Source: Salipaludibacillus neizhouensis
GTDB taxonomy: Bacteria > Bacillota > Bacilli > Bacillales > Salisediminibacteriaceae
DNA length: 64,000 nucleotides
Direction of reading: 5' to 3'
Assembly: GCF_002886185.1 (NCBI RefSeq)
Contig: NZ_KZ614146.1
Coordinates: 1,348,930 to 1,412,929, forward strand
This document shows, in pieces, positions 1 through 64,000 of the stretch; the stretch's first letter is position 1, and each line of letters opens with the position of its first letter. The notes below the pieces were generated by a model. That model did not search any database. It saw nothing but the letters and a program-made list of their open reading frames with translations, and was not told the DNA's origin. A program made the translations under genes and the position numbers.

Positions 1-1
1 C

Positions 2-409
2 CAACCGCAATCGACCGTGAACGAACAAGCTGACACAAACGAGCAAACATCCTTTTTCGAGGAAGACCAAGCACCAGAAGCAGCAGACCGAGCCGAACCA
101 ACACCATCACCCGAGAAGATTCCTTACAGCGAGATTGTCGCCTATTTAAATGACAGCACCGGCAAGCATTTCCAAGCAACGGCGGTGAAAACACGAGATC
201 TCATCAAAGCCAGATGGCGAGCTCATCCAAACCAAGACCACTTCGAAAAAGTCATCGACACGAAGACAGACCAATGGCTAAACGATCCAACGATGAACAA
301 ATTCTTACGACCAGAAACCTTGTTTGGACCCAAATTTGAATCCTACTTAAACGAAGGCACCACCCCAATAGAAACCGATTTTGAAAAATACTTAAAGGAG
401 CTGGAATAA
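2..409 (+). CDS. Phage replication protein, C-terminal part (conserved phage C-terminal domain), 5' end outside window
   Basis: The reading frame is open from the window edge, so this is the 3' part of a longer gene. Residues YLNDSTGKHF through LNEG match the conserved phage C-terminal domain (Phg_2220_C type) found at the end of DnaD-like phage replication initiators. A near-identical second copy at 39.4-40.2 kb shows the missing N-terminal half, which has winged-helix character. It lies 3 bp upstream of a G39P-like helicase loader and then DnaB, the usual order for initiator, loader and helicase. Unlike the second copy, this one has no internal stop. The GTG at position 17 is an internal valine, not a start. 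Confidence 0.8.
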   Translation, partial: QPQSTVNEQADTNEQTSFFEEDQAPEAADRAEPTPSPEKIPYSEIVAYLNDSTGKHFQATAVKTRDLIKARWRAHPNQDHFEKVIDTKTDQWLNDPTMNKFLRPETLFGPKFESYLNEGTTPIETDFEKYLKELE

Positions 410-412
410 GCC

Positions 413-694
413 ATGTCACAAGCAGAAACAGCACAAATACTGCAAGAAATCGCCCGGTTTTATCCCGGCAAAATCAACCTGGAACGGAAAACAGTCCAAG
501 CCTGGTACCGCTTATTGAAAACACAGACTTATGAAGACGTCATCGACCGCCTCGATCGCTATGCAGCCGAGAATAAATACTCCCCACTCGTGCATGACCT
601 AGTCGAAAAACCGCGGCCAGAACGAAACAAAGACGTCATCGAAATCATCAGTCTATGGGAGGCGAACGCCAGTGGCGGACCAGTACAACCTTGA
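413..694 (+). CDS. G39P-like replicative helicase loader/inhibitor
   Basis: A 93-residue protein resembling the N-terminal helical domain of the SPP1 G39P family, which carries the replicative helicase to the phage initiator. The segment TYEDVIDRLDRYAAENKYSP followed by a conserved leucine/valine stretch is the recognisable part. The start ATG follows AAGGAG at a normal distance and lies 3 bp after the preceding stop. The 3' end overlaps the GTG start of the DnaB gene, suggesting translational coupling. A paralogue about 95 percent identical is at 40240..40521. The family assignment rests on sequence pattern and gene order. Confidence 0.7.
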   Translation: MSQAETAQILQEIARFYPGKINLERKTVQAWYRLLKTQTYEDVIDRLDRYAAENKYSPLVHDLVEKPRPERNKDVIEIISLWEANASGGPVQP

Positions 695-1949
695 AGCGGA
701 GAAAATGCTCCTCGGGTGTCTCCTGCTCGAGTCCTCCCTCGTCAAAGAACTCGAAGTCGAACCGAAGCAGCTCTCGTTCCATCACGAACCCCTGCTCCGC
801 ACCATGATCAACCTCGACAACGACAACGAAGACATCAACCGAGCAACCCTATTGGAACGCCTCGGCCCATCATTTATGAACCAAGTCAACATCGGCGAAA
901 TGATGCGAGCCGTGCCATCCATCTACGCCGTGAAAAAGTACGAGCAAATCATCATTCGCACCTGGCAGAAAACACAGCTGCGCCAAACCGCCCAAACCTT
1001 TCTGGTGAAAACAGAAGAGGTCGTTGATGACGCGACGGTTGATTCCTTTCTTTCCAGTGTTCGAACCATTGAGACCTTCGGCGCACGGGAGGATGATTTT
1101 CAATTAAAGAAAGTCTTGGTAACGATGTATGACCAAGTACTGGATGGGGTTGTCAAACGAGGGTTACAAACATCTTTCACTACCTACTACAGATTAACGA
1201 ATGGCCATAGTGAAGGACAGTTCATCATCGTCGCCGCAAGACCTTCCGTCGGAAAAACCGCCTTTGCGTTAAACGTTGCGATGGGCCACATGAAAGAGAA
1301 CGCCTTCGGGCATTTATATTCGCTGGAAATGAGTAAAAAGCAGTTTTTGAACCGGATGATCTCCGCCAAAGGAAAGATCGACTCGCAAAAGCTGCGTGAT
1401 CCGATGAAACGATTTGATGCCGATGATTGGAAGAGATACACCCAGGCGATCAGTGACTTGTCAGAAGAGAATGTGTATATTTCTGATCGTTCCTCGGTCA
1501 AGATCCCGGAAATTTACGCGACAACACGAAAGATCATGCGTCAGCACCCGGACAAGCAGCACTTCATCATCATTGATTATTTACAGCTGCTTCAATCCGC
1601 CGCCAATAAGCAGAACCGTCAAGAGGAAGTCAGTGAAATATCTCGGTCGTTGAAAGCCATGGCACGCGACCTTTCGGTCCCCGTCATCGCGCTTTCGCAA
1701 TTATCCCGGGGAGTCGAATCACGAGCCGATAAACGCCCGAATCTCTCAGACTTACGCGAATCAGGCAGCCTCGAACAAGATGCCGATGTCGTTGCGTTTC
1801 TCTACCGGGACGATTATTACAACCGGGATGGAGAGTCAGATAATAGCATTGAAATTATCATAGCCAAACAACGAGAAGGTCCCGTTGGCACGGTAGAGCT
1901 TGGTTATGAAAAAGCGTTTAATTTGTTTGTTAATAAAAAGGAAGAATGA
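672..1949 (+). CDS. DnaB-like replicative DNA helicase (phage-type)
   Basis: A 425-residue hexameric replicative helicase. The N-terminal helical domain covers about residues 1-110 (YNLEAEKMLLGCLLLE is the typical first helix). The RecA-like domain has a Walker A, ARPSVGKTAFAL, near residues 189-200, a Walker B ending IIIDYLQLLQ, the glutamine/arginine stretch ALSQLSRGVE, and a C-terminal LRESGSLEQDADVV motif. The start used is GTG at 672, inside the end of the G39P-like gene; no better start lies downstream before the conserved N-terminus. It probably belongs to a prophage replication module. The second copy, at 40.5 kb, is truncated after about 25 codons. Confidence 0.93.
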   Translation: MADQYNLEAEKMLLGCLLLESSLVKELEVEPKQLSFHHEPLLRTMINLDNDNEDINRATLLERLGPSFMNQVNIGEMMRAVPSIYAVKKYEQIIIRTWQKTQLRQTAQTFLVKTEEVVDDATVDSFLSSVRTIETFGAREDDFQLKKVLVTMYDQVLDGVVKRGLQTSFTTYYRLTNGHSEGQFIIVAARPSVGKTAFALNVAMGHMKENAFGHLYSLEMSKKQFLNRMISAKGKIDSQKLRDPMKRFDADDWKRYTQAISDLSEENVYISDRSSVKIPEIYATTRKIMRQHPDKQHFIIIDYLQLLQSAANKQNRQEEVSEISRSLKAMARDLSVPVIALSQLSRGVESRADKRPNLSDLRESGSLEQDADVVAFLYRDDYYNRDGESDNSIEIIIAKQREGPVGTVELGYEKAFNLFVNKKEE

Positions 1950-2029
1950 AGTTGCTATACACAGTAGAGAGTTTTATAAAGTTATCGGTGTTTTAGAGAT
2001 TGTTGTTTTCGTCGAACAGAGAGGCTCGA

Positions 2030-2145
2030 ATCCGCTCTAGGCGGACGCTTTCCGCGGGCAATGCTTCAGCCTCCTCGGACAAAGACCGTCCTCCGGGGTC
2101 TTCACCTATTGCTTTTCCCGCAGGAGTAGCCGCCTTCGCTACTTC
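2030..2145. repeat. GC-rich Bacillus-type interspersed repeat
   Basis: A short GC-rich block in AT-rich surroundings with the words GACGCTTTCCGCGGGC, CAGCCTCCTCG and CCCGCAGGAGTAGCCGCC. Similar blocks are known to recur in many Bacillaceae genomes. It contains imperfect palindromic words and no credible coding sequence. A 62-codon open frame across it is incidental. The assignment is from memory of the family. Confidence 0.5.
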
Positions 2146-2226
2146 GAGCTTTTATAAATCTAGGGTTAAGAAAGCGATAGTTACATGAGAAATAGAAATA
2201 TGTCCCCAGCTATTTCGATTTCGACC

Positions 2227-2264
2227 GAAAAAAGCGATTTGGAAAAATTCCCAATCGCTTTTTT
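2227..2264. terminator. Bidirectional hairpin terminator downstream of blaI
   Basis: Stem AAAAAAGCGATT pairs with AATCGCTTTTTT around a short loop. A and T runs flank it on both sides, so it can terminate the minus-strand bla regulator operon and rightward transcription from the phage cassette. Confidence 0.8.
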
Positions 2265-2268
2265 AATA

Positions 2269-2652
2269 TTATTGCTTTTTAGGTTTTTTATTTAAAATAG
2301 AGCGTAGTTCATTGATATCATCATCAGATAGGGTATCTTCCTGAATGAATTGGACAAGCATGGATTTCAGGGTACCTCCATAGATACGCTTGATAAATGA
2401 TTCGGTCTCGGCACGCTGGTACTTTTCCTGTGTATAGAGCGGGTAAAAGGTGTAAACTCTTAGATTTTTATTGACACCTACTACATCTTTTTGAACTAAT
2501 CGATCGAGAAGAGTGCGTATGGTTTTCGGCTTCCAATCTGTACACTCCTGTAAGGAAAATATGATGTCATTCGCTGTTTGAGGGGCTTTATCCCAAAGTA
2601 CGTTCATGATTTCCCATTCCGATTCTGATATACTAGGAATGTTTTTCTCCAT
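2269..2652 (-). CDS. blaI: BlaI/MecI-family beta-lactamase repressor
   Basis: A winged-helix repressor of about 127 residues that binds operators upstream of the beta-lactamase and sensor genes until it is cleaved or inactivated after BlaR1 senses a beta-lactam. The motif ISESEWEIMNVLWDK followed by the WKPKTIRTLLDRLVQKD recognition helix is diagnostic. The start at 2652 is preferred because GGAGGGG lies about 6 nt before it, whereas the ATG five codons earlier overlaps that site. It overlaps the 3' end of blaR1 by 20 bp on the same strand. The probable operators are at 4550-4597. Confidence 0.92.
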   Translation of the reverse strand: MEKNIPSISESEWEIMNVLWDKAPQTANDIIFSLQECTDWKPKTIRTLLDRLVQKDVVGVNKNLRVYTFYPLYTQEKYQRAETESFIKRIYGGTLKSMLVQFIQEDTLSDDDINELRSILNKKPKKQ

Positions 2653-4462
2653 ATTTCTCCCCTCCATTTTCTTTATAGATTCCTAAATCTTTTAAAATTG
2701 ATAAAGTAATTTCTCCCGCCTTGCTTCCAGATGAATCATCTTCATTTTGTATATTGGTAGCAAAGAAATAAGTATTGTTCTTCGTCTCTACATACCCGAT
2801 AAACCAACCATTGATGTTTTTTCCATTCACTGCTCCTGTACCTGTTTTTCCTGATAGGCGAGCTTCTTCATTCTTTTCTAAGAGTAGTGCTTCCTTCACA
2901 GCTTGGGTATGCATTTCCTTATATCCCAATTGATTGTTATAAAAGGCTTGCAGCAGTTGGACTTGCTCCACTGGAGAAATTTTTAATGAGGATTCGTGCC
3001 AGAATTCACCAAATCCCCCAGATACATCGTAGTTTCCATAGTTTATCTCTTGTAGATTGGATTGTATTGTTTCAAATCCTGTTCTACGATCTAATTCTTG
3101 GAAATACCAGTTTACAGATTTTTGTAACGCAGATGAGACATCCTGATCCATATTCCAAGCGTCATAGGGTTGCTCCGTACCATCCCATAAAAGGGAGGAT
3201 TCTTCGGGTGATATCACATTTGATTCTAGTGCAAATAAGGCACTATAGATTTTGTATGTGGAATCAGGTGATACCCGCAACATACTTTTCTCTTCATTAT
3301 AAATGCGATATTGCTGTGCGTTATGATCATATAAAACAAAGCTTCCTTCATATCCTTTAAAGAATTGATGTAAATCCTCATAAACTGCTCCGTCATGATT
3401 AAAATAGTATCGGTCGTTTTCCGACGCAAATGCGGAAATGAAAGGTAATTGGATTGTCAAAATGATACTGGCTAACACATAAATAAAGACGCTTTTTCTG
3501 ATTGATTTTTTTGCGGAATGCTTATAGGCAGAAATTTGTTCCATTCGTTTTTTGATTTGAAGCTTCGAACCGTTTAATTGTGTCACTAACTGTAGCTTAC
3601 TAGACCGTTTTGAAAGATCCAAAAAATTAATGATTGTATTTCCATATTCACTAAATGAATTATCATCATCTAGTAACTGTAAAACAGATGTATCACATGC
3701 GATTTCCCGATCCAATCTCATTTCTCTAAAAGCAAGCCAGACAAGGGGATTAAACCAATAAATGATTTGATAGAACAATATGAAGTAATTTGTCAGCAAA
3801 TCCTTGTTTTTATAGTGATTCAGTTCATGAAGAAAGATATACTCATAATTTTTCAAATTAAGCCAGTTTTCATGCTGAGAAGGTAAGACGATATATGTTT
3901 GAAAAAGTCCGAATATTATTGGAGATTGGACTCTTTTCGAAATAACAATCTTTATTGATTTTTTAATTTGTAGTCTTTTCTTGCATTCTTCGAAAAGCAC
4001 GAGAACTTCTTGATTGGAAAACGCTGAAGAATAATTCTTTATCCTTCTAAGTGTGAGCCAACCACGAATCATAGTAAAGGTAAATAAAAGCATCCCTGAC
4101 ATCCATAAACCCATCACTCCCATATTAAGTAAGGACAGGTCCGGCCGATTGACCGATACAGAAAAGTCTTGTATCAGGTGTAGGCCCTGCATCATATCAG
4201 TTCCAGTTTTTTCCACATTAGAACTGGGAGCATTAGTCTGATATGTATCCCCACCGCTAAAGAGAGAACTAAAATTATATAAATCAGTAGGTATGAATGG
4301 AAGTGTTAAAGTCATAAAAAGAAACATCCACAAATGATAGCGCCATTTTGCTGTTAGTTGTCTTCCAAACCATTTTCGTATAAGTAGAATAACGGTAACG
4401 GAAAATGAACACACCAATAGACCTATTATAAAATGAGTTAAAAACATGTCCTTCAACACCAA
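2633..4462 (-). CDS. blaR1: BlaR1-type beta-lactam sensor and metalloprotease
   Basis: A 609-residue membrane signal transducer. Hydrophobic segments lie near residues 7-28, 41-57, 112-132 and 325-346. The M56 zinc protease motif HELNH is at 212-216. The extracellular penicillin-binding sensor domain has STYK at 401-404 (acylated serine), SVN at 449-451 and KTG at 539-541, all intact. Beta-lactam acylation activates the cytoplasmic protease, leading to loss of BlaI. The start is uncertain: TTG or GTG codons at the first three positions follow AGAGAG, and an ATG lies at codon 6. It is divergent from the beta-lactamase gene across a 216-bp operator region. Confidence 0.92.
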   Translation of the reverse strand: MVLKDMFLTHFIIGLLVCSFSVTVILLIRKWFGRQLTAKWRYHLWMFLFMTLTLPFIPTDLYNFSSLFSGGDTYQTNAPSSNVEKTGTDMMQGLHLIQDFSVSVNRPDLSLLNMGVMGLWMSGMLLFTFTMIRGWLTLRRIKNYSSAFSNQEVLVLFEECKKRLQIKKSIKIVISKRVQSPIIFGLFQTYIVLPSQHENWLNLKNYEYIFLHELNHYKNKDLLTNYFILFYQIIYWFNPLVWLAFREMRLDREIACDTSVLQLLDDDNSFSEYGNTIINFLDLSKRSSKLQLVTQLNGSKLQIKKRMEQISAYKHSAKKSIRKSVFIYVLASIILTIQLPFISAFASENDRYYFNHDGAVYEDLHQFFKGYEGSFVLYDHNAQQYRIYNEEKSMLRVSPDSTYKIYSALFALESNVISPEESSLLWDGTEQPYDAWNMDQDVSSALQKSVNWYFQELDRRTGFETIQSNLQEINYGNYDVSGGFGEFWHESSLKISPVEQVQLLQAFYNNQLGYKEMHTQAVKEALLLEKNEEARLSGKTGTGAVNGKNINGWFIGYVETKNNTYFFATNIQNEDDSSGSKAGEITLSILKDLGIYKENGGEKYGEKHS

Positions 4463-4536
4463 CTCTCTTGATTTTAAAATTTTTTAAAAACAGGTATATA
4501 GCATATTTATAGTAGCTTGAGTTAGAAAATAAAGAA

Positions 4537-4597
4537 TTGACTTTATTTGATTACATATGTAATACTATACTACAGATGTAATCAGACTACAAATGTA
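4537..4597 (+). promoter_or_regulatory. Beta-lactamase promoter with three BlaI operator dyads
   Basis: A -35 box TTGACT (4537-4542) and a -10 box TAATAC (4560-4565) are separated by 17 bp. A perfect palindrome, ATTACATATGTAAT (4550-4563), overlaps the spacer and -10. Two further dyads follow: TACAGATGTA (4571-4580) and TACAAATGTA (4588-4597). They match the known BlaI/MecI operator core TACANATGTA. Binding here would block the promoter and place operators across the start region. Confidence 0.78.
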
Positions 4598-4678
4598 ATC
4601 CGTTAAAACTCCTTGAATAAGGTTGTTTTTTCAATTCGTACATAAGAGTCTAATCAAATAATTAGGAGGTTTTACATC

Positions 4679-5623
4679 ATGAACAAAAGATGGTTTTATC
4701 AAATACTAGCACTGATAGGCTTGGTGCTTATGGTTGTAGGCTGCTTAGATGAGAAAAAACAGGTTGTACAACAATCAGAAACAGAAAATACGGGGGGAAC
4801 TAACCAAACGTCAGAAAATATAACGGCAAAAGAAACCTCAATGGAGAAATTTGAACAACTTGAGAAGGAATATGACGCGAGGCTTGGGGTCTATGCCATT
4901 GACACAGGATCAAAAGAAACCGTGGAATTTTGTGAGGACGAACGATTTGCGTACACATCTACATCCAAAGCCCTAGCTACAGCTGTTTTATTAAAGCAAA
5001 ATCCGATATCAGTGCTTAAGGAAATAAGGACATTCACCAATGAAGATATTGTTACCTATTCTCCGATTACAGAAGACTTTGTGAACAAAGGGATGAGTCT
5101 GGGAAAGATAGCTGAAGCAGCGATGCAGTATAGTGATAATACAGCAGGGAATCTTCTGTTCGAAGAATTAGGCGGACCAGATGGATTTGAAAAGGCGTTA
5201 CGAGAAAGTGGTGATACTATCACAATGGTTGACCGTATTGAACCAGATTTGAACGAAGCTATTCCTGGGGATTCACGGGATACAAGTACCCCTAAAGCAC
5301 TTGCAACTACTCTTGAGGTGTTTGGAATCAGTGAGTACCTTCCTACCGATAAGCAAGAAATTTTTACAAATTGGCTAAAAGGGAATACTACAGGTGATTC
5401 CCTCATTCGAGCTGGTGTACCAGAAGGTTGGGAGGTTGGAGATAAGAGCGGAGCCGGTGGCTATGGAACTCGAAATGATATAGCGATTGTGTGGCCACCA
5501 AATCGAGAACCGATTATTATTGCGATCATGTCAAGTCGCGATGAAGAGAATGCGAGCTTTAATGACGAACTCATTGCAAAGGCTACAAAAGTGATTGCTC
5601 AGGCGTTTTCTAACAACAAATAG
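4679..5623 (+). CDS. Class A beta-lactamase, membrane-anchored lipoprotein
   Basis: A 314-residue serine beta-lactamase. It has a signal peptide with lipobox MVVGC (Cys22), so it is probably a lipid-anchored enzyme on the outer face of the membrane. Catalytic motifs: STSK at 94-97 (nucleophile Ser94, Lys97), SDN at 152-154, the omega-loop EPDLN at 188-192 followed by EAIPGDSRDTSTP, and KSG at 256-258. This resembles the PC1/BlaP group. The residue after the nucleophile region is STSK rather than STFK or STYK. A strong SD, AGGAGG, precedes ATG 4679. Expression should be inducible through the upstream BlaI operators. Confidence 0.96.
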   Translation: MNKRWFYQILALIGLVLMVVGCLDEKKQVVQQSETENTGGTNQTSENITAKETSMEKFEQLEKEYDARLGVYAIDTGSKETVEFCEDERFAYTSTSKALATAVLLKQNPISVLKEIRTFTNEDIVTYSPITEDFVNKGMSLGKIAEAAMQYSDNTAGNLLFEELGGPDGFEKALRESGDTITMVDRIEPDLNEAIPGDSRDTSTPKALATTLEVFGISEYLPTDKQEIFTNWLKGNTTGDSLIRAGVPEGWEVGDKSGAGGYGTRNDIAIVWPPNREPIIIAIMSSRDEENASFNDELIAKATKVIAQAFSNNK

Positions 5624-5645
5624 ATTAACATTTTAGAGAGAGAGT

Positions 5646-5673
5646 ACGACTCTTCGGATGAATGTCGTTTTTT
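5646..5673 (+). terminator. Probable terminator after the beta-lactamase gene
   Basis: Short stem ACGAC/GTCGT followed by a run of six T residues, 22 bp after the stop codon. The stem is weak, so confidence is moderate. Confidence 0.45.
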
Positions 5674-5786
5674 ACTTGTTAGTAACAGACATATTGTATG
5701 TTGAGATGTCAGTTACTGACACAATCTTGTAGATACCCCATATAGGTGGCATATCTAGCGACAACTATGATTTCTAAAGCGAGACT

Positions 5787-5921
5787 GTGAAACTATATGA
5801 ACAAGAGATTGAAAATAAACAGAGTGGAGAAAAATTTGAGTTTGATGAAGCAGTGCTTTGGAAGTTTGAAGTAACAGTTGATGATGGGCCTTATAAAAGC
5901 TTTGTCGTAGAAGCAAAGTAA
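5787..5921 (+). pseudogene. Short gene remnant, unidentified C-terminal fragment
   Basis: A 44-codon open stretch beginning GTG with the protein-like composition LYEQEIENKQSGEKFEFDEA and ending FVVEAK. It has an in-frame stop just upstream and no clear SD. It looks like the tail of a larger secreted or lipoprotein-like gene that has lost its front half. No family was recognised. Confidence 0.3.
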
Positions 5922-5984
5922 CTCAGCACTAATATCAATTCAACAATTGGAGCGCAGTTGTTGAATAAGTAAAAAGTCGAAAGG

Positions 5985-6539
5985 ATGATGATTTTGGTTA
6001 ATGTCGCTCTTCTTCGAGGGATTAATGTGGGTGGAAAAAATAAAATTGATATGAGGTTACTTAAACAAACTTTTGAAAAAGCTGGGATGAATGATGTGGT
6101 AACATACATCAATACAGGTAATATTATTTTTTCATATAAAGGTCCATCAACAACCGAGCTACCACGCATTTTGGAAGAAGCAATCCATTGTGATTTTGGA
6201 TTACAAATTAAAGTAGTAGTTCGTAGTTTCGATGATGTAAGTCGAATCATTAAAGCTATTCCATACACATGGAAAAATGACAAAGATATGAAAAGTGATG
6301 TCATGTTTTTATGGGATGAAATTGATGATGAATCTGTACTTATGAATTTGGTCATCAAACCAAATATCGACACGGTAAAATATGTCCCCGGTGCGATTCT
6401 ATGGTCCGTTGATAAGATAAATGTAACCAGAAGCGGAATGTCAAAGATCGTTGGATCAAAGTTATATAAACAAGTTACGATAAGAAACGTCAACACAGCT
6501 CGTAATATATATAAACTTATGCAAAATCAAAATGATTAG
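5985..6539 (+). CDS. DUF1697 family protein
   Basis: A 184-residue protein of the DUF1697 family, a small cytoplasmic family without an established function. The N-terminal signature VNVALLRGINVGGKNKIDM and the following TYINTGNIIFS are typical, and the length is normal. Two adjacent ATG codons (5985, 5988) and a TTG at 5994 are all possible starts after AAAGG at 5979-5983. The later two have the better SD spacing. It is a stand-alone gene, with a possible terminator about 140 bp downstream. Confidence 0.85.
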   Translation: MMILVNVALLRGINVGGKNKIDMRLLKQTFEKAGMNDVVTYINTGNIIFSYKGPSTTELPRILEEAIHCDFGLQIKVVVRSFDDVSRIIKAIPYTWKNDKDMKSDVMFLWDEIDDESVLMNLVIKPNIDTVKYVPGAILWSVDKINVTRSGMSKIVGSKLYKQVTIRNVNTARNIYKLMQNQND

Positions 6540-6676
6540 TTCACCTGATGGTAATTATACAATTTGATTTTTCTTAGAAAGTGATGTGTATGTGCAACAT
6601 CTACTCAAGGCAACAGTGTTAGTTGAATAGAAATTAAGTGAAATTAGGATTGAGACCATATTTTAGTTATTCCGTT

Positions 6677-6715
6677 AAAGGGCGCGATTCTGTAATAAGA
6701 ATTGGGCCCTTTCTT
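6677..6715 (+). terminator. Possible hairpin terminator
   Basis: AAAGGGC and ATTC pair with GAAT and GCCCTTT across an internal mismatch, followed by TTCTTT. It lies 140 bp after the DUF1697 gene. Confidence 0.45.
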
Positions 6716-6720
6716 TGTGA

Positions 6721-6739
6721 ATAGGGGCAGATTGTGGAG
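6721..6739 (+). repeat. 19-bp direct repeat, copy 1
   Basis: ATAGGGGCAGATTGTGGAG occurs here and again at 13840..13858, in both cases in non-coding accessory DNA. No further similarity was noted between the two surroundings. It may mark a shared mobile or duplicated fragment. Confidence 0.5.
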
Positions 6740-6823
6740 AAAATTATATCTTTTTAATTGGATATTTATGTTAAAATAGAATGGGATTGTGAAGAAATAT
6801 ACTTAAATTAAAGGGAAGTATAG

Positions 6824-6983
6824 ATGAATAATAGTGTTGAATTCTACATAGAGAAAATAAATGATTTTAGACTTTTATGGGACTGTTGTACACAAAGATG
6901 GAAAAATTATTGCGAATATTTGTAAACAAATAAAAGAAAATTCAAAGACAGAAGCAACTTTATCTGAAGTTGGAGGTTTTTGG
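6824..6983 (+). pseudogene. Frameshifted small gene truncated by an IS end
   Basis: AAGGGAAG precedes ATG 6824, and the first frame reads MNNSVEFYIEKINDF. From about 6873 a second frame carries the protein-like FYGTVVHKDGKIIANICKQ and continues to ATLSEVGG before running into IS terminal sequence near 6984. One frameshift plus the IS junction indicate a dead gene. The family was not recognised. Confidence 0.4.
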
Positions 6984-7000
6984 TGGACGGAAAGTTTTCT

Positions 7001-7025
7001 ACTCTAATTTGTTGGGGGCGGTACC
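7001..7025 (-). mobile_element. Relic end of an IS3-family element (type B)
   Basis: Read on the minus strand, this 25-bp segment begins GGTACCGCCCCC and ends TTAGAGT. It matches 20 of 25 positions of the left inverted repeat of the intact IS at 37503..37527. The adjoining 6984-7000 looks like part of the same terminal hairpin. No transposase remains. Confidence 0.6.
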
Positions 7026-7030
7026 CTGTG

Positions 7031-7088
7031 TGAACTGTAACCCGAATAATGGACACTAAAAAAAAGTGCCTCATTATTCGGGTTTTTA
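7031..7088 (+). mobile_element. Relic left end of a second IS150-group IS (type A)
   Basis: TGAACTGTAACCCG and GGACAC fit the TG-type inverted repeat of IS150-group elements. They are followed by a complementary arm ending ATTATTCGGG and a T run, so the IS end folds into a terminator-like hairpin, as in the intact IS at 37.5 kb. A near-identical 55-bp piece lies at 37448..37502. The rest of the element is gone. Confidence 0.6.
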
Positions 7089-7139
7089 TTCGTTTTACCT
7101 CGGTTGACTGAACGACGCGACTACCCCACCAATGCCAAT

Positions 7140-7165
7140 GAAGCACAGAACCGTCCCCTGTTTCC
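7140..7165 (+). repeat. REP-like element, copy in module A
   Basis: GAAGCACAGAACCGTCCCC followed by TGTTTCC. The core AGAACCGTCCCC recurs in this window at about 8650, 10809 (inverted), 10886, 12233 (degenerate), 26830, 39052 and 54928. It resembles Bacillaceae REP sequences associated with Y1-type REP transposases. No such transposase gene is present here. Confidence 0.7.
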
Positions 7166-7280
7166 AATTCAAAACCCTCATCCAAAAAAACTTTCACATT
7201 TTTCAAAACACCTCCTCCTTTTTTATCTGTCGTCTGTACATATTCAGTGAAAGACGAAAATGGAAAACGAAAGGATGAGA
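7166..7280. promoter_or_regulatory. Conserved leader of module A
   Basis: Contains CCTCCTCCTTTTTTATC, the inverted pair TCGTCT...AGACGA, and the plus-strand SD CGAAAGG. Nearly the same leader precedes the F2 copies at 26968 and 55045 and the phage replication gene at 39394. CCTCCTCC is either an anti-SD arm able to pair with AAAGGA, or the SD (GGAGGAGG) of a divergent minus-strand gene starting TTG. Both readings are open. Confidence 0.5.
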
Positions 7281-7526
7281 ATGGAAATATGCCCCACTCG
7301 TGTAGGGATGACAATCAAGGAATTGTATCAGGAAGCTGTGATCGAAGACTTTAAGAGCCTCATCTATTTAATCGAGTGGCTCGTCTACGAAAAGAAAGCC
7401 ATTACGATGGATCGTGACGCCAGGAATATTGAATATTTCACAGAAAAATATCGTGGCAGGCTTAATCCGGAACTGGCAGCGTATAAAGCGAAGGTCGAAG
7501 GTAGGGGAGAGCAAGAGGTCATCTAG
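7281..7526 (+). CDS. F2 family small protein, copy A
   Basis: A protein of 81 residues, or 72 if it starts at the ATG at 7308. The conserved core is MTIKELYQEAVIEDFKSLIY, LIEWLVYEKKAITMDRDARN and YRGRLNPELAAYKAKVE. It is mostly helical in appearance and soluble, with no recognised family. The start at 7281 is favoured by AAAGG a few bases upstream; relative to the copy at 26968 there is an approximately 30-nt insertion before the conserved ATG. It lies upstream of an F3 gene, 85 bp away. Other copies are at 12307 (truncated), 26968 and 55045. Confidence 0.6.
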   Translation: MEICPTRVGMTIKELYQEAVIEDFKSLIYLIEWLVYEKKAITMDRDARNIEYFTEKYRGRLNPELAAYKAKVEGRGEQEVI

Positions 7527-7611
7527 GTCGTTTTCCATTCTAGTAAGCAATGAATATTAAGCAAAATAACAGACAAGCATCATTTAAATTAAAATTATAG
7601 GGGGAAGAAAC

Positions 7612-8340
7612 ATGAACAGATTAGAGCTAGAATTAGAATTACGAGGATTTTTTGTGACAGAAAAAGAGGGAGCTATCCGATTCAGTGACAAGAACCATCC
7701 GGATGATATCGTCCTCCTGAAGAGACAATTGAAAAAACTACAAATTGACCATACGTTCAAAGGAAATGACCTTATTGTGGCAGATGATCAGCTGGACAAT
7801 GACGTGATAAAACAACTTATTTGGTCGGAAGTGAGAAATACAATGACACCGGCCTTCGGTTTTAGAATGTCGAGCTCATTTGTAAAGTTCAATGGGAATT
7901 CTAGCATAAGTACATTCCATTTAGAAGCGGGTGTAGCGCTGTTAGTAAAATCCCTTAACGCTGCAGGTATTTCTACTCTCGCAAGTTGTGACGGACACGG
8001 AGAAAAAGCGCCATCTATTATGTTTAACGGTCGTTAGCGTGTTGGTTTAAGCTGCTTTATGAAGAGGTAATAAAAGAAATGGACTTAAACTATCAATGGG
8101 AACTCGTTCAAGTAACTAAGTCTGATATGGCAATACAGGCAGTGAGTAAGAATGATACATGGAAGTTAAAGGATGTACTCGCAGACACGTATCAAATGTC
8201 TAGATACTTTCGCCATTACGCTCCGACAATGATCAAGATAAAAAAGGAGATTTTTGAAGGGAGAATAACAGTACTGGTAAGGTAGTGAAGGAAATGGATG
8301 AGGAAGAACTTTATCGATGGATGGTGGTGGGGAGGTGTTT
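7612..8340 (+). pseudogene. F3 family protein, copy A, broken
   Basis: Starts with a strong SD (GGGGGAAG) and runs as MNRLELELELRGFFVTEKEG through TLASCDGHGEKAPSI to an in-frame TAG at 8035-8037. The homologous continuation WFKLLYEEVIKEMDLNY through YFRHYAPTM resumes in another frame from about 8045, and a further one-base loss near 8260 shifts the last part (KEMDEEELYRWMV). Compared with copy B, the ancestral protein was about 250 residues. The conserved CDGHG segment is the most distinctive feature. The family was not recognised, and all copies in the window are damaged. Confidence 0.7.
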
Positions 8341-8605
8341 TGGGGGTAAGCACCAACAAGAGCGTCAGTCCTGGTCTGGTGGTCTTTTAATATGGTTGTT
8401 TTCTAAAAGATTGTTGCTTTCAAAAAGATATGATAGCCCTCGATTTCAACAGTCTGATGCTTACCGCCGGGGAACACTTCAGAGCAATACCAGCAAAGGA
8501 AGAGACAGTTGACTCTTTCGCTTCTTCAAGCTTTTCTAGAAACAACAAAGATGACGGAAACAGCTTAATGTAAATCTCCGTTTGACCCGTTAGAGAAGCC
8601 TCCTC
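8341..8605. other. Intergenic, no feature seen
   Basis: Degenerate sequence between the broken F3 copy and the convergent hydrolase gene. Open frames here show no protein-like conservation. Confidence 0.4.
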
Positions 8606-9430
8606 TTATTTGGCAGTTGGCAAATACTGCGGAGAATCATGATGAAGCAGAGAACCGTCCCCATGCTTCTTCATGAATGTTAGGGAGGTGGTGTTGAAGG
8701 CTTCTGCGTTTTCGATGTTACATACATGACCACAATCTTCTATAATATGAACATGCGCACTTTGATCATCTTTCACATCTTTTTGTAATCTCTTTATAAA
8801 TAAATGGTCTTCTTCTCCTGAGATATATAACTTTGGGACATTTTTGCTTACTTCTTGCACGCAAACATACGTACTTTCTACATTTCGAGCTATATCAAAC
8901 CATTTAATAAAATTATGTCTCTTCATTTTCTTCGCTTCTTGGATAAAGAACTCTCGAGATACCGCATGGTTTTTTTTAGGCATCATGATGTTAGCGAATA
9001 ATCGGTAAATGAACATATGTGGTGTGACTTCTTTCAACAAGCCCCCCGTAAAAAGAAGGGATTTGGAAAAGAGATTGAACTTTGTTACAGCTCCTCCAAG
9101 AATGGCACTTTTAACTCGTTCTGGACGTAATTGGAGTATATTGTGAAGAATGACCGAACCGAGAGATATTCCTACAAAATGACACTTTTTTAAACCAATC
9201 GCATCCATTGTTTTAAAGATCTCTTCAGAAACGATATTAAAGCTAAACGGCAGACGATAATCCGCTATATCTGGAGAATTTCCATGACCTGGTAATGTTA
9301 TAGCGAGTACACTAAACTCTTTTCGATATTTTTTCATTTGTTTATGGAAGACGTTCCGTCCACCACCAATGCCGTGTAACAGAACGATGCATTCTTTCCC
9401 TTTATTTTCAATAAACTGATAATCAAGCAT
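8606..9430 (-). CDS. Alpha/beta hydrolase
   Basis: A 274-residue alpha/beta-hydrolase fold protein. The oxyanion-hole motif LLHGIGGG lies near residues 18-25, the nucleophile elbow GISLGS near 90-95, and the catalytic acid and histidine probably in GEEDHLF and DCGHVCNIE. The substrate cannot be deduced. The last 20 residues (HGDGSLLHHDSPQYLPTAK) are encoded by a REP-like element, so the original C-terminus was probably replaced when the repeat arrived. It lies 46 bp downstream of a same-strand NAD-dependent epimerase-like gene, forming a probable two-gene operon. Confidence 0.85.
   Translation of the reverse strand: MLDYQFIENKGKECIVLLHGIGGGRNVFHKQMKKYRKEFSVLAITLPGHGNSPDIADYRLPFSFNIVSEEIFKTMDAIGLKKCHFVGISLGSVILHNILQLRPERVKSAILGGAVTKFNLFSKSLLFTGGLLKEVTPHMFIYRLFANIMMPKKNHAVSREFFIQEAKKMKRHNFIKWFDIARNVESTYVCVQEVSKNVPKLYISGEEDHLFIKRLQKDVKDDQSAHVHIIEDCGHVCNIENAEAFNTTSLTFMKKHGDGSLLHHDSPQYLPTAK
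8644..8662 (+). repeat. REP-like element inside the hydrolase 3' end
   Basis: GAAGCAGAGAACCGTCCCC, directly followed by ATGCTTC, so the core is bracketed by GAAGCA and TGCTTC. It lies antisense within the last codons of the hydrolase gene. Confidence 0.7.
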
Positions 9431-9475
9431 AAGCTGACACCTCTTTACCGCTGAAAGGTATTGGTGATCGACACC

Positions 9476-10522
9476 TTATACTTTTTCAGTAGTTAATTTA
9501 GTTGGAATTCTCGCATGTATAATAGTAGATAATATCTCATCTGAGACATCTAGTTCTTTTAAGTTGGAGCATGATAATAATTTTATTGTGTTCTCGTTAT
9601 GAAACGTTAACTGACGAACAAGGTAGTTTTTCAACGTAGAGATTTTATCATAGAATAGTGTTTCTGATTGATTCATAGACTCTATTTTTAAATCATTCAC
9701 AATCGTAAATTGGTCGAAGTTCAGCATATCTGTAATCAGTCTGATACTCTTCCTATACGAAGGGGGATGACTATTTGTAATGTGATAGATGGTTTGATTC
9801 TCGTCATCTTCTAAACCAGCAAATAAAACGGCGACGACATAATCTACAGGTACAACATTAACGGTAGAGGACCTTGGTGCTATAAAACGAAACGATTCAT
9901 TTTTTGACTCAGAAAGTTTCTTAATAAGACGTATGATTTTAATGAAGGAATTCAAGGTGAAGTCACTATTGGCTTCTCCAGTTTTCGAATCTCCAATAAT
10001 AACAGACGGTCTATAAATAGAAACCGAAAAATAGGTGGAGTAAGACATAACCAAATGCTCTGCCATACACTTTGATTTTTCATACGCATTATTGAAATTC
10101 GTTTCTTTCGAGTACAATTCTTCTTTGCCTATGGAATTGGATAAACCTAACGTAAAGGCAGTACTGACATATTTAAAGTTCTTAATTTCAAGTAATTTAG
10201 CTAAATCTAAAGCGTTTTTTGTCCCGCTATAATTTGTTTTAAGGTATTCGCTATATTCCAAGCCAAATTGGACTTGACCAGCGATATGATACATCGCGTC
10301 AATCGGACCATTCATAAGATCATGAAGCTTTTTATTAGATAATCCAAAGGAAGGTTCGTGGAGATCACCGGTCAAAAATGTAATAGTTGAACTTTTAGAA
10401 AACTGAGCTTCGGCTTTCTCTATATTTCGAACGACACTGATTACTTCATGTCCTTCTTGCAACAATTTCTTAGTGAATTCACCACCAACAAAACCAGTGA
10501 CACCAGTTACAAAAACTTTCAT
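9476..10522 (-). CDS. NAD-dependent epimerase/dehydratase-type extended SDR
   Basis: A 348-residue extended short-chain dehydrogenase. The N-terminal Rossmann motif VTGVTGFVGG is at residues 4-13. YHIAGQVQFG and YVSTAFTLG follow, and the YxxxK catalytic pair is in NAYEKSKCMAEHLV. It may be related to thioester-reductase or NAD-sugar-type SDRs. The start at 10522 is chosen because GGAGG lies 8 nt upstream; the longer frame to 10615 adds 31 residues without a ribosome site. It lies upstream of the alpha/beta hydrolase in one operon. The substrate is unknown. Confidence 0.85.
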   Translation of the reverse strand: MKVFVTGVTGFVGGEFTKKLLQEGHEVISVVRNIEKAEAQFSKSSTITFLTGDLHEPSFGLSNKKLHDLMNGPIDAMYHIAGQVQFGLEYSEYLKTNYSGTKNALDLAKLLEIKNFKYVSTAFTLGLSNSIGKEELYSKETNFNNAYEKSKCMAEHLVMSYSTYFSVSIYRPSVIIGDSKTGEANSDFTLNSFIKIIRLIKKLSESKNESFRFIAPRSSTVNVVPVDYVVAVLFAGLEDDENQTIYHITNSHPPSYRKSIRLITDMLNFDQFTIVNDLKIESMNQSETLFYDKISTLKNYLVRQLTFHNENTIKLLSCSNLKELDVSDEILSTIIHARIPTKLTTEKV

Positions 10523-10808
10523 TACAAAAACCTCCATAATTCGACAATGAGGAAATTGTATCACATGCGTATGATGTTTAACACAGTATTTCAGTCTAAT
10601 TATATGTAAAATCAACCAACTGAAAAAATACAGTAGTCTAGCTCTGTAAAACTCAAAGATTAAAGGGAGGTTTTTACATTGTAGAAATGATACAGAAAGT
10701 AGTTTCAGAGGCTTAACAGCAGTGTTTGAGGGTTTTTATTTGCAACAGACTCAGTCAACTGTCAATAAATCAAACCATCAGCCGAAAAGAGGCAAGAATG
10801 TGACAGTA

Positions 10809-10826
10809 GGGACGGTTCTCTGCATC
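10809..10826 (-). repeat. REP-like element, inverted member of a pair
   Basis: GGGACGGTTCTCTGCATC on the plus strand is the reverse complement of the REP core. It faces the copy at 10881..10909, giving a BIME-like inverted pair separated by 54 bp. Confidence 0.65.
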
Positions 10827-10880
10827 ACAATTTTTCTAGGCTCCTTTGAATGATGAATAGCCCTGAAGTCAAAGCTAAAA

Positions 10881-10909
10881 ATGAAGCAGAGAACCGTCCC
10901 CTTGTTTCC
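10881..10909 (+). repeat. REP-like element, direct member of a pair
   Basis: ATGAAGCAGAGAACCGTCCCC followed by TTGTTTCC. It directly abuts the truncated Fic-domain gene, marking the breakpoint. Confidence 0.65.
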
Positions 10910-11152
10910 TTTGTTGGAATTTACCCATTTATTGATGGAAAAGATCGAACATCACGTTTGTTATTAAATTTAGAACTCATGAATGTTGGTTTTCCACCAA
11001 TAGTTATTAAAGTGGAAAATCGAATAGCTTATTATGAAGCATTAGATAAAGCACATACACAAATAGAATATGATGACTTTATTAAGTTAGACACCAACGA
11101 AATAGAAGATTCATTAAACCTATATTTAAGTACAATTAATAAAAACGCTTAG
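10910..11152 (+). pseudogene. Fic-domain protein remnant, N-terminus lost
   Basis: Carries YPFIDGKDRTSRLLLNLELM followed by PPIVIKVENRIAYYEALDKA, the C-terminal part of a Fic (AMPylating) domain whose motif is normally HPFxDGNGR. The catalytic histidine is replaced by tyrosine, DGNGR reads DGKDR, and everything upstream has been replaced by a REP element. It cannot be an active Fic enzyme. The open frame starting at 10850 includes REP-derived residues and is not the natural N-terminus. Confidence 0.8.
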
Positions 11153-11193
11153 TAAAATACATAGAGTTGTCAGCTTAAGATACCCTCCATTAT

Positions 11194-11212
11194 CTAACAT
11201 TTTGCTAACGCA
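11194..11212 (+). repeat. Att-like motif CTAACATTTTGCTAACGCA
   Basis: Recurs within the palindrome at 14906..14945, at 15121..15137 and at 55987..56006. One copy lies just past the 3' end of an integrase remnant, so these may be integrase core or arm sites. Here it lies 430 bp before an F1 nuclease gene. Confidence 0.45.
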
Positions 11213-11226
11213 ATAAAACTCTGGTT

Positions 11227-11270
11227 CCTGCTCCCCAGTCCGTTAAAACATTAACGCACTGGGGGTCAGG
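11227..11270. repeat. Second palindromic REP type, copy 1
   Basis: CCTGCTCCCCAGTCCGTTAA and TTAACGCACTGGGGGTCAGG form a 20-bp imperfect inverted repeat around a 4-nt loop, followed by CGCTTTTT. The same element occurs at 26061..26104. Confidence 0.65.
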
Positions 11271-11464
11271 CGCTTTTTAACATTAGGTGCCTATATTTTA
11301 AACAAAGTGGCCTATTATTTTCTCATCACTCAAACACTGGTGGTCTAATATTTTGCTGGAGTGTGGGTTAATTTTTAATTAACATTCAGTCCAGACAGGC
11401 CTCAAATCTCTCATTGGATCTATTTCATACTCAGATCCAATCTCAGAGAGTGGGTCTTACCCTT

Positions 11465-11643
11465 TACATCCCTCATTTCATCATGTGCCGCCTTTCAACC
11501 TTTAATTCCATTTTTAGCTGAAAACTAATTTAGTACACGAACACTTATGAAAATACAACACTTTTCAAATCTCCTCCTCCTTTTATGTCATTCGAGAGTA
11601 CTTGATATATGAAAGGCTTTTAAATTGAGAGGAGATGAGTAGG
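11465..11643. promoter_or_regulatory. Conserved upstream region of F1 nuclease copy 1
   Basis: The block from CATTTCATCATGTG through CTCCTCCTCCTTTTATGTC to GAGAGGAGATGAG is conserved ahead of all three F1 genes (also 25352-25531 and 56148-56309). ATCTCCTC (11570-11577) is perfectly complementary to GAGGAGAT (11630-11637), the SD, so the SD could be sequestered. Alternatively the first arm is the SD of a divergent start. Confidence 0.5.
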
Positions 11644-12033
11644 ATGAATGAAGCAGAATTAACGTATGGACTTATCAATTATTCAGATTTAATTGAACCA
11701 GGATTGACGTTTAAAGGAAGGGAAGTAAATCTAGCTGGAAAAAGATGTGATTTATTTTTTGTTGATAAAGATGGAAAGGATCTGTATGTGGAAGTGAAAA
11801 AGCATGTAGACCCAAACGGAGGAGGTCAGTTGATGTTTTATAGTGGATTAGTCAGTGATAGTTCGGCACGGTTCATGCTGGTAGCCTTTTCTATCATGGA
11901 CATGTTATTCATGGGGTGCACAGAGCCGGTTATGAATATTGAAATTAAGGAAGAGGATATCTATTATCGATTCTTCTCCAGTAAAATAAAAGAAGGTGCG
12001 CAAAAGATCATTAGTGAGACTTCAAGAAGTTAA
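11644..12033 (+). CDS. F1: stand-alone NucS/DUF91-like PD-(D/E)XK nuclease domain, copy 1
   Basis: About 129 residues resembling the C-terminal nuclease domain of NucS/EndoMS (DUF91) without the N-terminal DNA-binding domain. Visible motifs are GLTFKGREVNL, the catalytic CDLFFVDKDGKDLYVEVKK (D...ExK) and GGGQLMFYSGL (glutamine motif). The start at 11644 is preferred over 11635, which overlaps the SD GGAGA. Relative to copies 2 and 3, residues following SIMDM read LFMGCTEPVMNIE. This is caused by a one-base loss corrected by a two-base loss, so the frame is kept but an approximately 12-residue stretch is scrambled. No partner gene is evident. The function is inferred from motifs only. Confidence 0.7.
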   Translation: MNEAELTYGLINYSDLIEPGLTFKGREVNLAGKRCDLFFVDKDGKDLYVEVKKHVDPNGGGQLMFYSGLVSDSSARFMLVAFSIMDMLFMGCTEPVMNIEIKEEDIYYRFFSSKIKEGAQKIISETSRS

Positions 12034-12142
12034 CATGAAAACAATCAAGCTTATCCCAAAACTGTGAATGACATTGCGCCTATGAACGAAGTAGCATAAA
12101 TGAACCTCAATTTCTTACATTTACATGGTAGTTTAAACGAAT

Positions 12143-12172
12143 AAAAGGTCCTTCGCTGTTGAAGGATCTTTT
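12143..12172 (+). terminator. Hairpin terminator of the repeat module (intact form)
   Basis: AAAAGGTCCTTC pairs with GAAGGATCTTTT around GCTGTT. This hairpin recurs in the modules. At 38979 its right half is joined to the end of an IS, and at 56871 its left half is joined to a phage gene remnant. Confidence 0.7.
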
Positions 12173-12225
12173 ATTCGTTTTTTCCTCGGTTGAGTGAACC
12201 ACGCGAGTCCCCCAACAATGCCAAT

Positions 12226-12255
12226 GAAACACCAAACCGTCCCCTGTTTCCAAAA
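12226..12255 (+). repeat. Degenerate REP-like element, module B
   Basis: Similar to the other REP tails, but the core reads ACCAAACCGTCCCC, followed by TGTTTCC. Confidence 0.5.
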
Positions 12256-12306
12256 CAAAACCTCCTGCACCAACATCGTGATTCGATCTTGCCTGAAACG
12301 AACAAA

Positions 12307-12427
12307 GATAGATCGCGATGCCAGGAATAAAGAATATTTCACAGAAAAATATCGTGGCAGGCTTAACCCGGAACTGGCAGCGTATAAAGCGAAGGTTGAA
12401 AGTGTGGGAGTGCAGAAAGTCATCTAG
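12307..12427 (+). pseudogene. F2 family, copy B, 5' truncated
   Basis: Only the C-terminal half of F2 remains (IDRDARNKEYFTEKYRGRLN through AAYKAKVE). The leader and first ~33 codons are replaced by sequence also found at 39224-39242 (CTTGCCTGAAACGAACAAA), pointing to a deletion or recombination joint. It lies 83 bp before F3 copy B. Confidence 0.7.
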
Positions 12428-12509
12428 ATCATCTTACATTCTAGCAAGCGATGAATAACAAGTTAAGTAACTTACAGGCATTTAATTTAAAATTATAGGG
12501 GGAAGAAAC

Positions 12510-13273
12510 ATGAACAGATTAGAGCTAGGATTAGAATTACGAGGATTTTTGTATCGGAAAAAGAGGAAGCTATCCGATTCAGCGACAAGAACCATCCTGA
12601 TGATATCGTTCTCCTGAAGAGAAAATTGAAAAAACTGCGCATTGAACATACTTTCAACGGAAATGACCTTTTTGTGGCACAAGATCAACTAGACAATGAC
12701 GTGATAAAACAACTGATTTGGTCGGAAGCGAGAAATACAATGACCCCGGCATTTGGTTTTAGAAGGTGGAGCTATTTTTATAAAGTCCAATGGAAATTCT
12801 AGAATAAGTACATTCCATTTAGAAGCGGGAGTAGCGCTATTAGTAAAATCTCTTAATGCTGCCGGCATTTCAACCCTCGCAAGTTGCGACGGACACGGAG
12901 AAAAGGCACCATCTATCACGTTTAACGGTCCAACGCGTGTTGGTTTAAGCTGCTTTATGAAGAGTTAATAAAAGAAATGGACTTAAACTATGAATGGGAA
13001 CTCGTCCAAGTAAACAAGTCAGATATGGCATTACAGGCAGTGAGTAGGAATGATACATGGAAGTTAAAGGATGTACTCGCCGACACGTATCAAATATCTA
13101 GATACTTTCGCCATTACGCTCCGACTATTATCAAGATTAAAAAGGAGATATTTGGAACAGAGAATAACAGTATTGGTAAGTTAGTGAAGGAAATGGATGA
13201 GGAAGAAATTCATCGATGGATGGTGGGGAGGTGTCAGGCGTTGAGAGGGGATTTGGCCAAAGAGAGTGTTTGA
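12510..13273 (+). pseudogene. F3 family protein, copy B, multiple frameshifts
   Basis: Starts MNRLELGLELRGF after GGGGGAAG. It loses frame in a T run near 12548 (five T instead of six in copy A) and again near 12770. It then reads EAGVALLVKSLNAAGISTLA and CDGHGEKAPSI, and loses frame at CGTGTTGGTTTAAG (about 12940). The final part, MDLNYEWELVQVNKSD to KEMDEEEIHRWMVGRCQAL, is open from 12977 to 13273. The frame break at CGTGTTGG is at the same place in copy A, so it may predate the duplication. No family was recognised. Confidence 0.7.
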
Positions 13274-13305
13274 GTTTGTGGGGAAAGGAATGAGTAGATT
13301 ATTAG

Positions 13306-13344
13306 ACTCGGATTATGATTTGAACCATCATCCGAGTGTTTTTT
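13306..13344 (+). terminator. Hairpin terminator after F3 copy B
   Basis: ACTCGGAT pairs with ATCCGAGT around a 16-nt loop, followed by GTTTTTT. It lies 33 bp after the last F3 stop. Confidence 0.75.
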
Positions 13345-13664
13345 GCGTTTTATGGAGGTATATGAGAATTAATGTCGAAGGAGTAATGGCAGAGTAGTAA
13401 TGTTGTATGGAAATAGAAAGATTTATATGCAGCCCTCTACAAACTAATTGATTATAGACGACGGTGGATGACATTGGTTTGTGTAATTAGAGTATACCTC
13501 AACTGAACAAACAAGAATGTAGTCTTACTAGGTTGTTGAATTGTTCATTTAGGGTTGTTCAATTAATAAACAGAGATTTGTACATTATTTCATTTATGGT
13601 AAAATAAAGGTGCCTCAAAAGTAATCATAGCTTCACCCTCTTTCTAACTTTGGAAAGAGCCGGG

Positions 13665-13699
13665 AAGTCTAAGTATTTTTCAATGCTTGGGCTTTTTTT
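13665..13699 (+). terminator. Orphan hairpin terminator
   Basis: AAGTCTAAGTATT pairs (with G-U pairs) with AATGCTTGGGCTT and is followed by TTTTT. No gene is evident directly upstream. Confidence 0.6.
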
Positions 13700-13839
13700 G
13701 CTTACAGAAAATGAAATTGTACCAATGAATAACAGACTATAAATTCTGGATGTTCAAAGCTAAAAATCCATAGATTTATGAATCAAAGATTTTATAATTA
13801 TACTTGTCGTACAAATTGACAAGAAGAATAGTCTTCTCA

Positions 13840-13858
13840 ATAGGGGCAGATTGTGGAG
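13840..13858 (+). repeat. 19-bp direct repeat, copy 2
   Basis: ATAGGGGCAGATTGTGGAG, identical to 6721..6739. Confidence 0.5.
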
Positions 13859-13935
13859 TAACTGTCATAATACGTAGAGACTTTTACTGCGCAACAATTG
13901 TTTTCGTTTTCAGGTGGATTTGTTAAATAATATAC

Positions 13936-14022
13936 TTAAGCTAACGGTTTCTTCAATTCAAGTGTTACCTCTTCATCTGCAATAAACTTTAAAAATCGCT
14001 TCCATTCTTTCTCTTTGTTCAC
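13936..14022 (-). CDS. Very small protein downstream of a frameshifted phage-like gene
   Basis: A 28-residue frame, MNKEKEWKRFLKFIADEEVT to LKKPLA. It starts GTG within the stop of the preceding minus-strand frame (GTGA overlap), a typical coupled arrangement. Composition is protein-like. It could be a real small protein or the start of a truncated gene. No family was recognised. Confidence 0.35.
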   Translation of the reverse strand: MNKEKEWKRFLKFIADEEVTLELKKPLA

Positions 14023-14383
14023 GCCTTCGCTTCCTCGTGGTACCCTTTGAAGAATTCGAACACAAACTTAAATAACTGATGAAACATGACGTTGGAAAGT
14101 ATGACATTCTCTTCTCGTATTCAGCGAGGTCATCCATAAATTTGTCGCATGCACTAACCAAAGTGTTAAGAGGTACTAACTTTGTACTTTTACCACCAAT
14201 TGAAGTACTGTTCATTTCAATTTGGCATTCAGATAGGACTTTCGATATGTCAATGACCGCAAACATAAAACGGGTCCGAGGATCAGCATCCCTATATACA
14301 TTTACCGCACGGGTAGAGTTGGCTTTGGTATTCCCTTGATTCCATTGAATCTTTACTGGGCCGAAAGGCGAAGAAGACGACAT
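14019..14383 (-). pseudogene. Unidentified gene with one frameshift
   Basis: The minus strand reads GPVKIQWNQGNTKANSTRAV, DADPRTRFMFAVIDISKVL and LVSACDKFMDDLAEYEK. It then continues, one base out of frame, as ENVILSNVMFHQLFKFVFEFFKGYHEEAKA to a stop at 14019. The second segment fits as a natural continuation, so a single-base loss near 14100 is inferred. The 5' end overlaps a RibD-like remnant on the other strand, so it is probably also truncated. The family is unknown, possibly phage or conserved Bacillus accessory. Confidence 0.45.
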
Positions 14384-14437
14384 GGTAAGCTGGGCGATGC
14401 CTGGCATCATAGATTCCACAGATTACTCTCTGATGTA

Positions 14438-14688
14438 ATGTCGAAAATAAGGGACCTAAATAGAGAAGTCAAGGGTGATATTATTGTTTCCGCAAGCGCA
14501 GGCTTATTCAAAGTCTGATAAATGCTATTTTACTTGATGAACTGCGAATCATCATTCATCCGGTCATACTGGGCAGCGGTAAACGTTACTTCGACAACAT
14601 CGACACACGTCAGGATTTGAAGTTGATAGAAACCAAGCTTTATAAAACAAGTGGTTCAATGCTGATGCGATATGAGATCGTTAAATAA
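14438..14688 (+). pseudogene. RibD C-terminal/dihydrofolate reductase-like remnant
   Basis: The first frame reads MSKIRDLNREVKGDIIVSAS to a stop at 14518. The next frame continues LLDELRIIIHPVILGSGKRY, FDNIDTRQDLKLIETKLYKT and SGSMLMRYEIVK. This is the C-terminal third of a RibD_C/DHFR-family reductase with one frameshift. The N-terminal two thirds are missing. Confidence 0.8.
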
Positions 14689-14769
14689 TGGCCATTGTTT
14701 TTTTGGAATATAATTAAACTGAGGTAAAGAAGGTTCTTAAACAATCAGGCGCAATTGTTGAAGATTAGG

Positions 14770-14811
14770 AGTCTAATTCCTTGTTAATAATTTGAGGAAT
14801 TAGACTTTTTT
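14770..14811 (+). terminator. Hairpin terminator
   Basis: AGTCTAATTCCT pairs with AGGAATTAGACT, followed by TTTTT, 80 bp after the reductase remnant. Confidence 0.75.
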
Positions 14812-14905
14812 ATCTTTAAAATCCTTAACTTTGTAAATTAGTATTTTCTTGGAAAACACTCCCTTGGTAAAATGCTTTGGAAACAAGTGGAAATTCTTGT
14901 GTAAT

Positions 14906-14945
14906 CAGTGCGTTAGCAAAATGCTAACATTTTGCTAACGCACTG
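14906..14945. repeat. Perfect 40-bp palindrome with att-like core
   Basis: CAGTGCGTTAGCAAAATG and its exact complement CATTTTGCTAACGCACTG flank CTAA. It contains the motif shared with 11194, 15121 and 55987. There is no T tail, so it is not a terminator. Confidence 0.75.
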
Positions 14946-15035
14946 AAGTAAAAAACGTAAATTAACATGAAAGATGTTACAGCTAAAAAATTCAAAAATG
15001 TTGATTTACCACGATTTTATCACTTATCGTTAAAA

Positions 15036-15115
15036 CACTCTCACCTTACTGGCGGCATGATGTTAGTTGCCCCCAAACCCCTTGATACGTGAGGGTTTTA
15101 TGTAAGGTGAGAGTG
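15036..15115. repeat. 80-bp structured element with 14-bp perfect inverted ends
   Basis: CACTCTCACCTTAC (15036-15049) and GTAAGGTGAGAGTG (15102-15115) are exact complements. An inner pair AAACCC/GGGTTT adds a second stem. The left end plus GGCGGCATGATGTTA resembles 54645-54675. It may be a small non-autonomous mobile element or the hairpin of a phage attachment region. Confidence 0.5.
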
Positions 15116-15120
15116 AAATG

Positions 15121-15137
15121 CTAACATTTTGCTAACA
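15121..15137. repeat. Att-like motif next to an integrase 3' end
   Basis: CTAACATTTTGCTAACA lies 11 bp beyond the stop codon of the integrase remnant. Attachment sites often sit in this position relative to a tyrosine integrase gene. Confidence 0.45.
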
Positions 15138-15147
15138 TAGAGGATTT

Positions 15148-15258
15148 TTAATCGAGGCTTCTCATGAGTTCAGCGAACTTTTGGGAAGCTTCTTTTTTCA
15201 TTTCTTTCATGACGTGAAGATAGACATTCTTCGTAATTTGATCATCGCCAAATAGGCT
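15148..15258 (-). pseudogene. Tyrosine integrase C-terminal remnant
   Basis: The minus strand encodes GDDQITKNVYLHVMKEMKKE and ASQKFAELM, the usual C-terminal tail of phage tyrosine recombinases (Y-x-H-V followed by a basic helix). The catalytic domain upstream is missing. The open frame continues to 15333, but that extension is unrelated AT-rich sequence. Confidence 0.7.
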
Positions 15259-15479
15259 CTCCAAAAAAAATGATATTAAATGAAAAATGAATGTTATTCT
15301 AATGTTCGTGGACATGTTGTGGTATTGTTTCATTTTCTACACTTGATTTATTGCTATCTATCGTTTGTAAGGTCCCCAATGAATGAACCAAAAAAAATGA
15401 CATTAAGGGAAAAAATTATACAAAGAATAGCAATATTTTTATGAGGATAATTTTTTACTATTTCGGGAAGTTTTTGTGG

Positions 15480-15672
15480 TCAGAAATAACAGTGGTAAAA
15501 ACTTATAATATATATATAATCAGTTGCTATGACCATGGTGAAAATTTCAGTTGGTGAGAGCATCACGCCTAACATAGCACCCATTAAGATTGAAGCTTGT
15601 GCCTCAAGTAGCCCGTTTATTCCAAAACCTTTACTTATGAATGCTACTAATGCGCTTATTATAAAAGAGTTC
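15480..15672 (-). pseudogene. Membrane protein remnant
   Basis: The minus strand reads ISALVAFISKGFGINGLLEA, QASILMGAMLGVMLSPTEIF and TMVIATD before the frame degrades. It is strongly hydrophobic with glycine-rich segments, like a transporter or holin-like protein. No start or SD is visible and the family was not identified. Confidence 0.4.
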
Positions 15673-15703
15673 TCTCTATTCGAGGATCGGTATGGAAGAA
15701 TTC

Positions 15704-15905
15704 ATGAATCAACTAGGACCAGGAGAAACGCATGAACTATCCGAAGCTTGTATTCGAAGCAATCACAAACTACCTTCCCGAGTCATCATTCATCGATTTA
15801 CCCAGGAGCAAATGGAAAAGAGATTGAAAGATCAAGAGAAGAGAGAAAAAAAGAAAGGGATTACGTATAAAGAACGAAACAAACGATTAAGCGTTTACCT
15901 TTCCA
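15704..15905 (+). pseudogene. IS231/IS4-type transposase fragment, plus-strand piece
   Basis: Encodes MNQLGPGETHELSEACIRSN, HKLPSRVIIHRFTQEQMEKR and EKREKKKGITYKERNKRL, a well-conserved internal segment of IS231-group transposases. The following residues are unrelated. It pairs with an opposite-strand piece at 15980..16108, so the element was broken and partly inverted. Confidence 0.75.
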
Positions 15906-15979
15906 TTTCGATAATATTCGGGATTCTCATTCCTTATATAAATCCTTGTATTCCCTTTTAAACGGGAGATATAATAAGC

Positions 15980-16108
15980 TTATTTTTCATGAATCATGAA
16001 TAGATCTTTTAAATCGAAATAGCCTAAATCTCGTATACATAAATCTTTCTTCTGTACGCTGTGAAGACTAGTTGAACCGAAGCTTTTATCATTTTCTCTT
16101 CCTTTCAC
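15980..16108 (-). pseudogene. IS231/IS4-type transposase fragment, inverted piece
   Basis: The minus strand encodes KSFGSTSLHSVQKKDLCIRD and LGYFDLKDLFMI, which in intact IS231-like transposases lies shortly before the segment found at 15704..15905. Here it is on the opposite strand and downstream. Confidence 0.7.
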
Positions 16109-16289
16109 AAAAGGGAGCGCATTTAAAAAGTTTAAAGGAGTCCTGGCTTGATACAACAACTACCCATGGGAAAATGTAGTTTACTATCTTTGTGGGTATT
16201 GCTCAATTTGAGAGAGATTTAACTTCTGAAAGCATATTTATTCGGATACTTTTGACTTTTACAATAAATTGAAAAATCTGAATTTTCTA
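16109..16289. other. Intergenic, no gene seen
   Basis: AT-rich sequence between transposase debris and the promoter of the sugar-diacid cluster. Confidence 0.4.
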
Positions 16290-16332
16290 TTGACGTGTAC
16301 AACAACCTGATATATCATATATCATATATCAT
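16290..16332 (+). promoter_or_regulatory. Promoter with triplicated ATATCAT operator-like repeat
   Basis: TTGACG (16290-16295), a 17-bp spacer and TATCAT (16313-16318) form a promoter. The tract 16309-16332 is a tandem GATATATCAT-type repeat overlapping the -10. A similar tract precedes the gene at 23202, so both may be bound by the GntR regulator encoded at 22431. Confidence 0.55.
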
Positions 16333-16412
16333 AAAAAAGTGTCGCTTTCGAAAATCCATTTGATCTATTCTATTTGTACAGAAATTGACCAAATATAGGA
16401 AGGGTGAAACAT

Positions 16413-17189
16413 ATGTTTCAAAACCAACTGAAACAAAAATTAAATGGACCGACTAATGAACCCTCATTGGGAGTTTTCATTGGCTTTCCATCGACCCAGC
16501 TAGTTGAAATGGCGGCACTAAATAACTTTGATGTGGTAGTAATAGACAATGAGCACGGCATGCTTTCACCTGAAAATGTCGAACATATGGTAATTGCTGC
16601 TGAGAATCGGGGGATTACACCTTTAGTTAGAGTAGTTTCAAGTAATCCCCATGAGATTTTAAAAGTAATGGATAGAGGGGCCCACGGTGTTCATGTGCCT
16701 CAAGTGGATTCTAAAGAAGAAGCGGAAAGGGTCGTCGAAGCTGTAAAGTACCCTCCTTTAGGTAAGAGGGGAGCGGCGTTTTCCATGAGGGCTGCTGATT
16801 ACGGAAATATTCCAATCTATCAGTATTTAGAACAGGCGAATCAAGAATCACTTATCTGTCTCCATATTGAGAGTGAAAAAGCAATGAAAAATCTAGATGA
16901 AATCCTAAGTGTAAAAGGAATTGATATGGTTTATATTGGTCCGACGGATCTGTCTGTATCGCTTGGGTATGGCGGACGAATGGATTCCCCCCAAGTATTA
17001 AAATCAATTGATAGAATTTACCAAACTGCTCAAGAGGCGCGAGTAAAAGTGGGAATCCATACAAAAGATAGCAATGGAGCACAAATGAGAAAGGAATGGG
17101 GAGCCGATTATATTGGTGTTACTGTAACCTCACTGATCAACCAGTCCTTTTCTCACTATGTAAATGGTGTGAACTTAATGAAACTATAA
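16413..17189 (+). CDS. HpcH/HpaI (GarL-like) class II aldolase
   Basis: A 258-residue TIM-barrel aldolase of the 2-dehydro-3-deoxyglucarate aldolase type, expected to split 2-keto-3-deoxy acids into pyruvate and an aldehyde such as tartronate semialdehyde. The visible family motifs are VVVIDNEHGML (catalytic histidine region), the metal glutamate in CLHIESEKAM and the aspartate in YIGPTDLSVSLG. ATG 16413 is preferred over the upstream GTG because AGGAAGG lies 8 nt before it. It is the first gene of a cluster that continues with a DapA-type enzyme 27 bp later. Confidence 0.87.
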   Translation: MFQNQLKQKLNGPTNEPSLGVFIGFPSTQLVEMAALNNFDVVVIDNEHGMLSPENVEHMVIAAENRGITPLVRVVSSNPHEILKVMDRGAHGVHVPQVDSKEEAERVVEAVKYPPLGKRGAAFSMRAADYGNIPIYQYLEQANQESLICLHIESEKAMKNLDEILSVKGIDMVYIGPTDLSVSLGYGGRMDSPQVLKSIDRIYQTAQEARVKVGIHTKDSNGAQMRKEWGADYIGVTVTSLINQSFSHYVNGVNLMKL

Positions 17190-17216
17190 TTTATAAAAGT
17201 TGGGAGTGTTATTTTT

Positions 17217-18137
17217 ATGGGATACGCACATCTTATCCAAAGGTTGAATACGATTTCGGCGATTAACTTGACCCCTTTTTATGAGGATACGAAAGAAATA
17301 GATTGGGATAGTCTCGAAAAAAATACTAATTTTCTTATTGATCACGGAGTAAAAGTAATTGTTCCTGGTGGAAATACCGGAGAATTTTACGCATTAAGCC
17401 TTGATGAAATGAAAAAAGTGACAAAAAAGGTTATTGAAATTGTTAATGGAAGAGCATTAGTGATGGTGGGTATAGGATACGCTGTACCGACAGCCATTGA
17501 ATTAGGTAGGTACGCCCAAGCAGCAGGTGCCGATTGCGTAATGATACACCAGCCAATTCACCCTTATTCAAATAATGAAGGAGCAGTTACTTACTTCAGT
17601 GAAATTATTAATGCTCTTGAAATTCCATCTGTTATATATTTCAAAAATCCAAATCTTAGTGATGACGTTTTATATAAATTAGCTCCTTTAGAAAAATTTA
17701 TTGGTGTAAAATATGCGATTAATGATCTACCTCGTTTCACAAAAATCATCCGTTCAATTTCAAAAGAACACCAAATTGCTTGGATCTGTGGCACTGCCGA
17801 AACATGGGCACCATATTTCTTTCAAGCTGGCGCAACAGGCTTTACGTCTGGTTTGGTTAACATCCATCCAACGAAATCTTTTGAATTATTACAGGCACTT
17901 GAAAAGAAAGAAATGAACAAAGTATGGGAACTATGGGAGGAATTGCTTCCGTTTGAGGAACTAAGAGCAAAAAATAATGATGGAAACAATGTTGTAGTAA
18001 TTAAAGAGGCACTAAGACAAATTGGTTTTACCGCAGGAGTTACGAGACCTCCAGTGGCTGAGTTGGATCAAACGGACAAAGTAGCAGTAGCAAAGATTCT
18101 TCAAGGCTGGGGATTAATAAACAATACCATTGTATAG
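17217..18137 (+). CDS. DapA/NAL-superfamily aldolase or dehydratase
   Basis: A 306-residue (beta/alpha)8 enzyme of the dihydrodipicolinate synthase/N-acetylneuraminate lyase superfamily. PGGNTGEFYALS is the substrate carboxylate loop. GVKYAIND holds the Schiff-base lysine. The catalytic tyrosine is probably in SVIYFKNP. Within this cluster it probably handles a keto-deoxy sugar acid. A second superfamily member at 23202 looks like KdgD, so this one may have a different substrate. It follows the aldolase by 27 bp. Confidence 0.82.
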   Translation: MGYAHLIQRLNTISAINLTPFYEDTKEIDWDSLEKNTNFLIDHGVKVIVPGGNTGEFYALSLDEMKKVTKKVIEIVNGRALVMVGIGYAVPTAIELGRYAQAAGADCVMIHQPIHPYSNNEGAVTYFSEIINALEIPSVIYFKNPNLSDDVLYKLAPLEKFIGVKYAINDLPRFTKIIRSISKEHQIAWICGTAETWAPYFFQAGATGFTSGLVNIHPTKSFELLQALEKKEMNKVWELWEELLPFEELRAKNNDGNNVVVIKEALRQIGFTAGVTRPPVAELDQTDKVAVAKILQGWGLINNTIV

Positions 18138-18269
18138 GAGAAAAAAAGCTATTTTGGAACATATGGCGAATTCTTTAAAGCTATCCTTTGATTAATTAAA
18201 CAATCTTTTATTGAAATGAGTTAAAGCATAAAAAAAATTTATTTATTTTTATAAAAGGAATGGTGCAAA

Positions 18270-19727
18270 ATGTGCAAAGTCTATTTAAATTATATAAATG
18301 GCGATTGGTCTTCTGGTAGTAATGGTGAAACAATACCAAGTGTTAATCCTGCTAACACGGATGAAATCGTCGGTTACGTGCAGAGTTCAACCGTTGTTGA
18401 TGTAAATATTGCAGTAAAATCCGCCAAAAGTGCCCAAAAAAAATGGGAGAATATTTCATCGGTTCAAAGAGGGAATATTCTTCATAAAGTAGCAAATGTG
18501 CTAGAAGCAAGAACAGAAGATATTGCTGTGACAGCTACAAAAGAAATGGGAAAAACATTGGCCGAAACTACGGGTGAGCTAGCACGTGCGGTCTCCATTT
18601 TACGATTTTACGCACAAGAAGGTTTAAGAAAAACTGGAGATGTTATCCCATCTCAAGACAACAACAATTTACTTTATACAACAAGAGTCTCACTTGGTGT
18701 AGTTGGAGTTATTAGTCCATGGAACTTTCCTATTGCAATTCCTGTATGGAAAATTGCACCTGCTCTCGTTTTTGGGAATACCGTTGTTTTTAAACCAGCA
18801 ACAGAAACTGCCATAACAGCAGTTAAAATCGCCGAGGCATTTCATGAGGGAGGTATTCCGAAAGGTGTTTTTAATTTAGTTACAGGCAAAGGATCAGTCA
18901 TCGGGGATGCTCTTATTGAAAATGAAAGTATTGATGGAATTTCCTTTACAGGCTCGAATGTTGTTGGAAAGAAAGTCGCCTTGGGGGCAATCGAAAGAGG
19001 AGCTAAATATCAGTTGGAAATGGGCGGGAAGAATCCAGCCATAGTCATGGACGATGCAGATTTAGATGTTGCAGAAGAATTGACAGTGAATGCAGCAATG
19101 AAACATACAGGTCAAAAATGTACGGCAACAAGTATAGTATATGTGCATTGTGACATATATGATGAATTTAAAGAAAGAATACTAAAACGAGTTCATGATA
19201 TAAAAGTCGGATCCGGCATAGATCCATCTGTATATATGGGTCCACTTTCCTCAAGAAATCAGTTAGAAGGAGTTATGAAGTATATTGAGAAGGGAATAGA
19301 AGAAGGGGGAAAGTTGATTTATGGAGGTAAGAGAATGGAAGGTCTAAAATATGATAAAGGTTACTTCATCGAACCAACAGTATTTGAGAATGTCTCCAAA
19401 AATATGACCATTGCCCGTGAAGAAATATTTGGACCTGTACTTGCCTTAATCAAGATAGAATCTTTAGAGGATGCATTGACCCAGGCGAATGAATCAATAT
19501 TCGGCTTAAGCTCTTCTATCTTTACACGTGACCTAGCTAAATCTTTACAATTTGTGAAGGAAATACAAGCAGGAATGGTAAAGGTAAATGGAGAAAGTGC
19601 TGGTGTTGAACCTCAAGCTCCATTTGGTGGTATGAAACAATCTAGTTCAGGTTCAAGGGAGCAAGGTACAGCAGCTATTGAGTTTTTCACCTCTATAAAA
19701 ACAATAACAATTACACCATTACTTTAA
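18270..19727 (+). CDS. Aldehyde dehydrogenase, probably 2,5-dioxovalerate (alpha-ketoglutarate semialdehyde) dehydrogenase
   Basis: A 485-residue NAD(P)-dependent aldehyde dehydrogenase. [29 protein letters not shown], the catalytic glutamate in [10 protein letters not shown] and the nucleophilic cysteine in [10 protein letters not shown] are all present. Next to KdgD-type dehydratases the usual role is oxidation of 2,5-dioxopentanoate to 2-oxoglutarate, the last step of non-phosphorylative sugar-diacid catabolism. That substrate is inferred from context. It is separated from the upstream gene by 132 bp and has a weak SD (AAAGGAA). Confidence 0.9.
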
Positions 19728-19748
19728 ATCCGAATAGGAGAGATTGAC

Positions 19749-20741
19749 ATGAAACCAAAGGTTATTTTATATAACCGGTTACCAGAAGACTTACTGGAGA
19801 AGTTAGAGAAAAATTGCGATGTACGTCAGTATAATCTGGAATCTAGTTCAAATCCTGATTTTTTACAGGATCTACAGGAAGCTGAAGGGATTATTGGGTC
19901 CGGTTTAAAGGTAAACGGAGAACTATTGGACCAAACACCTAAGTTGAAAATCGTTACGAACATTTCGGTAGGTTATAACAATTTAGATATTGAGGAACTA
20001 ACCAAACGTAACATTATGGCGACAAATACACCAGATGTACTTACAGACACGACTGCTGACACAGTTTTTGGCTTGTTGTTGTCAACAGCTAGAAGAATAC
20101 CAGAACTTGATCATTATGTTAAATCCGGTCAATGGCAGCAAAATATCACACAAGATTTATTTGGTGTTGACGTTCATCATAAAAAGCTGGGTATAATTGG
20201 CATGGGAAGAATAGGATATGCCATTGCTGAAAGAGCACATTTTGGTTTCAAAATGAACATTTTATATAACAACCGTTCACGAAACATCTCTTCTGAAAAT
20301 GAATTGAACGCAGAGTTTACTAGTCTTGATGAATTGTTGGTTAATTCGGATTTCGTATGCCTGATGGCCCCTCTTGTTCCTGAAACAGTAAATTTAATTG
20401 GAAAAAGAGAATTTCGTCTGATGAAAAAAAGCGCAATTTTTATTAATGGGTCTCGTGGAGCACTTGTAAATGAAGATGAGTTAATTTACGCCCTGACGAA
20501 TCGGGAAATTTTAGCAGCAGGATTAGATGTTTACAAGGAAGAACCATTAAACTTAGAAAGTCCACTTCGTAATTTAAAAAATGTTGTTACGTTGCCTCAC
20601 ATTGGTTCGGCAACAGAGGAAACAAGGTACAAAATGGCACATCTCGCAGTAGAGAATCTTATTAAAGGCTTACAAAAAGAAACACCTCCTAGTTTACTAA
20701 ATACTGAAGTTTTAAAACTGTGGGAAACAAACGGACTATAA
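19749..20741 (+). CDS. D-isomer-specific 2-hydroxyacid dehydrogenase (glyoxylate/hydroxypyruvate reductase-like)
   Basis: A 330-residue NAD(P)-dependent D-2-hydroxyacid dehydrogenase. The Rossmann motif LGIIGMGRIGYAIAER lies near residue 145. The catalytic arginine is in INGSRGALVNED, the glutamate in DVYKEEPLN and the histidine in TLPHIGSATEE. It probably reduces a 2-keto acid released by the cluster, such as glyoxylate, hydroxypyruvate or tartronate semialdehyde. An SD AGGAG lies 21 bp after the aldehyde dehydrogenase stop, so the two are cotranscribed. Confidence 0.88.
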   Translation: MKPKVILYNRLPEDLLEKLEKNCDVRQYNLESSSNPDFLQDLQEAEGIIGSGLKVNGELLDQTPKLKIVTNISVGYNNLDIEELTKRNIMATNTPDVLTDTTADTVFGLLLSTARRIPELDHYVKSGQWQQNITQDLFGVDVHHKKLGIIGMGRIGYAIAERAHFGFKMNILYNNRSRNISSENELNAEFTSLDELLVNSDFVCLMAPLVPETVNLIGKREFRLMKKSAIFINGSRGALVNEDELIYALTNREILAAGLDVYKEEPLNLESPLRNLKNVVTLPHIGSATEETRYKMAHLAVENLIKGLQKETPPSLLNTEVLKLWETNGL

Positions 20742-20897
20742 TTTACACAGAACCAGGGAGGGGAGAGATTTTTAATTTGTTCTGCCCTCAGATAACAGAA
20801 TATTAGTAATTTTTGAAATAATTAATTTTTTCTCCATCCTAACAAATTTAAAGGAGATGAAACATTTTACCTACAAAAGGTGAAGTATTGATAAAAA
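20742..20897. other. Intergenic, no gene seen
   Basis: Non-coding stretch between the hydroxyacid dehydrogenase gene and the cre box of the transporter gene. Confidence 0.4.
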
Positions 20898-20911
20898 AGT
20901 AAGCGCTTTCA
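20898..20911 (+). promoter_or_regulatory. Cre-like CcpA box
   Basis: AGTAAGCGCTTTCA matches the CcpA consensus TGWAARCGYTWWCW at 13 of 14 positions. It lies about 100 bp upstream of the Nramp-like transporter gene, suggesting catabolite repression. Confidence 0.65.
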
Positions 20912-21013
20912 TATTTTCGTAATTAAACTTAGTCTTTTTTATTAGAAATTGAAGTGTTTGGCCGGTAAAAAATCTTACAATTACTTATTATTGAAATGGA
21001 GGTTGAATGAAAA

Positions 21014-22309
21014 ATGGAATTACAAAAAGAAATTAATGCCCAACCTGATAAGACTCTTCTTCAAAAGATGAAGGATACGCTAAGATTATATGGACCGGGA
21101 ATTGTTATGATACTCACAATGATGGGTGCTGGTGACCTCGTGAGTTCATCAGTATCTGGTTCAAACTATGGCTATGCCCTAATGTGGCTTCTTGTTGGAT
21201 CATTATTAATTCGCTATGTCATCTGTAATATTATGGGGCGATTCCAGATGTTCAATAATCAAGAAATGACTATTTTAGAAGGCTATTCACGGATCCACAA
21301 ATTTTTTCCATACTTTTTTGGGATTGCTTCCTTAATTATAGGACATTTAATTATTGCACAAATGATAAAAGGATCAGGAATAGCACTTGCATGGATGTTT
21401 GGTGTTGGGGATGAGTTCCTTTGGTCAATTGGAGTCGTGTTAACTAGTTTGTTTATTATGGGAAGAAATGCTTACCGAAATGTAGAACTAGTTATGAAGG
21501 TATTATTAGGTGTTTTAACTTTCTGTTTTGTAGGATTGGCAGTATATAGCGGACCGAGTGTGGGAGGCATTATTAAGGGGACAATTGGATTTGGATTACC
21601 AGAAGAAACAGGTACTTACAGTGTTATTCTAGTGGGACTTGCACTAGTGGGCGCAGTAGCTGGTTCGCTTACAAATTTAATTTATCCATATTTTTTACAA
21701 GATAAAGGCTGGACGAAGCCAATTCATAAAAAAATTCAGCGTAATGATTTATTGTTTGGATTTATTTGTGCAATCATACTTAATTTAGCTATTTGGATTG
21801 TTGGTGCGGAAATACTTCGTCCGAATGGAATTCAAGTGGAGAGCGTAGAGGATATTTCTCGTGCTTTATCCATGCACATGGGCCAACTTGGATCTTGGAT
21901 TTTCTACTTGGGTGTTTTTGGAATTCTATACAGCAGTGTAATTGGAACTGCAAACGGTTATGGGAAAGTAATTACGGATTGTTATTATAAGATTACGAAT
22001 AAAATTTTGAAGAAAGATCAGAAAATAGAGGGTGATCCGACATTTAAATGGATCAGTTTATTCCTGCTTATTTCCCCAATCATCTGGTCAATACCAGGGG
22101 TTACTGGATTTATAGCGCTTGTACTCTTTACGAATGCACTAAATGTAGTAGGTTTACCAGCAATTGCCGTTGGTCTTCTCATCATTTCTAATCAAAAAAA
22201 ATATTTAGGTAAAGCTACAAATAACTGGTTTGAAAATACCGTGCTAGTAGTGACAACAGTGTTAGCTATTTGGGGATCTTATAAAATACTAATGAGTTTC
22301 TTTGCTTAA
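21014..22309 (+). CDS. Nramp-fold transporter lacking the canonical metal motif
   Basis: A 431-residue membrane protein with about 11 predicted transmembrane segments and overall Nramp-family similarity (YGPGIVMILTMMGAGDLVSS at the first helix). Canonical Nramp metal transporters have DPGN in helix 1 and a methionine motif MPH in helix 6. Here the positions read GAGDLVSS and TNLIYPYF. With its location inside a sugar-acid catabolic cluster, this suggests an organic-acid rather than metal substrate, as has been proposed for YcsG-type relatives near 5-oxoproline genes. The start ATG follows GGAGG. A cre-like box lies upstream. Confidence 0.82.
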   Translation: MELQKEINAQPDKTLLQKMKDTLRLYGPGIVMILTMMGAGDLVSSSVSGSNYGYALMWLLVGSLLIRYVICNIMGRFQMFNNQEMTILEGYSRIHKFFPYFFGIASLIIGHLIIAQMIKGSGIALAWMFGVGDEFLWSIGVVLTSLFIMGRNAYRNVELVMKVLLGVLTFCFVGLAVYSGPSVGGIIKGTIGFGLPEETGTYSVILVGLALVGAVAGSLTNLIYPYFLQDKGWTKPIHKKIQRNDLLFGFICAIILNLAIWIVGAEILRPNGIQVESVEDISRALSMHMGQLGSWIFYLGVFGILYSSVIGTANGYGKVITDCYYKITNKILKKDQKIEGDPTFKWISLFLLISPIIWSIPGVTGFIALVLFTNALNVVGLPAIAVGLLIISNQKKYLGKATNNWFENTVLVVTTVLAIWGSYKILMSFFA

Positions 22310-22368
22310 TTTGAAAGTTAATTAAATTCATTTCAGAAATAGACTTGTTGTAACTTAAGAGTTAAATG

Positions 22369-22404
22369 TTAATATAGTATAGTTCAAATGCTATACTATA
22401 TTAA
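22369..22404. promoter_or_regulatory. Perfect 14-bp inverted repeat, probable GntR operator
   Basis: TTAATATAGTATAG and CTATACTATATTAA flank an 8-nt spacer. It lies 27 bp upstream of the GntR gene without a T tail. Autoregulation is likely; a weak terminator role for the transporter gene is also possible. Confidence 0.6.
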
Positions 22405-22430
22405 CACTGTTCCCGAAGGAGAATTTTAAA

Positions 22431-23108
22431 ATGGAAGAAATAAAAAAAAAGATAAAAATGCAATCACGGCCTGTTCGAGAGATGATTTATGAAGAGCTTA
22501 AAGAAGGAATATTAAATGGAAATTACGAACCGGGATTTCATTTGAGAGAAAGAGAGTTAGCTAAAGAGTTTGATGTAAGTACAACACCCATCAAAGAAGC
22601 ATTAAGACTTCTTGAAAATGACGGGTTAATAGTTACACAAGCAAGAAAAGGTTCATTTGTTTCCACCAGTGTCATGAGTTCAGTGGAAGAAATTAGATGG
22701 GCAAGAGCTGCACTGGAGGGTGTTTCCGCACGTTTAGCTGCTATTAAAAGGACTGAAGAAGAATTAGAAAAACTTGAATCTATCATTAAAAGTATGAAAA
22801 TCTATACGCAGGAAAGAAATAGCGAAATGTTGGAAAAATATAATAGTACATTCCATGACTTCATTCAACAAATTGCAAAGAATAATTATATCTCCAACCA
22901 AATAAATGCTGTTTGCTCCTTCGACAAGTTTTTCCGTAAAAGGAATATGTCTGATAAGGAGGAACACGATCGAGCTTTTCAAGACCACTTTTTCATTTTC
23001 GAGAAAATAAAAGAGCAAGATGCGGTAGGAGCAGAGGATGCCATGCGAAACCATATTAATCGTTCGACAACATTTGCATTAAACAAGAATAAAGTCAACG
23101 ATGAATAA
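22431..23108 (+). CDS. GntR-family (FadR/FCD subgroup) regulator
   Basis: A 225-residue regulator. The N-terminal winged helix spans about residues 12-75 (SRPVREMIYEELKEGILNGN, LRERELAKEFDVSTTPIKEA). The C-terminal all-helical FCD ligand domain has ARAALEGVSARLAA and a probable metal-ligand histidine in FHDFIQ. Such regulators respond to sugar acids or their catabolic intermediates. It lies between the transporter and the KdgD-like gene on the same strand and probably controls the cluster through the ATATCA tracts at 16309 and 23158. Confidence 0.9.
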   Translation: MEEIKKKIKMQSRPVREMIYEELKEGILNGNYEPGFHLRERELAKEFDVSTTPIKEALRLLENDGLIVTQARKGSFVSTSVMSSVEEIRWARAALEGVSARLAAIKRTEEELEKLESIIKSMKIYTQERNSEMLEKYNSTFHDFIQQIAKNNYISNQINAVCSFDKFFRKRNMSDKEEHDRAFQDHFFIFEKIKEQDAVGAEDAMRNHINRSTTFALNKNKVNDE

Positions 23109-23157
23109 TACCAAAGATAGTGCTCACTTAAGATTTTAACTGCAAAGGTAATTTTGT

Positions 23158-23182
23158 TGATATATCAAATATCAAATGATAA
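23158..23182 (+). promoter_or_regulatory. ATATCA-repeat operator-like tract
   Basis: TGATATATCAAATATCAAAT resembles the tract at 16309-16332. It lies 20-45 bp upstream of the KdgD-like start and is a candidate GntR operator. Confidence 0.5.
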
Positions 23183-23201
23183 ATTGAAAGGATGATATTT
23201 C

Positions 23202-24125
23202 ATGAATAGTCAAAGAAAATCACCTACAGGGATCCTAGGTTTCCCTATCACACCATTTGATGAGCACGGAAGAATTGATGAACAGGCGTTATCACGAAAT
23301 GTGGAATTTTTAATAAATAACGGGTTAGAAGCTATCTTTATTTGTGCAGGATCAGGAGAGTTTCAGTCACTTAATAGAAATGAATATGAATTGATGGTCG
23401 ATATAGCCGTATCAACAACGAAAAATAAAGTGCCTGTCTATACTAGTATAGGAGGAAATATTTCTACTTCGATAGAATTAGCTGAAATTTCAAAGGATAA
23501 AGGGGCTGATGGTTACCTTATTTTTCCTCCTTACTTAATTGATCCGGAACAAGAAGGTTTATATAACTATTATAAAACATTAATAAGAAGTACAGATCTA
23601 AATGCCATTATTTATCAACGTGGAAAGGCCGTTTTTACAGTTGACACAATTGAACGATTGGCGGAATTTCCTCAGTTCGTCGGATTAAAAGATGGAATTG
23701 GAAATATGGAATTGAACATTGAATTAACTCAAAGCCTCGGCGGTCGTCTCGAGTGGATTAACGGCATGCCATTTGGAGAAATTACAATGCCTGGTTATTT
23801 TGGTACAGGTTTTCATTCCTATTCATCAGCTATAGCTAACTATATCCCACATATTGCAAGGACATTTTTTGAGGCCTTGAAGCGGAATGATAAGGAATTA
23901 GTAGATGAACTTTATAAAAATGTACTGTTTCCTATTAATAATTTGAGGAAACAACGAAAAGGATATAATGTTTCCCTTATTAAAGCAGGGATGGAAATCA
24001 TAGGTCTGCCAATTGGTTCAACGGTGAGACCACCATTAATTCCTGTTGAGAAGGAACACTTTCTTCAATTAGAAACCATATTGAAGGAAGCACTAGAAAA
24101 ATATCCTGTACACATTTGTAAATGA
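23202..24125 (+). CDS. kdgD: Probable 5-dehydro-4-deoxyglucarate dehydratase
   Basis: A 307-residue DapA-superfamily enzyme. Features typical of the KdgD branch are FPITPFDEHGRIDEQAL, GSGEFQSL, the Schiff-base lysine in FVGLKDGIGNME, INGMPFGEIT and the C-terminal RKGYNVSLIKAGMEIIGLP with VRPPL. The predicted reaction is decarboxylation and dehydration of 5-dehydro-4-deoxy-D-glucarate to 2,5-dioxopentanoate, the substrate of the dehydrogenase at 18270. It has its own SD (GAAAGGATG) and operator-like tract. It is the last gene of the cluster. Confidence 0.85.
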   Translation: MNSQRKSPTGILGFPITPFDEHGRIDEQALSRNVEFLINNGLEAIFICAGSGEFQSLNRNEYELMVDIAVSTTKNKVPVYTSIGGNISTSIELAEISKDKGADGYLIFPPYLIDPEQEGLYNYYKTLIRSTDLNAIIYQRGKAVFTVDTIERLAEFPQFVGLKDGIGNMELNIELTQSLGGRLEWINGMPFGEITMPGYFGTGFHSYSSAIANYIPHIARTFFEALKRNDKELVDELYKNVLFPINNLRKQRKGYNVSLIKAGMEIIGLPIGSTVRPPLIPVEKEHFLQLETILKEALEKYPVHICK

Positions 24126-24210
24126 ATAGAATATAACAGAAAGTCTGCCTCTGTAGGTATGAAGAGGTACCGTCAGGAAAATACGGTTTTACAACGCTAA
24201 GCCATTGTTC

Positions 24211-24315
24211 TGTTAAGTAACTCCTAAAATAAAGTCCACTTATTCCACAAACTGGCCTTTAACTTAATAATAGTTATTTCAATTTTCCTATATTTTAACA
24301 AGGAGTTACTTAACA
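24211..24315. repeat. 105-bp element with 15-bp perfect terminal inverted repeats
   Basis: TGTTAAGTAACTCCT and AGGAGTTACTTAACA bound about 75 bp of AT-rich non-coding DNA. The size and perfect ends suggest a MITE-like non-autonomous element. No second copy was seen in the window and no target duplication was established. Confidence 0.45.
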
Positions 24316-24686
24316 ATCTGTCCCGATTGTTTCAACCACCTTTGAACCAAACTAACGATAACTCTCGAAGTGACCTAATAAGTCCTAAAAACCCCTTTTA
24401 TCTCAGTTTCAATGATAAAGGGGGGCGGAGATGATGTTCTCTCTTTATTTAGTCCTCATTAAGTGTAATATATAATCTTATAAAACTTGCTCTTATTCAA
24501 GCATGGGGACGAAAGTTTCCATCTTGGTTGTTGCTCGCTTCAGCATGGGTAGCGTTCTAGTATTGGGCTTGCGCGGTGGTATGGGCAAAATTCAAACCAT
24601 GTTGGAATTAGAAGCAGTCCCTTTACTATTAGAACCGTTTTTCTTGTTAGGAGATATCTTGTATGGTCTTGTTGCTTTTCTTAACA
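24316..24686. other. Intergenic, no credible gene
   Basis: Contains a 79-codon open frame from 24503 that lacks an SD and protein-like conservation. Nothing else was identified. Confidence 0.4.
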
Positions 24687-24687
24687 T

Positions 24688-24713
24688 TTATGCCTCCAGT
24701 AATGGAGGCATAA
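24688..24713 (+). terminator. Hairpin terminator-like sequence
   Basis: TTATGCCTCC pairs with GGAGGCATAA around AGTAAT, with no strong T tail. Confidence 0.45.
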
Positions 24714-24786
24714 TAAAACGGAACGGGATAAATATGAGGTGACCTATCGTTATTCTAGAAACAGGCGCTTTTCCGGAATAACGATA

Positions 24787-24831
24787 AAAGTCCAATTTCT
24801 CAATTTTAATGCTGAGAAATTGGGCTTTTTT
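24787..24831. terminator. Bidirectional hairpin terminator
   Basis: AAAGTCCAATTTCTCA pairs with TGAGAAATTGGGCTTT, with A and T runs on either side. It serves the minus-strand racemase remnant and any rightward transcript. Confidence 0.75.
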
Positions 24832-24844
24832 ATATTATAACGAT

Positions 24845-25033
24845 TTAATCTGTAAAAATGGTGTCGACAATATTTACATGAATTTCAGTTGTATTTAATT
24901 GATGGATATTTAAATCCTCATCTTTAATTAAAAGTGGGAGTTCTGTACACCCAATATGACACCTTGTTATATCACCTCTAAGCACCATTTCATTGATGAT
25001 ATTTAAGAATACTTTTTTAGTTTCAGTATTCAC
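24845..25033 (-). pseudogene. Aspartate/glutamate racemase family, C-terminal remnant
   Basis: Encodes ETKKVFLNIINEMVLRGDIT, the catalytic-cysteine motif HIGCTELPLLI, and NTTEIHVNIV. This is the last quarter of an Asp/Glu racemase. The N-terminal half with the first catalytic cysteine is missing, so it should be inactive. Confidence 0.75.
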
Positions 25034-25351
25034 AACGTTTGGTCATGTTTGATTCTCCTAGGTTTTTATTTGATCCAAGTCTAATTGACCTTAACCAAAT
25101 TGTCCAATCAAGTGTAACCTATTCAGAATAACGGCTATCGCTTATTGTGCATCCCTACTCGATTTGAAACTTTCTTAAGAGGATGTGGACAACTCGGGAT
25201 ATTTTCCTTTTAAATGGAGTGCCGACAAGTTGTGTAGATACTAATAAATGCCTGAATCTCAGTAAAAAAAAGAATGGATAACTTAATGAGTAAATAACAG
25301 TTCTGGTGTGATTTGTTATAATTTTTACTAATAAAGTCCTTGCTTACCCTT
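25034..25351. other. Intergenic, no gene seen
   Basis: AT-rich sequence between the racemase remnant and the conserved upstream block of F1 copy 2. Confidence 0.4.
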
Positions 25352-25531
25352 TAGAACTCTCATTTCATCATGTGCGGCCTATCAACCTTTAATTTCATTT
25401 TTAGCTGAAAACTAATTTTTTACACGAACACCTATGAAATGACAACACTTTTTAAATCTCCTCCTCCTTTTATGTCATTCGAGTGTACTTAATATATGAA
25501 AGGGCTTTTAATTTGAGAGGAGATGATTAGG
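25352..25531. promoter_or_regulatory. Conserved upstream region of F1 copy 2
   Basis: Same block as 11465-11643: TCATTTCATCATGTGCGGCC, CTCCTCCTCCTTTTATGTC and GAGAGGAGATGA. The pairing AATCTCCTC with GAGGAGAT is preserved. Confidence 0.5.
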
Positions 25532-25924
25532 ATGAATGAAGCAGAATTAAAGTATGGACTTATCAATTATTCAGATTTAATTGAACCAGGATTGACGTTT
25601 AAAGGGAGGGAAGTCAATCTAGATGGGAAAAGATGTGATTTACTTTTTGTTGATAAAGATGGAAGGGACCTGTATGTGGAAGTGAAGAAGCATGTAGACG
25701 TAAACGGAGGGATTCAGTTGATGTTGTATAGTGGATTAGTCACTAAAAGATCCGCACGGTTCATGCTGGTAGGCTTTTCTATCATGGACAAGTTAATTCA
25801 TGGGGTGCATAGAGCCGGTTATGAATATGTTGAAATTAAGGAAGAGGATATCTATTATCGATTCTTCACCAGTAAAATAAAAGAAGGTGCGGAAAGAATT
25901 ATTAGTGAGACTTCAAGAAGTTGA
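25532..25924 (+). CDS. F1: NucS/DUF91-like nuclease domain, copy 2
   Basis: A 130-residue copy with the most complete family sequence: GLTFKGREVNL, CDLLFVDKDGRDLYVEVKK, GGIQLMLYSGL, ARFMLVGFSIMDKLIHGVHR and AGYEYVEIKEEDIYYRFF. The D...ExK and Q motifs of the PD-(D/E)XK NucS nuclease domain are intact. Start 25532 is preferred over 25523 because the latter abuts the SD. It is followed by the shared AACAATCAAGCTT tail and a terminator. It is a single-gene unit with no partner. The nuclease function is inferred from motifs. Confidence 0.72.
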   Translation: MNEAELKYGLINYSDLIEPGLTFKGREVNLDGKRCDLLFVDKDGRDLYVEVKKHVDVNGGIQLMLYSGLVTKRSARFMLVGFSIMDKLIHGVHRAGYEYVEIKEEDIYYRFFTSKIKEGAERIISETSRS

Positions 25925-26011
25925 AAACAATCAAGCTTATCCTTTAGGGAATTGATTGGAAGAAACATAGTCAATGATATTTTATTTAATAATGACATAT
26001 TATAAGGAAAA

Positions 26012-26035
26012 AGGGGTTCCTTGGCTGGAACCCCT
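26012..26035 (+). terminator. Hairpin terminator after F1 copy 2
   Basis: AGGGGTTCC pairs with GGAACCCCT around TTGGCT, followed by CTTCATATTT. Confidence 0.65.
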
Positions 26036-26060
26036 CTTCATATTTGCCTGAACTCTGGAT

Positions 26061-26104
26061 CCTGGCCCCCAGTGCGTTAATGTTTTAACGTACTAGGGGC
26101 CAGG
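26061..26104. repeat. Second palindromic REP type, copy 2
   Basis: CCTGGCCCCCAGTGCGTTAA and TTAACGTACTAGGGGCCAGG form a nearly perfect inverted repeat around TGTT. It is homologous to 11227..11270. Confidence 0.7.
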
Positions 26105-26205
26105 CGCTTTTACCAAGAGGAAGAGCCAAATTTTTATGTAGCACTAATCGCATTTTCACAATTACGACAAAAAAATAATAATAGCATAAAAAGCCATGAT
26201 GAATA

Positions 26206-26490
26206 TTATTCTAACTCATTAAAAAGCCTCGCGTTGTGAATATTACGAACGATCTCCATTGTTTCATTATTAATTTTATGTATCATTCGATAATTTGTTA
26301 AAACTAGTTCTCTTATCATTTCATTTATCAATTCAGGAACTACCCTACCAGGGAAAACAGCGAGTGTCTCAATCGTATCAATGATTTTACTGGCAAAAAT
26401 ACTAGCATATTCATCAGAACCTTGAGGGATATATGCACAGATTCCTTCTAAATCTTTAACAGCAGATTCTGCCCATATTAATTCAGGCAT
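26206..26490 (-). CDS. ParE/RelE-family toxin
   Basis: A 94-residue protein of the ParE/RelE toxin fold: PELIWAESAVKDLEGICAYI, FASKIIDTIETLAVFPGRVV, and the conserved arginine-rich REL...NYRMIHKI with a terminal VRNIHNAR. The length is normal. The start overlaps the end of the upstream antitoxin frame by about 13 nt, a typical toxin-antitoxin layout. Whether it targets gyrase (ParE) or ribosome-bound mRNA (RelE) cannot be read from the sequence. Its antitoxin gene appears frameshifted, so the toxin may be weakly expressed or inactive. Confidence 0.82.
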   Translation of the reverse strand: MPELIWAESAVKDLEGICAYIPQGSDEYASIFASKIIDTIETLAVFPGRVVPELINEMIRELVLTNYRMIHKINNETMEIVRNIHNARLFNELE

Positions 26491-26658
26491 TTCCCTAATT
26501 TCTCCTTAACTTCATTATGAGAAACAACCTTGCCAGAATGGGGATCGTGTAGTCCTGTTTCAATTTTTTTAAACATAAAGCTCCTTAATTATATCCTCAA
26601 TAGTAACATTTTCTGGTAAATCTTTTATAAGTTTTATTACTTCCTCTTTCGTGCTCAC
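26478..26658 (-). pseudogene. Antitoxin of the ParE-type toxin, one-base frameshift in an A7 run
   Basis: GTG 26658, after GGAGAG, begins STKEEVIKLIKDLPENVTIE and DIIKELYV and stops. One base out of frame the sequence continues KKIETGLHDPHSGKVVSHNE and VKEKLGK up to a stop overlapping the toxin start. Removing one base gives a normal 59-residue antitoxin. The break coincides with a run of seven A residues (plus-strand T7 at 26564-26570). It could be a true mutation, a sequencing error or a slippage site. Confidence 0.7.
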
Positions 26659-26809
26659 AGTTTATCTCTCCTTCCACTAATATCATTATAAACCATGTGT
26701 AAGCAAATATGATCATGTCATAAGCCAGGATTTGGGTTACCACAGTTCTAAGCAGATCCCTTCCTAAAAAAGATTATTAATTTTCTATTTAAATCTTGTT
26801 ATAGAAGAC
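26659..26809. other. Antitoxin upstream region, no gene
   Basis: Non-coding sequence between the toxin-antitoxin start and the module C REP tail. Confidence 0.4.
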
Positions 26810-26824
26810 CCCACCGGTGCCAAT

Positions 26825-26850
26825 GAAGCACAGAACCGTCCCCTGTTTCC
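26825..26850 (+). repeat. REP-like element, module C
   Basis: GAAGCACAGAACCGTCCCC followed by TGTTTCC. Sequence from here to about 26960 is nearly identical to module A (7140-7275). Confidence 0.7.
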
Positions 26851-26967
26851 AATTCAAAACCCTCATCCAAAAAAACTTTCACATTTTTCAAAACACCTCC
26901 TCCTTTTTTATCTGTCGTCTGTACATATTCAGTGAAAGACGAAAATGGAAAACGAAAGGATGATTAA
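26851..26967. promoter_or_regulatory. Conserved leader of module C
   Basis: Same leader as at 7166-7280: CCTCCTCCTTTTTTATC, TCGTCT...AGACGA and CGAAAGG. Here the SD is followed directly by ATTAA and the F2 ATG, which looks like the simplest, probably ancestral, arrangement. Confidence 0.5.
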
Positions 26968-27186
26968 ATGACGATCAAGGAATTGTATCAGGAGGCGGTG
27001 ATCGAAGACTTTAAAAGTCTTATCTATTTAATAGAGTGGCTCGTTTACGAAAAGAAAGCCATTACAATGGATCGTGACGCCAGGAATATTGAATATTTCA
27101 CAGAAAAATATCGTGGCAGGCTTAATCCAGAATTGGCAGCGTATAAAGCGAAGGTCGAAAGTGGGGGAGAGCAGAAGGTCATCTAG
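26968..27186 (+). CDS. F2 family small protein, copy C
   Basis: A 72-residue protein starting MTIKELYQEAVIEDFKSLIY after AAAGGATG. This is the cleanest F2 copy: the start has a good SD spacing and there is no insertion before the conserved methionine. The protein looks helical, with an acidic N-terminal half and a basic YRGRLNPELAAYKAK segment. The function is unknown. It lies 80 bp before F3 copy C. Confidence 0.62.
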   Translation: MTIKELYQEAVIEDFKSLIYLIEWLVYEKKAITMDRDARNIEYFTEKYRGRLNPELAAYKAKVESGGEQKVI

Positions 27187-27266
27187 GTCCTTCCATTCTA
27201 GCAAACGATGAATAACAAGGTAAGTAACATACAGGCATTTAAATTAAAATTATAGGGGGAAGAAAC

Positions 27267-27584
27267 ATGAACAGATTAGAACTAGGATTAGAATTGCGAG
27301 GATTTTTTGTAACAGAAAAAGAGGAACTATCCGATTCAGCGACAAGAACCATCCTGATGAAGAGACAATTGAAAAAACTACGAATCGAACATGCATTCAA
27401 AGGAAATGACCTTTTTGTCGCACAAGATCAGTTGGACAATGAAGTCATAAAACAACTGATTTGGTCAAAAGCGAGAAATACAATGACACCAGCCTTTGGT
27501 TTTAGAAGATGGAGCTCTTTTGTAAAATCCAATGGAAGTTCTAGAATAAGCACGTTTCAGTTAGAAGCGAGAGTCTATGTTTGA
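27267..27584 (+). pseudogene. F3 family protein, copy C, truncated
   Basis: Begins MNRLELGLELRGFFVTEKEE and follows the family to ISTFQLEA. It then diverges into unrelated VYV and a stop, losing the CDGHG half. Near 27330-27360 a one-base and a 14-base loss together keep the frame but replace about 15 residues. It is truncated relative to the ~250-residue ancestor. Confidence 0.7.
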
Positions 27585-27778
27585 ATTGAAATTTTTTCTT
27601 TATAAAATAGGTTGTTAAAGGCAAATTTATAGGTTTTAGAAAACGCGTTCTAAAAACATACCTTTATAAACTTACCGTAACAAATTTTTGTAAAAGCAGG
27701 TAGTTTGACAAAAATTGTTGAATTAGTCAAAAGGGTAATGCAAATTGATAGGGGATAAACAGAGGAGTGTGAGTATTA
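27585..27778. other. Intergenic with an imperfect palindrome
   Basis: TTTATAGGT...TTAGAAAACGCGTTCTAA...ATACCTTTATAA (27627-27671) forms an imperfect inverted repeat upstream of a small open frame. It may be an operator or attenuator. Confidence 0.35.
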
Positions 27779-27931
27779 ATGAATAGAATTAATTACTTGA
27801 AACAGCAGTATATGAATCATGAGAATTGGATTAATCACTTATCTTACCATAATCATGACAGCCCATATATTTATAATTTACTATTTGAACAAAAACCTAT
27901 TACCTATAATTATTATAGACATTTTTCATAA
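27779..27931 (+). CDS. Small hypothetical protein
   Basis: A 50-residue frame, MNRINYLKQQYMNHENWINH to NYYRHFS, rich in Asn, Tyr and His. It is preceded by GAGGAGTG at a usable distance. Composition is protein-like, but there is no recognised family or partner. It is followed about 90 bp later by a terminator. Confidence 0.4.
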   Translation: MNRINYLKQQYMNHENWINHLSYHNHDSPYIYNLLFEQKPITYNYYRHFS

Positions 27932-28019
27932 TTGTATATAAAGAAATTAACAGGAGAATAAGGTTTCTGAGAATAAACATAACAAAATGAAGAAAATCGT
28001 AAATTGAACTAGGGTAAGT

Positions 28020-28050
28020 CCCAATGGAGTACATTCTATTGGGGTATTTT
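28020..28050 (+). terminator. Hairpin terminator
   Basis: CCCAAT...ATTGGG stem followed by GTATTTT, downstream of the 50-residue frame. Confidence 0.6.
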
Positions 28051-28530
28051 GCATTTATTAATTTTCAAGGGTTTCGAGTATCCTATTTACTTATTCCAAA
28101 AGTAGTTGTTGACATGTTTGTTCAAGGTGTACTTTAATTGAATATCCAAAATCAAAGATAAATTAATTAAAATAAATCTTTTGAATTTCATTTATGAAAA
28201 CTGGAGATAAATATAGCTAAGAGGAGTTGAGTAAATTGATAAAAACTATGAAATATAATTTTAAGTTTGATAAGCAACTTTACAACCTGTTGAATGGAAT
28301 ACAGAATTTTGTTTTAAACAGTAACCATAGCCTGAGATTGGCAGCAATTCAGTTTCAGCTATAATAAGCGTTTTGGCAAATGACCAAAGGAAAAAGAGTT
28401 CAACCAGTAATAAACTGAAGTTGTTATATAGTCGAATGAATTTCGTAATTATTAGTCCATATACACTAAGGGTTTCAAGACACAAAGAAAAGGGAGTATC
28501 TCAAAACTTGCCATTACTATAAAAATCAAT
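28051..28530. other. Intergenic, degenerate sequence
   Basis: Holds only short interrupted frames, for example one from TTG 28236 reading MKYNFKFDKQLYNLLNGIQN, with no recognised family. Confidence 0.35.
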
Positions 28531-29130
28531 AGATTGAAGTACATTGCCACTTAATTTAACTAGCTATAAATGGACAAAATGCCGCAAGACAAAGGCTGGT
28601 GTGAAATTACATCTACTCCTTGTGTTTATGGAAAAGGGAACTTCCTAACCAGAAAAGGCCGTTATAACATCGGAAAAAGAACATGATCGTGGTCAGTTTG
28701 AAGCATGGTGGGTACTTTTTTCTTTCAATGCTACGAAAAAATGATGTCACACGTGTTGTCTACGACTTTACGATGATACCGCAGTTTTATCCGGAGCAAA
28801 TGTTTTAAATGTATGACACAAACCGAAAATAATTTTCGGTTTGTGTCATACATTTAAAAGGAAATGAACTCCATTTAATTACAAATCGTTTTGATTTGAG
28901 TGCCGAAGAAATTTCAGAGATGTATAAGTCTAGATGGGCCATTGAATTGTTTTTTAAATGGATAAAACAGCATCTCCGTATCAAAAAGTTCTACTGTCAA
29001 AGTGAATAGCAATCCCAAATCAAGTATTCATTGCGTTAATTGTTTTTTGCCTGCGCATTCTCGCTCAAATAGCGACGAAAGCGAAAAACCTAACCGATTA
29101 GGAAGCCAGAGAATATTTGGCTGCGTAAAA
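28531..29130 (+). pseudogene. IS4-family transposase, heavily decayed
   Basis: Frames contain LPLNLTSYKWTKCRKTKAGV, KLHLLLVFMEKGTS, AVITSEKEHDRGQFEAWW, later LITNRFDLSAEEISEMYKSR and WAIELFFKWIKQHLRIKKFY, all conserved in IS4-group transposases. The frames are interrupted by stops and frameshifts, and a 57-bp palindrome replaces the middle of the gene. N- and C-terminal ends and inverted repeats are not recognisable. Confidence 0.85.
28803..28859. repeat. 57-bp near-perfect palindrome inside the dead transposase
   Basis: A 28-bp arm (28803-28830) is followed by a single A and its exact reverse complement (28832-28859). The left arm encodes the transposase segment MYDTNRK. The right arm has no transposase homology and appears copied from the left. 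Confidence 0.8.
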
Positions 29131-29444
29131 TTCAAGGAAAAACGATTCCTTAATAAGCTAATAAATCTACCAAATGGATAAAGCCACCTTTAATAGGGTA
29201 TTTACTTTTTAGGCTCTAAACAGAATAGGAGATTAAACTGAAAATTAAGACAATACAAATGCAACACTAGTGGTATAATATAGTTAAATTATCTTGTTTT
29301 TGTTTTAGATTTAGGTTAACAGTTTTAATACTAGATCCTGTTGGGGATTTTCAAGATATTACAATTCAAGGTATTATAATAATATAGGACATCATTATAA
29401 ATGATGATGTAAGCAAGTATTAACAATAAAAAGGTGTGAAAATA
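29131..29444. other. Intergenic upstream of IclR gene 1
   Basis: AT-rich, with no gene. It presumably holds the promoter of the first IclR gene, but no clear -35/-10 pair was chosen. Confidence 0.4.
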
Positions 29445-30203
29445 TTGGTTTATAAATATTGGGTTCCTGGAATAGAACGAGCAAATTTAGTACTTAATTT
29501 AATTGCAAGAGAACCAAATCAATACCGGTTAATCGATATAACAAAAACTATAGAGATAAATAAAAGTACATTATTTTCCCTATTAAATACACTTGAGACC
29601 CTTGGTTGGATTGTTAAGGGAAAAGGTGATACTTATTCTCTTGGTCCAACATTAGGATCACTAGGTGCTGCATATTTTAAGCAGTTTAATATTTTGCAAG
29701 CGTTTTACTTAGAGGCTGCTAAATCAGTCAATGTTGTTAATGAAAATATTCAGTTGGGTATTTTAGATGGTACGGATGTTGTGTACTTGGCAAAAGAAGA
29801 AGGAAAATCACAGGTTAGATTATTAACAGACCCTGGAATGCGTTTTCCTGCCCATGCTTCAGCAATTGGTAAAATTCAATTATCAAAATACAGTTTAGAA
29901 GAATTAAACAGGCTATATCCGGAAAAAAAATTAGAGCAAAAAACACATAAAACTATTTGCTATCTAAATGAGCTTTGGGACCAATTAGTTAAGGCTAAAG
30001 AACAGGGTTATATTTGCGAGGAGCAAGAAGGTTCATTAGATTTTTTTTGTGTAGGTGCTCCGGTATATGACCATGAAGCTAAAATTATTGCAGGTGTTAG
30101 CTTTACAATGCTTGAGAATAGTTGGTTGAAAAAAAAGGAAGTAGCGATAGAAGAGATAAAAAATCTAGCGCAACGTTTATCAAATCAAGCAGGGGCATTA
30201 TAG
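29445..30203 (+). CDS. IclR-family regulator 1
   Basis: A 252-residue regulator. The N-terminal winged helix (YRLIDITKTIEINKSTLFSL, LNTLETLGWI) spans about residues 25-65. The C-terminal IclR effector domain has TDPGMRFPAHASAIGK and EEQEGSLDFFCVGAPVYDH. TTG 29445 is chosen over GTG 29436 because it aligns with the start of the tandem paralogue and lies 8 nt after AAGGTG. It is about 55 percent identical by eye to the neighbour at 30512. It is probably a ligand-responsive regulator of the adjacent rhamnonate-type operon. Confidence 0.88.
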   Translation: MVYKYWVPGIERANLVLNLIAREPNQYRLIDITKTIEINKSTLFSLLNTLETLGWIVKGKGDTYSLGPTLGSLGAAYFKQFNILQAFYLEAAKSVNVVNENIQLGILDGTDVVYLAKEEGKSQVRLLTDPGMRFPAHASAIGKIQLSKYSLEELNRLYPEKKLEQKTHKTICYLNELWDQLVKAKEQGYICEEQEGSLDFFCVGAPVYDHEAKIIAGVSFTMLENSWLKKKEVAIEEIKNLAQRLSNQAGAL

Positions 30204-30511
30204 TTTTGGGTATGGGACAGTTTTAGCTAATTTATAGAATTTAGATAATTTTTAATTTAGCAAAAAAAAGTATTCCTTAACGTATTTGGCTTTTTTACAC
30301 GGTGGTGCTTCATATTAATTCTTTTCACGTCGGTGCTAATAGCGTGGGTGATAGCACATATATTGGTAAAAACCTTAGTTCTATACGAGCTAGGGCTTTT
30401 TTTTGTTTAAATATTAAAAAAAGTTTGATTATTATGTATTTTATGATAATATGTATTTATGAGTTCACAATAAAAAACCTGGTTCTAAATAATAAACCAT
30501 AAAGGGGGACA
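30204..30511. other. Intergenic between the two IclR genes
   Basis: About 300 bp with no credible gene. A weak hairpin (AGTTCTA/TAGGGCT) followed by eight T residues near 30378-30408 may terminate the first IclR transcript. Confidence 0.4.
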
Positions 30512-31273
30512 GTGGTGAAACAAAAATATTGGGTACCTGCAATAGAAAGAGCTAATTCAATAATTGAATTAATTGCTAATAACTCGTCCCAATTAAGGTT
30601 AATAGATCTTTCAAAGCAACTAGAGATTAACAAAAGTTCGATGTACTCATTGTTAAATACACTTGAGACGATTGGCTGGATTAAAAAAGATAAGAATGAA
30701 CTGTATAAATTAGGGGCAAAATTAGGCTCATATAGTTCTGCTTATTTTAGTCAATATAATATTTTGGAAGCGTTCTCTTTTGAAGCGAGGAAATCTATTG
30801 ATGTTGTCGATGAGCATATTCAGTTAGGGAGATTAATAGGAGGAGAAGTATTTTACTTAGCTAGGGAGGAAGGGAATTCACCAGCAAGATTGGTAACTGA
30901 TCCTGGTATGAGATATCCAGCCTATGCTTCTGCTATTGGAAAAATGGTGTTGACTCAATTTAATTACGAAGAGTTAATAGAAATATATCCAGAGCGAGAG
31001 TTTGAAAAAAAAACAGAGAACACAATTGAAAATGTAGATGAATTATGGGAGCAATTATTGCAAGCTAAAAAAAATGGTTTTATCACTGAAGAGCAAGAAG
31101 GAGCTATAGGTTTTTGTTGTGTTGCTGCACCTATATACAATAAAGAAAAGCAAATTACTGCTGGCATTAGTTTCACAATGTTAGAAAATGTGTGGATTAA
31201 AAAGCAAGATCTTGCTACAGAGGAAATTATAAAATTAGCAAAACAACTGTCTGCTAATGGTGGATATAAATAA
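30512..31273 (+). CDS. IclR-family regulator 2
   Basis: A 253-residue paralogue of the upstream IclR protein with the same domain order: winged helix LRLIDLSKQLEINKSSMYSL and effector domain VTDPGMRYPAYASAIGK with EEQEGAIGFCCVAAPIYN. The GTG start follows AAAGGGGG. It lies 23 bp upstream of the FAH hydrolase gene and is probably the first gene of the catabolic operon. Two tandem IclR proteins may form heteromers or sense different ligands. Confidence 0.88.
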   Translation: MVKQKYWVPAIERANSIIELIANNSSQLRLIDLSKQLEINKSSMYSLLNTLETIGWIKKDKNELYKLGAKLGSYSSAYFSQYNILEAFSFEARKSIDVVDEHIQLGRLIGGEVFYLAREEGNSPARLVTDPGMRYPAYASAIGKMVLTQFNYEELIEIYPEREFEKKTENTIENVDELWEQLLQAKKNGFITEEQEGAIGFCCVAAPIYNKEKQITAGISFTMLENVWIKKQDLATEEIIKLAKQLSANGGYK

Positions 31274-31296
31274 ATTAAAGAAAAGGAGTATTTTAA

Positions 31297-32190
31297 ATGA
31301 AATTAGTAACATTTCAAGAGAACAATGAAGAAAAGGTTGGGGTTTTAAAAAATGATAGCGTGTATACTCTATCTAAGCTAGTAGAACTTTATAACGTATC
31401 AAATAATGAAAGCGTATTAATGGAAGATAACATGCTTTCAGTCATTAAAAATAATGATCGAGATATAGCAAAGGTGTGGGATTGGGCCCAATCTGATTTT
31501 GGTCAGGTATCAGCTGCTGAAAGTTCAAAGAATGAAGTGAAAATTTCTGCTCCGATTTCAAACCCAGGGAAAGTGGTTTGTGTAGGTAACAACTATATGG
31601 ACCATTGCATTGAACAAAATGTTGAGCCACCTAAAAAGCCAATGATATTTTCAAAATGGCCGTCTTGCATTATTGCAAATGGGGAAGAAATTAAATTGCC
31701 AAAAGATTCTGAGCAGGTTGATTATGAAGCAGAGTTGGCAGTTATTATTGGTAAAGGAGGAAAGAATATTTCCGAAGAGGATGCACTGGATCATGTGTTT
31801 GGTTATACCATTATTAATGATGTAAGTGCACGTGATATTCAGTTTGAAGATGTACAGTGGGTTAGAGGTAAGTCGTATGATACATTTGCTCCGTTAGGGC
31901 CAGTTATTGTGACAAAGGATGAAATTGAAGATCCTCATAATTTAGATATCAAATTAGAAGTGAATGGTAAAGCGCTACAGGATTCTAATACTAAGAATTT
32001 AATCTTTAAAATTCCTAACATTATTTCTTACTTATCGAAAGGTTTTACGTTTGAGGCGGGCGATATAATTGCAACTGGAACTCCTCACGGTGTTGGTGTA
32101 TTCCGTGATCCGCAGGTTTTCCTACAATCAGGAGATACATGCAAAATTGAAATTGAATCAATCGGTACATTAGAAAATAAAGTGAAATAG
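31297..32190 (+). CDS. Fumarylacetoacetate hydrolase family protein, probable 2,4-diketo-3-deoxy-rhamnonate hydrolase
   Basis: A 297-residue FAH-fold C-C hydrolase. Metal ligands are visible as the two glutamates in DYEAELAVIIG and the aspartate of NDVSARDIQ. The core WVRGKSYDTFAPLGP and ATGTPHGVGVF are typical. In the known non-phosphorylative L-rhamnose pathway, a FAH enzyme cleaves 2,4-diketo-3-deoxy-L-rhamnonate to pyruvate and L-lactate. The presence of RhmD and a dehydrogenase in the same operon supports that role. The substrate is inferred. Confidence 0.86.
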   Translation: MKLVTFQENNEEKVGVLKNDSVYTLSKLVELYNVSNNESVLMEDNMLSVIKNNDRDIAKVWDWAQSDFGQVSAAESSKNEVKISAPISNPGKVVCVGNNYMDHCIEQNVEPPKKPMIFSKWPSCIIANGEEIKLPKDSEQVDYEAELAVIIGKGGKNISEEDALDHVFGYTIINDVSARDIQFEDVQWVRGKSYDTFAPLGPVIVTKDEIEDPHNLDIKLEVNGKALQDSNTKNLIFKIPNIISYLSKGFTFEAGDIIATGTPHGVGVFRDPQVFLQSGDTCKIEIESIGTLENKVK

Positions 32191-32195
32191 GAGGT

Positions 32196-33221
32196 ATGAA
32201 AAATATGAAAGTTTTATCATGGAATGGGCCAAAACGAATAGATGTAGAAGATCGCCCAGTACCAGAAATCAAAAGAGATGAAGTGTTAGTTAAAGTAGAT
32301 GTCGTTGGTATTTGTGGATCGGAAATTGAGGGTTTCCTAGGTCATAATAGTTTACGAATACCGCCATTAGTAATGGGGCATGAGTTTAGTGGGTATGTAG
32401 AGAAAATCGGGGAAGAAGTGACACATTTATCTGAAGGAACTAAGGTTGTTGTTAATCCTTTAATTAATTGTGGTCACTGTGCAAAGTGTCGGAAGGGTTT
32501 AGAAAACTTATGTGATGAGAGACAAATTATAGGAATTCATAGACCTGGAGCTTTCGCTGAATTTGTAGCAGTACCTGGAAGTGCTGTAATTGAAGTGCCT
32601 TCAACTTTAGATTCATATACGGCCTCTCTTGCAGAACCATTGGCCTGTTGTCTAAGAGCATCAAGAAGAGCTGTAGCTAATCATAGTTTTTCAAATGTTC
32701 TAATATATGGGGCGGGCGCAATTGGTGTTTTAAGTGCATTTGTAGCAAAAAATTTAGGCGCTAGCCGTGTTATAGTTGCAGACATCAATGATGATCGTTT
32801 AAAAACAGTTAGAGAAGTAGGTATAAAGGACACACTTAATCCAAATGATGAAAATTTTGAGCAGAACATTAAAGCTATTGCTGGAGATAAAGGTATAGAT
32901 GTAATTATTGATGCTGTAGGTTTTTTACCAACTAGAAAACAAGCTGCCAACCTAATCAATACCGGTGGTGTGATAATGAATATTGGATTAGGGATTGACG
33001 AAACTCCTCTTCCAATTAATAACTTTATCAGAAGTGAGGTTACTGTTCTAGGGTCTTTTTGTTATACAAAACAAGATTTCTATGATGCAGTCCAACTTCT
33101 TGTAGATTCAAAGATTAATATTAAAGGATGGACAGAAGTTCGAAAACTTGATGAGGGCCATCAATCTTTTATGGATCTTATTGAGAATAAAGTTGAAAAA
33201 AGCAAAATTTTCTTAGATTAA
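32196..33221 (+). CDS. Zinc-dependent medium-chain alcohol dehydrogenase
   Basis: A 341-residue MDR enzyme. Catalytic zinc ligands are in GICGSEIEG and GHEFSGYVEKIG. The structural zinc cysteines are in NCGHCAKCRKGLENLC. The NAD-binding motif is YGAGAIGVLSAF. Located between the FAH hydrolase and RhmD, it probably oxidises 2-keto-3-deoxy-rhamnonate to the 2,4-diketo acid. That step is more often assigned to an SDR, so the MDR type is a variation. The SD GGAGG lies 5 bp after the upstream stop. Confidence 0.88.
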   Translation: MKNMKVLSWNGPKRIDVEDRPVPEIKRDEVLVKVDVVGICGSEIEGFLGHNSLRIPPLVMGHEFSGYVEKIGEEVTHLSEGTKVVVNPLINCGHCAKCRKGLENLCDERQIIGIHRPGAFAEFVAVPGSAVIEVPSTLDSYTASLAEPLACCLRASRRAVANHSFSNVLIYGAGAIGVLSAFVAKNLGASRVIVADINDDRLKTVREVGIKDTLNPNDENFEQNIKAIAGDKGIDVIIDAVGFLPTRKQAANLINTGGVIMNIGLGIDETPLPINNFIRSEVTVLGSFCYTKQDFYDAVQLLVDSKINIKGWTEVRKLDEGHQSFMDLIENKVEKSKIFLD

Positions 33222-33254
33222 TCATGAAGCATTATTTTTAGGAGGTAAAAGTTT

Positions 33255-34439
33255 ATGGGTTTAACAGGACGTAAGATTGTTAGTATTCGTGCCTATGTGG
33301 CAGGGGGTGGTGGTGGTGATTACCACGATCAAAAAGAGGATCATTGGATTGTAAATCAGATTTCTACTCCGATGAGTATATATCCGGAATATAAGAAAAC
33401 AAGAACAAGTTTTGGTATTAATGCATTGAAAACGTTAGTTGTTGAAGTAGAGTCTGATAATGGAGAAATCGGTTTTGGAGTTTCAACTGGTGGATATCCT
33501 GCAGCATGGATCGTAATGAATCATTTAGACCGTTTTATCGAAGGTCAACCTGTTGAAAATATTGAAAAGATGTGGGATCAGATGTATCGTTCAACAATGT
33601 ATTATGGGCGTAAGGGGGTGGTAATGAATGCAATCTCAGCTATCGACCTTGCTTTATGGGATTTGTTAGGGAAAATTAGACAAGAGCCTGTTTATGCCAT
33701 GATTGGCGGGAAAGTTCGTGAAGAAATTCCGTGTTATGCGACTGGGCCACGACCGGATCTAGCAAAAGAAATGGGATTCATCGGGGGAAAACTTCCTTTA
33801 GTTTATGGTCCTGCAGATGGAGAGGAAGGTTTAAAAAAGAACTTAGAATTAGCTGAGTCGATGAGAAATAAAGTTGGGGATGAATTTTGGCTTATGTGGG
33901 ATTGCTGGATGTCATTAGATCTCCAATATGCTCAAAAGCTTATGCAGAAATCAGATGAACTAGGTTTTAAGTGGATAGAAGAGTGCTTTAATCCAGATGA
34001 TTACTGGGCTTACAGAGATTTAAAAAAGAGAGCATCTAATAACATATTAGTTACAGGGGGTGAGCACGAAGCTACTAGATATGGGTTTAGAATGCTATTA
34101 GAATTCTGTGATTTAGATATTATACAACCAGATGTCGGCTGGTGTGGTGGTTTAACTGAATTAATAAAGATTGGAAATATGGCTGAAACTTATGGTAAAT
34201 ATGTTATTCCACATGGCAGTGGAATATATAGCTATCATTATGTTATTACAAAAACGAACAGTCCATTTGCAGAATATTTAGTTATGAGCCCTAAAGCAGA
34301 TAAGGTTGTACCACAATATTATCCATTATTAGAGGGTGAAGTCGTACCTGAGAATGGCAAGGTTAAACTAACTGAAAAACCTGGATTTGGAGTAACGTTA
34401 AACAAAACTAGAAATTTAGAATTAATATACAAAGATTAA
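33255..34439 (+). CDS. rhmD: L-rhamnonate dehydratase (enolase superfamily)
   Basis: A 394-residue mandelate-racemase-subgroup enzyme, close in pattern to RhmD. The N-terminal GGGGGDYHDQKEDHWIVNQI and STPMSIYPEYKKTRTSFG are characteristic. Metal ligands lie in WDCWMSL, WIEECFNPDDYW and GGEHEATR, and the catalytic histidine in IPHGSGIYSYHYV. It catalyses dehydration of L-rhamnonate to 2-keto-3-deoxy-L-rhamnonate; relatives can use L-lyxonate or L-mannonate. The SD GGAGG lies before ATG 33255. Confidence 0.9.
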   Translation: MGLTGRKIVSIRAYVAGGGGGDYHDQKEDHWIVNQISTPMSIYPEYKKTRTSFGINALKTLVVEVESDNGEIGFGVSTGGYPAAWIVMNHLDRFIEGQPVENIEKMWDQMYRSTMYYGRKGVVMNAISAIDLALWDLLGKIRQEPVYAMIGGKVREEIPCYATGPRPDLAKEMGFIGGKLPLVYGPADGEEGLKKNLELAESMRNKVGDEFWLMWDCWMSLDLQYAQKLMQKSDELGFKWIEECFNPDDYWAYRDLKKRASNNILVTGGEHEATRYGFRMLLEFCDLDIIQPDVGWCGGLTELIKIGNMAETYGKYVIPHGSGIYSYHYVITKTNSPFAEYLVMSPKADKVVPQYYPLLEGEVVPENGKVKLTEKPGFGVTLNKTRNLELIYKD

Positions 34440-34447
34440 AGCTAACA

Positions 34448-34461
34448 TGTAAGCGCTCAAT
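34448..34461 (+). promoter_or_regulatory. Possible cre box between rhmD and dctP
   Basis: TGTAAGCGCTCAAT matches the CcpA consensus at 12 of 14 positions. It lies inside the operon, upstream of the TRAP binding-protein gene, and could act as a roadblock. Confidence 0.45.
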
Positions 34462-34482
34462 AAAAGAAGGAGGCTGAAAAAT

Positions 34483-35547
34483 ATGAAGAAATTATCTTTG
34501 TTTTTTGTAATGATTATTTTATCAATTGGACTTGTTGCATGTGGTGGAAATAATGAAGGGGTAAATCAAGAAGTAAATCAAGAGATAGAAACAGAGCCTA
34601 CTAACACAGATTCTGCTACTGAAACTTCTAGTGATAAAGAAGATAGTATAACAATTCGTCTAGGTTCACATTTACCACCTAGCCACTCTGTTATTGCTGT
34701 AACTGAAAAGTTTAAAGAAATTGTTGAAGCTAATTCTGAAGATCGTATTACTATTGAAATTCACCCTTCAGGTGAGCTTGGTGGGCAGAGTGAGTTAATT
34801 CAATCACTACAGATTGGTTCTTTGGAAATGACAATTAATGATGCTGGCGTTTTATCTAATTTTGCACCAAAAGTCGGGGTGTTAGACCTACCATATACTT
34901 TTAATGATTACGAACATGTTCATGCTGTACTAGATAGTCCAGTTACAGAAAAATTAGAATCTGAACTAGACGCAATAGGTATTAAATCAATTGGTTGGGT
35001 TGATTCTGCATTCCGTGATCTATTATTGAATAAGGAAATTTCTTCTATTGAAGATGTTGATGGACTAAAAGTACGTGTTCCTGATGCTCCACAATATTTA
35101 AGAACAGTAGAATCTTGGGGAGCAGCAGCTACTCCAATCTCATGGGGGGATCTATATACCTCGTTAGAAACAGGAGTAGTAGATGGTTTTGAAGGCTCTG
35201 CAGAAAGTATTTATGCTTCAGCATTACACGAAGTAGTAGGTTACCGTGTACCAACCGAACATATCTTTACAGTACTTTCTTTAAATATTAGTAAGATAGT
35301 TTTTGAAGAATTATCAAGTGAAGATCAGAAGTTAATCGAAGAAGCAGGTCGTGAGGCGGCTATTTATGGTCGTGATTTGGCTATGGAACGTGATGTTGAG
35401 TATAAAGAAAAGTTAGCAGAAGAAGGTTTACAATTAATTGATATTGATAAAGCAGCGTTCAAAGAAGCTGCTATGAATTTTGTGAATAGTTACGCTCAAG
35501 AAATTGAAGTTACTGATTATTTGGAAGAAATCAGAGAACTTCAATAA
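34483..35547 (+). CDS. TRAP transporter solute-binding lipoprotein (DctP family)
   Basis: A 354-residue extracytoplasmic binding protein with signal peptide and lipobox LVACG (Cys near residue 20), followed by an acidic, Asn/Thr-rich linker. The DctP fold signatures are IRLGSHLPPSHSVIAVTEKF, GELGGQSELIQSLQIGSLEM, the carboxylate-binding arginine region GLKVRVPDAPQYLRTVESWG, and GVVDGFEGSAESI. It probably binds rhamnonate or a related acid sugar, given the RhmD operon. A strong SD, AAGGAGG, precedes it. A hairpin after the gene favours high expression relative to the membrane subunits. Confidence 0.92.
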   Translation: MKKLSLFFVMIILSIGLVACGGNNEGVNQEVNQEIETEPTNTDSATETSSDKEDSITIRLGSHLPPSHSVIAVTEKFKEIVEANSEDRITIEIHPSGELGGQSELIQSLQIGSLEMTINDAGVLSNFAPKVGVLDLPYTFNDYEHVHAVLDSPVTEKLESELDAIGIKSIGWVDSAFRDLLLNKEISSIEDVDGLKVRVPDAPQYLRTVESWGAAATPISWGDLYTSLETGVVDGFEGSAESIYASALHEVVGYRVPTEHIFTVLSLNISKIVFEELSSEDQKLIEEAGREAAIYGRDLAMERDVEYKEKLAEEGLQLIDIDKAAFKEAAMNFVNSYAQEIEVTDYLEEIRELQ

Positions 35548-35555
35548 ACAAATGA

Positions 35556-35584
35556 GCCAGCATTTTTTGCTGGCTTTCCTTTTT
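35556..35584 (+). terminator. Hairpin between dctP and dctQ (attenuator)
   Basis: GCCAGCA pairs with TGCTGGC around T5, followed by TTTCCTTTTT. Partial termination here would keep the binding protein in excess over the membrane subunits. Confidence 0.75.
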
Positions 35585-35603
35585 AAAATAAGGAGTGATA
35601 CTC

Positions 35604-36068
35604 TTGGAGAAAATATTTAATAAAATAATGCGAGTATTGTTAGCTACATTATTTAGCGTGATCACTTTAATAGCTGTATTACAAGTGTTATCTCGGTTTT
35701 TGGGGATATCAATGAGCTGGACTGATGAAGCAATGAGGTTTCTCTTTATTTGGTTTACGTTTCTAGGTACAGGATATGCAATACGTGAAAAGAAACATAT
35801 TGTAGTAGATTTCTTAAGTGGATCGATTTCCGAACCTGTTTTAAGAATAATAGATATCTTTGTACATTTGATAATGTTATTTTTTATTTTTGTGTTAATT
35901 AAGTACGGCTTCGAAGTAACACAAGTCACAGCTATTCAGAAATCTTCGGTGATGAGAATATCTATGTCTTATGTGTTTTGTGCCATACCGGTGAGCGGTA
36001 TTCTGATGATGTTTTACACAACTTTGAATATTGTAGATTTACTAAAAGGGAAGGAGGGGAGGTCATGA
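35604..36068 (+). CDS. TRAP transporter small membrane subunit (DctQ family)
   Basis: About 154 residues with four transmembrane segments and the family motif SWTDEAMRFLFIWFTFLGTG followed by IREKKHIVVDF. TTG 35604 is preferred because AGGAG ends 8 nt before it, while GTG 35595 overlaps that site. It overlaps the large subunit gene by 4 bp, consistent with a 1:1 complex. Confidence 0.87.
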   Translation: MEKIFNKIMRVLLATLFSVITLIAVLQVLSRFLGISMSWTDEAMRFLFIWFTFLGTGYAIREKKHIVVDFLSGSISEPVLRIIDIFVHLIMLFFIFVLIKYGFEVTQVTAIQKSSVMRISMSYVFCAIPVSGILMMFYTTLNIVDLLKGKEGRS

Positions 36069-37342
36069 CACTATTATTAATGTTTGGGACTTTATTGATT
36101 CTGCTTATTTTAAGAATGCCTGTAGCGTTTGCCATTGGTGTATCCTCGATTGTAACGCTTTTGGTAACTACTGATATAACTTTATCCCTTATTATCCCAA
36201 GAATGTTAAATACGTTAAATAGTTTTACCTTTCTCGCCATTCCATTTTTTATGTTAGCTGGCTCAATTATGGAGCATGGAGGAATATCAACCCGCCTAGT
36301 TCGTTTTGCTAATAGTTTATTAGGTCATATAAAGGGTGGCCTTGGCCATGCCACAATATTTACAAGTACAATTTTTGCTGGTATTTCTGGATCAGCTTCA
36401 GCGGATACATCTGCTGTTGGTTCAGTTATGATACCATCTATGGTTAAACGTGGATATCCAAAAGGATATGCGGCTGCATTAACTGCTTGTGCAGGTGCCA
36501 TTGGACCAATCATTCCCCCCAGTATAATTATGATCATTTATGGATCTTTAACTGGATTATCCATTTCAAAGTTGTTTTTAGCTGGTGCAATTCCAGGTAT
36601 AGTTATGGCTATAGGGTTAATTATTATTAATTATCTAGGAGCAATAAAATACAATCTACCTTATGAAAAACGCGCCTCTTTTAAAGTAGTATGGAATAGT
36701 TTTATAAATGCTTTTTGGGCTTTGCTAGCTCCTGTAATCATTATTGGCGGTATCTTATTAGGTCTATTTACTGCTACTGAAGCAAGTGTTGTTGCTGTTA
36801 TTTATTCGCTCGTTATTAGCATGTTTATTTATAAAGAATTAAGCTTTAAAGACTTATATAAAGTGTTAGTTCAAGCCACACATACAAGTATAATGGTTTT
36901 ATTTATTGCAGCTACAGCATCAATTTTTGGTTGGATATTAGCTAACGAAAAATTGCCATTAAAAATATCAGTGTGGTTAAATGAATTTACAACTAATCCC
37001 TATATAATAATGTTGTTAGTTGTAATTATTCTTTTAATTATTGGGTGTGTAATTGAAACGATTGCCGCATCAATTATTTTTATTCCAGTTCTGGCAGTTA
37101 TAGCTGAGGCAAGTGGGTTTGATCCATTTCATTTTGCTACTGTTGTTGCCATTTGCTTAATTGTTGGTGGCGTTACACCTCCAGTCGGGGTACTACTTTT
37201 CATAACTAATAGTATTGCAGAGGCGAGGTTTAAAGATACTCTAAGGTATCTAATACCATTTTTCACTCTAATACTAGTCGTAATATTACTAGTAGCGTAT
37301 ATCCCAACTTTGTCAACGTTCTTACCAGGTTTGTTAGAGTAG
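36065..37342 (+). CDS. TRAP transporter large membrane subunit (DctM family)
   Basis: A 425-residue, 12-helix permease subunit of the sodium-coupled TRAP system. Typical segments are RMPVAFAIGVSS, GGISTRLVRFANSLLGHIKG, GSASADTSAVGSVMIPSM and ACAGAIGPIIPPSI. ATG 36065 follows GGAGGGGAGG; a longer open frame upstream lies within dctQ and is rejected. It is the last gene of the operon, with a terminator 18 bp downstream. Confidence 0.93.
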   Translation: MTLLLMFGTLLILLILRMPVAFAIGVSSIVTLLVTTDITLSLIIPRMLNTLNSFTFLAIPFFMLAGSIMEHGGISTRLVRFANSLLGHIKGGLGHATIFTSTIFAGISGSASADTSAVGSVMIPSMVKRGYPKGYAAALTACAGAIGPIIPPSIIMIIYGSLTGLSISKLFLAGAIPGIVMAIGLIIINYLGAIKYNLPYEKRASFKVVWNSFINAFWALLAPVIIIGGILLGLFTATEASVVAVIYSLVISMFIYKELSFKDLYKVLVQATHTSIMVLFIAATASIFGWILANEKLPLKISVWLNEFTTNPYIIMLLVVIILLIIGCVIETIAASIIFIPVLAVIAEASGFDPFHFATVVAICLIVGGVTPPVGVLLFITNSIAEARFKDTLRYLIPFFTLILVVILLVAYIPTLSTFLPGLLE

Positions 37343-37359
37343 GTCATATTGATATTACG

Positions 37360-37397
37360 AACCTTTCTCCATAATTTAAGTTTTGGAGGAAGGTTTT
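37360..37397 (+). terminator. Terminator of the rhamnonate-type operon
   Basis: AACCTTTCTCC pairs with GGAGGAAGGTT, followed by TT and AT-rich sequence, 18 bp after the dctM stop. Confidence 0.65.
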
Positions 37398-37447
37398 AAA
37401 TGTTTTATTACACCTTTATTAATGAAAAGAATATCAAACTATCTATA

Positions 37448-37502
37448 TGAACTGTAACCCGAATAATGGACACTTAAAAAAAGTGCCTCATTGTTGGGGT
37501 TA
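37448..37502 (+). mobile_element. Relic left end of IS type A, abutting an intact IS
   Basis: Nearly identical to 7031-7084: TGAACTGTAACCCG...GGACACT followed by a complementary arm. The right arm is interrupted at 37502, where the type B IS begins. This indicates that the type B IS inserted into or next to an older IS end. Confidence 0.6.
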
Positions 37503-37510
37503 GGTACCGA

Positions 37511-37548
37511 CCCCCGAAAGTTAGAGTAGAAAATCTAACTTTCGGGGG
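37511..37548 (+). terminator. Terminator-like hairpin built into the IS left end
   Basis: CCCCCGAAAGTTAGA and its perfect complement TCTAACTTTCGGGGG enclose 8 nt, followed by TGTTTTT. It overlaps the inverted repeat and probably shields the transposase from outside transcription. Confidence 0.8.
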
Positions 37549-37555
37549 TGTTTTT

Positions 37556-38119
37556 ATGGCCAAATATAGTGAAGAATTTAAAATGAAGCTCGTCACCGAG
37601 TATTTGTATGGGAATCTTGGATACAAATCGTTGTCGAAAAAATATAATATACCCAGTTCCACCCCATTAAAAAATTGGGTGAGATCCTATAAAACACAGG
37701 GCATGGATGGATTAAAACGAAGAAAGATGCAGGAAGGGTACTCTGTTCAATTTAAATTAGATACGATACAATTTATACTAGAGACAGGTGCTTCTTATCA
37801 GGAAACTGCTGATCAATTTAGATTGAACAATCCTTCCTTAATTTATCGTTGGATGAAAACATTTAATGAACGAGGGATAGAAGGCCTAAAACCAATATCA
37901 AAGGGGCGACCTTCTATGTCTAAGAAACCAACTAAATCCAAGAATAAGGAAGAGACAAAGTTAACACGTGAAGAAGAATTAGAACGTGAGAATGAACTAC
38001 TAAGACTAGAAAATGCTTACCTAAAAAAGTTGAAAGCTTTTCGGGAGAATCCAAATGCCTTCCACGAAAAGCACAGGCAAAAGTGGCATTCGAACTCAAA
38101 GAAGAAGGATTCCGATTAA
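37556..38119 (+). CDS. IS150-group OrfA (DNA-binding subunit)
   Basis: A 187-residue protein with two helix-turn-helix segments (MAKYSEEFKMKLVTEYLYGN, and FILETGASYQETADQFRLNN) and a C-terminal leucine-zipper region EELERENELLRLENAYLKKL. It acts alone as a regulator and, by -1 frameshifting at A AAA AAG (38023-38029), as the N-terminal part of the transposase. The start follows the terminal hairpin directly. Confidence 0.9.
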   Translation: MAKYSEEFKMKLVTEYLYGNLGYKSLSKKYNIPSSTPLKNWVRSYKTQGMDGLKRRKMQEGYSVQFKLDTIQFILETGASYQETADQFRLNNPSLIYRWMKTFNERGIEGLKPISKGRPSMSKKPTKSKNKEETKLTREEELERENELLRLENAYLKKLKAFRENPNAFHEKHRQKWHSNSKKKDSD

Positions 38120-38949
38120 AAAATATATTCATTGTTGTAGGTATTCCTGAAGCAACCTATCACTATCATGTGAAAAACTTTGGACAAGAAGACTCAGATA
38201 CAGAACTAAAAAAACTGATTACAAGCCTATTTAAGCAGTTTCATGAACGCTATGGTTATAAACGTGTCACAAGAGAATTAAACAAATTAGGACATTCTAT
38301 CAACCATAAAAAAGTGTATCGCATTATGCTGGAACTAGGGTTAAAATGTGTGAAATTTATGCGGAAATCCCGTAAATACAATTCATATAAGGGAAACGTA
38401 GGAAAAGTAGCGATAAACCGATTGTCCCGCCGCTTTAGCACACCTATCCCTCTTCAAAAGTTAGTAACCGACATTACAGAATTCAAATGTCTAGGCGAAG
38501 AGAAGTTATATTTAAATCCAATTCTTGACCTTTATAACGGAGAAGTAATTGCGTTTGAAATCAGGAAACGTCCAACACTAGATCTTGTCATAGAACCTTT
38601 AACAAGGGCGCTACAGATAATAAAGAATCATGCAACTTATCGCACTACCATTCATTCTGATCAAGGTTGGCATTACCAGCACAATCAATGGGTGAGGACA
38701 TTAAAAGAAAATAAAGTATTCCAAAGCATGTCACGTAAAGCAACCTGCGCAGACAACGCTTCAATGGAAAATTTCTTTGGCATCTTAAAACAAGAAATGT
38801 ATTATGGGGAAAAATTAGTAAGCTATGAAGAATTAAAAAGACGGATAGAAGAATATATCGACTGGTATAACAATGAACGATCAAAAATAAAATTGGCCGG
38901 ATTGAGTCCAGTAGAATACCGAACTCAATCCAGCCAATCAGCTGCATAA
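38083..38949 (+). CDS. IS150-group OrfB (DDE transposase)
   Basis: A 288-residue integrase-core protein in the -1 frame relative to OrfA. The DDE residues are in VTDITEFKC, IHSDQGWHY and NASMENFFGILKQEMYY. The HTH_21-type N-terminal region YHVKNFGQEDSDTELKKL precedes them. The GTG at 38083 may be a separate start, but the open overlap from the A6G heptamer (38023) supports a fused OrfAB product. Confidence 0.92.
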   Translation: MAFELKEEGFRLKNIFIVVGIPEATYHYHVKNFGQEDSDTELKKLITSLFKQFHERYGYKRVTRELNKLGHSINHKKVYRIMLELGLKCVKFMRKSRKYNSYKGNVGKVAINRLSRRFSTPIPLQKLVTDITEFKCLGEEKLYLNPILDLYNGEVIAFEIRKRPTLDLVIEPLTRALQIIKNHATYRTTIHSDQGWHYQHNQWVRTLKENKVFQSMSRKATCADNASMENFFGILKQEMYYGEKLVSYEELKRRIEEYIDWYNNERSKIKLAGLSPVEYRTQSSQSAA

Positions 38950-38999
38950 AAAAACTCTAACTTTTGTGGGTAGCCACCCTGTTGAAGGGTCTTTCATTC

Positions 39000-39393
39000 G
39001 TTTTCCTCGGTTGATTAACCCACGTGAGTCTCCCACCCGTGCCAATGATGCACAGAACCGTCCCCTTGTTTCCCGTGTTTCCAAGCACCAGCTTGGTGGT
39101 TGGAGCTTGCACAGCGGAATTTTGAAATTCCCTCAATGGTTGAACAATACCAGAGATTACTACCAGAGATTACTTCAGAGAATACATACAGAGATCTCTT
39201 GAGACCTCCAAGCCTTCTCCAAAATCTTGCCTGAAACGAACAAACCCCAGCCCATAAAACTCTAACCCAAAACCTTCCCAAAACCCTCAGCCAAAAAAAA
39301 TTTTCACATTTTTCAAAACATCTCCTCCTTTTTCATCTCTCGTCTGTACATACTCCTTGAAAGACGAAAACGAGAAACGAAAGGATGATTAGA
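39000..39393. promoter_or_regulatory. Module tail, REP-like element and leader before the phage replication gene
   Basis: Contains the module tail TTTTCCTCGGTTGA, a REP core (39044-39072), about 200 bp of extra sequence with CTTGCCTGAAACGAACAAA shared with 12288, then the common leader: CTCCTCCTTTTTCATC, TCGTCT...AGACGA and CGAAAGG. It is the same leader as for the F2 genes but joined to a different coding sequence. Confidence 0.55.
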
Positions 39394-40236
39394 ATGAAAG
39401 GATTTAAACGATCGGTCATTAAAGAAGAGCTGTTGATGCTCACAGGAGACTATAAACTAGCGATTATGCTGAACCAAATGATCTACTGGTCCCAGTGCGT
39501 CAGAGATTTTGACAAATTTATTGCCGAAGAGAAAAAGCGAAACGAGGATTACGAGTTAGAGCTCACCCATGGCTGGTTTTACAAAACGGCCAATGAACTT
39601 GCTCAAGATACACTAACCGCCATGGCACCATCGTCCATCCGTCGCTATTTAAAAAAACTTCTCGAAGCCGGATGGGTAGAAGAGCGCGGCAATCCAAAAA
39701 TAAAATGGGATCGCACCAAGCAGTACCGCGTGAATCTCGTTAAAATCCAACAAGATCTAAACCGAATCGGACTGTATTTAGAAGGCTATAAAACCGATAT
39801 TCCGGTTCCAGCCGAGGAACTCGACCTAGACTACCAACCGCAATCGACCGTGAACGAACAAGCTGACACAAACGAGCAAACATCCTTTTTCGAGGAAGAC
39901 CAAGCACCAGAAGCAGAAGACCAAGTCGAACCCACACCCAAGAAGATTCCTTACAGCGAGATTATCGCCTATTTGAATGACAGCACCGGCAAGTAATTCC
40001 AAGCCACGGCGATGAAAACACGAGATCTCATCAAAGCCAGATGGCGAGCTCACCCAAACCAAGACCACTTCGAAAAAGTCATCGACACGAAAACAGACCA
40101 ATGGCTAAACGATCCAACGATGAACAAATTCTTACGACCAGAAACCCTGTTTGGACCCAAATTCGAATCCTACTTAAACGAAGGCAGCACCCCAACAGAA
40201 ACCGACTTTGAGAAATACTTAAAGGAGCTGGAATAA
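39394..40236 (+). pseudogene. Phage replication protein (second copy) with an internal stop
   Basis: Starts MKGFKRSVIKEELLMLTGDY at ATG 39394 after AAAGG. The first half has winged-helix features (GWFYKTANELAQDTL, SSIRRYLKKLLEAGWVEERG). At 39994-39996 the codon after NDSTGK is TAA where copy 1 has CAT, two substitutions. The conserved phage C-terminal domain then continues in frame to 40236. The truncated N-terminal half (about 200 residues) might still be made. It shows what the front of the copy at the window start looks like. Confidence 0.85.
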
Positions 40237-40239
40237 CCG

Positions 40240-40521
40240 ATGACCCTAGCAGAAACCGCACAAATATTGCAGGAAATCGTCCAGTTTTATCCCGGCAAAA
40301 TCAACTTGGAGCGGAAAACAGTCCAAGCCTGGTACCGCTTAATGAAAACACAGAACTATGAAGACGTCATCGACCGCCTCGATCGCTATGCAGCCGAGTA
40401 CAAATATGCCCCACTCGTGCATGACCTCGTCGAAAAACCGCGGCCAGAACGAAACAAAGACATACTCGAAATCATCAGCCTATGGGAGGCGAACGCCAGT
40501 GGCGGACCAGTACAACCTTGA
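40240..40521 (+). CDS. G39P-like helicase loader, second copy
   Basis: A 93-residue copy of the protein at 413-694 with few substitutions (for example TLAETAQILQEIVQFYPGKI). The frame is intact, but its neighbours are broken: the initiator upstream has a stop codon and the helicase downstream is cut after about 25 codons. It is probably non-functional in context. Confidence 0.65.
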   Translation: MTLAETAQILQEIVQFYPGKINLERKTVQAWYRLMKTQNYEDVIDRLDRYAAEYKYAPLVHDLVEKPRPERNKDILEIISLWEANASGGPVQP

Positions 40522-40570
40522 AGCCGAGAAAATGCTCCTCGGGTGTCTACTGCTCGAGTCCGCTCTCGTA
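40499..40570 (+). pseudogene. DnaB helicase, second copy, truncated
   Basis: GTG 40499 begins MADQYNLEAEKMLLGCLLLE as in copy 1, but homology stops near 40570 (after ESALV), where a PucR-type fragment follows. This is a clear recombination or deletion joint. Confidence 0.8.
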
Positions 40571-40859
40571 CTATCACGAGCACCTATTACGCCAGTTTGC
40601 AGAAAAGGAACTAGGAAATTCATTAAAGTATAATTTAGAAAATGATACGGAACTGACGAAGACCCCTTATGTTTACTTGGTCAATGAATGTAACATGTAC
40701 AAGACGGCTAAAGAGTTAAATCTTTCCGTTAGTGGCTTTCGTTATCGTCTAAAGCGAATTCTAGAAATCTATCCGAAAAATATCCAATCTGCTGAAATTT
40801 TTCAATTATTCATACCTTTAAAATATATCTTAACGAATGAACTTGAGATTACGCCATGA
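40571..40859 (+). pseudogene. PucR/CdaR-type regulator, C-terminal HTH fragment
   Basis: Reads YYHEHLLRQFAEKELGNSLK, YNLENDTELTKTPYVYLVNE, CNMYKTAKELNLSVSGFRYR and LKRILEIY, matching the C-terminal helix-turn-helix domain of PucR/CdaR regulators of purine or sugar-diacid use. Everything upstream was replaced by the phage cassette. It may be the lost regulator of a nearby acid-sugar operon. Confidence 0.65.
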
Positions 40860-40995
40860 TCTTTTAAACCCTTGACAGGTTGCCTAGTTGTTGAGGTGTT
40901 TTTAAGTTTGCTCCTTAGGATGGGTGACGAATTCTGCACAATGAAGATATACCATTCTTCAAAAATATTCAAGATCATAAAAAGACATTAGTGAC

Positions 40996-41096
40996 CTAAT
41001 CTAATTTGATTCTAAAAATTCGATAATTCATATTGTAGTCCAAATAACGCATAATTGTATCAATTTTCGCATGACGTAGTTGTTCCTGAATAGAAA
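40996..41096 (-). pseudogene. Possible tyrosine recombinase C-terminal fragment
   Basis: The minus strand encodes FSIQEQLRHAKIDTIMRYLD followed by YN and a stop, resembling the end of XerC-like recombinases (HAKIDTTMRYLD). It is too short for certainty. Confidence 0.4.
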
Positions 41097-41370
41097 ATTC
41101 ATTAACTCCATTTTAAAAAAGAAGTTGGTCCATGGTATGCCTGATGCTAAGGCACTTGAATTGTTTAAAATCGGAGGCAATGGTTTAATGTATAAACTTT
41201 TGTTTTCTACAGGATTAAAACAAAGGGAAATTTTAGCATGTACAGAGGGTAATGATTTTTTAGTTATGAAACAATATTTTCGCTTTTATTTGAAATGAGG
41301 TAAGACGTTAAATATAATGAAGATAATTTAATATATTTAACCGTAGTAATACATTGTTACTAGAAGGACT

Positions 41371-41413
41371 AGGGCAATGGATTAGTGAACCTCACTATAT
41401 CCATGCCCTTTTT
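41371..41413 (+). terminator. Hairpin terminator
   Basis: AGGGCAATGGATTAGTGA pairs imperfectly with TCACTATATCCATGCCCT, followed by TTTT. Confidence 0.65.
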
Positions 41414-41442
41414 ATTATTTGACAGTTTTGATTACATAAGGC

Positions 41443-41594
41443 AACGGGAGGAGGAAGCTAGTGTTCTGCACGGTGGTTCTGGTACACCAGATGAGATCCT
41501 CATTCAAACGATTCAATCAGGAATTTGCAAAATCAACGTAAACACAGAAGTATCGATTTCGGTTATCAATTATTTACAGCATGCTAATAGTTAA
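41443..41594 (+). pseudogene. Class II fructose/tagatose-bisphosphate aldolase fragment
   Basis: Encodes VLHGGSGTPDEILIQTIQSG and ICKINVNTEVSI, the C-terminal zinc- and DHAP-binding segment of class II aldolases (GatY/KbaY/FbaA type). The N-terminal two thirds are missing. A DHAP aldolase would suit the neighbouring sugar-phosphate island, so this may be a lost member. Confidence 0.75.
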
Positions 41595-41745
41595 CAATCA
41601 GCATCTTTCTGTTGTGATGGCAGAAATAAAAAAAACGATGGTAAAGTGATGACAAAGTTTGTTCGGCTATTTGGAAATGTGAAATTAGTAAAGAGAGAAT
41701 TCTACTTTACTTGGGTTAAGGTTATAGAGCCCCATAAGTTAATAT

Positions 41746-41780
41746 AGAGCGTCCGCCTTAATTGGAAGAGCGCTCTTTTT
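41746..41780 (+). terminator. Hairpin terminator
   Basis: AGAGCG pairs with CGCTCT, followed by TTTT. Confidence 0.5.
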
Positions 41781-42006
41781 CCAGCTGTGATGAACCTTTT
41801 TAAGTATAAATTACTTAATCATAATATACAGATTCATTTAATCGTAACCCTAATGTTCATGATTAGTTCTGTTGAATGCTAAAATGAAGTTGTAGGCTGT
41901 TTTTAAAAAGGGGAAAGAGTAATTTTTGCAACAGAAAAAGCAGAATAAAAACTATCTTTGTTACAAAAAGGGCTATTAGAATTTTTCATTTATAGCAAAC
42001 AAAAAA

Positions 42007-42032
42007 CTTTCGTTTATTTTTGTTTACCTTTC
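42007..42032 (-). promoter_or_regulatory. Probable DeoR operator, Tct operon
   Basis: On the minus strand, GAAAGGTAAACAAAAATAAA continues as CGAAAG. It resembles tracts upstream of dhaK (47576-47594) and rpiB (51114-51132). A further T-rich tract follows at 42073-42100. Confidence 0.5.
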
Positions 42033-42100
42033 GTTTGTTATCTTATGATTATATTATTAACTTTTTTTGTTATTTAATTTTGTTTTTTTGTTATTTTAAG

Positions 42101-42128
42101 TTGACAAAATAAAAATAAATGATAATAT
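42101..42128 (+). promoter_or_regulatory. Promoter of the Tct operon
   Basis: TTGACA (42101-42106), a 16-bp spacer and TAATAT (42123-42128). It lies immediately upstream of a cre-like box. Confidence 0.65.
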
Positions 42129-42144
42129 AAAGAAAGTAAGGTGA

Positions 42145-42158
42145 TGAAAACGGTTACA
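42145..42158 (+). promoter_or_regulatory. Cre-like CcpA box
   Basis: TGAAAACGGTTACA matches the consensus at 13 of 14 positions. It lies about 17 bp past the -10 box, a typical roadblock position. Confidence 0.7.
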
Positions 42159-42212
42159 AAAATAGGACATTAAAATTCTGAATTTTACTACTACTTTTAA
42201 GGAGGGAGAAGG

Positions 42213-43049
42213 ATGACAATGAAATTTGGATGTCATGGATCTACATGGGAATTAGATTATGACAAGGAATGTGACTATCTGGATAAAATAATGGATACCG
42301 TCAAGGTAGCAGGATTTAAGGGTATTGACGTTCAAGTAGCATTATTAGGAAAATATAAAAATGAGCCTGAAAGACTTAAAGAGGAGCTTGCAAAAAGAGA
42401 AATAGAGTTGGCTGCCTTAACTGTTCCGTTTACTTGGTTAAGAGAACAGGAATCGGATGAGGAGAAAGGGCATGCAAATTATTACATTAATTATTTGAAA
42501 CATTTTCCTGGTTCTGTTATGAATGTTCCTGCTAGAGTAGGTCCAAACAGAGATAGTTTATTAAGGAGACAAACAGAAATTATTAGTTGTGTCAATGATC
42601 TTGGAAAACGTGCATACGAAAATGGAGTCACAGCGTCTTTTCATCCTGCATCTCCAAAAACCTCTTATTTTAGAATAAAAGAAGACTATGATGTTCTTTT
42701 TGAGAAACTAGATACAAAGTATATTGGTTACACTCCAGATGCAGGTCATATTATGGCTGGCGGAATGGATCCTATCGAAATTATAAAAAATAACTTATCT
42801 ATTATAAAACATATTCATATTAAAGATTGTTCAAATACTTTTGAATGGAGAAAAATGGGGACAGGAGATATTGATTTTCTGGCAATTATGGAAACGCTTT
42901 ATAACAATCATTATAGTGGATGGATTATGGTCGAAGAGGAAACAGAAGAAGCATCTCAAGATCCTGATAATGTTATTCTTGAAGTTAGTAAATATATTAA
43001 TAGTCATTTACTTCCCATTACTAGAGGAGTAAAAAGTAGTTTTCAATAA
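42213..43049 (+). CDS. Sugar phosphate isomerase/epimerase-like TIM-barrel protein
   Basis: A 278-residue AP-endonuclease-2/xylose-isomerase-like barrel. Metal-site residues are visible in ASFHPASPK, YTPDAGHIMAGG, IKHIHIKDC and GWIMVEEE. Members include hydroxypyruvate isomerase, tagatose epimerases, IolE and 3-oxo-isoapionate decarboxylase (OiaC), so the exact reaction is open. As first gene of the operon with Tct transporter and PdxA2-like dehydrogenase, it probably acts on the imported C4-C5 acid or its keto derivative. A strong SD, GGAGGGAGAAGG, precedes it. Confidence 0.82.
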   Translation: MTMKFGCHGSTWELDYDKECDYLDKIMDTVKVAGFKGIDVQVALLGKYKNEPERLKEELAKREIELAALTVPFTWLREQESDEEKGHANYYINYLKHFPGSVMNVPARVGPNRDSLLRRQTEIISCVNDLGKRAYENGVTASFHPASPKTSYFRIKEDYDVLFEKLDTKYIGYTPDAGHIMAGGMDPIEIIKNNLSIIKHIHIKDCSNTFEWRKMGTGDIDFLAIMETLYNNHYSGWIMVEEETEEASQDPDNVILEVSKYINSHLLPITRGVKSSFQ

Positions 43050-43106
43050 GTTCAGAGATTTAAAAAATCATAACTTAAAATAGAAAATTAAAAGGGGGAA
43101 TTAATA

Positions 43107-44102
43107 ATGAAAAAATTAATGGGTAGTATTCTTCTGGTTGGTCTTGTATCTATATTAGCAGCATGCGGTGGGGGTTCAGAGCAATCTGGTGGATCTTCTG
43201 ATGAAGGTGTAGCTGCAGAAACTACTTATCCTGAAAGAAACATTGAAATTCTAGTAGGGCATGGTGCAGGTGGAGGAACTGATATGTTTACAAGAGCAGT
43301 AACAAAAGAATTAGAAGGGATCTTAGATGTTAATATCAATGTTGTCAACCAAGAAGGCGGAGCAGGGGTTATCGCAGCGAAAAATGCATTTAATGCACCT
43401 GCTGATGGTTATACTTTAGTTGGAGATGCAGCATTTCCTATCACAACTGCAGCGGGTACTAATGAACAAGGGCTAGAAGGCTTTATACCAGTTGCTCGTT
43501 TCCAAAGTGATACTTATGGTTTATGGGTAGATCCTGCAAAGTATGAAAGCATTGATGATTTTATTCAAGCAGCAAAAGATAATCCTGGAAAGCTTACAAT
43601 TGGTGGTACAGGATCTATGGGAATGGATGAAATTACAGTATTTTTACTTGGGCAAGCAGCAGAAGTTGATATAAGCTTTGTTCCAATGTCAGGCTCAGGT
43701 GAAATGCATGCTGGTGTTATTGGTGGTCATTTAGATGCAATGGTAGATGAGTTTGGTCCAACAAAAGCTTTATATGAGGATGGATCAGTCAAGCCACTTG
43801 TAGCATTTTCAGAAGAAAAATTAGAGCAATTCCCTGATCTTCCAACTACTGTAGAAAAAGGTTGGGATTTAACCGATGGAAATGAACGCGGCTTCTACAT
43901 TAAAACGGGAACAGACCCAGAAATCATTAAAGTTTTAGAAGATGCGATGAAAACAGCCTATGACTCGGAAGAATATCAAAAATATGAAGAAGAAAACTAC
44001 CTACATTTAAGAGAAGGTTGGTTGAACTCTGAAGAATTCACAGCACGTACGGAAGAATTAATTGAGAAGTATACAGGTGTTATGGCAAAACTTCAAAAAT
44101 AA
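43107..44102 (+). CDS. Tripartite tricarboxylate transporter solute-binding lipoprotein (TctC/Bug)
   Basis: A 331-residue binding protein with lipobox LAACG (Cys20) and a Gly/Ser-rich linker. The TctC fold motifs are VGHGAGGGTDMFTRAVTKEL, VVNQEGGAGVIAAKNAF, ADGYTLVGDAA and TIGGTGSMGMDE. It delivers a carboxylated substrate to TctAB; the ligand is inferred to be an acid sugar from context. A stable hairpin at 44113-44133 after the gene may protect its mRNA and raise expression. Confidence 0.92.
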   Translation: MKKLMGSILLVGLVSILAACGGGSEQSGGSSDEGVAAETTYPERNIEILVGHGAGGGTDMFTRAVTKELEGILDVNINVVNQEGGAGVIAAKNAFNAPADGYTLVGDAAFPITTAAGTNEQGLEGFIPVARFQSDTYGLWVDPAKYESIDDFIQAAKDNPGKLTIGGTGSMGMDEITVFLLGQAAEVDISFVPMSGSGEMHAGVIGGHLDAMVDEFGPTKALYEDGSVKPLVAFSEEKLEQFPDLPTTVEKGWDLTDGNERGFYIKTGTDPEIIKVLEDAMKTAYDSEEYQKYEEENYLHLREGWLNSEEFTARTEELIEKYTGVMAKLQK

Positions 44103-44112
44103 AAATGATAGT

Positions 44113-44133
44113 GTAGGAGGGTTAGCCTCCTAC
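44113..44133 (+). promoter_or_regulatory. mRNA hairpin after tctC
   Basis: GTAGGAGG pairs perfectly with CCTCCTAC around GTTAG. With no T run it is more likely a 3'-protecting or attenuating hairpin than a full terminator. Confidence 0.55.
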
Positions 44134-44162
44134 CTTATCTAAATTAGTGAGGAGGGATAAAA

Positions 44163-44681
44163 ATGAGCAATATAAAAAAAGATTATATATTCTACAGTAT
44201 AGTCATTGTATTTGCTATGATCTTTCTAACAATGACCCCGCAAATTAAAATTACTAATGCATCCTTTATTATCGGACCAAAGACTTGGCCTTATACATTA
44301 TTAATTTTATTATTGGTTTTGGGAGCTTATGGAATTATTAGTAGTTTCTTTAAATCAAAAAAAATACAAGAAACAGAAGCAACGGAGGATAATGAAGACA
44401 ATGAGCCTGAAAGAAGATTGTTTAAATTATCTATACCTATCGTTTGCTTAATAACTGTTATATTATATGTTCTATTACTTAGTGTATTTGGTTTTATTCT
44501 CTCTTCGCTTATATTTTTATATGGTTTATCCTTCTTGCTTGGAGAGAAAAAACAATTGAATGCAATCATATTTTCAATCGCAACAACGACAGTATTTGTC
44601 TTTTTATTTCCGGTTTTATTAAGCATTCCGTTACCTAGGGGGATGGGGGTATTCAGGCATTTCAGTCTACTATTCTATTAA
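44163..44681 (+). CDS. TctB-family small membrane subunit
   Basis: A 172-residue protein with four predicted transmembrane segments and an acidic cytoplasmic loop (EATEDNEDNEPERR) in the middle. Position between TctC and TctA and length fit TctB. Sequence conservation in this family is low, so gene order is the main evidence. Confidence 0.82.
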   Translation: MSNIKKDYIFYSIVIVFAMIFLTMTPQIKITNASFIIGPKTWPYTLLILLLVLGAYGIISSFFKSKKIQETEATEDNEDNEPERRLFKLSIPIVCLITVILYVLLLSVFGFILSSLIFLYGLSFLLGEKKQLNAIIFSIATTTVFVFLFPVLLSIPLPRGMGVFRHFSLLFY

Positions 44682-44704
44682 AAAATAAGGGAGGGGGGGA
44701 TAAT

Positions 44705-46216
44705 ATGTTTGAATATTTGATTACTGGTTTACTTAATGTGTTAACTGATCCAATGAATATCGTGATGTTACTTGCAGCAATTTTTATAGGCTATATTGGT
44801 GGTGCTATACCTGGAGTAAGTGGAACGATGCTAGTTGTTATAATGATTCCAGTAACATACACATTAGAGCCAGAAGCAGCTTTTATATTACTCACAGGTA
44901 TTTATGCCATCACATCATTTTCTGGAGCAATCAGTGCTATTTTACTTAGAACTCCAGGTACACCAGAAGCGGTAGTAACAACATTTGATGGCTATCCAAT
45001 GGCTCAGCAAGGAAACGCAGGCCGTGCGTTGGGGATAGCCATTCTTTGTTCAGTCGTTGGAGGCGTTATTGGAACATTATGTTTAATCACGATAACCCCA
45101 GCTCTTGCTAAAATAGCTTTATCCTTTTCATCTCCTGAATACTTTGCTTTAGCAGTCATGGGTCTGACTGTCGTTGCCTCTCTTAGCGGTAAAGAGTTAG
45201 CTAAAGGATTAATTGGTGTTTTATTTGGATTAATGATAGCAGTAATCGGAATGGATCCTTTAACTGGAACATTACGTTTTACATTTGGAACAACAGCTTT
45301 AACTTCTGGTATTAATTTAATACCAGTCATTATAGGACTTTTTGCTTTATCAGAATTTCTAAAGAAATCAAGAGATAGTCATGTTGTCCAAGAAGCTATT
45401 TCAAATGTGCAAACAAAAATCTTTGAGTTAGAAATTTTCAAGAAAATATATAGCACAATGGCTCGATCTTCAATTATAGGTGTATTCATAGGAATACTAC
45501 CTGGAGTAGGTGCAACAACAGCTTCCATGTTAAGTTACAGTGAAACAGTTAGATGGTCAAAAGAAAAAGAAAAAGCAACTTATGGAAAAGGTAATCCTAA
45601 AGGTATTGCTGCATCTGAAGCTTCGAATAATGCTGCAGCAATGGGAACGTTAGTACCCTTGCTTTCACTAGGTATTCCAGGTGGGGCAACAGCAGCTGTT
45701 CTATTAGGTGCTTTTATCTTACATGGCATGCAACCAGGTCCTATGTTATTTAAAACAGAACCTGAACTTATGTATACAATTTTTGCTGCTTTATTATTAG
45801 CTAATATTGCAATGTTAATTGTTTCAAAACCTTTCATCAAAATTTTCCAAAGAGTAGTGAATATTCCTTATTATGTATTGGGTCCATTAATTGTTGTATT
45901 TTGTGTAATTGGAACATACACAGTAAGAAATAACTACACGGATATTTTAATTATGGTATTGTTTGGAATACTAGGTTATACCCTTGAAAAATATAGATTC
46001 CCATTAGCAACTATTATTTTGGGGGTTGTATTAGGACCGCTTACGGAAAGCGAGTTTCGCCGCTCAGTTGAGATGGCAAATGGGGACTTTTCAGTATTTT
46101 TTACACGTCCAATTAGTTTAACCCTATTAATTATTTCTGCGTTAATGTTATTCTATCCAATGATTAATGACTACTTTAAAAAACGGAAATTAAAAAATAC
46201 TGATATTGCAGTTTGA
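44705..46216 (+). CDS. TctA-family large membrane subunit
   Basis: A 503-residue permease with about 11 transmembrane segments. Conserved TctA motifs: GAIPGVSGTMLVVIMIPVTY, TGIYAITSFSGAISAILLRT, PGTPEAVVTTFDGYPMAQQG, GILPGVGATTASMLSY, GIAASEASNNAAAMGTLVPL and SLGIPGGATAAVLLGAFILH. It forms the transport channel with TctB, driven by an ion gradient. The SD is a G-rich tract right before ATG. Confidence 0.94.
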   Translation: MFEYLITGLLNVLTDPMNIVMLLAAIFIGYIGGAIPGVSGTMLVVIMIPVTYTLEPEAAFILLTGIYAITSFSGAISAILLRTPGTPEAVVTTFDGYPMAQQGNAGRALGIAILCSVVGGVIGTLCLITITPALAKIALSFSSPEYFALAVMGLTVVASLSGKELAKGLIGVLFGLMIAVIGMDPLTGTLRFTFGTTALTSGINLIPVIIGLFALSEFLKKSRDSHVVQEAISNVQTKIFELEIFKKIYSTMARSSIIGVFIGILPGVGATTASMLSYSETVRWSKEKEKATYGKGNPKGIAASEASNNAAAMGTLVPLLSLGIPGGATAAVLLGAFILHGMQPGPMLFKTEPELMYTIFAALLLANIAMLIVSKPFIKIFQRVVNIPYYVLGPLIVVFCVIGTYTVRNNYTDILIMVLFGILGYTLEKYRFPLATIILGVVLGPLTESEFRRSVEMANGDFSVFFTRPISLTLLIISALMLFYPMINDYFKKRKLKNTDIAV

Positions 46217-46296
46217 TAAAAATGTGACGGCTACAGTTTTATTAAATATTTTAAAAATAATGAAGGCAGTTAGATACTTACTGAGGAGGAAAAATA

Positions 46297-47295
46297 ATGA
46301 ATAAACCTAAAATTGGATTGTTATACGGAGATGCTGCAGGTGTTGGACCAGAATTAGTGGCAAAGGCTTTAGCGAAGAAAGAAATTTTAGAATCAGCAAC
46401 TTGGATCTTAATGGGTGATGAAAGGGTTTTTAATAAAGGTGCTAATATAGTTAGTAAAGAATTAAACTATCAAAAAGTAGAAAATATAGATGAGGTTAAT
46501 CCAGAGGTTTCTTCACTTTGGTTAATAGATACAAAAGTTACAGATCCTGACGAGATTGAAATGGGTGTTCTTTCAGAGAAATCTGGGAAGGCTGCTGGAG
46601 ATAATTTAATGTTTGCTTTAAACCTTGCAAAAGATAATAAATTAGATGGTCTTTCTTATGCACCTATGAACAAAAGTGCACTCTATAAGGGAGGCTACGA
46701 GTTCATGGATGATATTCATTTAGTAGCTTCTGTTTTTGGTCTCAAATCAGGGTTTAGTGAAGTAAACGTAATGAATGATGTATGGTTTACACGTGTTACT
46801 TCACATATTCCGTTAAAAGAAATTGCTGAAAATATTACAAAAGATAATGTTTTAGAAAGTATCTATTTTGCTAATGAAATTGTATCTAAAGCTGGTATTA
46901 CTCCCAGATTAGCTGTTGCAGGTTTAAATCCACATGCTGGAGATGATGGATTATTAGGAGACGAAGAAAATGACATTATTATTCCTGCAATTGAAGAAGC
47001 TAAAAGCAACGGAGTAAATGCATTTGGACCTTTCCCTGCTGACACGATGTTCTTACGATTAGAAAAAGAAGGATATAATTGTTTATTAGCTATGTACCAC
47101 GATCAAGCTCAAATTGGTATGAAAACGATGGGCTTTAATAAAGGTGTAACAATTAGCGGTGGACTTCCTATCGTTATTACAACTGCTGCGCATGGTACAG
47201 CTTTTGATATAGCCGGAAAAAACATAGCAGATCCTGGTGCATTTGAGGAAGCTTTAAAGATGAGTGTAAAACTGATTAATAATGGATATAAGTAA
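46297..47295 (+). CDS. PdxA2-like 4-phospho-threonate/erythronate-type dehydrogenase
   Basis: A 332-residue PdxA-family NAD-dependent oxidative decarboxylase. GDAAGVGPELVAKAL opens the protein. Metal histidines lie in DDIHLVASVF, GLNPHAGDDGLLGDEE and TTAAHGTAFDIAGK, and YHDQAQIGMKTMGF is characteristic. PdxA2 enzymes convert 4-phospho-D-threonate or 4-phospho-D-erythronate to DHAP and CO2. The DUF1537 kinase that usually supplies the phosphate is not present in the window. It is the last gene of the Tct operon. Confidence 0.87.
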   Translation: MNKPKIGLLYGDAAGVGPELVAKALAKKEILESATWILMGDERVFNKGANIVSKELNYQKVENIDEVNPEVSSLWLIDTKVTDPDEIEMGVLSEKSGKAAGDNLMFALNLAKDNKLDGLSYAPMNKSALYKGGYEFMDDIHLVASVFGLKSGFSEVNVMNDVWFTRVTSHIPLKEIAENITKDNVLESIYFANEIVSKAGITPRLAVAGLNPHAGDDGLLGDEENDIIIPAIEEAKSNGVNAFGPFPADTMFLRLEKEGYNCLLAMYHDQAQIGMKTMGFNKGVTISGGLPIVITTAAHGTAFDIAGKNIADPGAFEEALKMSVKLINNGYK

Positions 47296-47444
47296 TATTC
47301 AAGTTAAAGCACAGTTAAACGACAGTGTTGATAATTAAAGGGAAACTTCTGAGACTTAGCAATTAATAAGTTATCATAAAAGCAGAATGCCTTTCCATAT
47401 AAGAATCAACAAAAGGATATATGAAAGACTATTAAAAGAGAAAG
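47296..47444. other. Intergenic, no gene seen
   Basis: Short non-coding stretch before the operon terminator. Confidence 0.4.
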
Positions 47445-47488
47445 GGAGTGTCTAGTCATTAGTTTGTGGCTATTAGACACTCTTTTTT
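47445..47488 (+). terminator. Terminator of the Tct/PdxA2 operon
   Basis: GAGTGTCTA pairs with TAGACACTC around a 19-nt loop, followed by TTTTTT. Confidence 0.85.
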
Positions 47489-47538
47489 AGAAATATGTTA
47501 ATAATCTCAAGTTTAACAATATGAATATAAAATGCAAA

Positions 47539-47594
47539 TTGACAGAAAATAAATAAAAGTTTAAAATAATAAATGAAAGTAAATAAAAGAAAAT
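47539..47594 (+). promoter_or_regulatory. dhaK promoter with DeoR-like operator tract
   Basis: TTGACA (47539-47544), 17-bp spacer, TAAAAT (47562-47567). AAAGTAAATAAAAGAAAAT (47576-47594) follows, similar to tracts at 42007 and 51114. Confidence 0.6.
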
Positions 47595-47638
47595 TAAAAT
47601 AGAAATGAAGATTCATATCCTTATAGGAGGTTCTTGAA

Positions 47639-48655
47639 ATGAAAAAAATTATAAATAATCCTGGTAATGTTGTTGAAGAAGCAATAGAAGGCTATATGTA
47701 TGCATACAAAGATTCATTAACAAAAGTCAACAATGTAAACGGAATCATCCGTAAGGATCTTAAAGATAAAGTTGCAATCATCATAGGTGGAGGAAGTGGA
47801 CATGAACCATTATTCCTTGGATTTGTCGGAGAAGGGCTTGCTGATGGAGTAGCAATTGGTAACGTATTCGCAGCACCAACGCCAAATACTATTCAAGACG
47901 TAGCAAAGTCTGTTGATCAAGGAAAAGGTGTTTTATTTATATATGGGAATTATGCAGGGGATGTTCTTAATTTTGATATGGCAACTGAATTATTAGAATT
48001 TGAGGAAATTCAAACACAAACCGTTTTAGTAGCGGATGATGTGGCATCAGCACCAGAAGAACGTAAAGGTGACCGCAGAGGAATTGCTGGAGATGTTGTT
48101 GTATTTAAAATTGCAGGTGCAGCATCCGAAAAAGGGTGGTCTTTACAGGAAGTAGTACGCGTAACACAAAAGGCAGCAGATCAAACATTTTCTATTGGTG
48201 TGGCTACAGCGCCAGGCTCCATTCCAGGAGAAGAGGAACCACCATTTGTACTAGGTGATGATGAAATCGAAATAGGTATGGGGATTCACGGAGAACCTGG
48301 AATGAAACGCACGAAACTAATGGAAGCAGATGATTTAACAGATGAGTTATTAGACATATTATTAAAGGAAAGTAAAATACAAACAGGTGATGAAGTAACT
48401 GTTTATGTAAACGGCTTAGGATCTACTACATTATTAGAATTACTTATAGTGAATCGTAGAGTAGCACAAATTTTAAATAAAAAAGGAATTAAAATATACG
48501 ATATGGATGTAAATAGTTACTGCACAACACAAGAAATGGGCGGGTTTTCTATTACATTTTTAAAATTAGATGATGAGTTAAAAGATTTATATGATGCTCC
48601 TGCCGATTCACCTTATTACAAAAAAACTCAAAAGATTGGAGAGGAAGTTAAATAA
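47639..48655 (+). CDS. DhaK-family kinase subunit (dihydroxyacetone or erythrulose kinase)
   Basis: A 338-residue DhaK domain protein. GGGSGHEPLFLGFVGEGLAD and the DhaK signature GNVFAAPTP are present. His217 in GMGIHGEPG is the residue that covalently binds the ketose substrate. With DhaL encoded next and no DhaM in the window, the kinase is probably ATP-dependent. In erythritol/threitol pathways the homologous kinase acts on erythrulose, which fits the isomerases that follow. Strong SD AGGAGG. It overlaps dhaL by one base. Confidence 0.92.
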   Translation: MKKIINNPGNVVEEAIEGYMYAYKDSLTKVNNVNGIIRKDLKDKVAIIIGGGSGHEPLFLGFVGEGLADGVAIGNVFAAPTPNTIQDVAKSVDQGKGVLFIYGNYAGDVLNFDMATELLEFEEIQTQTVLVADDVASAPEERKGDRRGIAGDVVVFKIAGAASEKGWSLQEVVRVTQKAADQTFSIGVATAPGSIPGEEEPPFVLGDDEIEIGMGIHGEPGMKRTKLMEADDLTDELLDILLKESKIQTGDEVTVYVNGLGSTTLLELLIVNRRVAQILNKKGIKIYDMDVNSYCTTQEMGGFSITFLKLDDELKDLYDAPADSPYYKKTQKIGEEVK

Positions 48656-49317
48656 TGTCTATTGAAACAGTAAACAGTGTGAACACAAGACAACTGAAAG
48701 ATATGTTTTTATATGTGGGGGACCAGGTAGTTGCATGTAAACCTTTACTTACTAAAATTGATAGTGCTATTGGGGATGGTGATCATGGCATAGGAATGTC
48801 TGTTGGTTTTACAAAGGCTGATGAGAATTTAAAAGCAAATGAATTTACATCAATTAATGATGTGTTTAAAACAATAGGCATGTCTATGATTTCCTCTATG
48901 GGTGGCGCATCAGGAATTATTTTCGGTACAATGTTTGTTGGAGGGATAAAAGGATTAGAAACGAAAGTTTCTTTAGATTTACCGTTATTAGCTGGGATTT
49001 TTAATAAAGCGTTAGAAGCTATAAAGCAACGTGGTAAAGCTGACCTTGGTGATAAAACTATGATTGATGCTTTGCAGCCTGCAGTTGAAGCTTTAGAAAA
49101 GAGCGCCGCAGCAAATGAAAGTTTAGTAGAAGGGCTTAGAAAGGCAGAGATTGCTGCACTTCAAGGAGTCGAAAATACAAAGCAGTATATTGCAAATTTC
49201 GGTAGAGCTAAATCTTTAGGAGAAAGAGCCATTGGTCATCAGGATGCAGGTGCTACTACGGTTTTGATTATTTTTAAATCAATGAAGGAATGGTTAGAAG
49301 GACAGGAAAATGGATAA
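48655..49317 (+). CDS. DhaL-family nucleotide-binding subunit
   Basis: A 220-residue DhaL/Dak2 domain protein. The magnesium-nucleotide motif IDSAIGDGDHGIGMSVG lies near residues 36-52. GGASGIIFGTMF and GDKTMIDALQPA are typical. It transfers phosphate to the ketose held by DhaK. The start overlaps the dhaK stop (TAATG), and the end overlaps the TIM gene by 8 bp, indicating tight translational coupling. Confidence 0.92.
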   Translation: MSIETVNSVNTRQLKDMFLYVGDQVVACKPLLTKIDSAIGDGDHGIGMSVGFTKADENLKANEFTSINDVFKTIGMSMISSMGGASGIIFGTMFVGGIKGLETKVSLDLPLLAGIFNKALEAIKQRGKADLGDKTMIDALQPAVEALEKSAAANESLVEGLRKAEIAALQGVENTKQYIANFGRAKSLGERAIGHQDAGATTVLIIFKSMKEWLEGQENG

Positions 49318-50083
49318 AATATGGGTTGGTACCAATTGGAAAATGACGAAGACGATATCTGAAGGAATCTCCTATACAAAGGAGCTTAAACATTTAGCTG
49401 AAAAGATTACTTCTGATATTGAATTGTTTATCATCCCTTCCCATACAGCTTTGATTGATATAAAGAGAGAGGTTTCTAATTCCAGGATCCGATTAGGTGC
49501 ACAAAATATGCACTGGGAAGATAACGGAGCGTATACTGGTGAAATCTCACCAAGAATGCTCCATGAAATAGGGATAGACTTAATTGAATTAGGTCATTCT
49601 GAGCGAAGGCAATATTTTAATGAAAATGATTATGAAATTAATAAAAAGATATTTGCTGCATTAAGATATGGGATGAAACCAATAATTTGTATTGGGGAAA
49701 ATATCGAACAAAAAAACAACTCTGCTTCCTATGAAACACTTGCTTCTCAACTAAAAATATGTCTAAACGGATTGACGGAAAAGGAGGCCAAACAGGTTCT
49801 TGTTGCTTATGAACCTGTTTGGGCAATTGGTGAAAAAGGAATTCCTGCTGATTCTAAATATGTAGGTGAAATACATACATACTTACGTCAAGTATTAGTT
49901 GAAATGTTTCCAGAAAGTGGTCTTCAAATCCCATTGTTGTATGGGGGAAGTGTAAACTTAGATAATTTTTTGAAATATATTGAGCAAAAAGATGTAAATG
50001 GTCTTTTTGTTGGAAGAACTGCTTGGAATATGGAGACGTTTACGGTAATGATCAAAGAGCTGGAGAAACATCTTTATAATTAA
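49310..50083 (+). CDS. Triosephosphate-isomerase-family protein (EryH/LerI-like)
   Basis: A 257-residue TIM-family isomerase. Active residues are visible: Asn9 and Lys11 in GTNWKM, His96 in ELGHSERR, Glu168 in AYEPVWAIG, and YGGSVN for phosphate binding. WVGTNWKMTKT differs from housekeeping TpiA (AGNWKMN) and resembles the TIM-like isomerases of erythritol pathways that act on erythrulose 1-phosphate. With DhaK/DhaL upstream and RpiB downstream, that role is favoured, although triose isomerisation is possible. Confidence 0.86.
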   Translation: MDKIWVGTNWKMTKTISEGISYTKELKHLAEKITSDIELFIIPSHTALIDIKREVSNSRIRLGAQNMHWEDNGAYTGEISPRMLHEIGIDLIELGHSERRQYFNENDYEINKKIFAALRYGMKPIICIGENIEQKNNSASYETLASQLKICLNGLTEKEAKQVLVAYEPVWAIGEKGIPADSKYVGEIHTYLRQVLVEMFPESGLQIPLLYGGSVNLDNFLKYIEQKDVNGLFVGRTAWNMETFTVMIKELEKHLYN

Positions 50084-50087
50084 AATG

Positions 50088-50119
50088 AAAAAAGGATACT
50101 CCTAGGAGTATCCTTTTTT
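50088..50119. terminator. Bidirectional perfect-palindrome terminator
   Basis: AAAAAAGGATACTCCTA and GGAGTATCCTTTTTT form a perfect stem between convergent TIM and deoR genes. Confidence 0.9.
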
Positions 50120-50143
50120 CTTATTCTAGATAAAAAGAGCTTT

Positions 50144-50911
50144 TTAAATAATTTCTATATTTTCTCGAACAATTTTGTTATGAAGTTCCTTATCTAAAGA
50201 TTTATCAGTGATAATCGTATCGATTTGCTCACATGTTGCAAAGGTGGCTATTGAGCTTGTTCCTATTTTGGAATAGTCCACCATCGCAACAATCTTATGA
50301 GCCTTTTCAACCATAAATTTTTTTAATTCTACTTCATATACATTAAAGTCTGTAAGTCCTTCTTCTATACTAAATCCGCTAGCAGATGTAAACATAGTGT
50401 CAATATTGATTTTATTCAATATACTTGTTCCTAGTAATCCCTCTAATGCCATTGAACCCATTCTGACCATTCCGCCTACTAATATGACATTAATTCCAGG
50501 ATTCTCTTTTAACTCGATAGCAGACGATAAACCGTTAGTTACAACGGTAATATTTAAGTTGGAACCTCTTAATAATTTTGCCAATTCAAGAGCTGTTGTA
50601 CTTGCATCAAGTAGTATGCAATCTTTTTGTCTAATATGTTTAATGGCCTTCTGACCTATGATTACTTTTGAATCACGGTTTTTCTTTTCGCGTTCAGAAA
50701 AGCTCTTCTTTGAAGAGAAGTCTTCATTTAAAACAGCCCCACCATGAGTGCGAGTTAACAGACCTTCTTCCTCTAAAATATTTAAATCAGTTCTTAATGT
50801 GGCTTCGGAAACATTTACATCTTTTGCTAAATCTTTAACAGTTACTCGTTTTTTTTTCTCAAGTATATTTAAAATTAATTGTCTTCTTTCACTTGCGAAT
50901 AATTTATTCAT
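50144..50911 (-). CDS. DeoR-family transcriptional regulator
   Basis: A 255-residue DeoR/GlpR-type repressor. The N-terminal winged helix RRQLILNILEKKKRVTVKDL, AKDVNVSEATLRTDLNILEE and RTHGGAV is typical, and the C-terminal sugar-phosphate sensing domain has ILLDASTTALELAKLL, TNGL and GGMVRMGSMALEG. It lies convergent to the kinase operon and divergent from rpiB. It probably represses the three transcripts that carry AAAGTAAA-type tracts and responds to a sugar phosphate. Confidence 0.92.
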   Translation of the reverse strand: MNKLFASERRQLILNILEKKKRVTVKDLAKDVNVSEATLRTDLNILEEEGLLTRTHGGAVLNEDFSSKKSFSEREKKNRDSKVIIGQKAIKHIRQKDCILLDASTTALELAKLLRGSNLNITVVTNGLSSAIELKENPGINVILVGGMVRMGSMALEGLLGTSILNKINIDTMFTSASGFSIEEGLTDFNVYEVELKKFMVEKAHKIVAMVDYSKIGTSSIATFATCEQIDTIITDKSLDKELHNKIVRENIEII

Positions 50912-51113
50912 AATTACCCCTCTTTATTTTGATATTCCATTAATCATTTGAATATAAATAAAAACAAAAAAAATAAAAAGTTAAATAAAACATATTACCT
51001 GTATTATAAGTCTAATTCAGGTCTAATTCAAGTCAAATCTCTTATGAATTCGTATTTTCAGAGGTAAAAAATGATAATTAATTTTAAAATATAAATATAT
51101 CTTCGATAAAACA
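50912..51113. other. deoR-rpiB intergenic region
   Basis: A-rich non-coding DNA with AATAAAAACAAAAAAAATAA (50957-50976), which resembles the other operator-like tracts and may serve deoR autoregulation. Confidence 0.45.
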
Positions 51114-51162
51114 AAAGTAAACGAAAATAAACATTGAAAAATAAAAACAAATGTAATAAAAT
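51114..51162 (+). promoter_or_regulatory. rpiB promoter with DeoR-like operator
   Basis: AAAGTAAACGAAAATAAAC (51114-51132) overlaps the upstream edge of TTGAAA (51134-51139), which is 17 bp from TAAAAT (51157-51162). Confidence 0.6.
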
Positions 51163-51221
51163 AAGAATAGGGATAATAAATAAATAAAGTATATTAAAAG
51201 AAAACGAAAGGGGATTTTTAA

Positions 51222-51704
51222 ATGAAAGTTGGAATTGGTTGCGATAACAATGCTTTTGATTTAAAAGAAGTAGTAAAAAATTATATTGAAGAGTGTGGCC
51301 ATGAAGTTGAGGATTACGGTTGCTATTCACAAGATGCTATTGATTATCCAGATGTTGCCTTAAAAGTTTCAAAAGGAGTAAGTAATGGCGTTGTAGAACG
51401 TGGGATTTTACTTTGTGGTACTGGAATTGGAATGTGTATAGCAGCTAATAAGTTTCCTGGTATTCGTGCTGCACTTGCCCATGATGTTTATTCAGCTGAA
51501 AGAGCACAACTAAGTAACGATGCACAAATTTTAACAATAGGTTCTCAAATTATTGGATCCGAGGTTGCGAAAAAAGTTGTTTCTAGTTACTTAAATTCTA
51601 ATTGGTCAGGCGGTTCTCAACGTAAGGTAGATAAAATTGTTGAAATAGAAAATGAATATTTCACAGAGGTTAGCAAAGAATTATCTTCTAAATCTTGTAG
51701 TTGA
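51222..51704 (+). CDS. RpiB/LacAB-family sugar-phosphate isomerase (EryI-like)
   Basis: A 160-residue RpiB-fold aldose-ketose isomerase. The catalytic cysteine and anion hole are in LCGTGIGMCIAANK, and the conserved histidine in ALAHDVYSAERA. The N-terminal GIGCDNNAFDLK differs from the ribose-5-phosphate isomerase form (SDHAG). In erythritol/threitol pathways RpiB-like enzymes convert erythrulose 4-phosphate to erythrose 4-phosphate, the role favoured here. It starts the third transcript of the island. Confidence 0.88.
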   Translation: MKVGIGCDNNAFDLKEVVKNYIEECGHEVEDYGCYSQDAIDYPDVALKVSKGVSNGVVERGILLCGTGIGMCIAANKFPGIRAALAHDVYSAERAQLSNDAQILTIGSQIIGSEVAKKVVSSYLNSNWSGGSQRKVDKIVEIENEYFTEVSKELSSKSCS

Positions 51705-51769
51705 TTTACTAAAAGCATTAAAAAATATTTACTTTACCTATTAGGCAGTTTAAAAGGAGTGGGTCTCAA

Positions 51770-52726
51770 ATGAATCAATTAATATATGATTTTTTACATG
51801 TTACAGAATCGGCAGCATTAGCATCACTACCGTGGATTGGGACTGGGAACAAAATCGAAGCTGACAGAGCAGCAACAAACTCCATGCGAATCTTGCTGAA
51901 TAAAATATCAATGGATGGTGTTGTGGTGATTGGGGAAGGTGAAATTGATGAAGCGCCAATGCTTTTTATTGGTGAGAGAATAGGAACAGGAACAGGACTA
52001 AAAATCGATTTAGCTGTAGATCCCATTGATGGTACTACTTCTACTTCAAAAGGAAAAAATGATGCCATCACAGTTATTGCAGCTGCTCCTAAAGGTAAAT
52101 TACTCCATGCTCCAGATATGTATATGGAAAAAATCGCTACGGGGCCAAAGGCAGCAGGGAAAATAGATATTGATGCACCGATTGAAGATAATCTGTATGC
52201 GGTTGCAAAAGCTACTGGGAAACAAATAAATGAGTTAACGGTCGTCATCCAGGATCGAGAAAGACATCAACAATGGATAGATACCATTCGAGGATTAGGT
52301 GCGAAGACTTACTTGTTTGAAGAGGGTGATGTTATTCCCGCGATTGCAACTTGTATCGATTCATTAAATATTGATTTATTTTTAGGTATTGGAGGAGCTC
52401 CTGAAGGTGTATTAGCTGCAGTTGGAATAAAAAGCTTAGGCGGAGATATGCAAGCTAGACTTTTACCAAAAACTGATGAAGAGTATGAAAGGTGTAAAAG
52501 CATGGGGATTGTGGAACCAAATCAATCATTGAAACATGAACAATTAATAGGTACCGATAATTGTGCATTTGTTGCAACAGGTATTACAAGTAATATGTTG
52601 CTAAAAGGTATCCGATGTGATCAGAAAAAGTTTATTACTCATTCAATGGTGATAAATGGATTAGACAAAAGTTTGAGGTGCACGGAAACGGTGCATTCGG
52701 CACTTTTAAGCGAAACGATAGTCTAG
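51770..52726 (+). CDS. glpX: GlpX-type class II fructose-1,6/sedoheptulose-1,7-bisphosphatase
   Basis: A 318-residue metal-dependent phosphatase. Motifs are GEGEIDEAPMLFIGERIG and DLAVDPIDGTTSTSKG for metal and substrate binding, plus LGIGGAPEGVLAAVGIKSLG. Class II enzymes of this type accept fructose- and often sedoheptulose-bisphosphate. Beside erythrose-4-phosphate-producing isomerases and a transketolase remnant, a sedoheptulose-bisphosphatase role is attractive. A terminator follows the gene. Confidence 0.93.
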   Translation: MNQLIYDFLHVTESAALASLPWIGTGNKIEADRAATNSMRILLNKISMDGVVVIGEGEIDEAPMLFIGERIGTGTGLKIDLAVDPIDGTTSTSKGKNDAITVIAAAPKGKLLHAPDMYMEKIATGPKAAGKIDIDAPIEDNLYAVAKATGKQINELTVVIQDRERHQQWIDTIRGLGAKTYLFEEGDVIPAIATCIDSLNIDLFLGIGGAPEGVLAAVGIKSLGGDMQARLLPKTDEEYERCKSMGIVEPNQSLKHEQLIGTDNCAFVATGITSNMLLKGIRCDQKKFITHSMVINGLDKSLRCTETVHSALLSETIV

Positions 52727-52788
52727 TAGCTTTTTAAACTCCTTTATATAGAATAATCTACTAGTTTTGCGGTAAAGAGAAGTTAAAG

Positions 52789-52819
52789 AGCAATTGAGGA
52801 GATTCAGTTGCTTTTTTTC
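52789..52819 (+). terminator. Terminator after glpX
   Basis: AGCAATTGA pairs with TCAGTTGCT around a short loop, followed by TTTTTTT. Confidence 0.7.
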
Positions 52820-53032
52820 TTAAATTGTTTGTGATTAATTTGACTCAGTATCATCAGGATGTAACTTAAAAAAGTAAGCAAAGACTGAATACTATTAGGA
52901 AGAATAGTCATCTTCAATTAATGATTTTAAAAAAACTTATTCTTTCAAAAATAATCAATTATTGAATGAACTTAAAATGATAGGTTTTGACATAAATAGG
53001 TTTATAAAGAGGTTTTATGGGGAGGAATTAAT

Positions 53033-53547
53033 TTGATCAGAGACAAAGTGAATATTGATCAGTTATCTGTTCAAACAATGAACAATCGATGCAATTGAAA
53101 AAAGGAGCATATGTTATTTCTGAAGCAAATGAAAAGATCGATGGTCTTCTATTAGCTTCTGGATCTGAAGTGTCATTAGCGAGTGCATCTCAAAAAGGTT
53201 TAGAAAGAGAAGGGACTTTTGTTTCGGTTATAAGCATGCCGAATTGGGATCGTTATGAGAAACAACCACATTCTTATAGAGAAATTGTCATTCCGAAACA
53301 TGTCAAGGTACGTCTTGGAATTGAAATGGGCGTATCATTTGGTTGGGTAAGATACGTAGGAGATAACGGGTTCGTTCTAGCTATTGATCATTTTGGGGCT
53401 TCGGCACCTGGAGAGAAACTGATAGAAGAATACGGTTTTACTGTAGAAAATGTTATAGCGCGTTTTAAAAACTACTTTAACGTACACATTTTTAATGAGA
53501 TGAAACGGGGGCGGGAAAATGAAAAAAATTGCAGTTTTAACTGGTGA
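53033..53547 (+). pseudogene. Transketolase with a large internal deletion
   Basis: TTG 53033 after GGGGAGG begins IRDKVNIDQLSVQT and, with a frame change, IDAIEK, the N-terminal helix of transketolase. This is joined within an A run near 53100 directly to KKGAYVISEANEKIDGLLLA and the C-terminal domain (VSMPNWDRYEKQ, GFVLAIDHFGASAPGEKLIE). About 480 residues including the thiamine-diphosphate and pyrimidine domains are missing. It cannot be active. Its presence shows that the island once encoded a full transketolase. It overlaps the next gene by 29 bp. Confidence 0.9.
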
Positions 53548-54484
53548 CAGTGCTCCAGGAATGAATGCGGCCATTCGTGCTGTTGTACGACAAGGGATAG
53601 GTAAAGAAATGGATGTTTACGGTATCCAAGGTGGTCTTACAGGACTAATTGATGGGAATATTATTGAAATGTCACTGGAGATTGTATGTGACTTAATTCA
53701 TAGAGGAGGATCAGTGTTACAGTATTCACATTTTGAGGGTCTCGAGAATGTCGATATTCAACAAAAAGCATTAGATCAAATTGAAAACTTAGGTATCGAA
53801 GGGTTAATTATTCTTGGTGGAAATAGAACTATGAGAGCTGCAGAGAAATTAAGCTCCCTAGGAGTTCCTACGGTTGGAATTCCTGTAACGATAAATAATG
53901 ACATTGCTGGAACAGAATATACAATTGGATTTGATACAGCTGTAAATACAGTAGTAGAAGCCATTGATAAAATTCGATATACTGCATCATCAAATGAACG
54001 AACCTACGTTATAGAGGTGGCAGGAGGCCGAGTTGGGAATATAGCTCTTTGGTCAGGCGTGTGTACAGGAGCGGAATCGATTATTATTCCGGAAGCAAAA
54101 CATGATGTTGAAGATATTACTGACCGAATTCATCAAGAATATGAGAGGGGAAAAAACCACAATATTATTGTAGTTGCAGAAGGAGTAGGTGTAGGAGCTG
54201 GAAAAGAGTTAGGTAAGATAATCCAGGAAAAAACCAACTTAGATACAAAAGTAACAATTCTTGGACTTCTTCAACGTGGTGGCCCACCAAGTGCATACGA
54301 CCGAATGATAAGTAGCCAAATGGCAGCTGAATCTGTGGACTTATTAGTGGAAGGAAAGAAAGGTATCATGATTGGATTGAAAAACGGTAGATTGATTCAT
54401 ACACCTTTTGAGGAATTAGGAAAAGATAAGCCTGGGTTCGATCACAACACATACCAATTAGCAAGAAGTCTAGCAACATACTAA
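53519..54484 (+). CDS. Divergent phosphofructokinase-family protein, catalytic residues replaced
   Basis: A 321-residue PfkA-fold protein, normal in length. The N-terminal loop reads VLTGDSAPGMNAAIR, one residue shorter than the usual TSGGDSPGMN. The nucleotide/magnesium motif GGDGS reads GGNRT (100-104), the catalytic TIDND reads TINND (124-128), and the substrate-site EVMGR reads EVAGG. Thus equivalents of E. coli Asp103, Asp127 and Arg171 are lost, while AEGVG and QRGG are kept. Ordinary phosphofructokinase activity is unlikely; a regulatory or altered-specificity role is possible. It follows the transketolase remnant in the same transcript. Confidence 0.85.
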   Translation: MKKIAVLTGDSAPGMNAAIRAVVRQGIGKEMDVYGIQGGLTGLIDGNIIEMSLEIVCDLIHRGGSVLQYSHFEGLENVDIQQKALDQIENLGIEGLIILGGNRTMRAAEKLSSLGVPTVGIPVTINNDIAGTEYTIGFDTAVNTVVEAIDKIRYTASSNERTYVIEVAGGRVGNIALWSGVCTGAESIIIPEAKHDVEDITDRIHQEYERGKNHNIIVVAEGVGVGAGKELGKIIQEKTNLDTKVTILGLLQRGGPPSAYDRMISSQMAAESVDLLVEGKKGIMIGLKNGRLIHTPFEELGKDKPGFDHNTYQLARSLATY

Positions 54485-54499
54485 TTATAAAAAGTAAAT

Positions 54500-54655
54500 G
54501 GGGGAGTACATAAGTTAATTTTTCATTGAAACTGCAAGTCTTGAAACCTGACGTTATGGCAGGACAGAACATAAATACATCATAGATTTTATACTTGCTA
54601 TTCATTATCTTCGACAAGGAAAAATATATTGTTAAAGGTATTACATACTCCCACC
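54500..54655. repeat. 156-bp element with imperfect inverted ends
   Basis: GGGGGAGTACATAA (54500-54513) and TTACATACTCCCACC (54641-54655) are near-complements. The right end plus TCACGGACGGCATGA resembles the left end of the element at 15036. It may be a small non-autonomous element. Confidence 0.4.
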
Positions 54656-54839
54656 TCACGGACGGCATGAAGTAACAATTTCAATGTAGAAAATATATTA
54701 GCATTGTATTCAGTTTTGCCTTTCAATTATTCAAAGACATGACTTTTGATTAAGGGTTGACATCATTGCGATATTTTTTGCGAATGTTTACAAAGAAGCT
54801 AAAGGCCGTTCCCTTAATGTGCAAAGTAGTTTGTTTAAC
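54656..54839. other. Intergenic, no gene seen
   Basis: Non-coding sequence between the small element and the module D terminator. Confidence 0.35.
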
Positions 54840-54870
54840 AAAGACTCTTCTCCAAGGAAGGGTCTTTTTT
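54840..54870 (+). terminator. Module terminator, copy D
   Basis: AAAGACTCTTC pairs with GAAGGGTCTTT, followed by TTT. It is a variant of the hairpin at 12143. Confidence 0.7.
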
Positions 54871-54920
54871 GTATTTTTCTTCGTTTTGAGTGAACCATGT
54901 GTGTCTTCCACCAATGCCAA

Positions 54921-54957
54921 TGAAGCACAGAACCGTCGAACCGTCCCCTTGATTCCA
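54921..54957 (+). repeat. REP-like element, module D, internally duplicated
   Basis: AATGAAGCACAGAACCGTC is followed by a second GAACCGTCCCC, so ten bases of the core are repeated. Confidence 0.65.
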
Positions 54958-55044
54958 CATTTTTTAAAACACCTCCTCCTTTTTTATCAGTCGTCTGTAC
55001 ATACTCATTGAAAGACGAAAATGGAAAACGAAAGGATGATTCGA
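54958..55044. promoter_or_regulatory. Conserved leader of module D
   Basis: CACCTCCTCCTTTTTTATC, TCGTCT...AGACGA, CGAAAGGATGATTCGAATG. The last part matches the phage replication gene leader at 39385 more closely than the module C leader. Confidence 0.5.
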
Positions 55045-55311
55045 ATGAAAATATGCTCTACTCGTGTAGGGATGACAATCAAGGAATTGTATCAGGAGGC
55101 TGTGATCGAAGACTTTAAAAGTCTGATTTATTTAATCGAGTGGCTCGTCTACGAAAAGAAAGCCATTACGATGGATCGCGATGCCAGGAACATTGAACAT
55201 TTCACAGAAAAATATCGTGGCAGGCTTAATCCGGAACTGGCAGCGTATAAAGCGAAGGTCGAGGGTGGGGGGGAGATTACAAGAGGTCATCTAGATCGTA
55301 TTGCATTTTAG
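55045..55311 (+). CDS. F2 family small protein, copy D, altered C-terminus
   Basis: 88 residues if started at ATG 55045, which lies at a good distance from AAAGG. The core MTIKELYQEAVIEDFKSLIY to YRGRLNPELAAYKAKVE is intact. After EGGGE an extra base or G-run difference changes the last residues to ITRGHLDRIAF. F3 is absent downstream; a convergent gene is found instead. The function is unknown. Confidence 0.58.
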   Translation: MKICSTRVGMTIKELYQEAVIEDFKSLIYLIEWLVYEKKAITMDRDARNIEHFTEKYRGRLNPELAAYKAKVEGGGEITRGHLDRIAF

Positions 55312-55327
55312 CAAGTGATGAATACTA

Positions 55328-55828
55328 TTAAATTAGAAGGTTATAATTTAAATTAGATTGTTCTGTAGCAATATCAAATATGACATTGACCAATGAGTTT
55401 AACTCATTTTCCTCACATAATTTAATAAAGTCTTCGTATTTTAATGCGCAAAAATTCATTCCTTTGTTTTCAAGTAAACCACTTTTTATAAATTTCAGAT
55501 TCTTTATTGTTCTTTCTGGATTGTAGTGTTTATTAGCATGAATAACTAAGAATACCTCTTCTGATGTATTTTCCTGATATAATTCATTCAGTAAAATATA
55601 TTGACCAACAATTAACTTTGCATAATTGCCTGTATCGAATTCTATAAGAATAGTTGAATTATCTGTACAATCTATTTTTTCATCTACCGAAATACTCACC
55701 GAATCTTCATTAGAGAAAGTTGTATTTCCAATAAAATACTCTGACCCATACTTTTGCCTCAAGTATCTTTTAAATTCGTTCTCCCTAGTTCTAGCTTTCG
55801 GCTTTTTAACCTGTTTCAATTCATTCAT
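55328..55828 (-). CDS. Hypothetical protein, possible PD-(D/E)XK-like nuclease
   Basis: A 166-residue protein from ATG 55828, chosen because GGGGG lies 5 nt upstream. The basic N-terminus (ELKQVKKPKARTRENEFKRY) is followed by DEKIDCTDNSTILIEFDTGN and AKLIVGQYILLNELY, whose spacing of D, E-x-D and Q resembles a PD-(D/E)XK core, although the usual lysine is replaced. No family was recognised. It occupies the place where F3 would lie and is convergent to F2 copy D. Confidence 0.5.
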   Translation of the reverse strand: MNELKQVKKPKARTRENEFKRYLRQKYGSEYFIGNTTFSNEDSVSISVDEKIDCTDNSTILIEFDTGNYAKLIVGQYILLNELYQENTSEEVFLVIHANKHYNPERTIKNLKFIKSGLLENKGMNFCALKYEDFIKLCEENELNSLVNVIFDIATEQSNLNYNLLI

Positions 55829-56147
55829 TATAACCCCCAAGTTATACATGTTTACTTTTTCATTCTAACACTATTTTTGTACTAATGTTATTCTTGTTTT
55901 GGATAAACACTAATACATTAACTTATGTAAAGGGAACATAATAGCTGTTTAGTGAATTTGTAGCTAGAAGTGTTACTAGTAAAATATTAACATTTTGCTA
56001 ACGTAATCTCATTGATGCACTTCCACAACCACTTCTATTTTCCACACCTTCCTGATCCCAAAAAATCAGTTATTTTTATACTTCCTTATAATAACTGATA
56101 GGTGAAGATTTGAGCAGAAATTGTTCAGTTTTAGTTTAGCAGTTACA
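55829..56147. other. Intergenic with an att-like motif
   Basis: Non-coding; holds the att-like motif at 55987-56006 and otherwise nothing identifiable. Confidence 0.4.
55987..56006 (+). repeat. Att-like motif
   Basis: TTAACATTTTGCTAACGTAA, matching the motif at 11194, 14923 and 15121. It lies about 300 bp before F1 copy 3, similar to the arrangement at copy 1. Confidence 0.45.
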
Positions 56148-56309
56148 CATGAGAAGCCTATCAACCTTTAATGTCATTTTTTAGCTAGAAATAATTTTGC
56201 ACACAAACACCTCTGAAATTACAACACTTTTCAAATCACCTCTTCCTTTTATGTCATTCGAGTGTACTTGATATATGAAGGGCTTTTAATTTGAGAGGAG
56301 ATGATTAGG
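56148..56309. promoter_or_regulatory. Conserved upstream region of F1 copy 3
   Basis: Same block as at copies 1 and 2, with the pyrimidine tract mutated to ATCACCTCTTCC, so pairing with the SD GAGGAGAT is weaker here. Confidence 0.45.
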
Positions 56310-56693
56310 ATGAGTGAAGCAGAGTTAAAGTATGGACTTATCAATTATTCAGATTTAATTGAACCAGGATTGACGTTTAAAGGGAGGGAAGTAAATCTAT
56401 ATGGGAAAAGGTGTGATTTACTTTTTGTAGATAAGGATGGCAAGGATCTGTATGTGGAAGTGAAGAAGCATGTAGACCCAAACGGAGGGGGTCAGTTGAT
56501 GTTGTATAGTGGATTAGTCAGTAATAGTTCGGCGCTGGTAGCCTTTTCTATCATGGACATATTTATTCATGGGGTGCACAGAGCCGGTTATGAATATGTT
56601 GAGATTAAGGAAGAGGATATCTATTATCGATTCTTCTCCAGTAAAATAAAAGAAGGTGCGGAAAGAATCATTAGTGAGACTTCAAGAAGTTAA
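56310..56693 (+). CDS. F1: NucS/DUF91-like nuclease domain, copy 3
   Basis: A 127-residue copy with CDLLFVDKDGKDLYVEVKK and GGGQLMLYSGL intact. Relative to copy 2, nine bases are deleted in frame (loss of RFM before LVAFSIMD). Downstream flank ATTGCACCTATGAACG and TAGTCTAAACGAATAAAAG matches copy 1, then breaks in the loop of the module terminator (about 56886). The function is inferred from motifs as for the other copies. Confidence 0.7.
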   Translation: MSEAELKYGLINYSDLIEPGLTFKGREVNLYGKRCDLLFVDKDGKDLYVEVKKHVDPNGGGQLMLYSGLVSNSSALVAFSIMDIFIHGVHRAGYEYVEIKEEDIYYRFFSSKIKEGAERIISETSRS

Positions 56694-56888
56694 AATAAAA
56701 CAATCAAGCTTTCCTTAAGGGAATTGATTGGAAGAAACATAGCCAATGAAATTTTATTTATTAATGACATATTATAAGAAAAGAGGGGCTGTAAATGACA
56801 TTGCACCTATGAACGTAGTAGCATAAATTAACCTCAATTTCTTGCATTTACATGGTAGTCTAAACGAATAAAAGACCCTTCGCTGTAC

Positions 56889-57154
56889 ACGTTGAGATGC
56901 TTTTTATTGATGATTTATTCAAACCAACTAGAGGTAAGCGACGAGCTACAGAGTGGCAAGTTGAACAAACACATGCAATGATTAATTACCGATATCTAAA
57001 TCACAAACCAATAATGATCTCATCGGAATTAACTATAGATACAATATGTAATATTGATGAGGCGCTTGGAACACGAATATATGACATGTGCAGGGACTTC
57101 ACAGTAACAGTTCAAGGTTATCCTAAAGTCTTGAATTATCGTCTAAGGGATTAA
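56889..57154 (+). pseudogene. Phage DnaC/DnaI-like helicase loader, C-terminal fragment
   Basis: Encodes HVEMLFIDDLFKPTRGKRRA (Walker B region LFIDD), EVEQ-like WQVEQTHAMINYRYLNHKPI and TIDTICNIDEALGTRIYDMC, typical of phage DnaC-type ATPases. The Walker A half is missing; the fragment is fused to the left half of a module terminator hairpin. Confidence 0.78.
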
Positions 57155-57239
57155 CTGAAGAGTGTATTTTAAATCCTTATTATCATGAAAAAATCTCTAT
57201 ATATGCTTATACATTGGCTTTTTTAGGAGTTCAAAAAAA

Positions 57240-57709
57240 GTGAGTGATAATAGACGAGGGGTAAAAATATATAAATCAAGTCATGTACGTGTTCTATTAA
57301 ATCGAGTAGTAAATGAGATGCTTGATAACGATACAGATTTAGCTACAAAACGCACTAGGGTTGTCGTTACAGTGCGTGTAATACTATACTTAAAATTTTG
57401 GAACAAGGGGAACTAGAAGAGCGGTTAGACAAGCTAGAAGAACGATATAAGGGGGGGATGTCTATTAACTGTAGGTTCAGTAGACTGGAAGTTAATCAAA
57501 ATAAAAAAGTTGATCCAATAATGACAGAAGAGGAGTTTAGAGAATGTCGGGAAATGGTAGAAGAATTTTTTCCTAATAAACAGTATGAAGAAAACGGAAA
57601 AAATGAAGAAGGAAAGTATCATTCTTTATTGGAATCATTGGACATAGACGAACTTAAATATCTTCAATCCGAATTTGAGCAAGATGAAGATTCAGAAAAA
57701 TTGGAATGA
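57240..57709 (+). pseudogene. Hypothetical phage-type protein with a frameshift
   Basis: GTG 57240 after AGGAG begins SDNRRGVKIYKSSHVRVLLN and RVVNEMLDNDTDLATK, then loses frame. From about 57385 another frame continues LKILEQGELEERLDKLEERY and an acidic tail to 57709. The second part alone (from TTG 57398) is an open 103-residue frame with coiled-coil character. It is probably one gene of about 155 residues with a frameshift near 57350-57390. The family was not identified; it lies next to phage DnaC debris. Confidence 0.5.
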
Positions 57710-57769
57710 TGGAACTAGGGGACTTGTTACAGTCCCTAACAGTAGGGATACTGCAGAAACAGTCAACCT

Positions 57770-57799
57770 AAAAAGGCAACCCCGTTGTGGAGTTGCCTT
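57770..57799 (-). terminator. Terminator of the restriction-modification operon
   Basis: On the minus strand AAGGCAAC and GTTGCCTT form an 8-bp stem followed by TTTT, directly after the restriction subunit stop. Confidence 0.8.
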
Positions 57800-57806
57800 A
57801 AGTGCA

Positions 57807-60320
57807 TCACAATGTTTCGCCATATTCTATAAATAAATCATCTAACTGTGTATCAGTCGTTATTTTCAATACTTTTTTTCTAACACTCGTGTTGGACACG
57901 TTTAGTAAGTAATAGCGTTCTTGCTTATCTTTTCCATTTTGTTTTCGAATTAGTCCAATTCTCGGGAACAAAGTCCAATACTTCTCAGCATAACGAGCTA
58001 GACCTTTAATTTTTGGTACATTATCTTTTTTATTCGAATCATGTGGGTCAAATAAATCAAATACATACTTATCATTCTGCTTACGAATAAAGATGAAATC
58101 TGGGAACATTGGAGTAATTTTGCCACCATCTTCATACGGAACACACATAGACCAATATTTCCTGTCTGGGTTTCTTAACCATGCATACACGTCAGTTTTT
58201 TCAAGCATTGTTTTTACAACATCTTTTTCCCAACCATTAAGCTCAATTTTGAATTTACCTTCCTTATCAACGTAAATATGCTTTTCAATTTCAATCGATT
58301 TATCACTTACGGTATATCCAACAACCTCAGGAAGATAAAACGGTTTATCGATTGGATTTTCTACTTGTGAAAGAAGTCGCTTAAACTCAGACCCTATATC
58401 TTCTGTTTGATTGGCTATATCAAACTTCCAAGTTTCATATAAATCATTAAATTGATTTTCGCAGTAAGTAAATAATTTTTTCATCTGTTTTTCAGAATTA
58501 TATAAAACAAGCACTTCAAGTTTAAGTTGACGATAATTTTTTTCGACTTTAGTGTATTTAGACCAATAAAAAACATTTAGACCATCAAATAAACTCTTAA
58601 GCTTATCAAATGCCGTCGATATATCAACTACATCCGCTATTAATGAATACTGATTTGTTGTATCGACCACATTATCTCTCACACTAAATTCAATTTGATT
58701 GATACCAATATTTTCGATTGTTTCTCGGATTGAATCAAATTCACCATCAGTTTTCATTTCTTCTATTAATTCTCGCATTTTTGTAACAATTGCATCGTAC
58801 GCATTTTTCTGAGCTTCCATATCAATCTGATTCATAGTCAATAGCCTTGATAATCTAGAATACTGCTTCAAGAATGAAAGTGAACTTTTCCCTGGAACTT
58901 CATATGTAGTTATAAAATTAAGCTCGGGGAATAGTTCTTCAAATTCGGTACTTCTTACATAATCAACGAGCGTTCTCTTTGTCCCTGTTTCACCGGGAAC
59001 AAGAGCATCACTTTCTTGTAGAGAAATTACTACTCTATTAACCGTTTCTTGATCGTATCCAGGAAGGAACAACGAAACAGAGTTCAATTCAGAATTGGTA
59101 CTAATTCTTCGGGCGAGCGGTGTTCGAACCATACGACCAAGTAGCTGAGCAATATAAGTAGCATCGTTTGCCGTACGATAGGAAACCATTGTTTCAGCTC
59201 TAGGACAATCCCACCCTGTAGATAGATTCATTTTGAATAGAACAAATCGGATATTCTCATCATCTTGAATTCTATACGGTTCAACATATGGGATGACCTT
59301 ACCACCTATTTCCATAGATGATTTCAAATCAAAAGTTTGAATCAGTTCTCCATCGTATAACTCTCTTCCAAGATATTTTTCAATGGTTGCAACGATTAAA
59401 GCTAAATCTGTATTAGAAATATTATCCTTAGAACCGTCAGCAACTTGAATAACCATAATAGGTTTAACCAAAGTCTCATCTTGGCCATCTTCATAATATG
59501 ATTTCCATTGCTTACCTTTATTGTCCCAATCAGTTAATGCATCATTTAGCATCGTCACCTCATTATCTAATGCTAAAGCAGGATAGGCTATTTTAATTCG
59601 GTCTTTTATCAATCCCGACTCTCGAACATCCTCTGGCTTAAGCAATATCTTTAATGCAAGTGATTCACTTTGCTTAATAAGTTGCATAAATCTTTCGGGT
59701 GTCGCAGTAACCCCAATTGTTAGTGGCACAGGAGATAACTTATCTTCTACACTACCTAACAAAAACTTCTGCATAATTGACTGTGCCTTCTTTTCTGACT
59801 TGGCATTATATACAGCACCTCTATGGGCTTCATCGATAACCAAATAGAAATTTGAAGGATACTTTCTAGCTGTATTTTCAATCGTATCCCAAATTGTATA
59901 TTCTCGTTCATCTGAATATGAAGTGAGTTTCTTATCCGACCCTAACTTCTGTGTATTTAAGAAGTAGAAATGACCAAATTCAAAAAATTCCTTATCAAAC
60001 GCCTGTTCAATTTGTACTATTTGGTTTACATTTATCTTATTTGATTGAGCTTCAATTTTGCTTTGCGTTTGTTTATTTAACTCTGGCGAATCAGATAGCC
60101 ACAAAAATATTGAATTTTTATTACCTTCATTTACTTCTGAACCGAACAATATTTCTTCATATAGCTTTATAATTACAATTGTTTTCCCGGAACCTGTCGG
60201 AGAAGAAAGTGAGATTACTGAATTTTTACCAAATTGCTCATTGGTTGATTGTGCAAATTTAATATTTTCGTGAAGACTAACCAGTGCTTCCTCTTGAAAT
60301 GGAAACAATACTGTTCTCAT
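57807..60320 (-). CDS. Type III-like restriction helicase/endonuclease subunit (Res)
   Basis: An 837-residue superfamily 2 helicase. Walker A SSPTGSGKTIV lies at about 39-49, the DEAH motif in LVIDEAHRGAV, motif III in TIGVTATPERF, and motif VI in QLLGRMVRTPLARR. The C-terminal region has PDFIFIRKQNDKYVFDLFDP, where a type III nuclease normally shows PD...(D/E)xK; here the second part reads DLFD, so the nuclease core is non-canonical. It is shorter than typical Res proteins (about 950-1000). It lies 4 bp downstream of the methyltransferase in one operon. ATG with SD AAGGAG. Confidence 0.88.
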   Translation of the reverse strand: MRTVLFPFQEEALVSLHENIKFAQSTNEQFGKNSVISLSSPTGSGKTIVIIKLYEEILFGSEVNEGNKNSIFLWLSDSPELNKQTQSKIEAQSNKINVNQIVQIEQAFDKEFFEFGHFYFLNTQKLGSDKKLTSYSDEREYTIWDTIENTARKYPSNFYLVIDEAHRGAVYNAKSEKKAQSIMQKFLLGSVEDKLSPVPLTIGVTATPERFMQLIKQSESLALKILLKPEDVRESGLIKDRIKIAYPALALDNEVTMLNDALTDWDNKGKQWKSYYEDGQDETLVKPIMVIQVADGSKDNISNTDLALIVATIEKYLGRELYDGELIQTFDLKSSMEIGGKVIPYVEPYRIQDDENIRFVLFKMNLSTGWDCPRAETMVSYRTANDATYIAQLLGRMVRTPLARRISTNSELNSVSLFLPGYDQETVNRVVISLQESDALVPGETGTKRTLVDYVRSTEFEELFPELNFITTYEVPGKSSLSFLKQYSRLSRLLTMNQIDMEAQKNAYDAIVTKMRELIEEMKTDGEFDSIRETIENIGINQIEFSVRDNVVDTTNQYSLIADVVDISTAFDKLKSLFDGLNVFYWSKYTKVEKNYRQLKLEVLVLYNSEKQMKKLFTYCENQFNDLYETWKFDIANQTEDIGSEFKRLLSQVENPIDKPFYLPEVVGYTVSDKSIEIEKHIYVDKEGKFKIELNGWEKDVVKTMLEKTDVYAWLRNPDRKYWSMCVPYEDGGKITPMFPDFIFIRKQNDKYVFDLFDPHDSNKKDNVPKIKGLARYAEKYWTLFPRIGLIRKQNGKDKQERYYLLNVSNTSVRKKVLKITTDTQLDDLFIEYGETL

Positions 60321-60324
60321 TATT

Positions 60325-62733
60325 TTACACTCCTTGTATCATGAAATTATCTAAGTAATCTTTATACAGTTGATAACTATTGACACCCGAAAATTCTGAA
60401 GCCATTTCTGAAAAAGCTTCATTTGAATTCGTAACTATATAAAAATATTCAATACCAACGTGATTTTTCATTTCTTCTTTGAACTGAGCAAATGCATATT
60501 CATTAATTAGAACTGAGAAATTGCTTTCGATTGGGAAGATAAAATCAACATCTTCGACATTCTCTGGGCGCATTCCAACACAACCCGACTTAGCCCATAA
60601 AATAGGAAGAATACTCTCGAATTCATTTCCTAGCTCGACATCATCCTTGTTTAAAAAGTCTAATGAAAAAAACTCACAGTTCGATTTAAAACCTACTGAC
60701 TTCGCTCTTTCTTCTTGAAAGTAAGAATCTTTGGTACCGAGAATTTCAATACTCTTCTCAGAAATTCTTTTATAAGCCGATTTATCTTCTGTGACAATTA
60801 GAACCTCAGTGACATTATCTTTGGCCTCGAGCTCTTGATACCATTCTTCCTCATATGACAAATCAAATAGAATTGCTGTTGGCTTTTCATTGTCTATTGC
60901 AAAAGCGCCCGAGCTTACAAGTTTTGTGCTTGGAATTCTTTTCGTTCCTAATAGAGAAATAATCTTCTTCTTCTGTGCTACAGTCGTCACCTTGGAAGGC
61001 GATAAATAGTCAATTTGCTTAACCGTTCTTTTCTTACTCTCCATTCGATACTTATCAAGATAGTAATTTCCATCAATTGAAACTCCATCAGTATCTACAC
61101 CTAATATTGAGTGTTTCACACGTGGCCAAGTCACGGAACGACATATGCCGTTGTCCTCCCATACATCATCACCTGGCAAGTATCCTTTGCCTAGAAACTC
61201 GGTCTCCTCGCTCGAAGAAACTTCATTATTAGTTACTAAAATCCCTCTTCTGTTACCGCCGTCTTCTAAATTTAATAAGTTCAATGCATGTAAAGTTGTC
61301 CCACTTCCTGCAAAGAAATCAACTACAAGTCCATCCTTCTTATTACTCAAAAAGGATTTGAGAGTGTCATGAACAGCATATAAAGATTTTGGAAAAGGAA
61401 ATTGTTTGTTCTTAATAATTGAACTGACAATCTGTGTCCCATACTTATTAGCGTCGTAAAGATTTTTCTTCCAGACAGTTGTTTTTCTCTTAGAGGAACT
61501 TTGGGTACTAACAACAATCTTTGAACCATCATCTCTTCGACCCACAACACTATAATCTCCATTTTCTACCTTCACTATTGAAGGAGCAGTTACATATTTT
61601 ATTGTATATGGTTGAAATTTATTTTTTTTATTAAAGTTAACCTGTACATAATCCTCATCTACTGCTAATTGAAGGCTTGGTCCAGTTAACCCCCAAATCA
61701 TTTCTAGACCTTCTTCAGTCACAGGAAACACAGCTGTACATCCATTAATTTGCGGGACACTATTTCTATCTACCTCAATTGTTATTGGTTCACCAATTTT
61801 AAAGATTTTTTTTGTTTCATTTTCAACATAGATCGGATAGAATTGATTTTTTCGCGAGGAACGAACAGATGAGGGTTCACTTCGTCTCAAATAAGGCCAT
61901 CTTATCTCCTCTAGCCCTCCTTCATCTAACATTTCTTGAGCTCCACCATTCCCGAAATATACCACCAAAAGATATTCATCTACTTGTGAAAGTCGTTGTT
62001 CCCGAGCTTTTCCTTTGGGATTTATAGTAATATTAATGATTTGACGTTCTGAGCCTTTGAATAGCTCTTCTAGCAACATACCAAGAGCAAACAATTCACT
62101 GTCGTCAATTGCGATAATTAAAACAGAATCATCTGGCTTCAAAAGTTTTTTTGCTAATTCTAAACGACGTTTCATAAAAGCTAACCACTTACTATGTCGC
62201 CATTCGTCATTACTATCTACAAAACTATTATTGTATTTCCAATCTCTAGCTCCTGTATTATACGGAGGATCAATATAAATGCAGTCGACTTCTCCAGGAT
62301 ACAGATAATCTAATAATTGAAGGGCATGATAATTATCTGCTTCAATTAGCATATGCCAAGCAGCATCTTTTGAACCTTTTTGCACTGAATCAACATGTTT
62401 TAACACAGGAAAGACAGCTTCTCCAAATCTACGAATTTGAACTACTTTCCGTTTTTCTTCTGAAAATAACTCACCTGTCTTCAAGTTTCTTAGTGTGACC
62501 TCGTTATCATTTATATCTGTAACTAGATATGTATCATCAACAGACTTGTTTTTATAGCAGACCGTCATACCTACTTGTAATTCTGAATTGTATAATAAAG
62601 TCTTCTCTGGTAAGTGTTCTTCAAAGACTAAACCAAACTTTTTCTTTTTCGTCAAATATGCAACTTCTTCAGACAATCTTGCTCTAAGGTGTACATCTGA
62701 AATTTGATTAACCAAGTCATTTATTGCTGCCAT
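60325..62733 (-). CDS. Type III-like site-specific DNA methyltransfer subunit (Mod)
   Basis: An approximately 802-residue N6-adenine/N4-cytosine methyltransferase of the Mod class. Catalytic motif DPPYNTG lies near residue 155, and the AdoMet-binding FxGxG motif in VVDFFAGSGTTLHAL comes later, the beta-class order. It modifies the recognition sequence and provides target recognition for Res. Start 62733 is preferred (7 nt after GGAGG); the frame extends to TTG 62754. Methylation specificity cannot be read from the sequence. Confidence 0.9.
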   Translation of the reverse strand: MAAINDLVNQISDVHLRARLSEEVAYLTKKKKFGLVFEEHLPEKTLLYNSELQVGMTVCYKNKSVDDTYLVTDINDNEVTLRNLKTGELFSEEKRKVVQIRRFGEAVFPVLKHVDSVQKGSKDAAWHMLIEADNYHALQLLDYLYPGEVDCIYIDPPYNTGARDWKYNNSFVDSNDEWRHSKWLAFMKRRLELAKKLLKPDDSVLIIAIDDSELFALGMLLEELFKGSERQIINITINPKGKAREQRLSQVDEYLLVVYFGNGGAQEMLDEGGLEEIRWPYLRRSEPSSVRSSRKNQFYPIYVENETKKIFKIGEPITIEVDRNSVPQINGCTAVFPVTEEGLEMIWGLTGPSLQLAVDEDYVQVNFNKKNKFQPYTIKYVTAPSIVKVENGDYSVVGRRDDGSKIVVSTQSSSKRKTTVWKKNLYDANKYGTQIVSSIIKNKQFPFPKSLYAVHDTLKSFLSNKKDGLVVDFFAGSGTTLHALNLLNLEDGGNRRGILVTNNEVSSSEETEFLGKGYLPGDDVWEDNGICRSVTWPRVKHSILGVDTDGVSIDGNYYLDKYRMESKKRTVKQIDYLSPSKVTTVAQKKKIISLLGTKRIPSTKLVSSGAFAIDNEKPTAILFDLSYEEEWYQELEAKDNVTEVLIVTEDKSAYKRISEKSIEILGTKDSYFQEERAKSVGFKSNCEFFSLDFLNKDDVELGNEFESILPILWAKSGCVGMRPENVEDVDFIFPIESNFSVLINEYAFAQFKEEMKNHVGIEYFYIVTNSNEAFSEMASEFSGVNSYQLYKDYLDNFMIQGV

Positions 62734-62754
62734 CATTCTTCCTCCAATTTCCAA

Positions 62755-63662
62755 ATTCTATAACTTTAATTTTATCATAATTAGCATAATAAAAATCGCC
62801 AATATCAGACAAAAACTAAACTGTTATTGACGATAGTTTAATTTTCTTGATATTTGGTGGGAAACCATAAGGTAACTTTAGCCATTTAAATAATGGTGAA
62901 ATAATTTCAATTGATATTATTGATGCAGAAACGGTATTTAATCATGTTTCTTCATATGAATTTTCAAAATCAAAGAGCGTAGAAATACGGTACTAAATGA
63001 ACTCCAGCTTGTTTTAGCTGGGTATTCTTAATATTTAAGGTTTATAGTGAGACATCATACTTTTCTGCAATATCCTTATTTTATGCCTTCCACGTATCAA
63101 TTTTGTTTATAGGTAGTAAAGGTAATAATTCTGTTGTAGATAAAAGCCTTAATGCATTCCTAATTTATCAGATGTATAAACAACAAATTACGAGTATAAT
63201 TAATTGACCACATAGTCTATATAACTATACATAACTATACAGATATAAATATAACAGGTAACATATGAAAGTATTGTTTTTAAAGATTTTACAAACATAA
63301 TGAAAATGAAATTTATCAGAAATAACATAGATGCGCTATGGGCGGAATGATGTATAAAGGGAGTCAAACCCCTTTTATATCAACGTTCATAACCCTTAAT
63401 TTCTAACTTAGTGTCCGAAAAAGTGTCGGAGCAATTCTATAAATGTCTGTTTCAATCATTGCTGTTTCCTCCATTGTCATTTGTAATTTTTCCTTTTGTG
63501 TTGTCCTAAAAGTATGCTTTTTTATGAATGTACAAGGAAGTTACTTATGCATTAGAACTATAATTAGAAAAAAATTAATTTATTTTTGGATTTTTTCTTA
63601 AAACAAGTAGGAACACCCTCTTCTTCTGTCGAAATGTTTAAAGCAGTACTAGGAGGGGAAAA
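62755..63662. other. Large intergenic region upstream of mod
   Basis: About 900 bp with no intact gene. A 41-codon protein-like stretch (62871-62996: NFSHLNNGEIISIDIIDAET, VFNHVSSYEFSK) may be the tail of a lost gene. A possible hairpin AAAGGG...CCCCTTTT lies near 63355-63380. The promoter of the mod-res operon should lie near 62760-62820. Confidence 0.45.
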
Positions 63663-64000
63663 ATGTCTATAATCTTACCTGAAATACTTTATCATGGAAC
63701 TACAACAAAATCGTTACATATAATGAAAAAAGAATTAATAAACAAGGGTTATTGGAAAACTGGTAGAGATTTTGGAAAAGGCTTATATACAACTGTGAAT
63801 TTGGCTCAGGCAAAAGTTTTTGCTAACATAAAATCAAATAATCCGAAAAATCTACCCTGTGTGATTAAGTTAAAAGTCGAAAATATTGATTTAAGCACAT
63901 ATAGAAAGAAAATTTTTTTAGGAGCTTCAATAAATTGGGCTTCATTAATATATAATCACCGGATTCATGAGGTTGGATTTTCCGAATATGATCTTATAGT
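63663..64000 (+). CDS. DUF3990 family protein (ADP-ribosyltransferase-like), 3' end outside window
   Basis: An open frame of 112 codons running off the window. ILYHGTTTKSLHIMKKEL, GRDFGKGLYTTVNLAQAKVF and the later EVGFSEYDLIV fit the DUF3990 pattern (YHG..., DFGkGFYtT, QA), which is thought to share the ADP-ribosyltransferase fold. GGAGGGG lies 4 nt before ATG 63663. Activity is not established for the family; proximity to a restriction-modification operon would fit a defence or toxin context. Confidence 0.75.
   Translation, partial: MSIILPEILYHGTTTKSLHIMKKELINKGYWKTGRDFGKGLYTTVNLAQAKVFANIKSNNPKNLPCVIKLKVENIDLSTYRKKIFLGASINWASLIYNHRIHEVGFSEYDLI

Follow-up and report, generated by a model that had tools for sequence, protein, structure and literature searches.

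Phosphofructokinase (PFK) is a textbook control point. In eukaryotes, non-catalytic PFK-fold partners, namely the regulatory halves or subunits of fungal and animal PFK and the alpha subunit of plant pyrophosphate-dependent PFK (PPi-PFK), are believed to regulate their catalytic partners. The protein described here is likewise a PFK-fold protomer, and its sequence closeness to these partners goes no further than the family; unlike them, it is bacterial and has a gene of its own within a catabolic operon. Among the open-licence papers listed, none described a dedicated non-catalytic bacterial PFK, and for D127 or D103 mutants and pseudo-PFKs the matches listed included one relevant passage, in PMC10339645.

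Plasmid pBM19 of Bacillus methanolicus carries the cassette glpX-fba-tkt-pfk, together with rpe and methanol dehydrogenase. Excerpts of four B. methanolicus papers name its PFK as an assigned pathway gene, and neither these passages nor a literature search yielded an activity assay of the plasmid PFK (PMC3905653, PMC8119897, PMC7092467, PMC4342826). We compared this system with the window, that is, the whole stretch of 64,000 nucleotides of Salipaludibacillus neizhouensis DNA that was analysed, and with the locus L047 of Metabacillus bambusae. pBM19 PfkA is the closest relative of the window and L047 PFKs outside that pair, forms the next branch of the tree and has the tkt-pfk order in common with them. 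It differs from both in retaining the catalytic residues, and the plasmid annotation shows no link to DhaKL or RpiB-like genes. Set against the pBM19 cassette, the window keeps tkt only as a remnant and has a more diverged glpX (51-52%); in L047 glpX and tkt are intact, and tblastn of the M. bambusae contig gave no match for pBM19 Mdh, Fba or Rpe. The features of the window are listed in Table 1.

Table 1. Features in and around the pfkA-like gene of the window, with the altered motifs of its product.
Feature	Position	Strand	Evidence or remark
PdxA-family dehydrogenase	46297..47295	+	family search
DhaK-like kinase subunit	47639..48655	+	54% to L047 DhaK
DhaL-like kinase subunit	48655..49317	+	39% to L047 DhaL
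TpiA-like triose-phosphate isomerase family protein	49310..50083	+	family search
DeoR-family regulator	50144..50911	-	56% to L047 counterpart
RpiB-like sugar-phosphate isomerase	51222..51704	+	D-erythrulose-4-phosphate isomerase model 144.7 bits, below cut-off 240
glpX-type class II fructose-bisphosphatase	51770..52726	+	51% to L047 GlpX, 52% to pBM19 GlpX
tkt 5' remnant	53003..53101	+	matches L047 7755-7855, 74.5% over 106 nt
tkt 3' remnant	53097..53454	+	matches L047 9399-9756, 77.8% over 360 nt
Open frame over tkt C-terminal remnant	53089..53547	+	152 aa, Transketolase_C_1; overlaps pfk start
pfkA-like gene, altered active site	53519..54484	+	321 aa; family search, tree, substitution comparison
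Glycine-rich nucleotide loop TGDSAPG	53540..53560	+	one residue shorter than TSGGD(S/A)PG; window-private
GGNRT	53816..53830	+	D103N common to window and L047; G104R window-private
PVTINND	53882..53902	+	G124V and D127N (general base), both common to window and L047
EVAGG	54014..54028	+	M169A and R171G, window-private

The window also carries a gene for a TctC-type receptor protein in addition to the PdxA-like, DhaK and DhaL genes. Relative to L047, about 1.54 kb of tkt is absent between the two remnants, which lie in different frames, and no fba match better than E 0.02 was found in the interval from glpX to pfk. A promoter and terminator scan of 50900-54700 gave no excess, with 18 promoter-like sites against a shuffle mean of 15.6 and no terminator-like site. 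Farther along, two large frames (57807-62754, minus strand) resemble by eye the subunits for restriction and for modification of a type III restriction system.

The L047 PFK lies in an operon-like run encoding a DeoR regulator, an alcohol-dehydrogenase-like protein, an RbtT/DalT/CsbX transporter, an RpiB-like protein, DhaK, DhaL, GlpX, a full-length transketolase, PFK and a TalC/Fsa-type protein, so that full-length tkt, glpX and a talC-type gene are all retained around it. Like its window counterpart, the L047 RpiB-like protein has a sub-threshold match to the D-erythrulose-4-phosphate isomerase model. By tblastn, relatives of the window DhaK, DhaL, DeoR, RpiB-like and GlpX proteins lie on the M. 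bambusae contig; the window PdxA, TpiA-like and three transporter proteins had no match there. The link to four-carbon (C4) sugar genes proposed in the initial annotation holds for DhaK, DhaL and RpiB-like genes, which are found in both species along with GlpX and transketolase sequences, and fails for the TpiA-like gene.

The initial annotation had called a full-length open PfkA-like frame in the window, and its coordinates proved exact. The frame runs from an ATG start over 321 codons without an internal stop, and its product matches PF00365 over its full length (6.8e-91; residues 3-276 on profile positions 1-277 of 277). GGNRT, TINND, EVAGG and TGDSAPG, the four motif changes reported there, were all confirmed at their sites. 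Against the NCBIfam equivalog model PFKA_ATP (TIGR02482, cut-off 371.35) the window protein scores 332.1 bits, below the cut-off, and L047 scores 400.3, above it. L047 reads GGNGS, PVTVNND, EVMGR, TGGGDAPG and LQYAHFENF at the corresponding motifs. Thus four replacements, R72H, D103N, G124V and D127N, are common to both proteins, and only the window copy has G104R, M169A, R171G and the loop deletion. Further changes of the window protein at invariant sites are G108A, H160N and D175N besides R72H and G124V, and those outside the active-site list include D12S, T66S, F76L, D155Y, D175N and G268A.

We take Asp103 to be the Mg ligand of PfkA, and Gly11, Arg72 and Gly104 to be ATP contacts; at positions 11, 72 and 104 the window has D, H and R, and L047 has G, H and G. 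Met169 and Arg171 are presumably contacts of fructose-6-phosphate (F6P), and these positions are A and G in the window and remain M and R in L047. Two more F6P contacts, Arg162 and Arg243, belong to the adjacent subunit; the former is retained and position 243 is Lys in the window, L047 and pBM19 PfkA alike. The marks of PPi-PFK specificity, Asp at 104 and Lys at 124 together with D103 and D127, are absent from the window protein (R104, V124, N103, N127). Compared with canonical PfkA (Bacillus subtilis 4a3s, Geobacillus stearothermophilus 3pfk/4pfk), the window protein has the same fold, length and invariant effector positions and is without the general base and the Mg and ATP contacts. An AF2 model (mean pLDDT 86.3, pTM 0.84), whose closest solved structure is the B. 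subtilis PFK 4a3s (TM 0.93), makes a PFK fold plausible for the window protein and says nothing on its function; AF2 often yields confident folds for damaged proteins.

A scan of a species-level genome collection, a list from which records very near the window's own are possibly absent, returned one relative, the L047 protein, which is 69% identical to the window PFK over 319 residues. pBM19 PfkA is 78% identical to L047 and 64% identical to the window protein. Further relatives come from Bacilli: L050, L052 and L053, with tkt-type and fba genes next to them, and L064-L067, whose surroundings gave no match to a cassette gene. Like pBM19 PfkA, all of these retain the catalytic residues: R72, D103, D127, M169 and R171 are present in pBM19 PfkA, and R72, D103, D127 and R171 in L050. 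In a tree of 56 of 63 rows, which left out 7 near-duplicates and predates L078, L079 and L082, the window and L047 proteins form a clade (support 100/98) that is joined first by pBM19 (97/81) and then by L050 (100/99). The window PFK thus branches with that of pBM19 and apart from the housekeeping PFKs, and its end branch measures 0.91 against 0.14 for L047. This position points to an origin from the type of cassette found in pBM19 (glpX-fba-tkt-pfk), L059 (rpe, glpX, fba, tkt, pfk) and genome G846 (glpX, fba, tkt, pfk, rpiB-like, rpe), and indicates that the window PFK is a descendant of the PFK of such a transketolase/PFK cassette.

Searches with L047 at a strict cut-off matched 9 of 397 genomes of the order and 8 of 398 of the class, the window genome being among both. 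In the M. bambusae family they matched 2 of 80 genomes, and in the genus, whose 21 genomes are included in those 80, they matched 1. No other form with Asn at both 103 and 127 occurred among the matches examined from these searches. The initial annotation had suggested testing for a clade of GGNRT and TINND sequences; what we found is a double-Asn (N103/N127) clade of two members, the window and L047, in which GGNRT, EVAGG and TGDSAPG belong to the window alone. The window genome encodes three further PFKs, 50, 46 and 39% identical to the window PFK and with all motifs intact, and M. bambusae has two canonical PFKs elsewhere in its genome. The window PFK is 50-52% identical to the canonical PFKs of its genus, and none of 34 further family genomes, 7 of which belong to the genus, gave a match above 52% identity, which marks the gene as accessory; the best matches in 29 of the 34 retain GGDGS, TIDND and EVMGR. 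Among the genus paralogues (L002-L023) there are two or three other PFKs per genome with GGDGS, TIDND and EVMGR intact, and one paralogue type has GGDSQGMN in the first loop.

The substitutions of the window protein exceed ordinary PFK variation. In a panel of 64 other PFKs, position 127 is Asp in all 64, and Asn is found in the window and L047 alone; R72H, present in both, occurs in none of the 64. R171, which is Gly in the window, is likewise retained in 64 of 64, and D103 is Asp in 62, the exceptions being L057 and L082 with Asn. By leave-one-out, the window differs at 17 and L047 at 6 of 89 invariant positions, whereas the other 64 PFKs, with about 90 invariant positions each, show a median of 0 differences and a maximum of 3. 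Because L057 and L082 have D103N in PFKs that are intact in other respects, this change was dropped as proof of inactivity, and taken alone it is a weak mark. In L057 (L063 3315-4307) the motif reads GGNGSY, the other motifs are intact and the context by eye is accA-pfk-pyk; here either Asn103 is tolerated or there is a sequencing error. L082 (L083 9881-10852) has GGNGT, is 90% identical to pBM19 PfkA and lies in a methylotrophy-type cassette of genome G846, on a contig of 389,561 bases; this cassette also contains a frame resembling pyruvate kinase by eye.

We then sorted the changes at invariant sites by site class, using general active-site and ADP/PEP effector-site residue lists of the family. 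Against 61 other PFKs, the window is changed at 8 of 16 active-site, 0 of 8 effector-site and 12 of 68 other positions, and L047 at 4 of 16, 0 of 8 and 4 of 68, respectively. Active-site positions are enriched in changes over all the rest (Fisher, p=0.006 for the window and p=0.03 for L047), in counts that include the changes on the shared stem. On the window branch alone, counted with 64 other PFKs at a 95% criterion and omitting 14 positions whose ancestor was undetermined, the changes fall on 5 of 13 active-site, 0 of 9 effector, 13 of 71 other invariant and 55 of 206 variable positions. None of the contrasts tested on this branch was significant (p 0.14 to 0.35); active-site against other invariant positions gave p=0.14. 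A relaxation confined to the active site of the window branch was therefore dropped, the significant version of the comparison being the one that counts stem changes too. Other invariant positions were not significantly less often changed than variable ones (p=0.20), and nothing clearly indicates that the remainder of the window protein is still protected. The effector list also includes positions 55 and 58, which are less conserved; they are E and C in the window, where G is found in 49 and 59 of 64.

Codon models were fitted to sets of four, five or six sequences hand-picked from the cassette clade and its neighbours, the six-sequence set comprising 318 codons. With six sequences, the L047 branch has an omega of 0.056, and omega=1 is rejected (p=1.4e-4); the smaller sets gave 0.051 (LRT 7.1, four) and 0.041 (LRT 14.5, five). 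L047 thus stayed conserved after the shared losses, which supports a pseudoenzyme retained in M. bambusae and suggests that the protein has a job that does not need normal catalysis. The shared stem has an omega of 0.376 against 0.067 elsewhere (p=0.015, six sequences), not distinguishable from 1 (p=0.61); this estimate is unstable, at 0.179 with four sequences (LRT 0.9 against the rest, not significant) and 3.5 with five. In the four-sequence fits of the L047 branch, omega=1 was rejected neither for the tkt end (126 codons, omega 2.07, LRT 0.0) nor for glpX (LRT 0.2), indicating that fits of this size have little power. GlpX was of little use as an orthologous control, its window branch being saturated (dS 29), and the DPVEGT motif of L047 GlpX was discarded as a sign of decay since L059 GlpX has it too.

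Our best reading, in which we place about as much trust as doubt, is a rare PFK pseudoenzyme lineage of two members found, with the window copy its more eroded member. The gene has probably become a "dead" enzyme that was retained for a different task, though the window copy may be decaying. The ancestor would have been a PFK with catalytic residues, in a tkt/PFK cassette of the pBM19 (ribulose-monophosphate) type. R72, D103, G124 and D127 would then have been replaced before the window and M. bambusae proteins diverged, inside a C4-sugar operon or on the way to it, so that phosphoryl transfer to F6P was presumably abolished or crippled. That catalysis was lost at this point and the protein retained as a non-catalytic PFK-fold subunit has an even chance of being right. 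The M. bambusae form would since have been conserved for a job without normal catalysis, and the window copy would be a further-eroded member of the clade. The protein would still fold as a PFK protomer with the invariant ADP/PEP effector-site residues retained, and may serve as a non-catalytic PFK-fold subunit or a metabolite sensor, conceivably in mixed tetramers with housekeeping PFK.

Within such an operon, erythrose-4-phosphate would be made and passed to transketolase and transaldolase, and F6P would be needed from the fructose-bisphosphatase (FBPase). Lowering PFK flux while GlpX runs could avoid a PFK/FBPase futile cycle. The fuller version of this idea, that the cassette was recruited to C4-sugar use, that PFK became a liability beside FBPase and that it turned into an effector-sensing subunit restraining the housekeeping PFK tetramer, strikes us as doubtful. 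The L047 clade, the C4 neighbours and purifying selection on L047 make a pseudoenzyme tied to a C4-sugar/pentose-phosphate operon reasonable; that much of the initial annotation's proposal stands, although D103N, which it had listed, is found alone in the intact L057 and L082. A dead PFK beside FBPase and transketolase, if real, would mean that a C1 cassette was rewired for C4 use by disarming, not deleting, one enzyme, and would offer a direct test of PFK regulation through subunit mixing.

A tentative alternative is that the window copy is decaying: the cassette function would have been lost in this lineage, tkt deleted and pfk left to accumulate damage in an open frame. On this view the shared losses would reflect either a change of function at an earlier time or a loss that was only beginning. 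The adjoining tkt, a deletion remnant in two frames, fits this, as do the two full-length transketolases encoded elsewhere in the window genome, the accessory nature of the gene and the 17 changed invariant sites, some of them outside the active-site list. The window-branch omega is low (0.095 with six sequences, 0.082 with four and 0.077 with five), and omega=1 is strongly rejected (p=1.3e-12, six sequences), which together with the 321-codon open frame speaks against decay. We dropped this low value as proof of function, since the broken tkt 3' remnant, open over 126 aligned codons, gives practically the same one in the four-sequence set (0.079 against 0.082 for pfk); a recent loss of constraint on the window pfk may thus have occurred. 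Decay also sits poorly with the invariant effector-site positions, none of which changed on the window branch, and leaves the conserved M. bambusae copy with D127N and R72H unexplained. Strain-unique decay without homologues was rejected as the whole story, since L047 shares four active-site replacements; of the decaying gene unique to the strain that the initial annotation had considered, the uniqueness falls and the decay may hold for the window copy. Even if the window copy merely decays, pBM19, M. bambusae and the window resemble three steps by which a cassette enzyme is lost.

It is improbable that the protein is a working phosphotransferase whose chemistry or substrate has changed, for instance to a different sugar phosphate of the C4 route or to a different donor. 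The place of the gene within a sugar-phosphate operon, its retained invariant effector-site positions and the occurrence of Asn103 in other PFK-fold proteins (L081, L024) would suit such an enzyme. According to an excerpt of PMC10339645, Asp127 takes the proton of the 1-OH and is needed whatever the substrate, and in the pair this residue is Asn, for which the panel offers no precedent. R72 is His as well, and in the window R171, M169 and G104 are also gone. The new phospho-sugar specificity offered earlier as an alternative is thus not supported, being unlikely with the general base gone. We regard an ordinary active PFK of the transketolase/PFK cassette with tolerated substitutions as highly improbable, since D103N in two otherwise intact PFKs and the L047 score above the PFKA_ATP cut-off are outweighed by the sub-threshold window score and by D127N, R72H, G124V, G104R, R171G, M169A and the loop deletion in combination.

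Several other PFK-fold proteins deserve mention. pBM19 PfkA itself (L048 10001-10969) is altered at sites that are invariant elsewhere (S105T, G116E and G124A), and judging by these the methylotrophy PFK may be kinetically unusual. M. bambusae encodes a protein (L081 928-2139, minus strand) with GGNGS, a PKTIDND-type motif (TIDND) and EVMGG that scores above the cut-off of a PPi-PFK subfamily model, which places Asn103 and Gly171 in a different branch of PF00365 as well; L024 is a PFK-family protein with GGNGT and TVDND. A second M. bambusae protein (L080 1408-2292, minus strand; 294 aa) is a degenerate PFK-fold protein (PF00365 1e-20) without GGDGS and TIDND. Its gene adjoins a frame that resembles by eye a histidine kinase, and it is a candidate for another PFK pseudoenzyme family.
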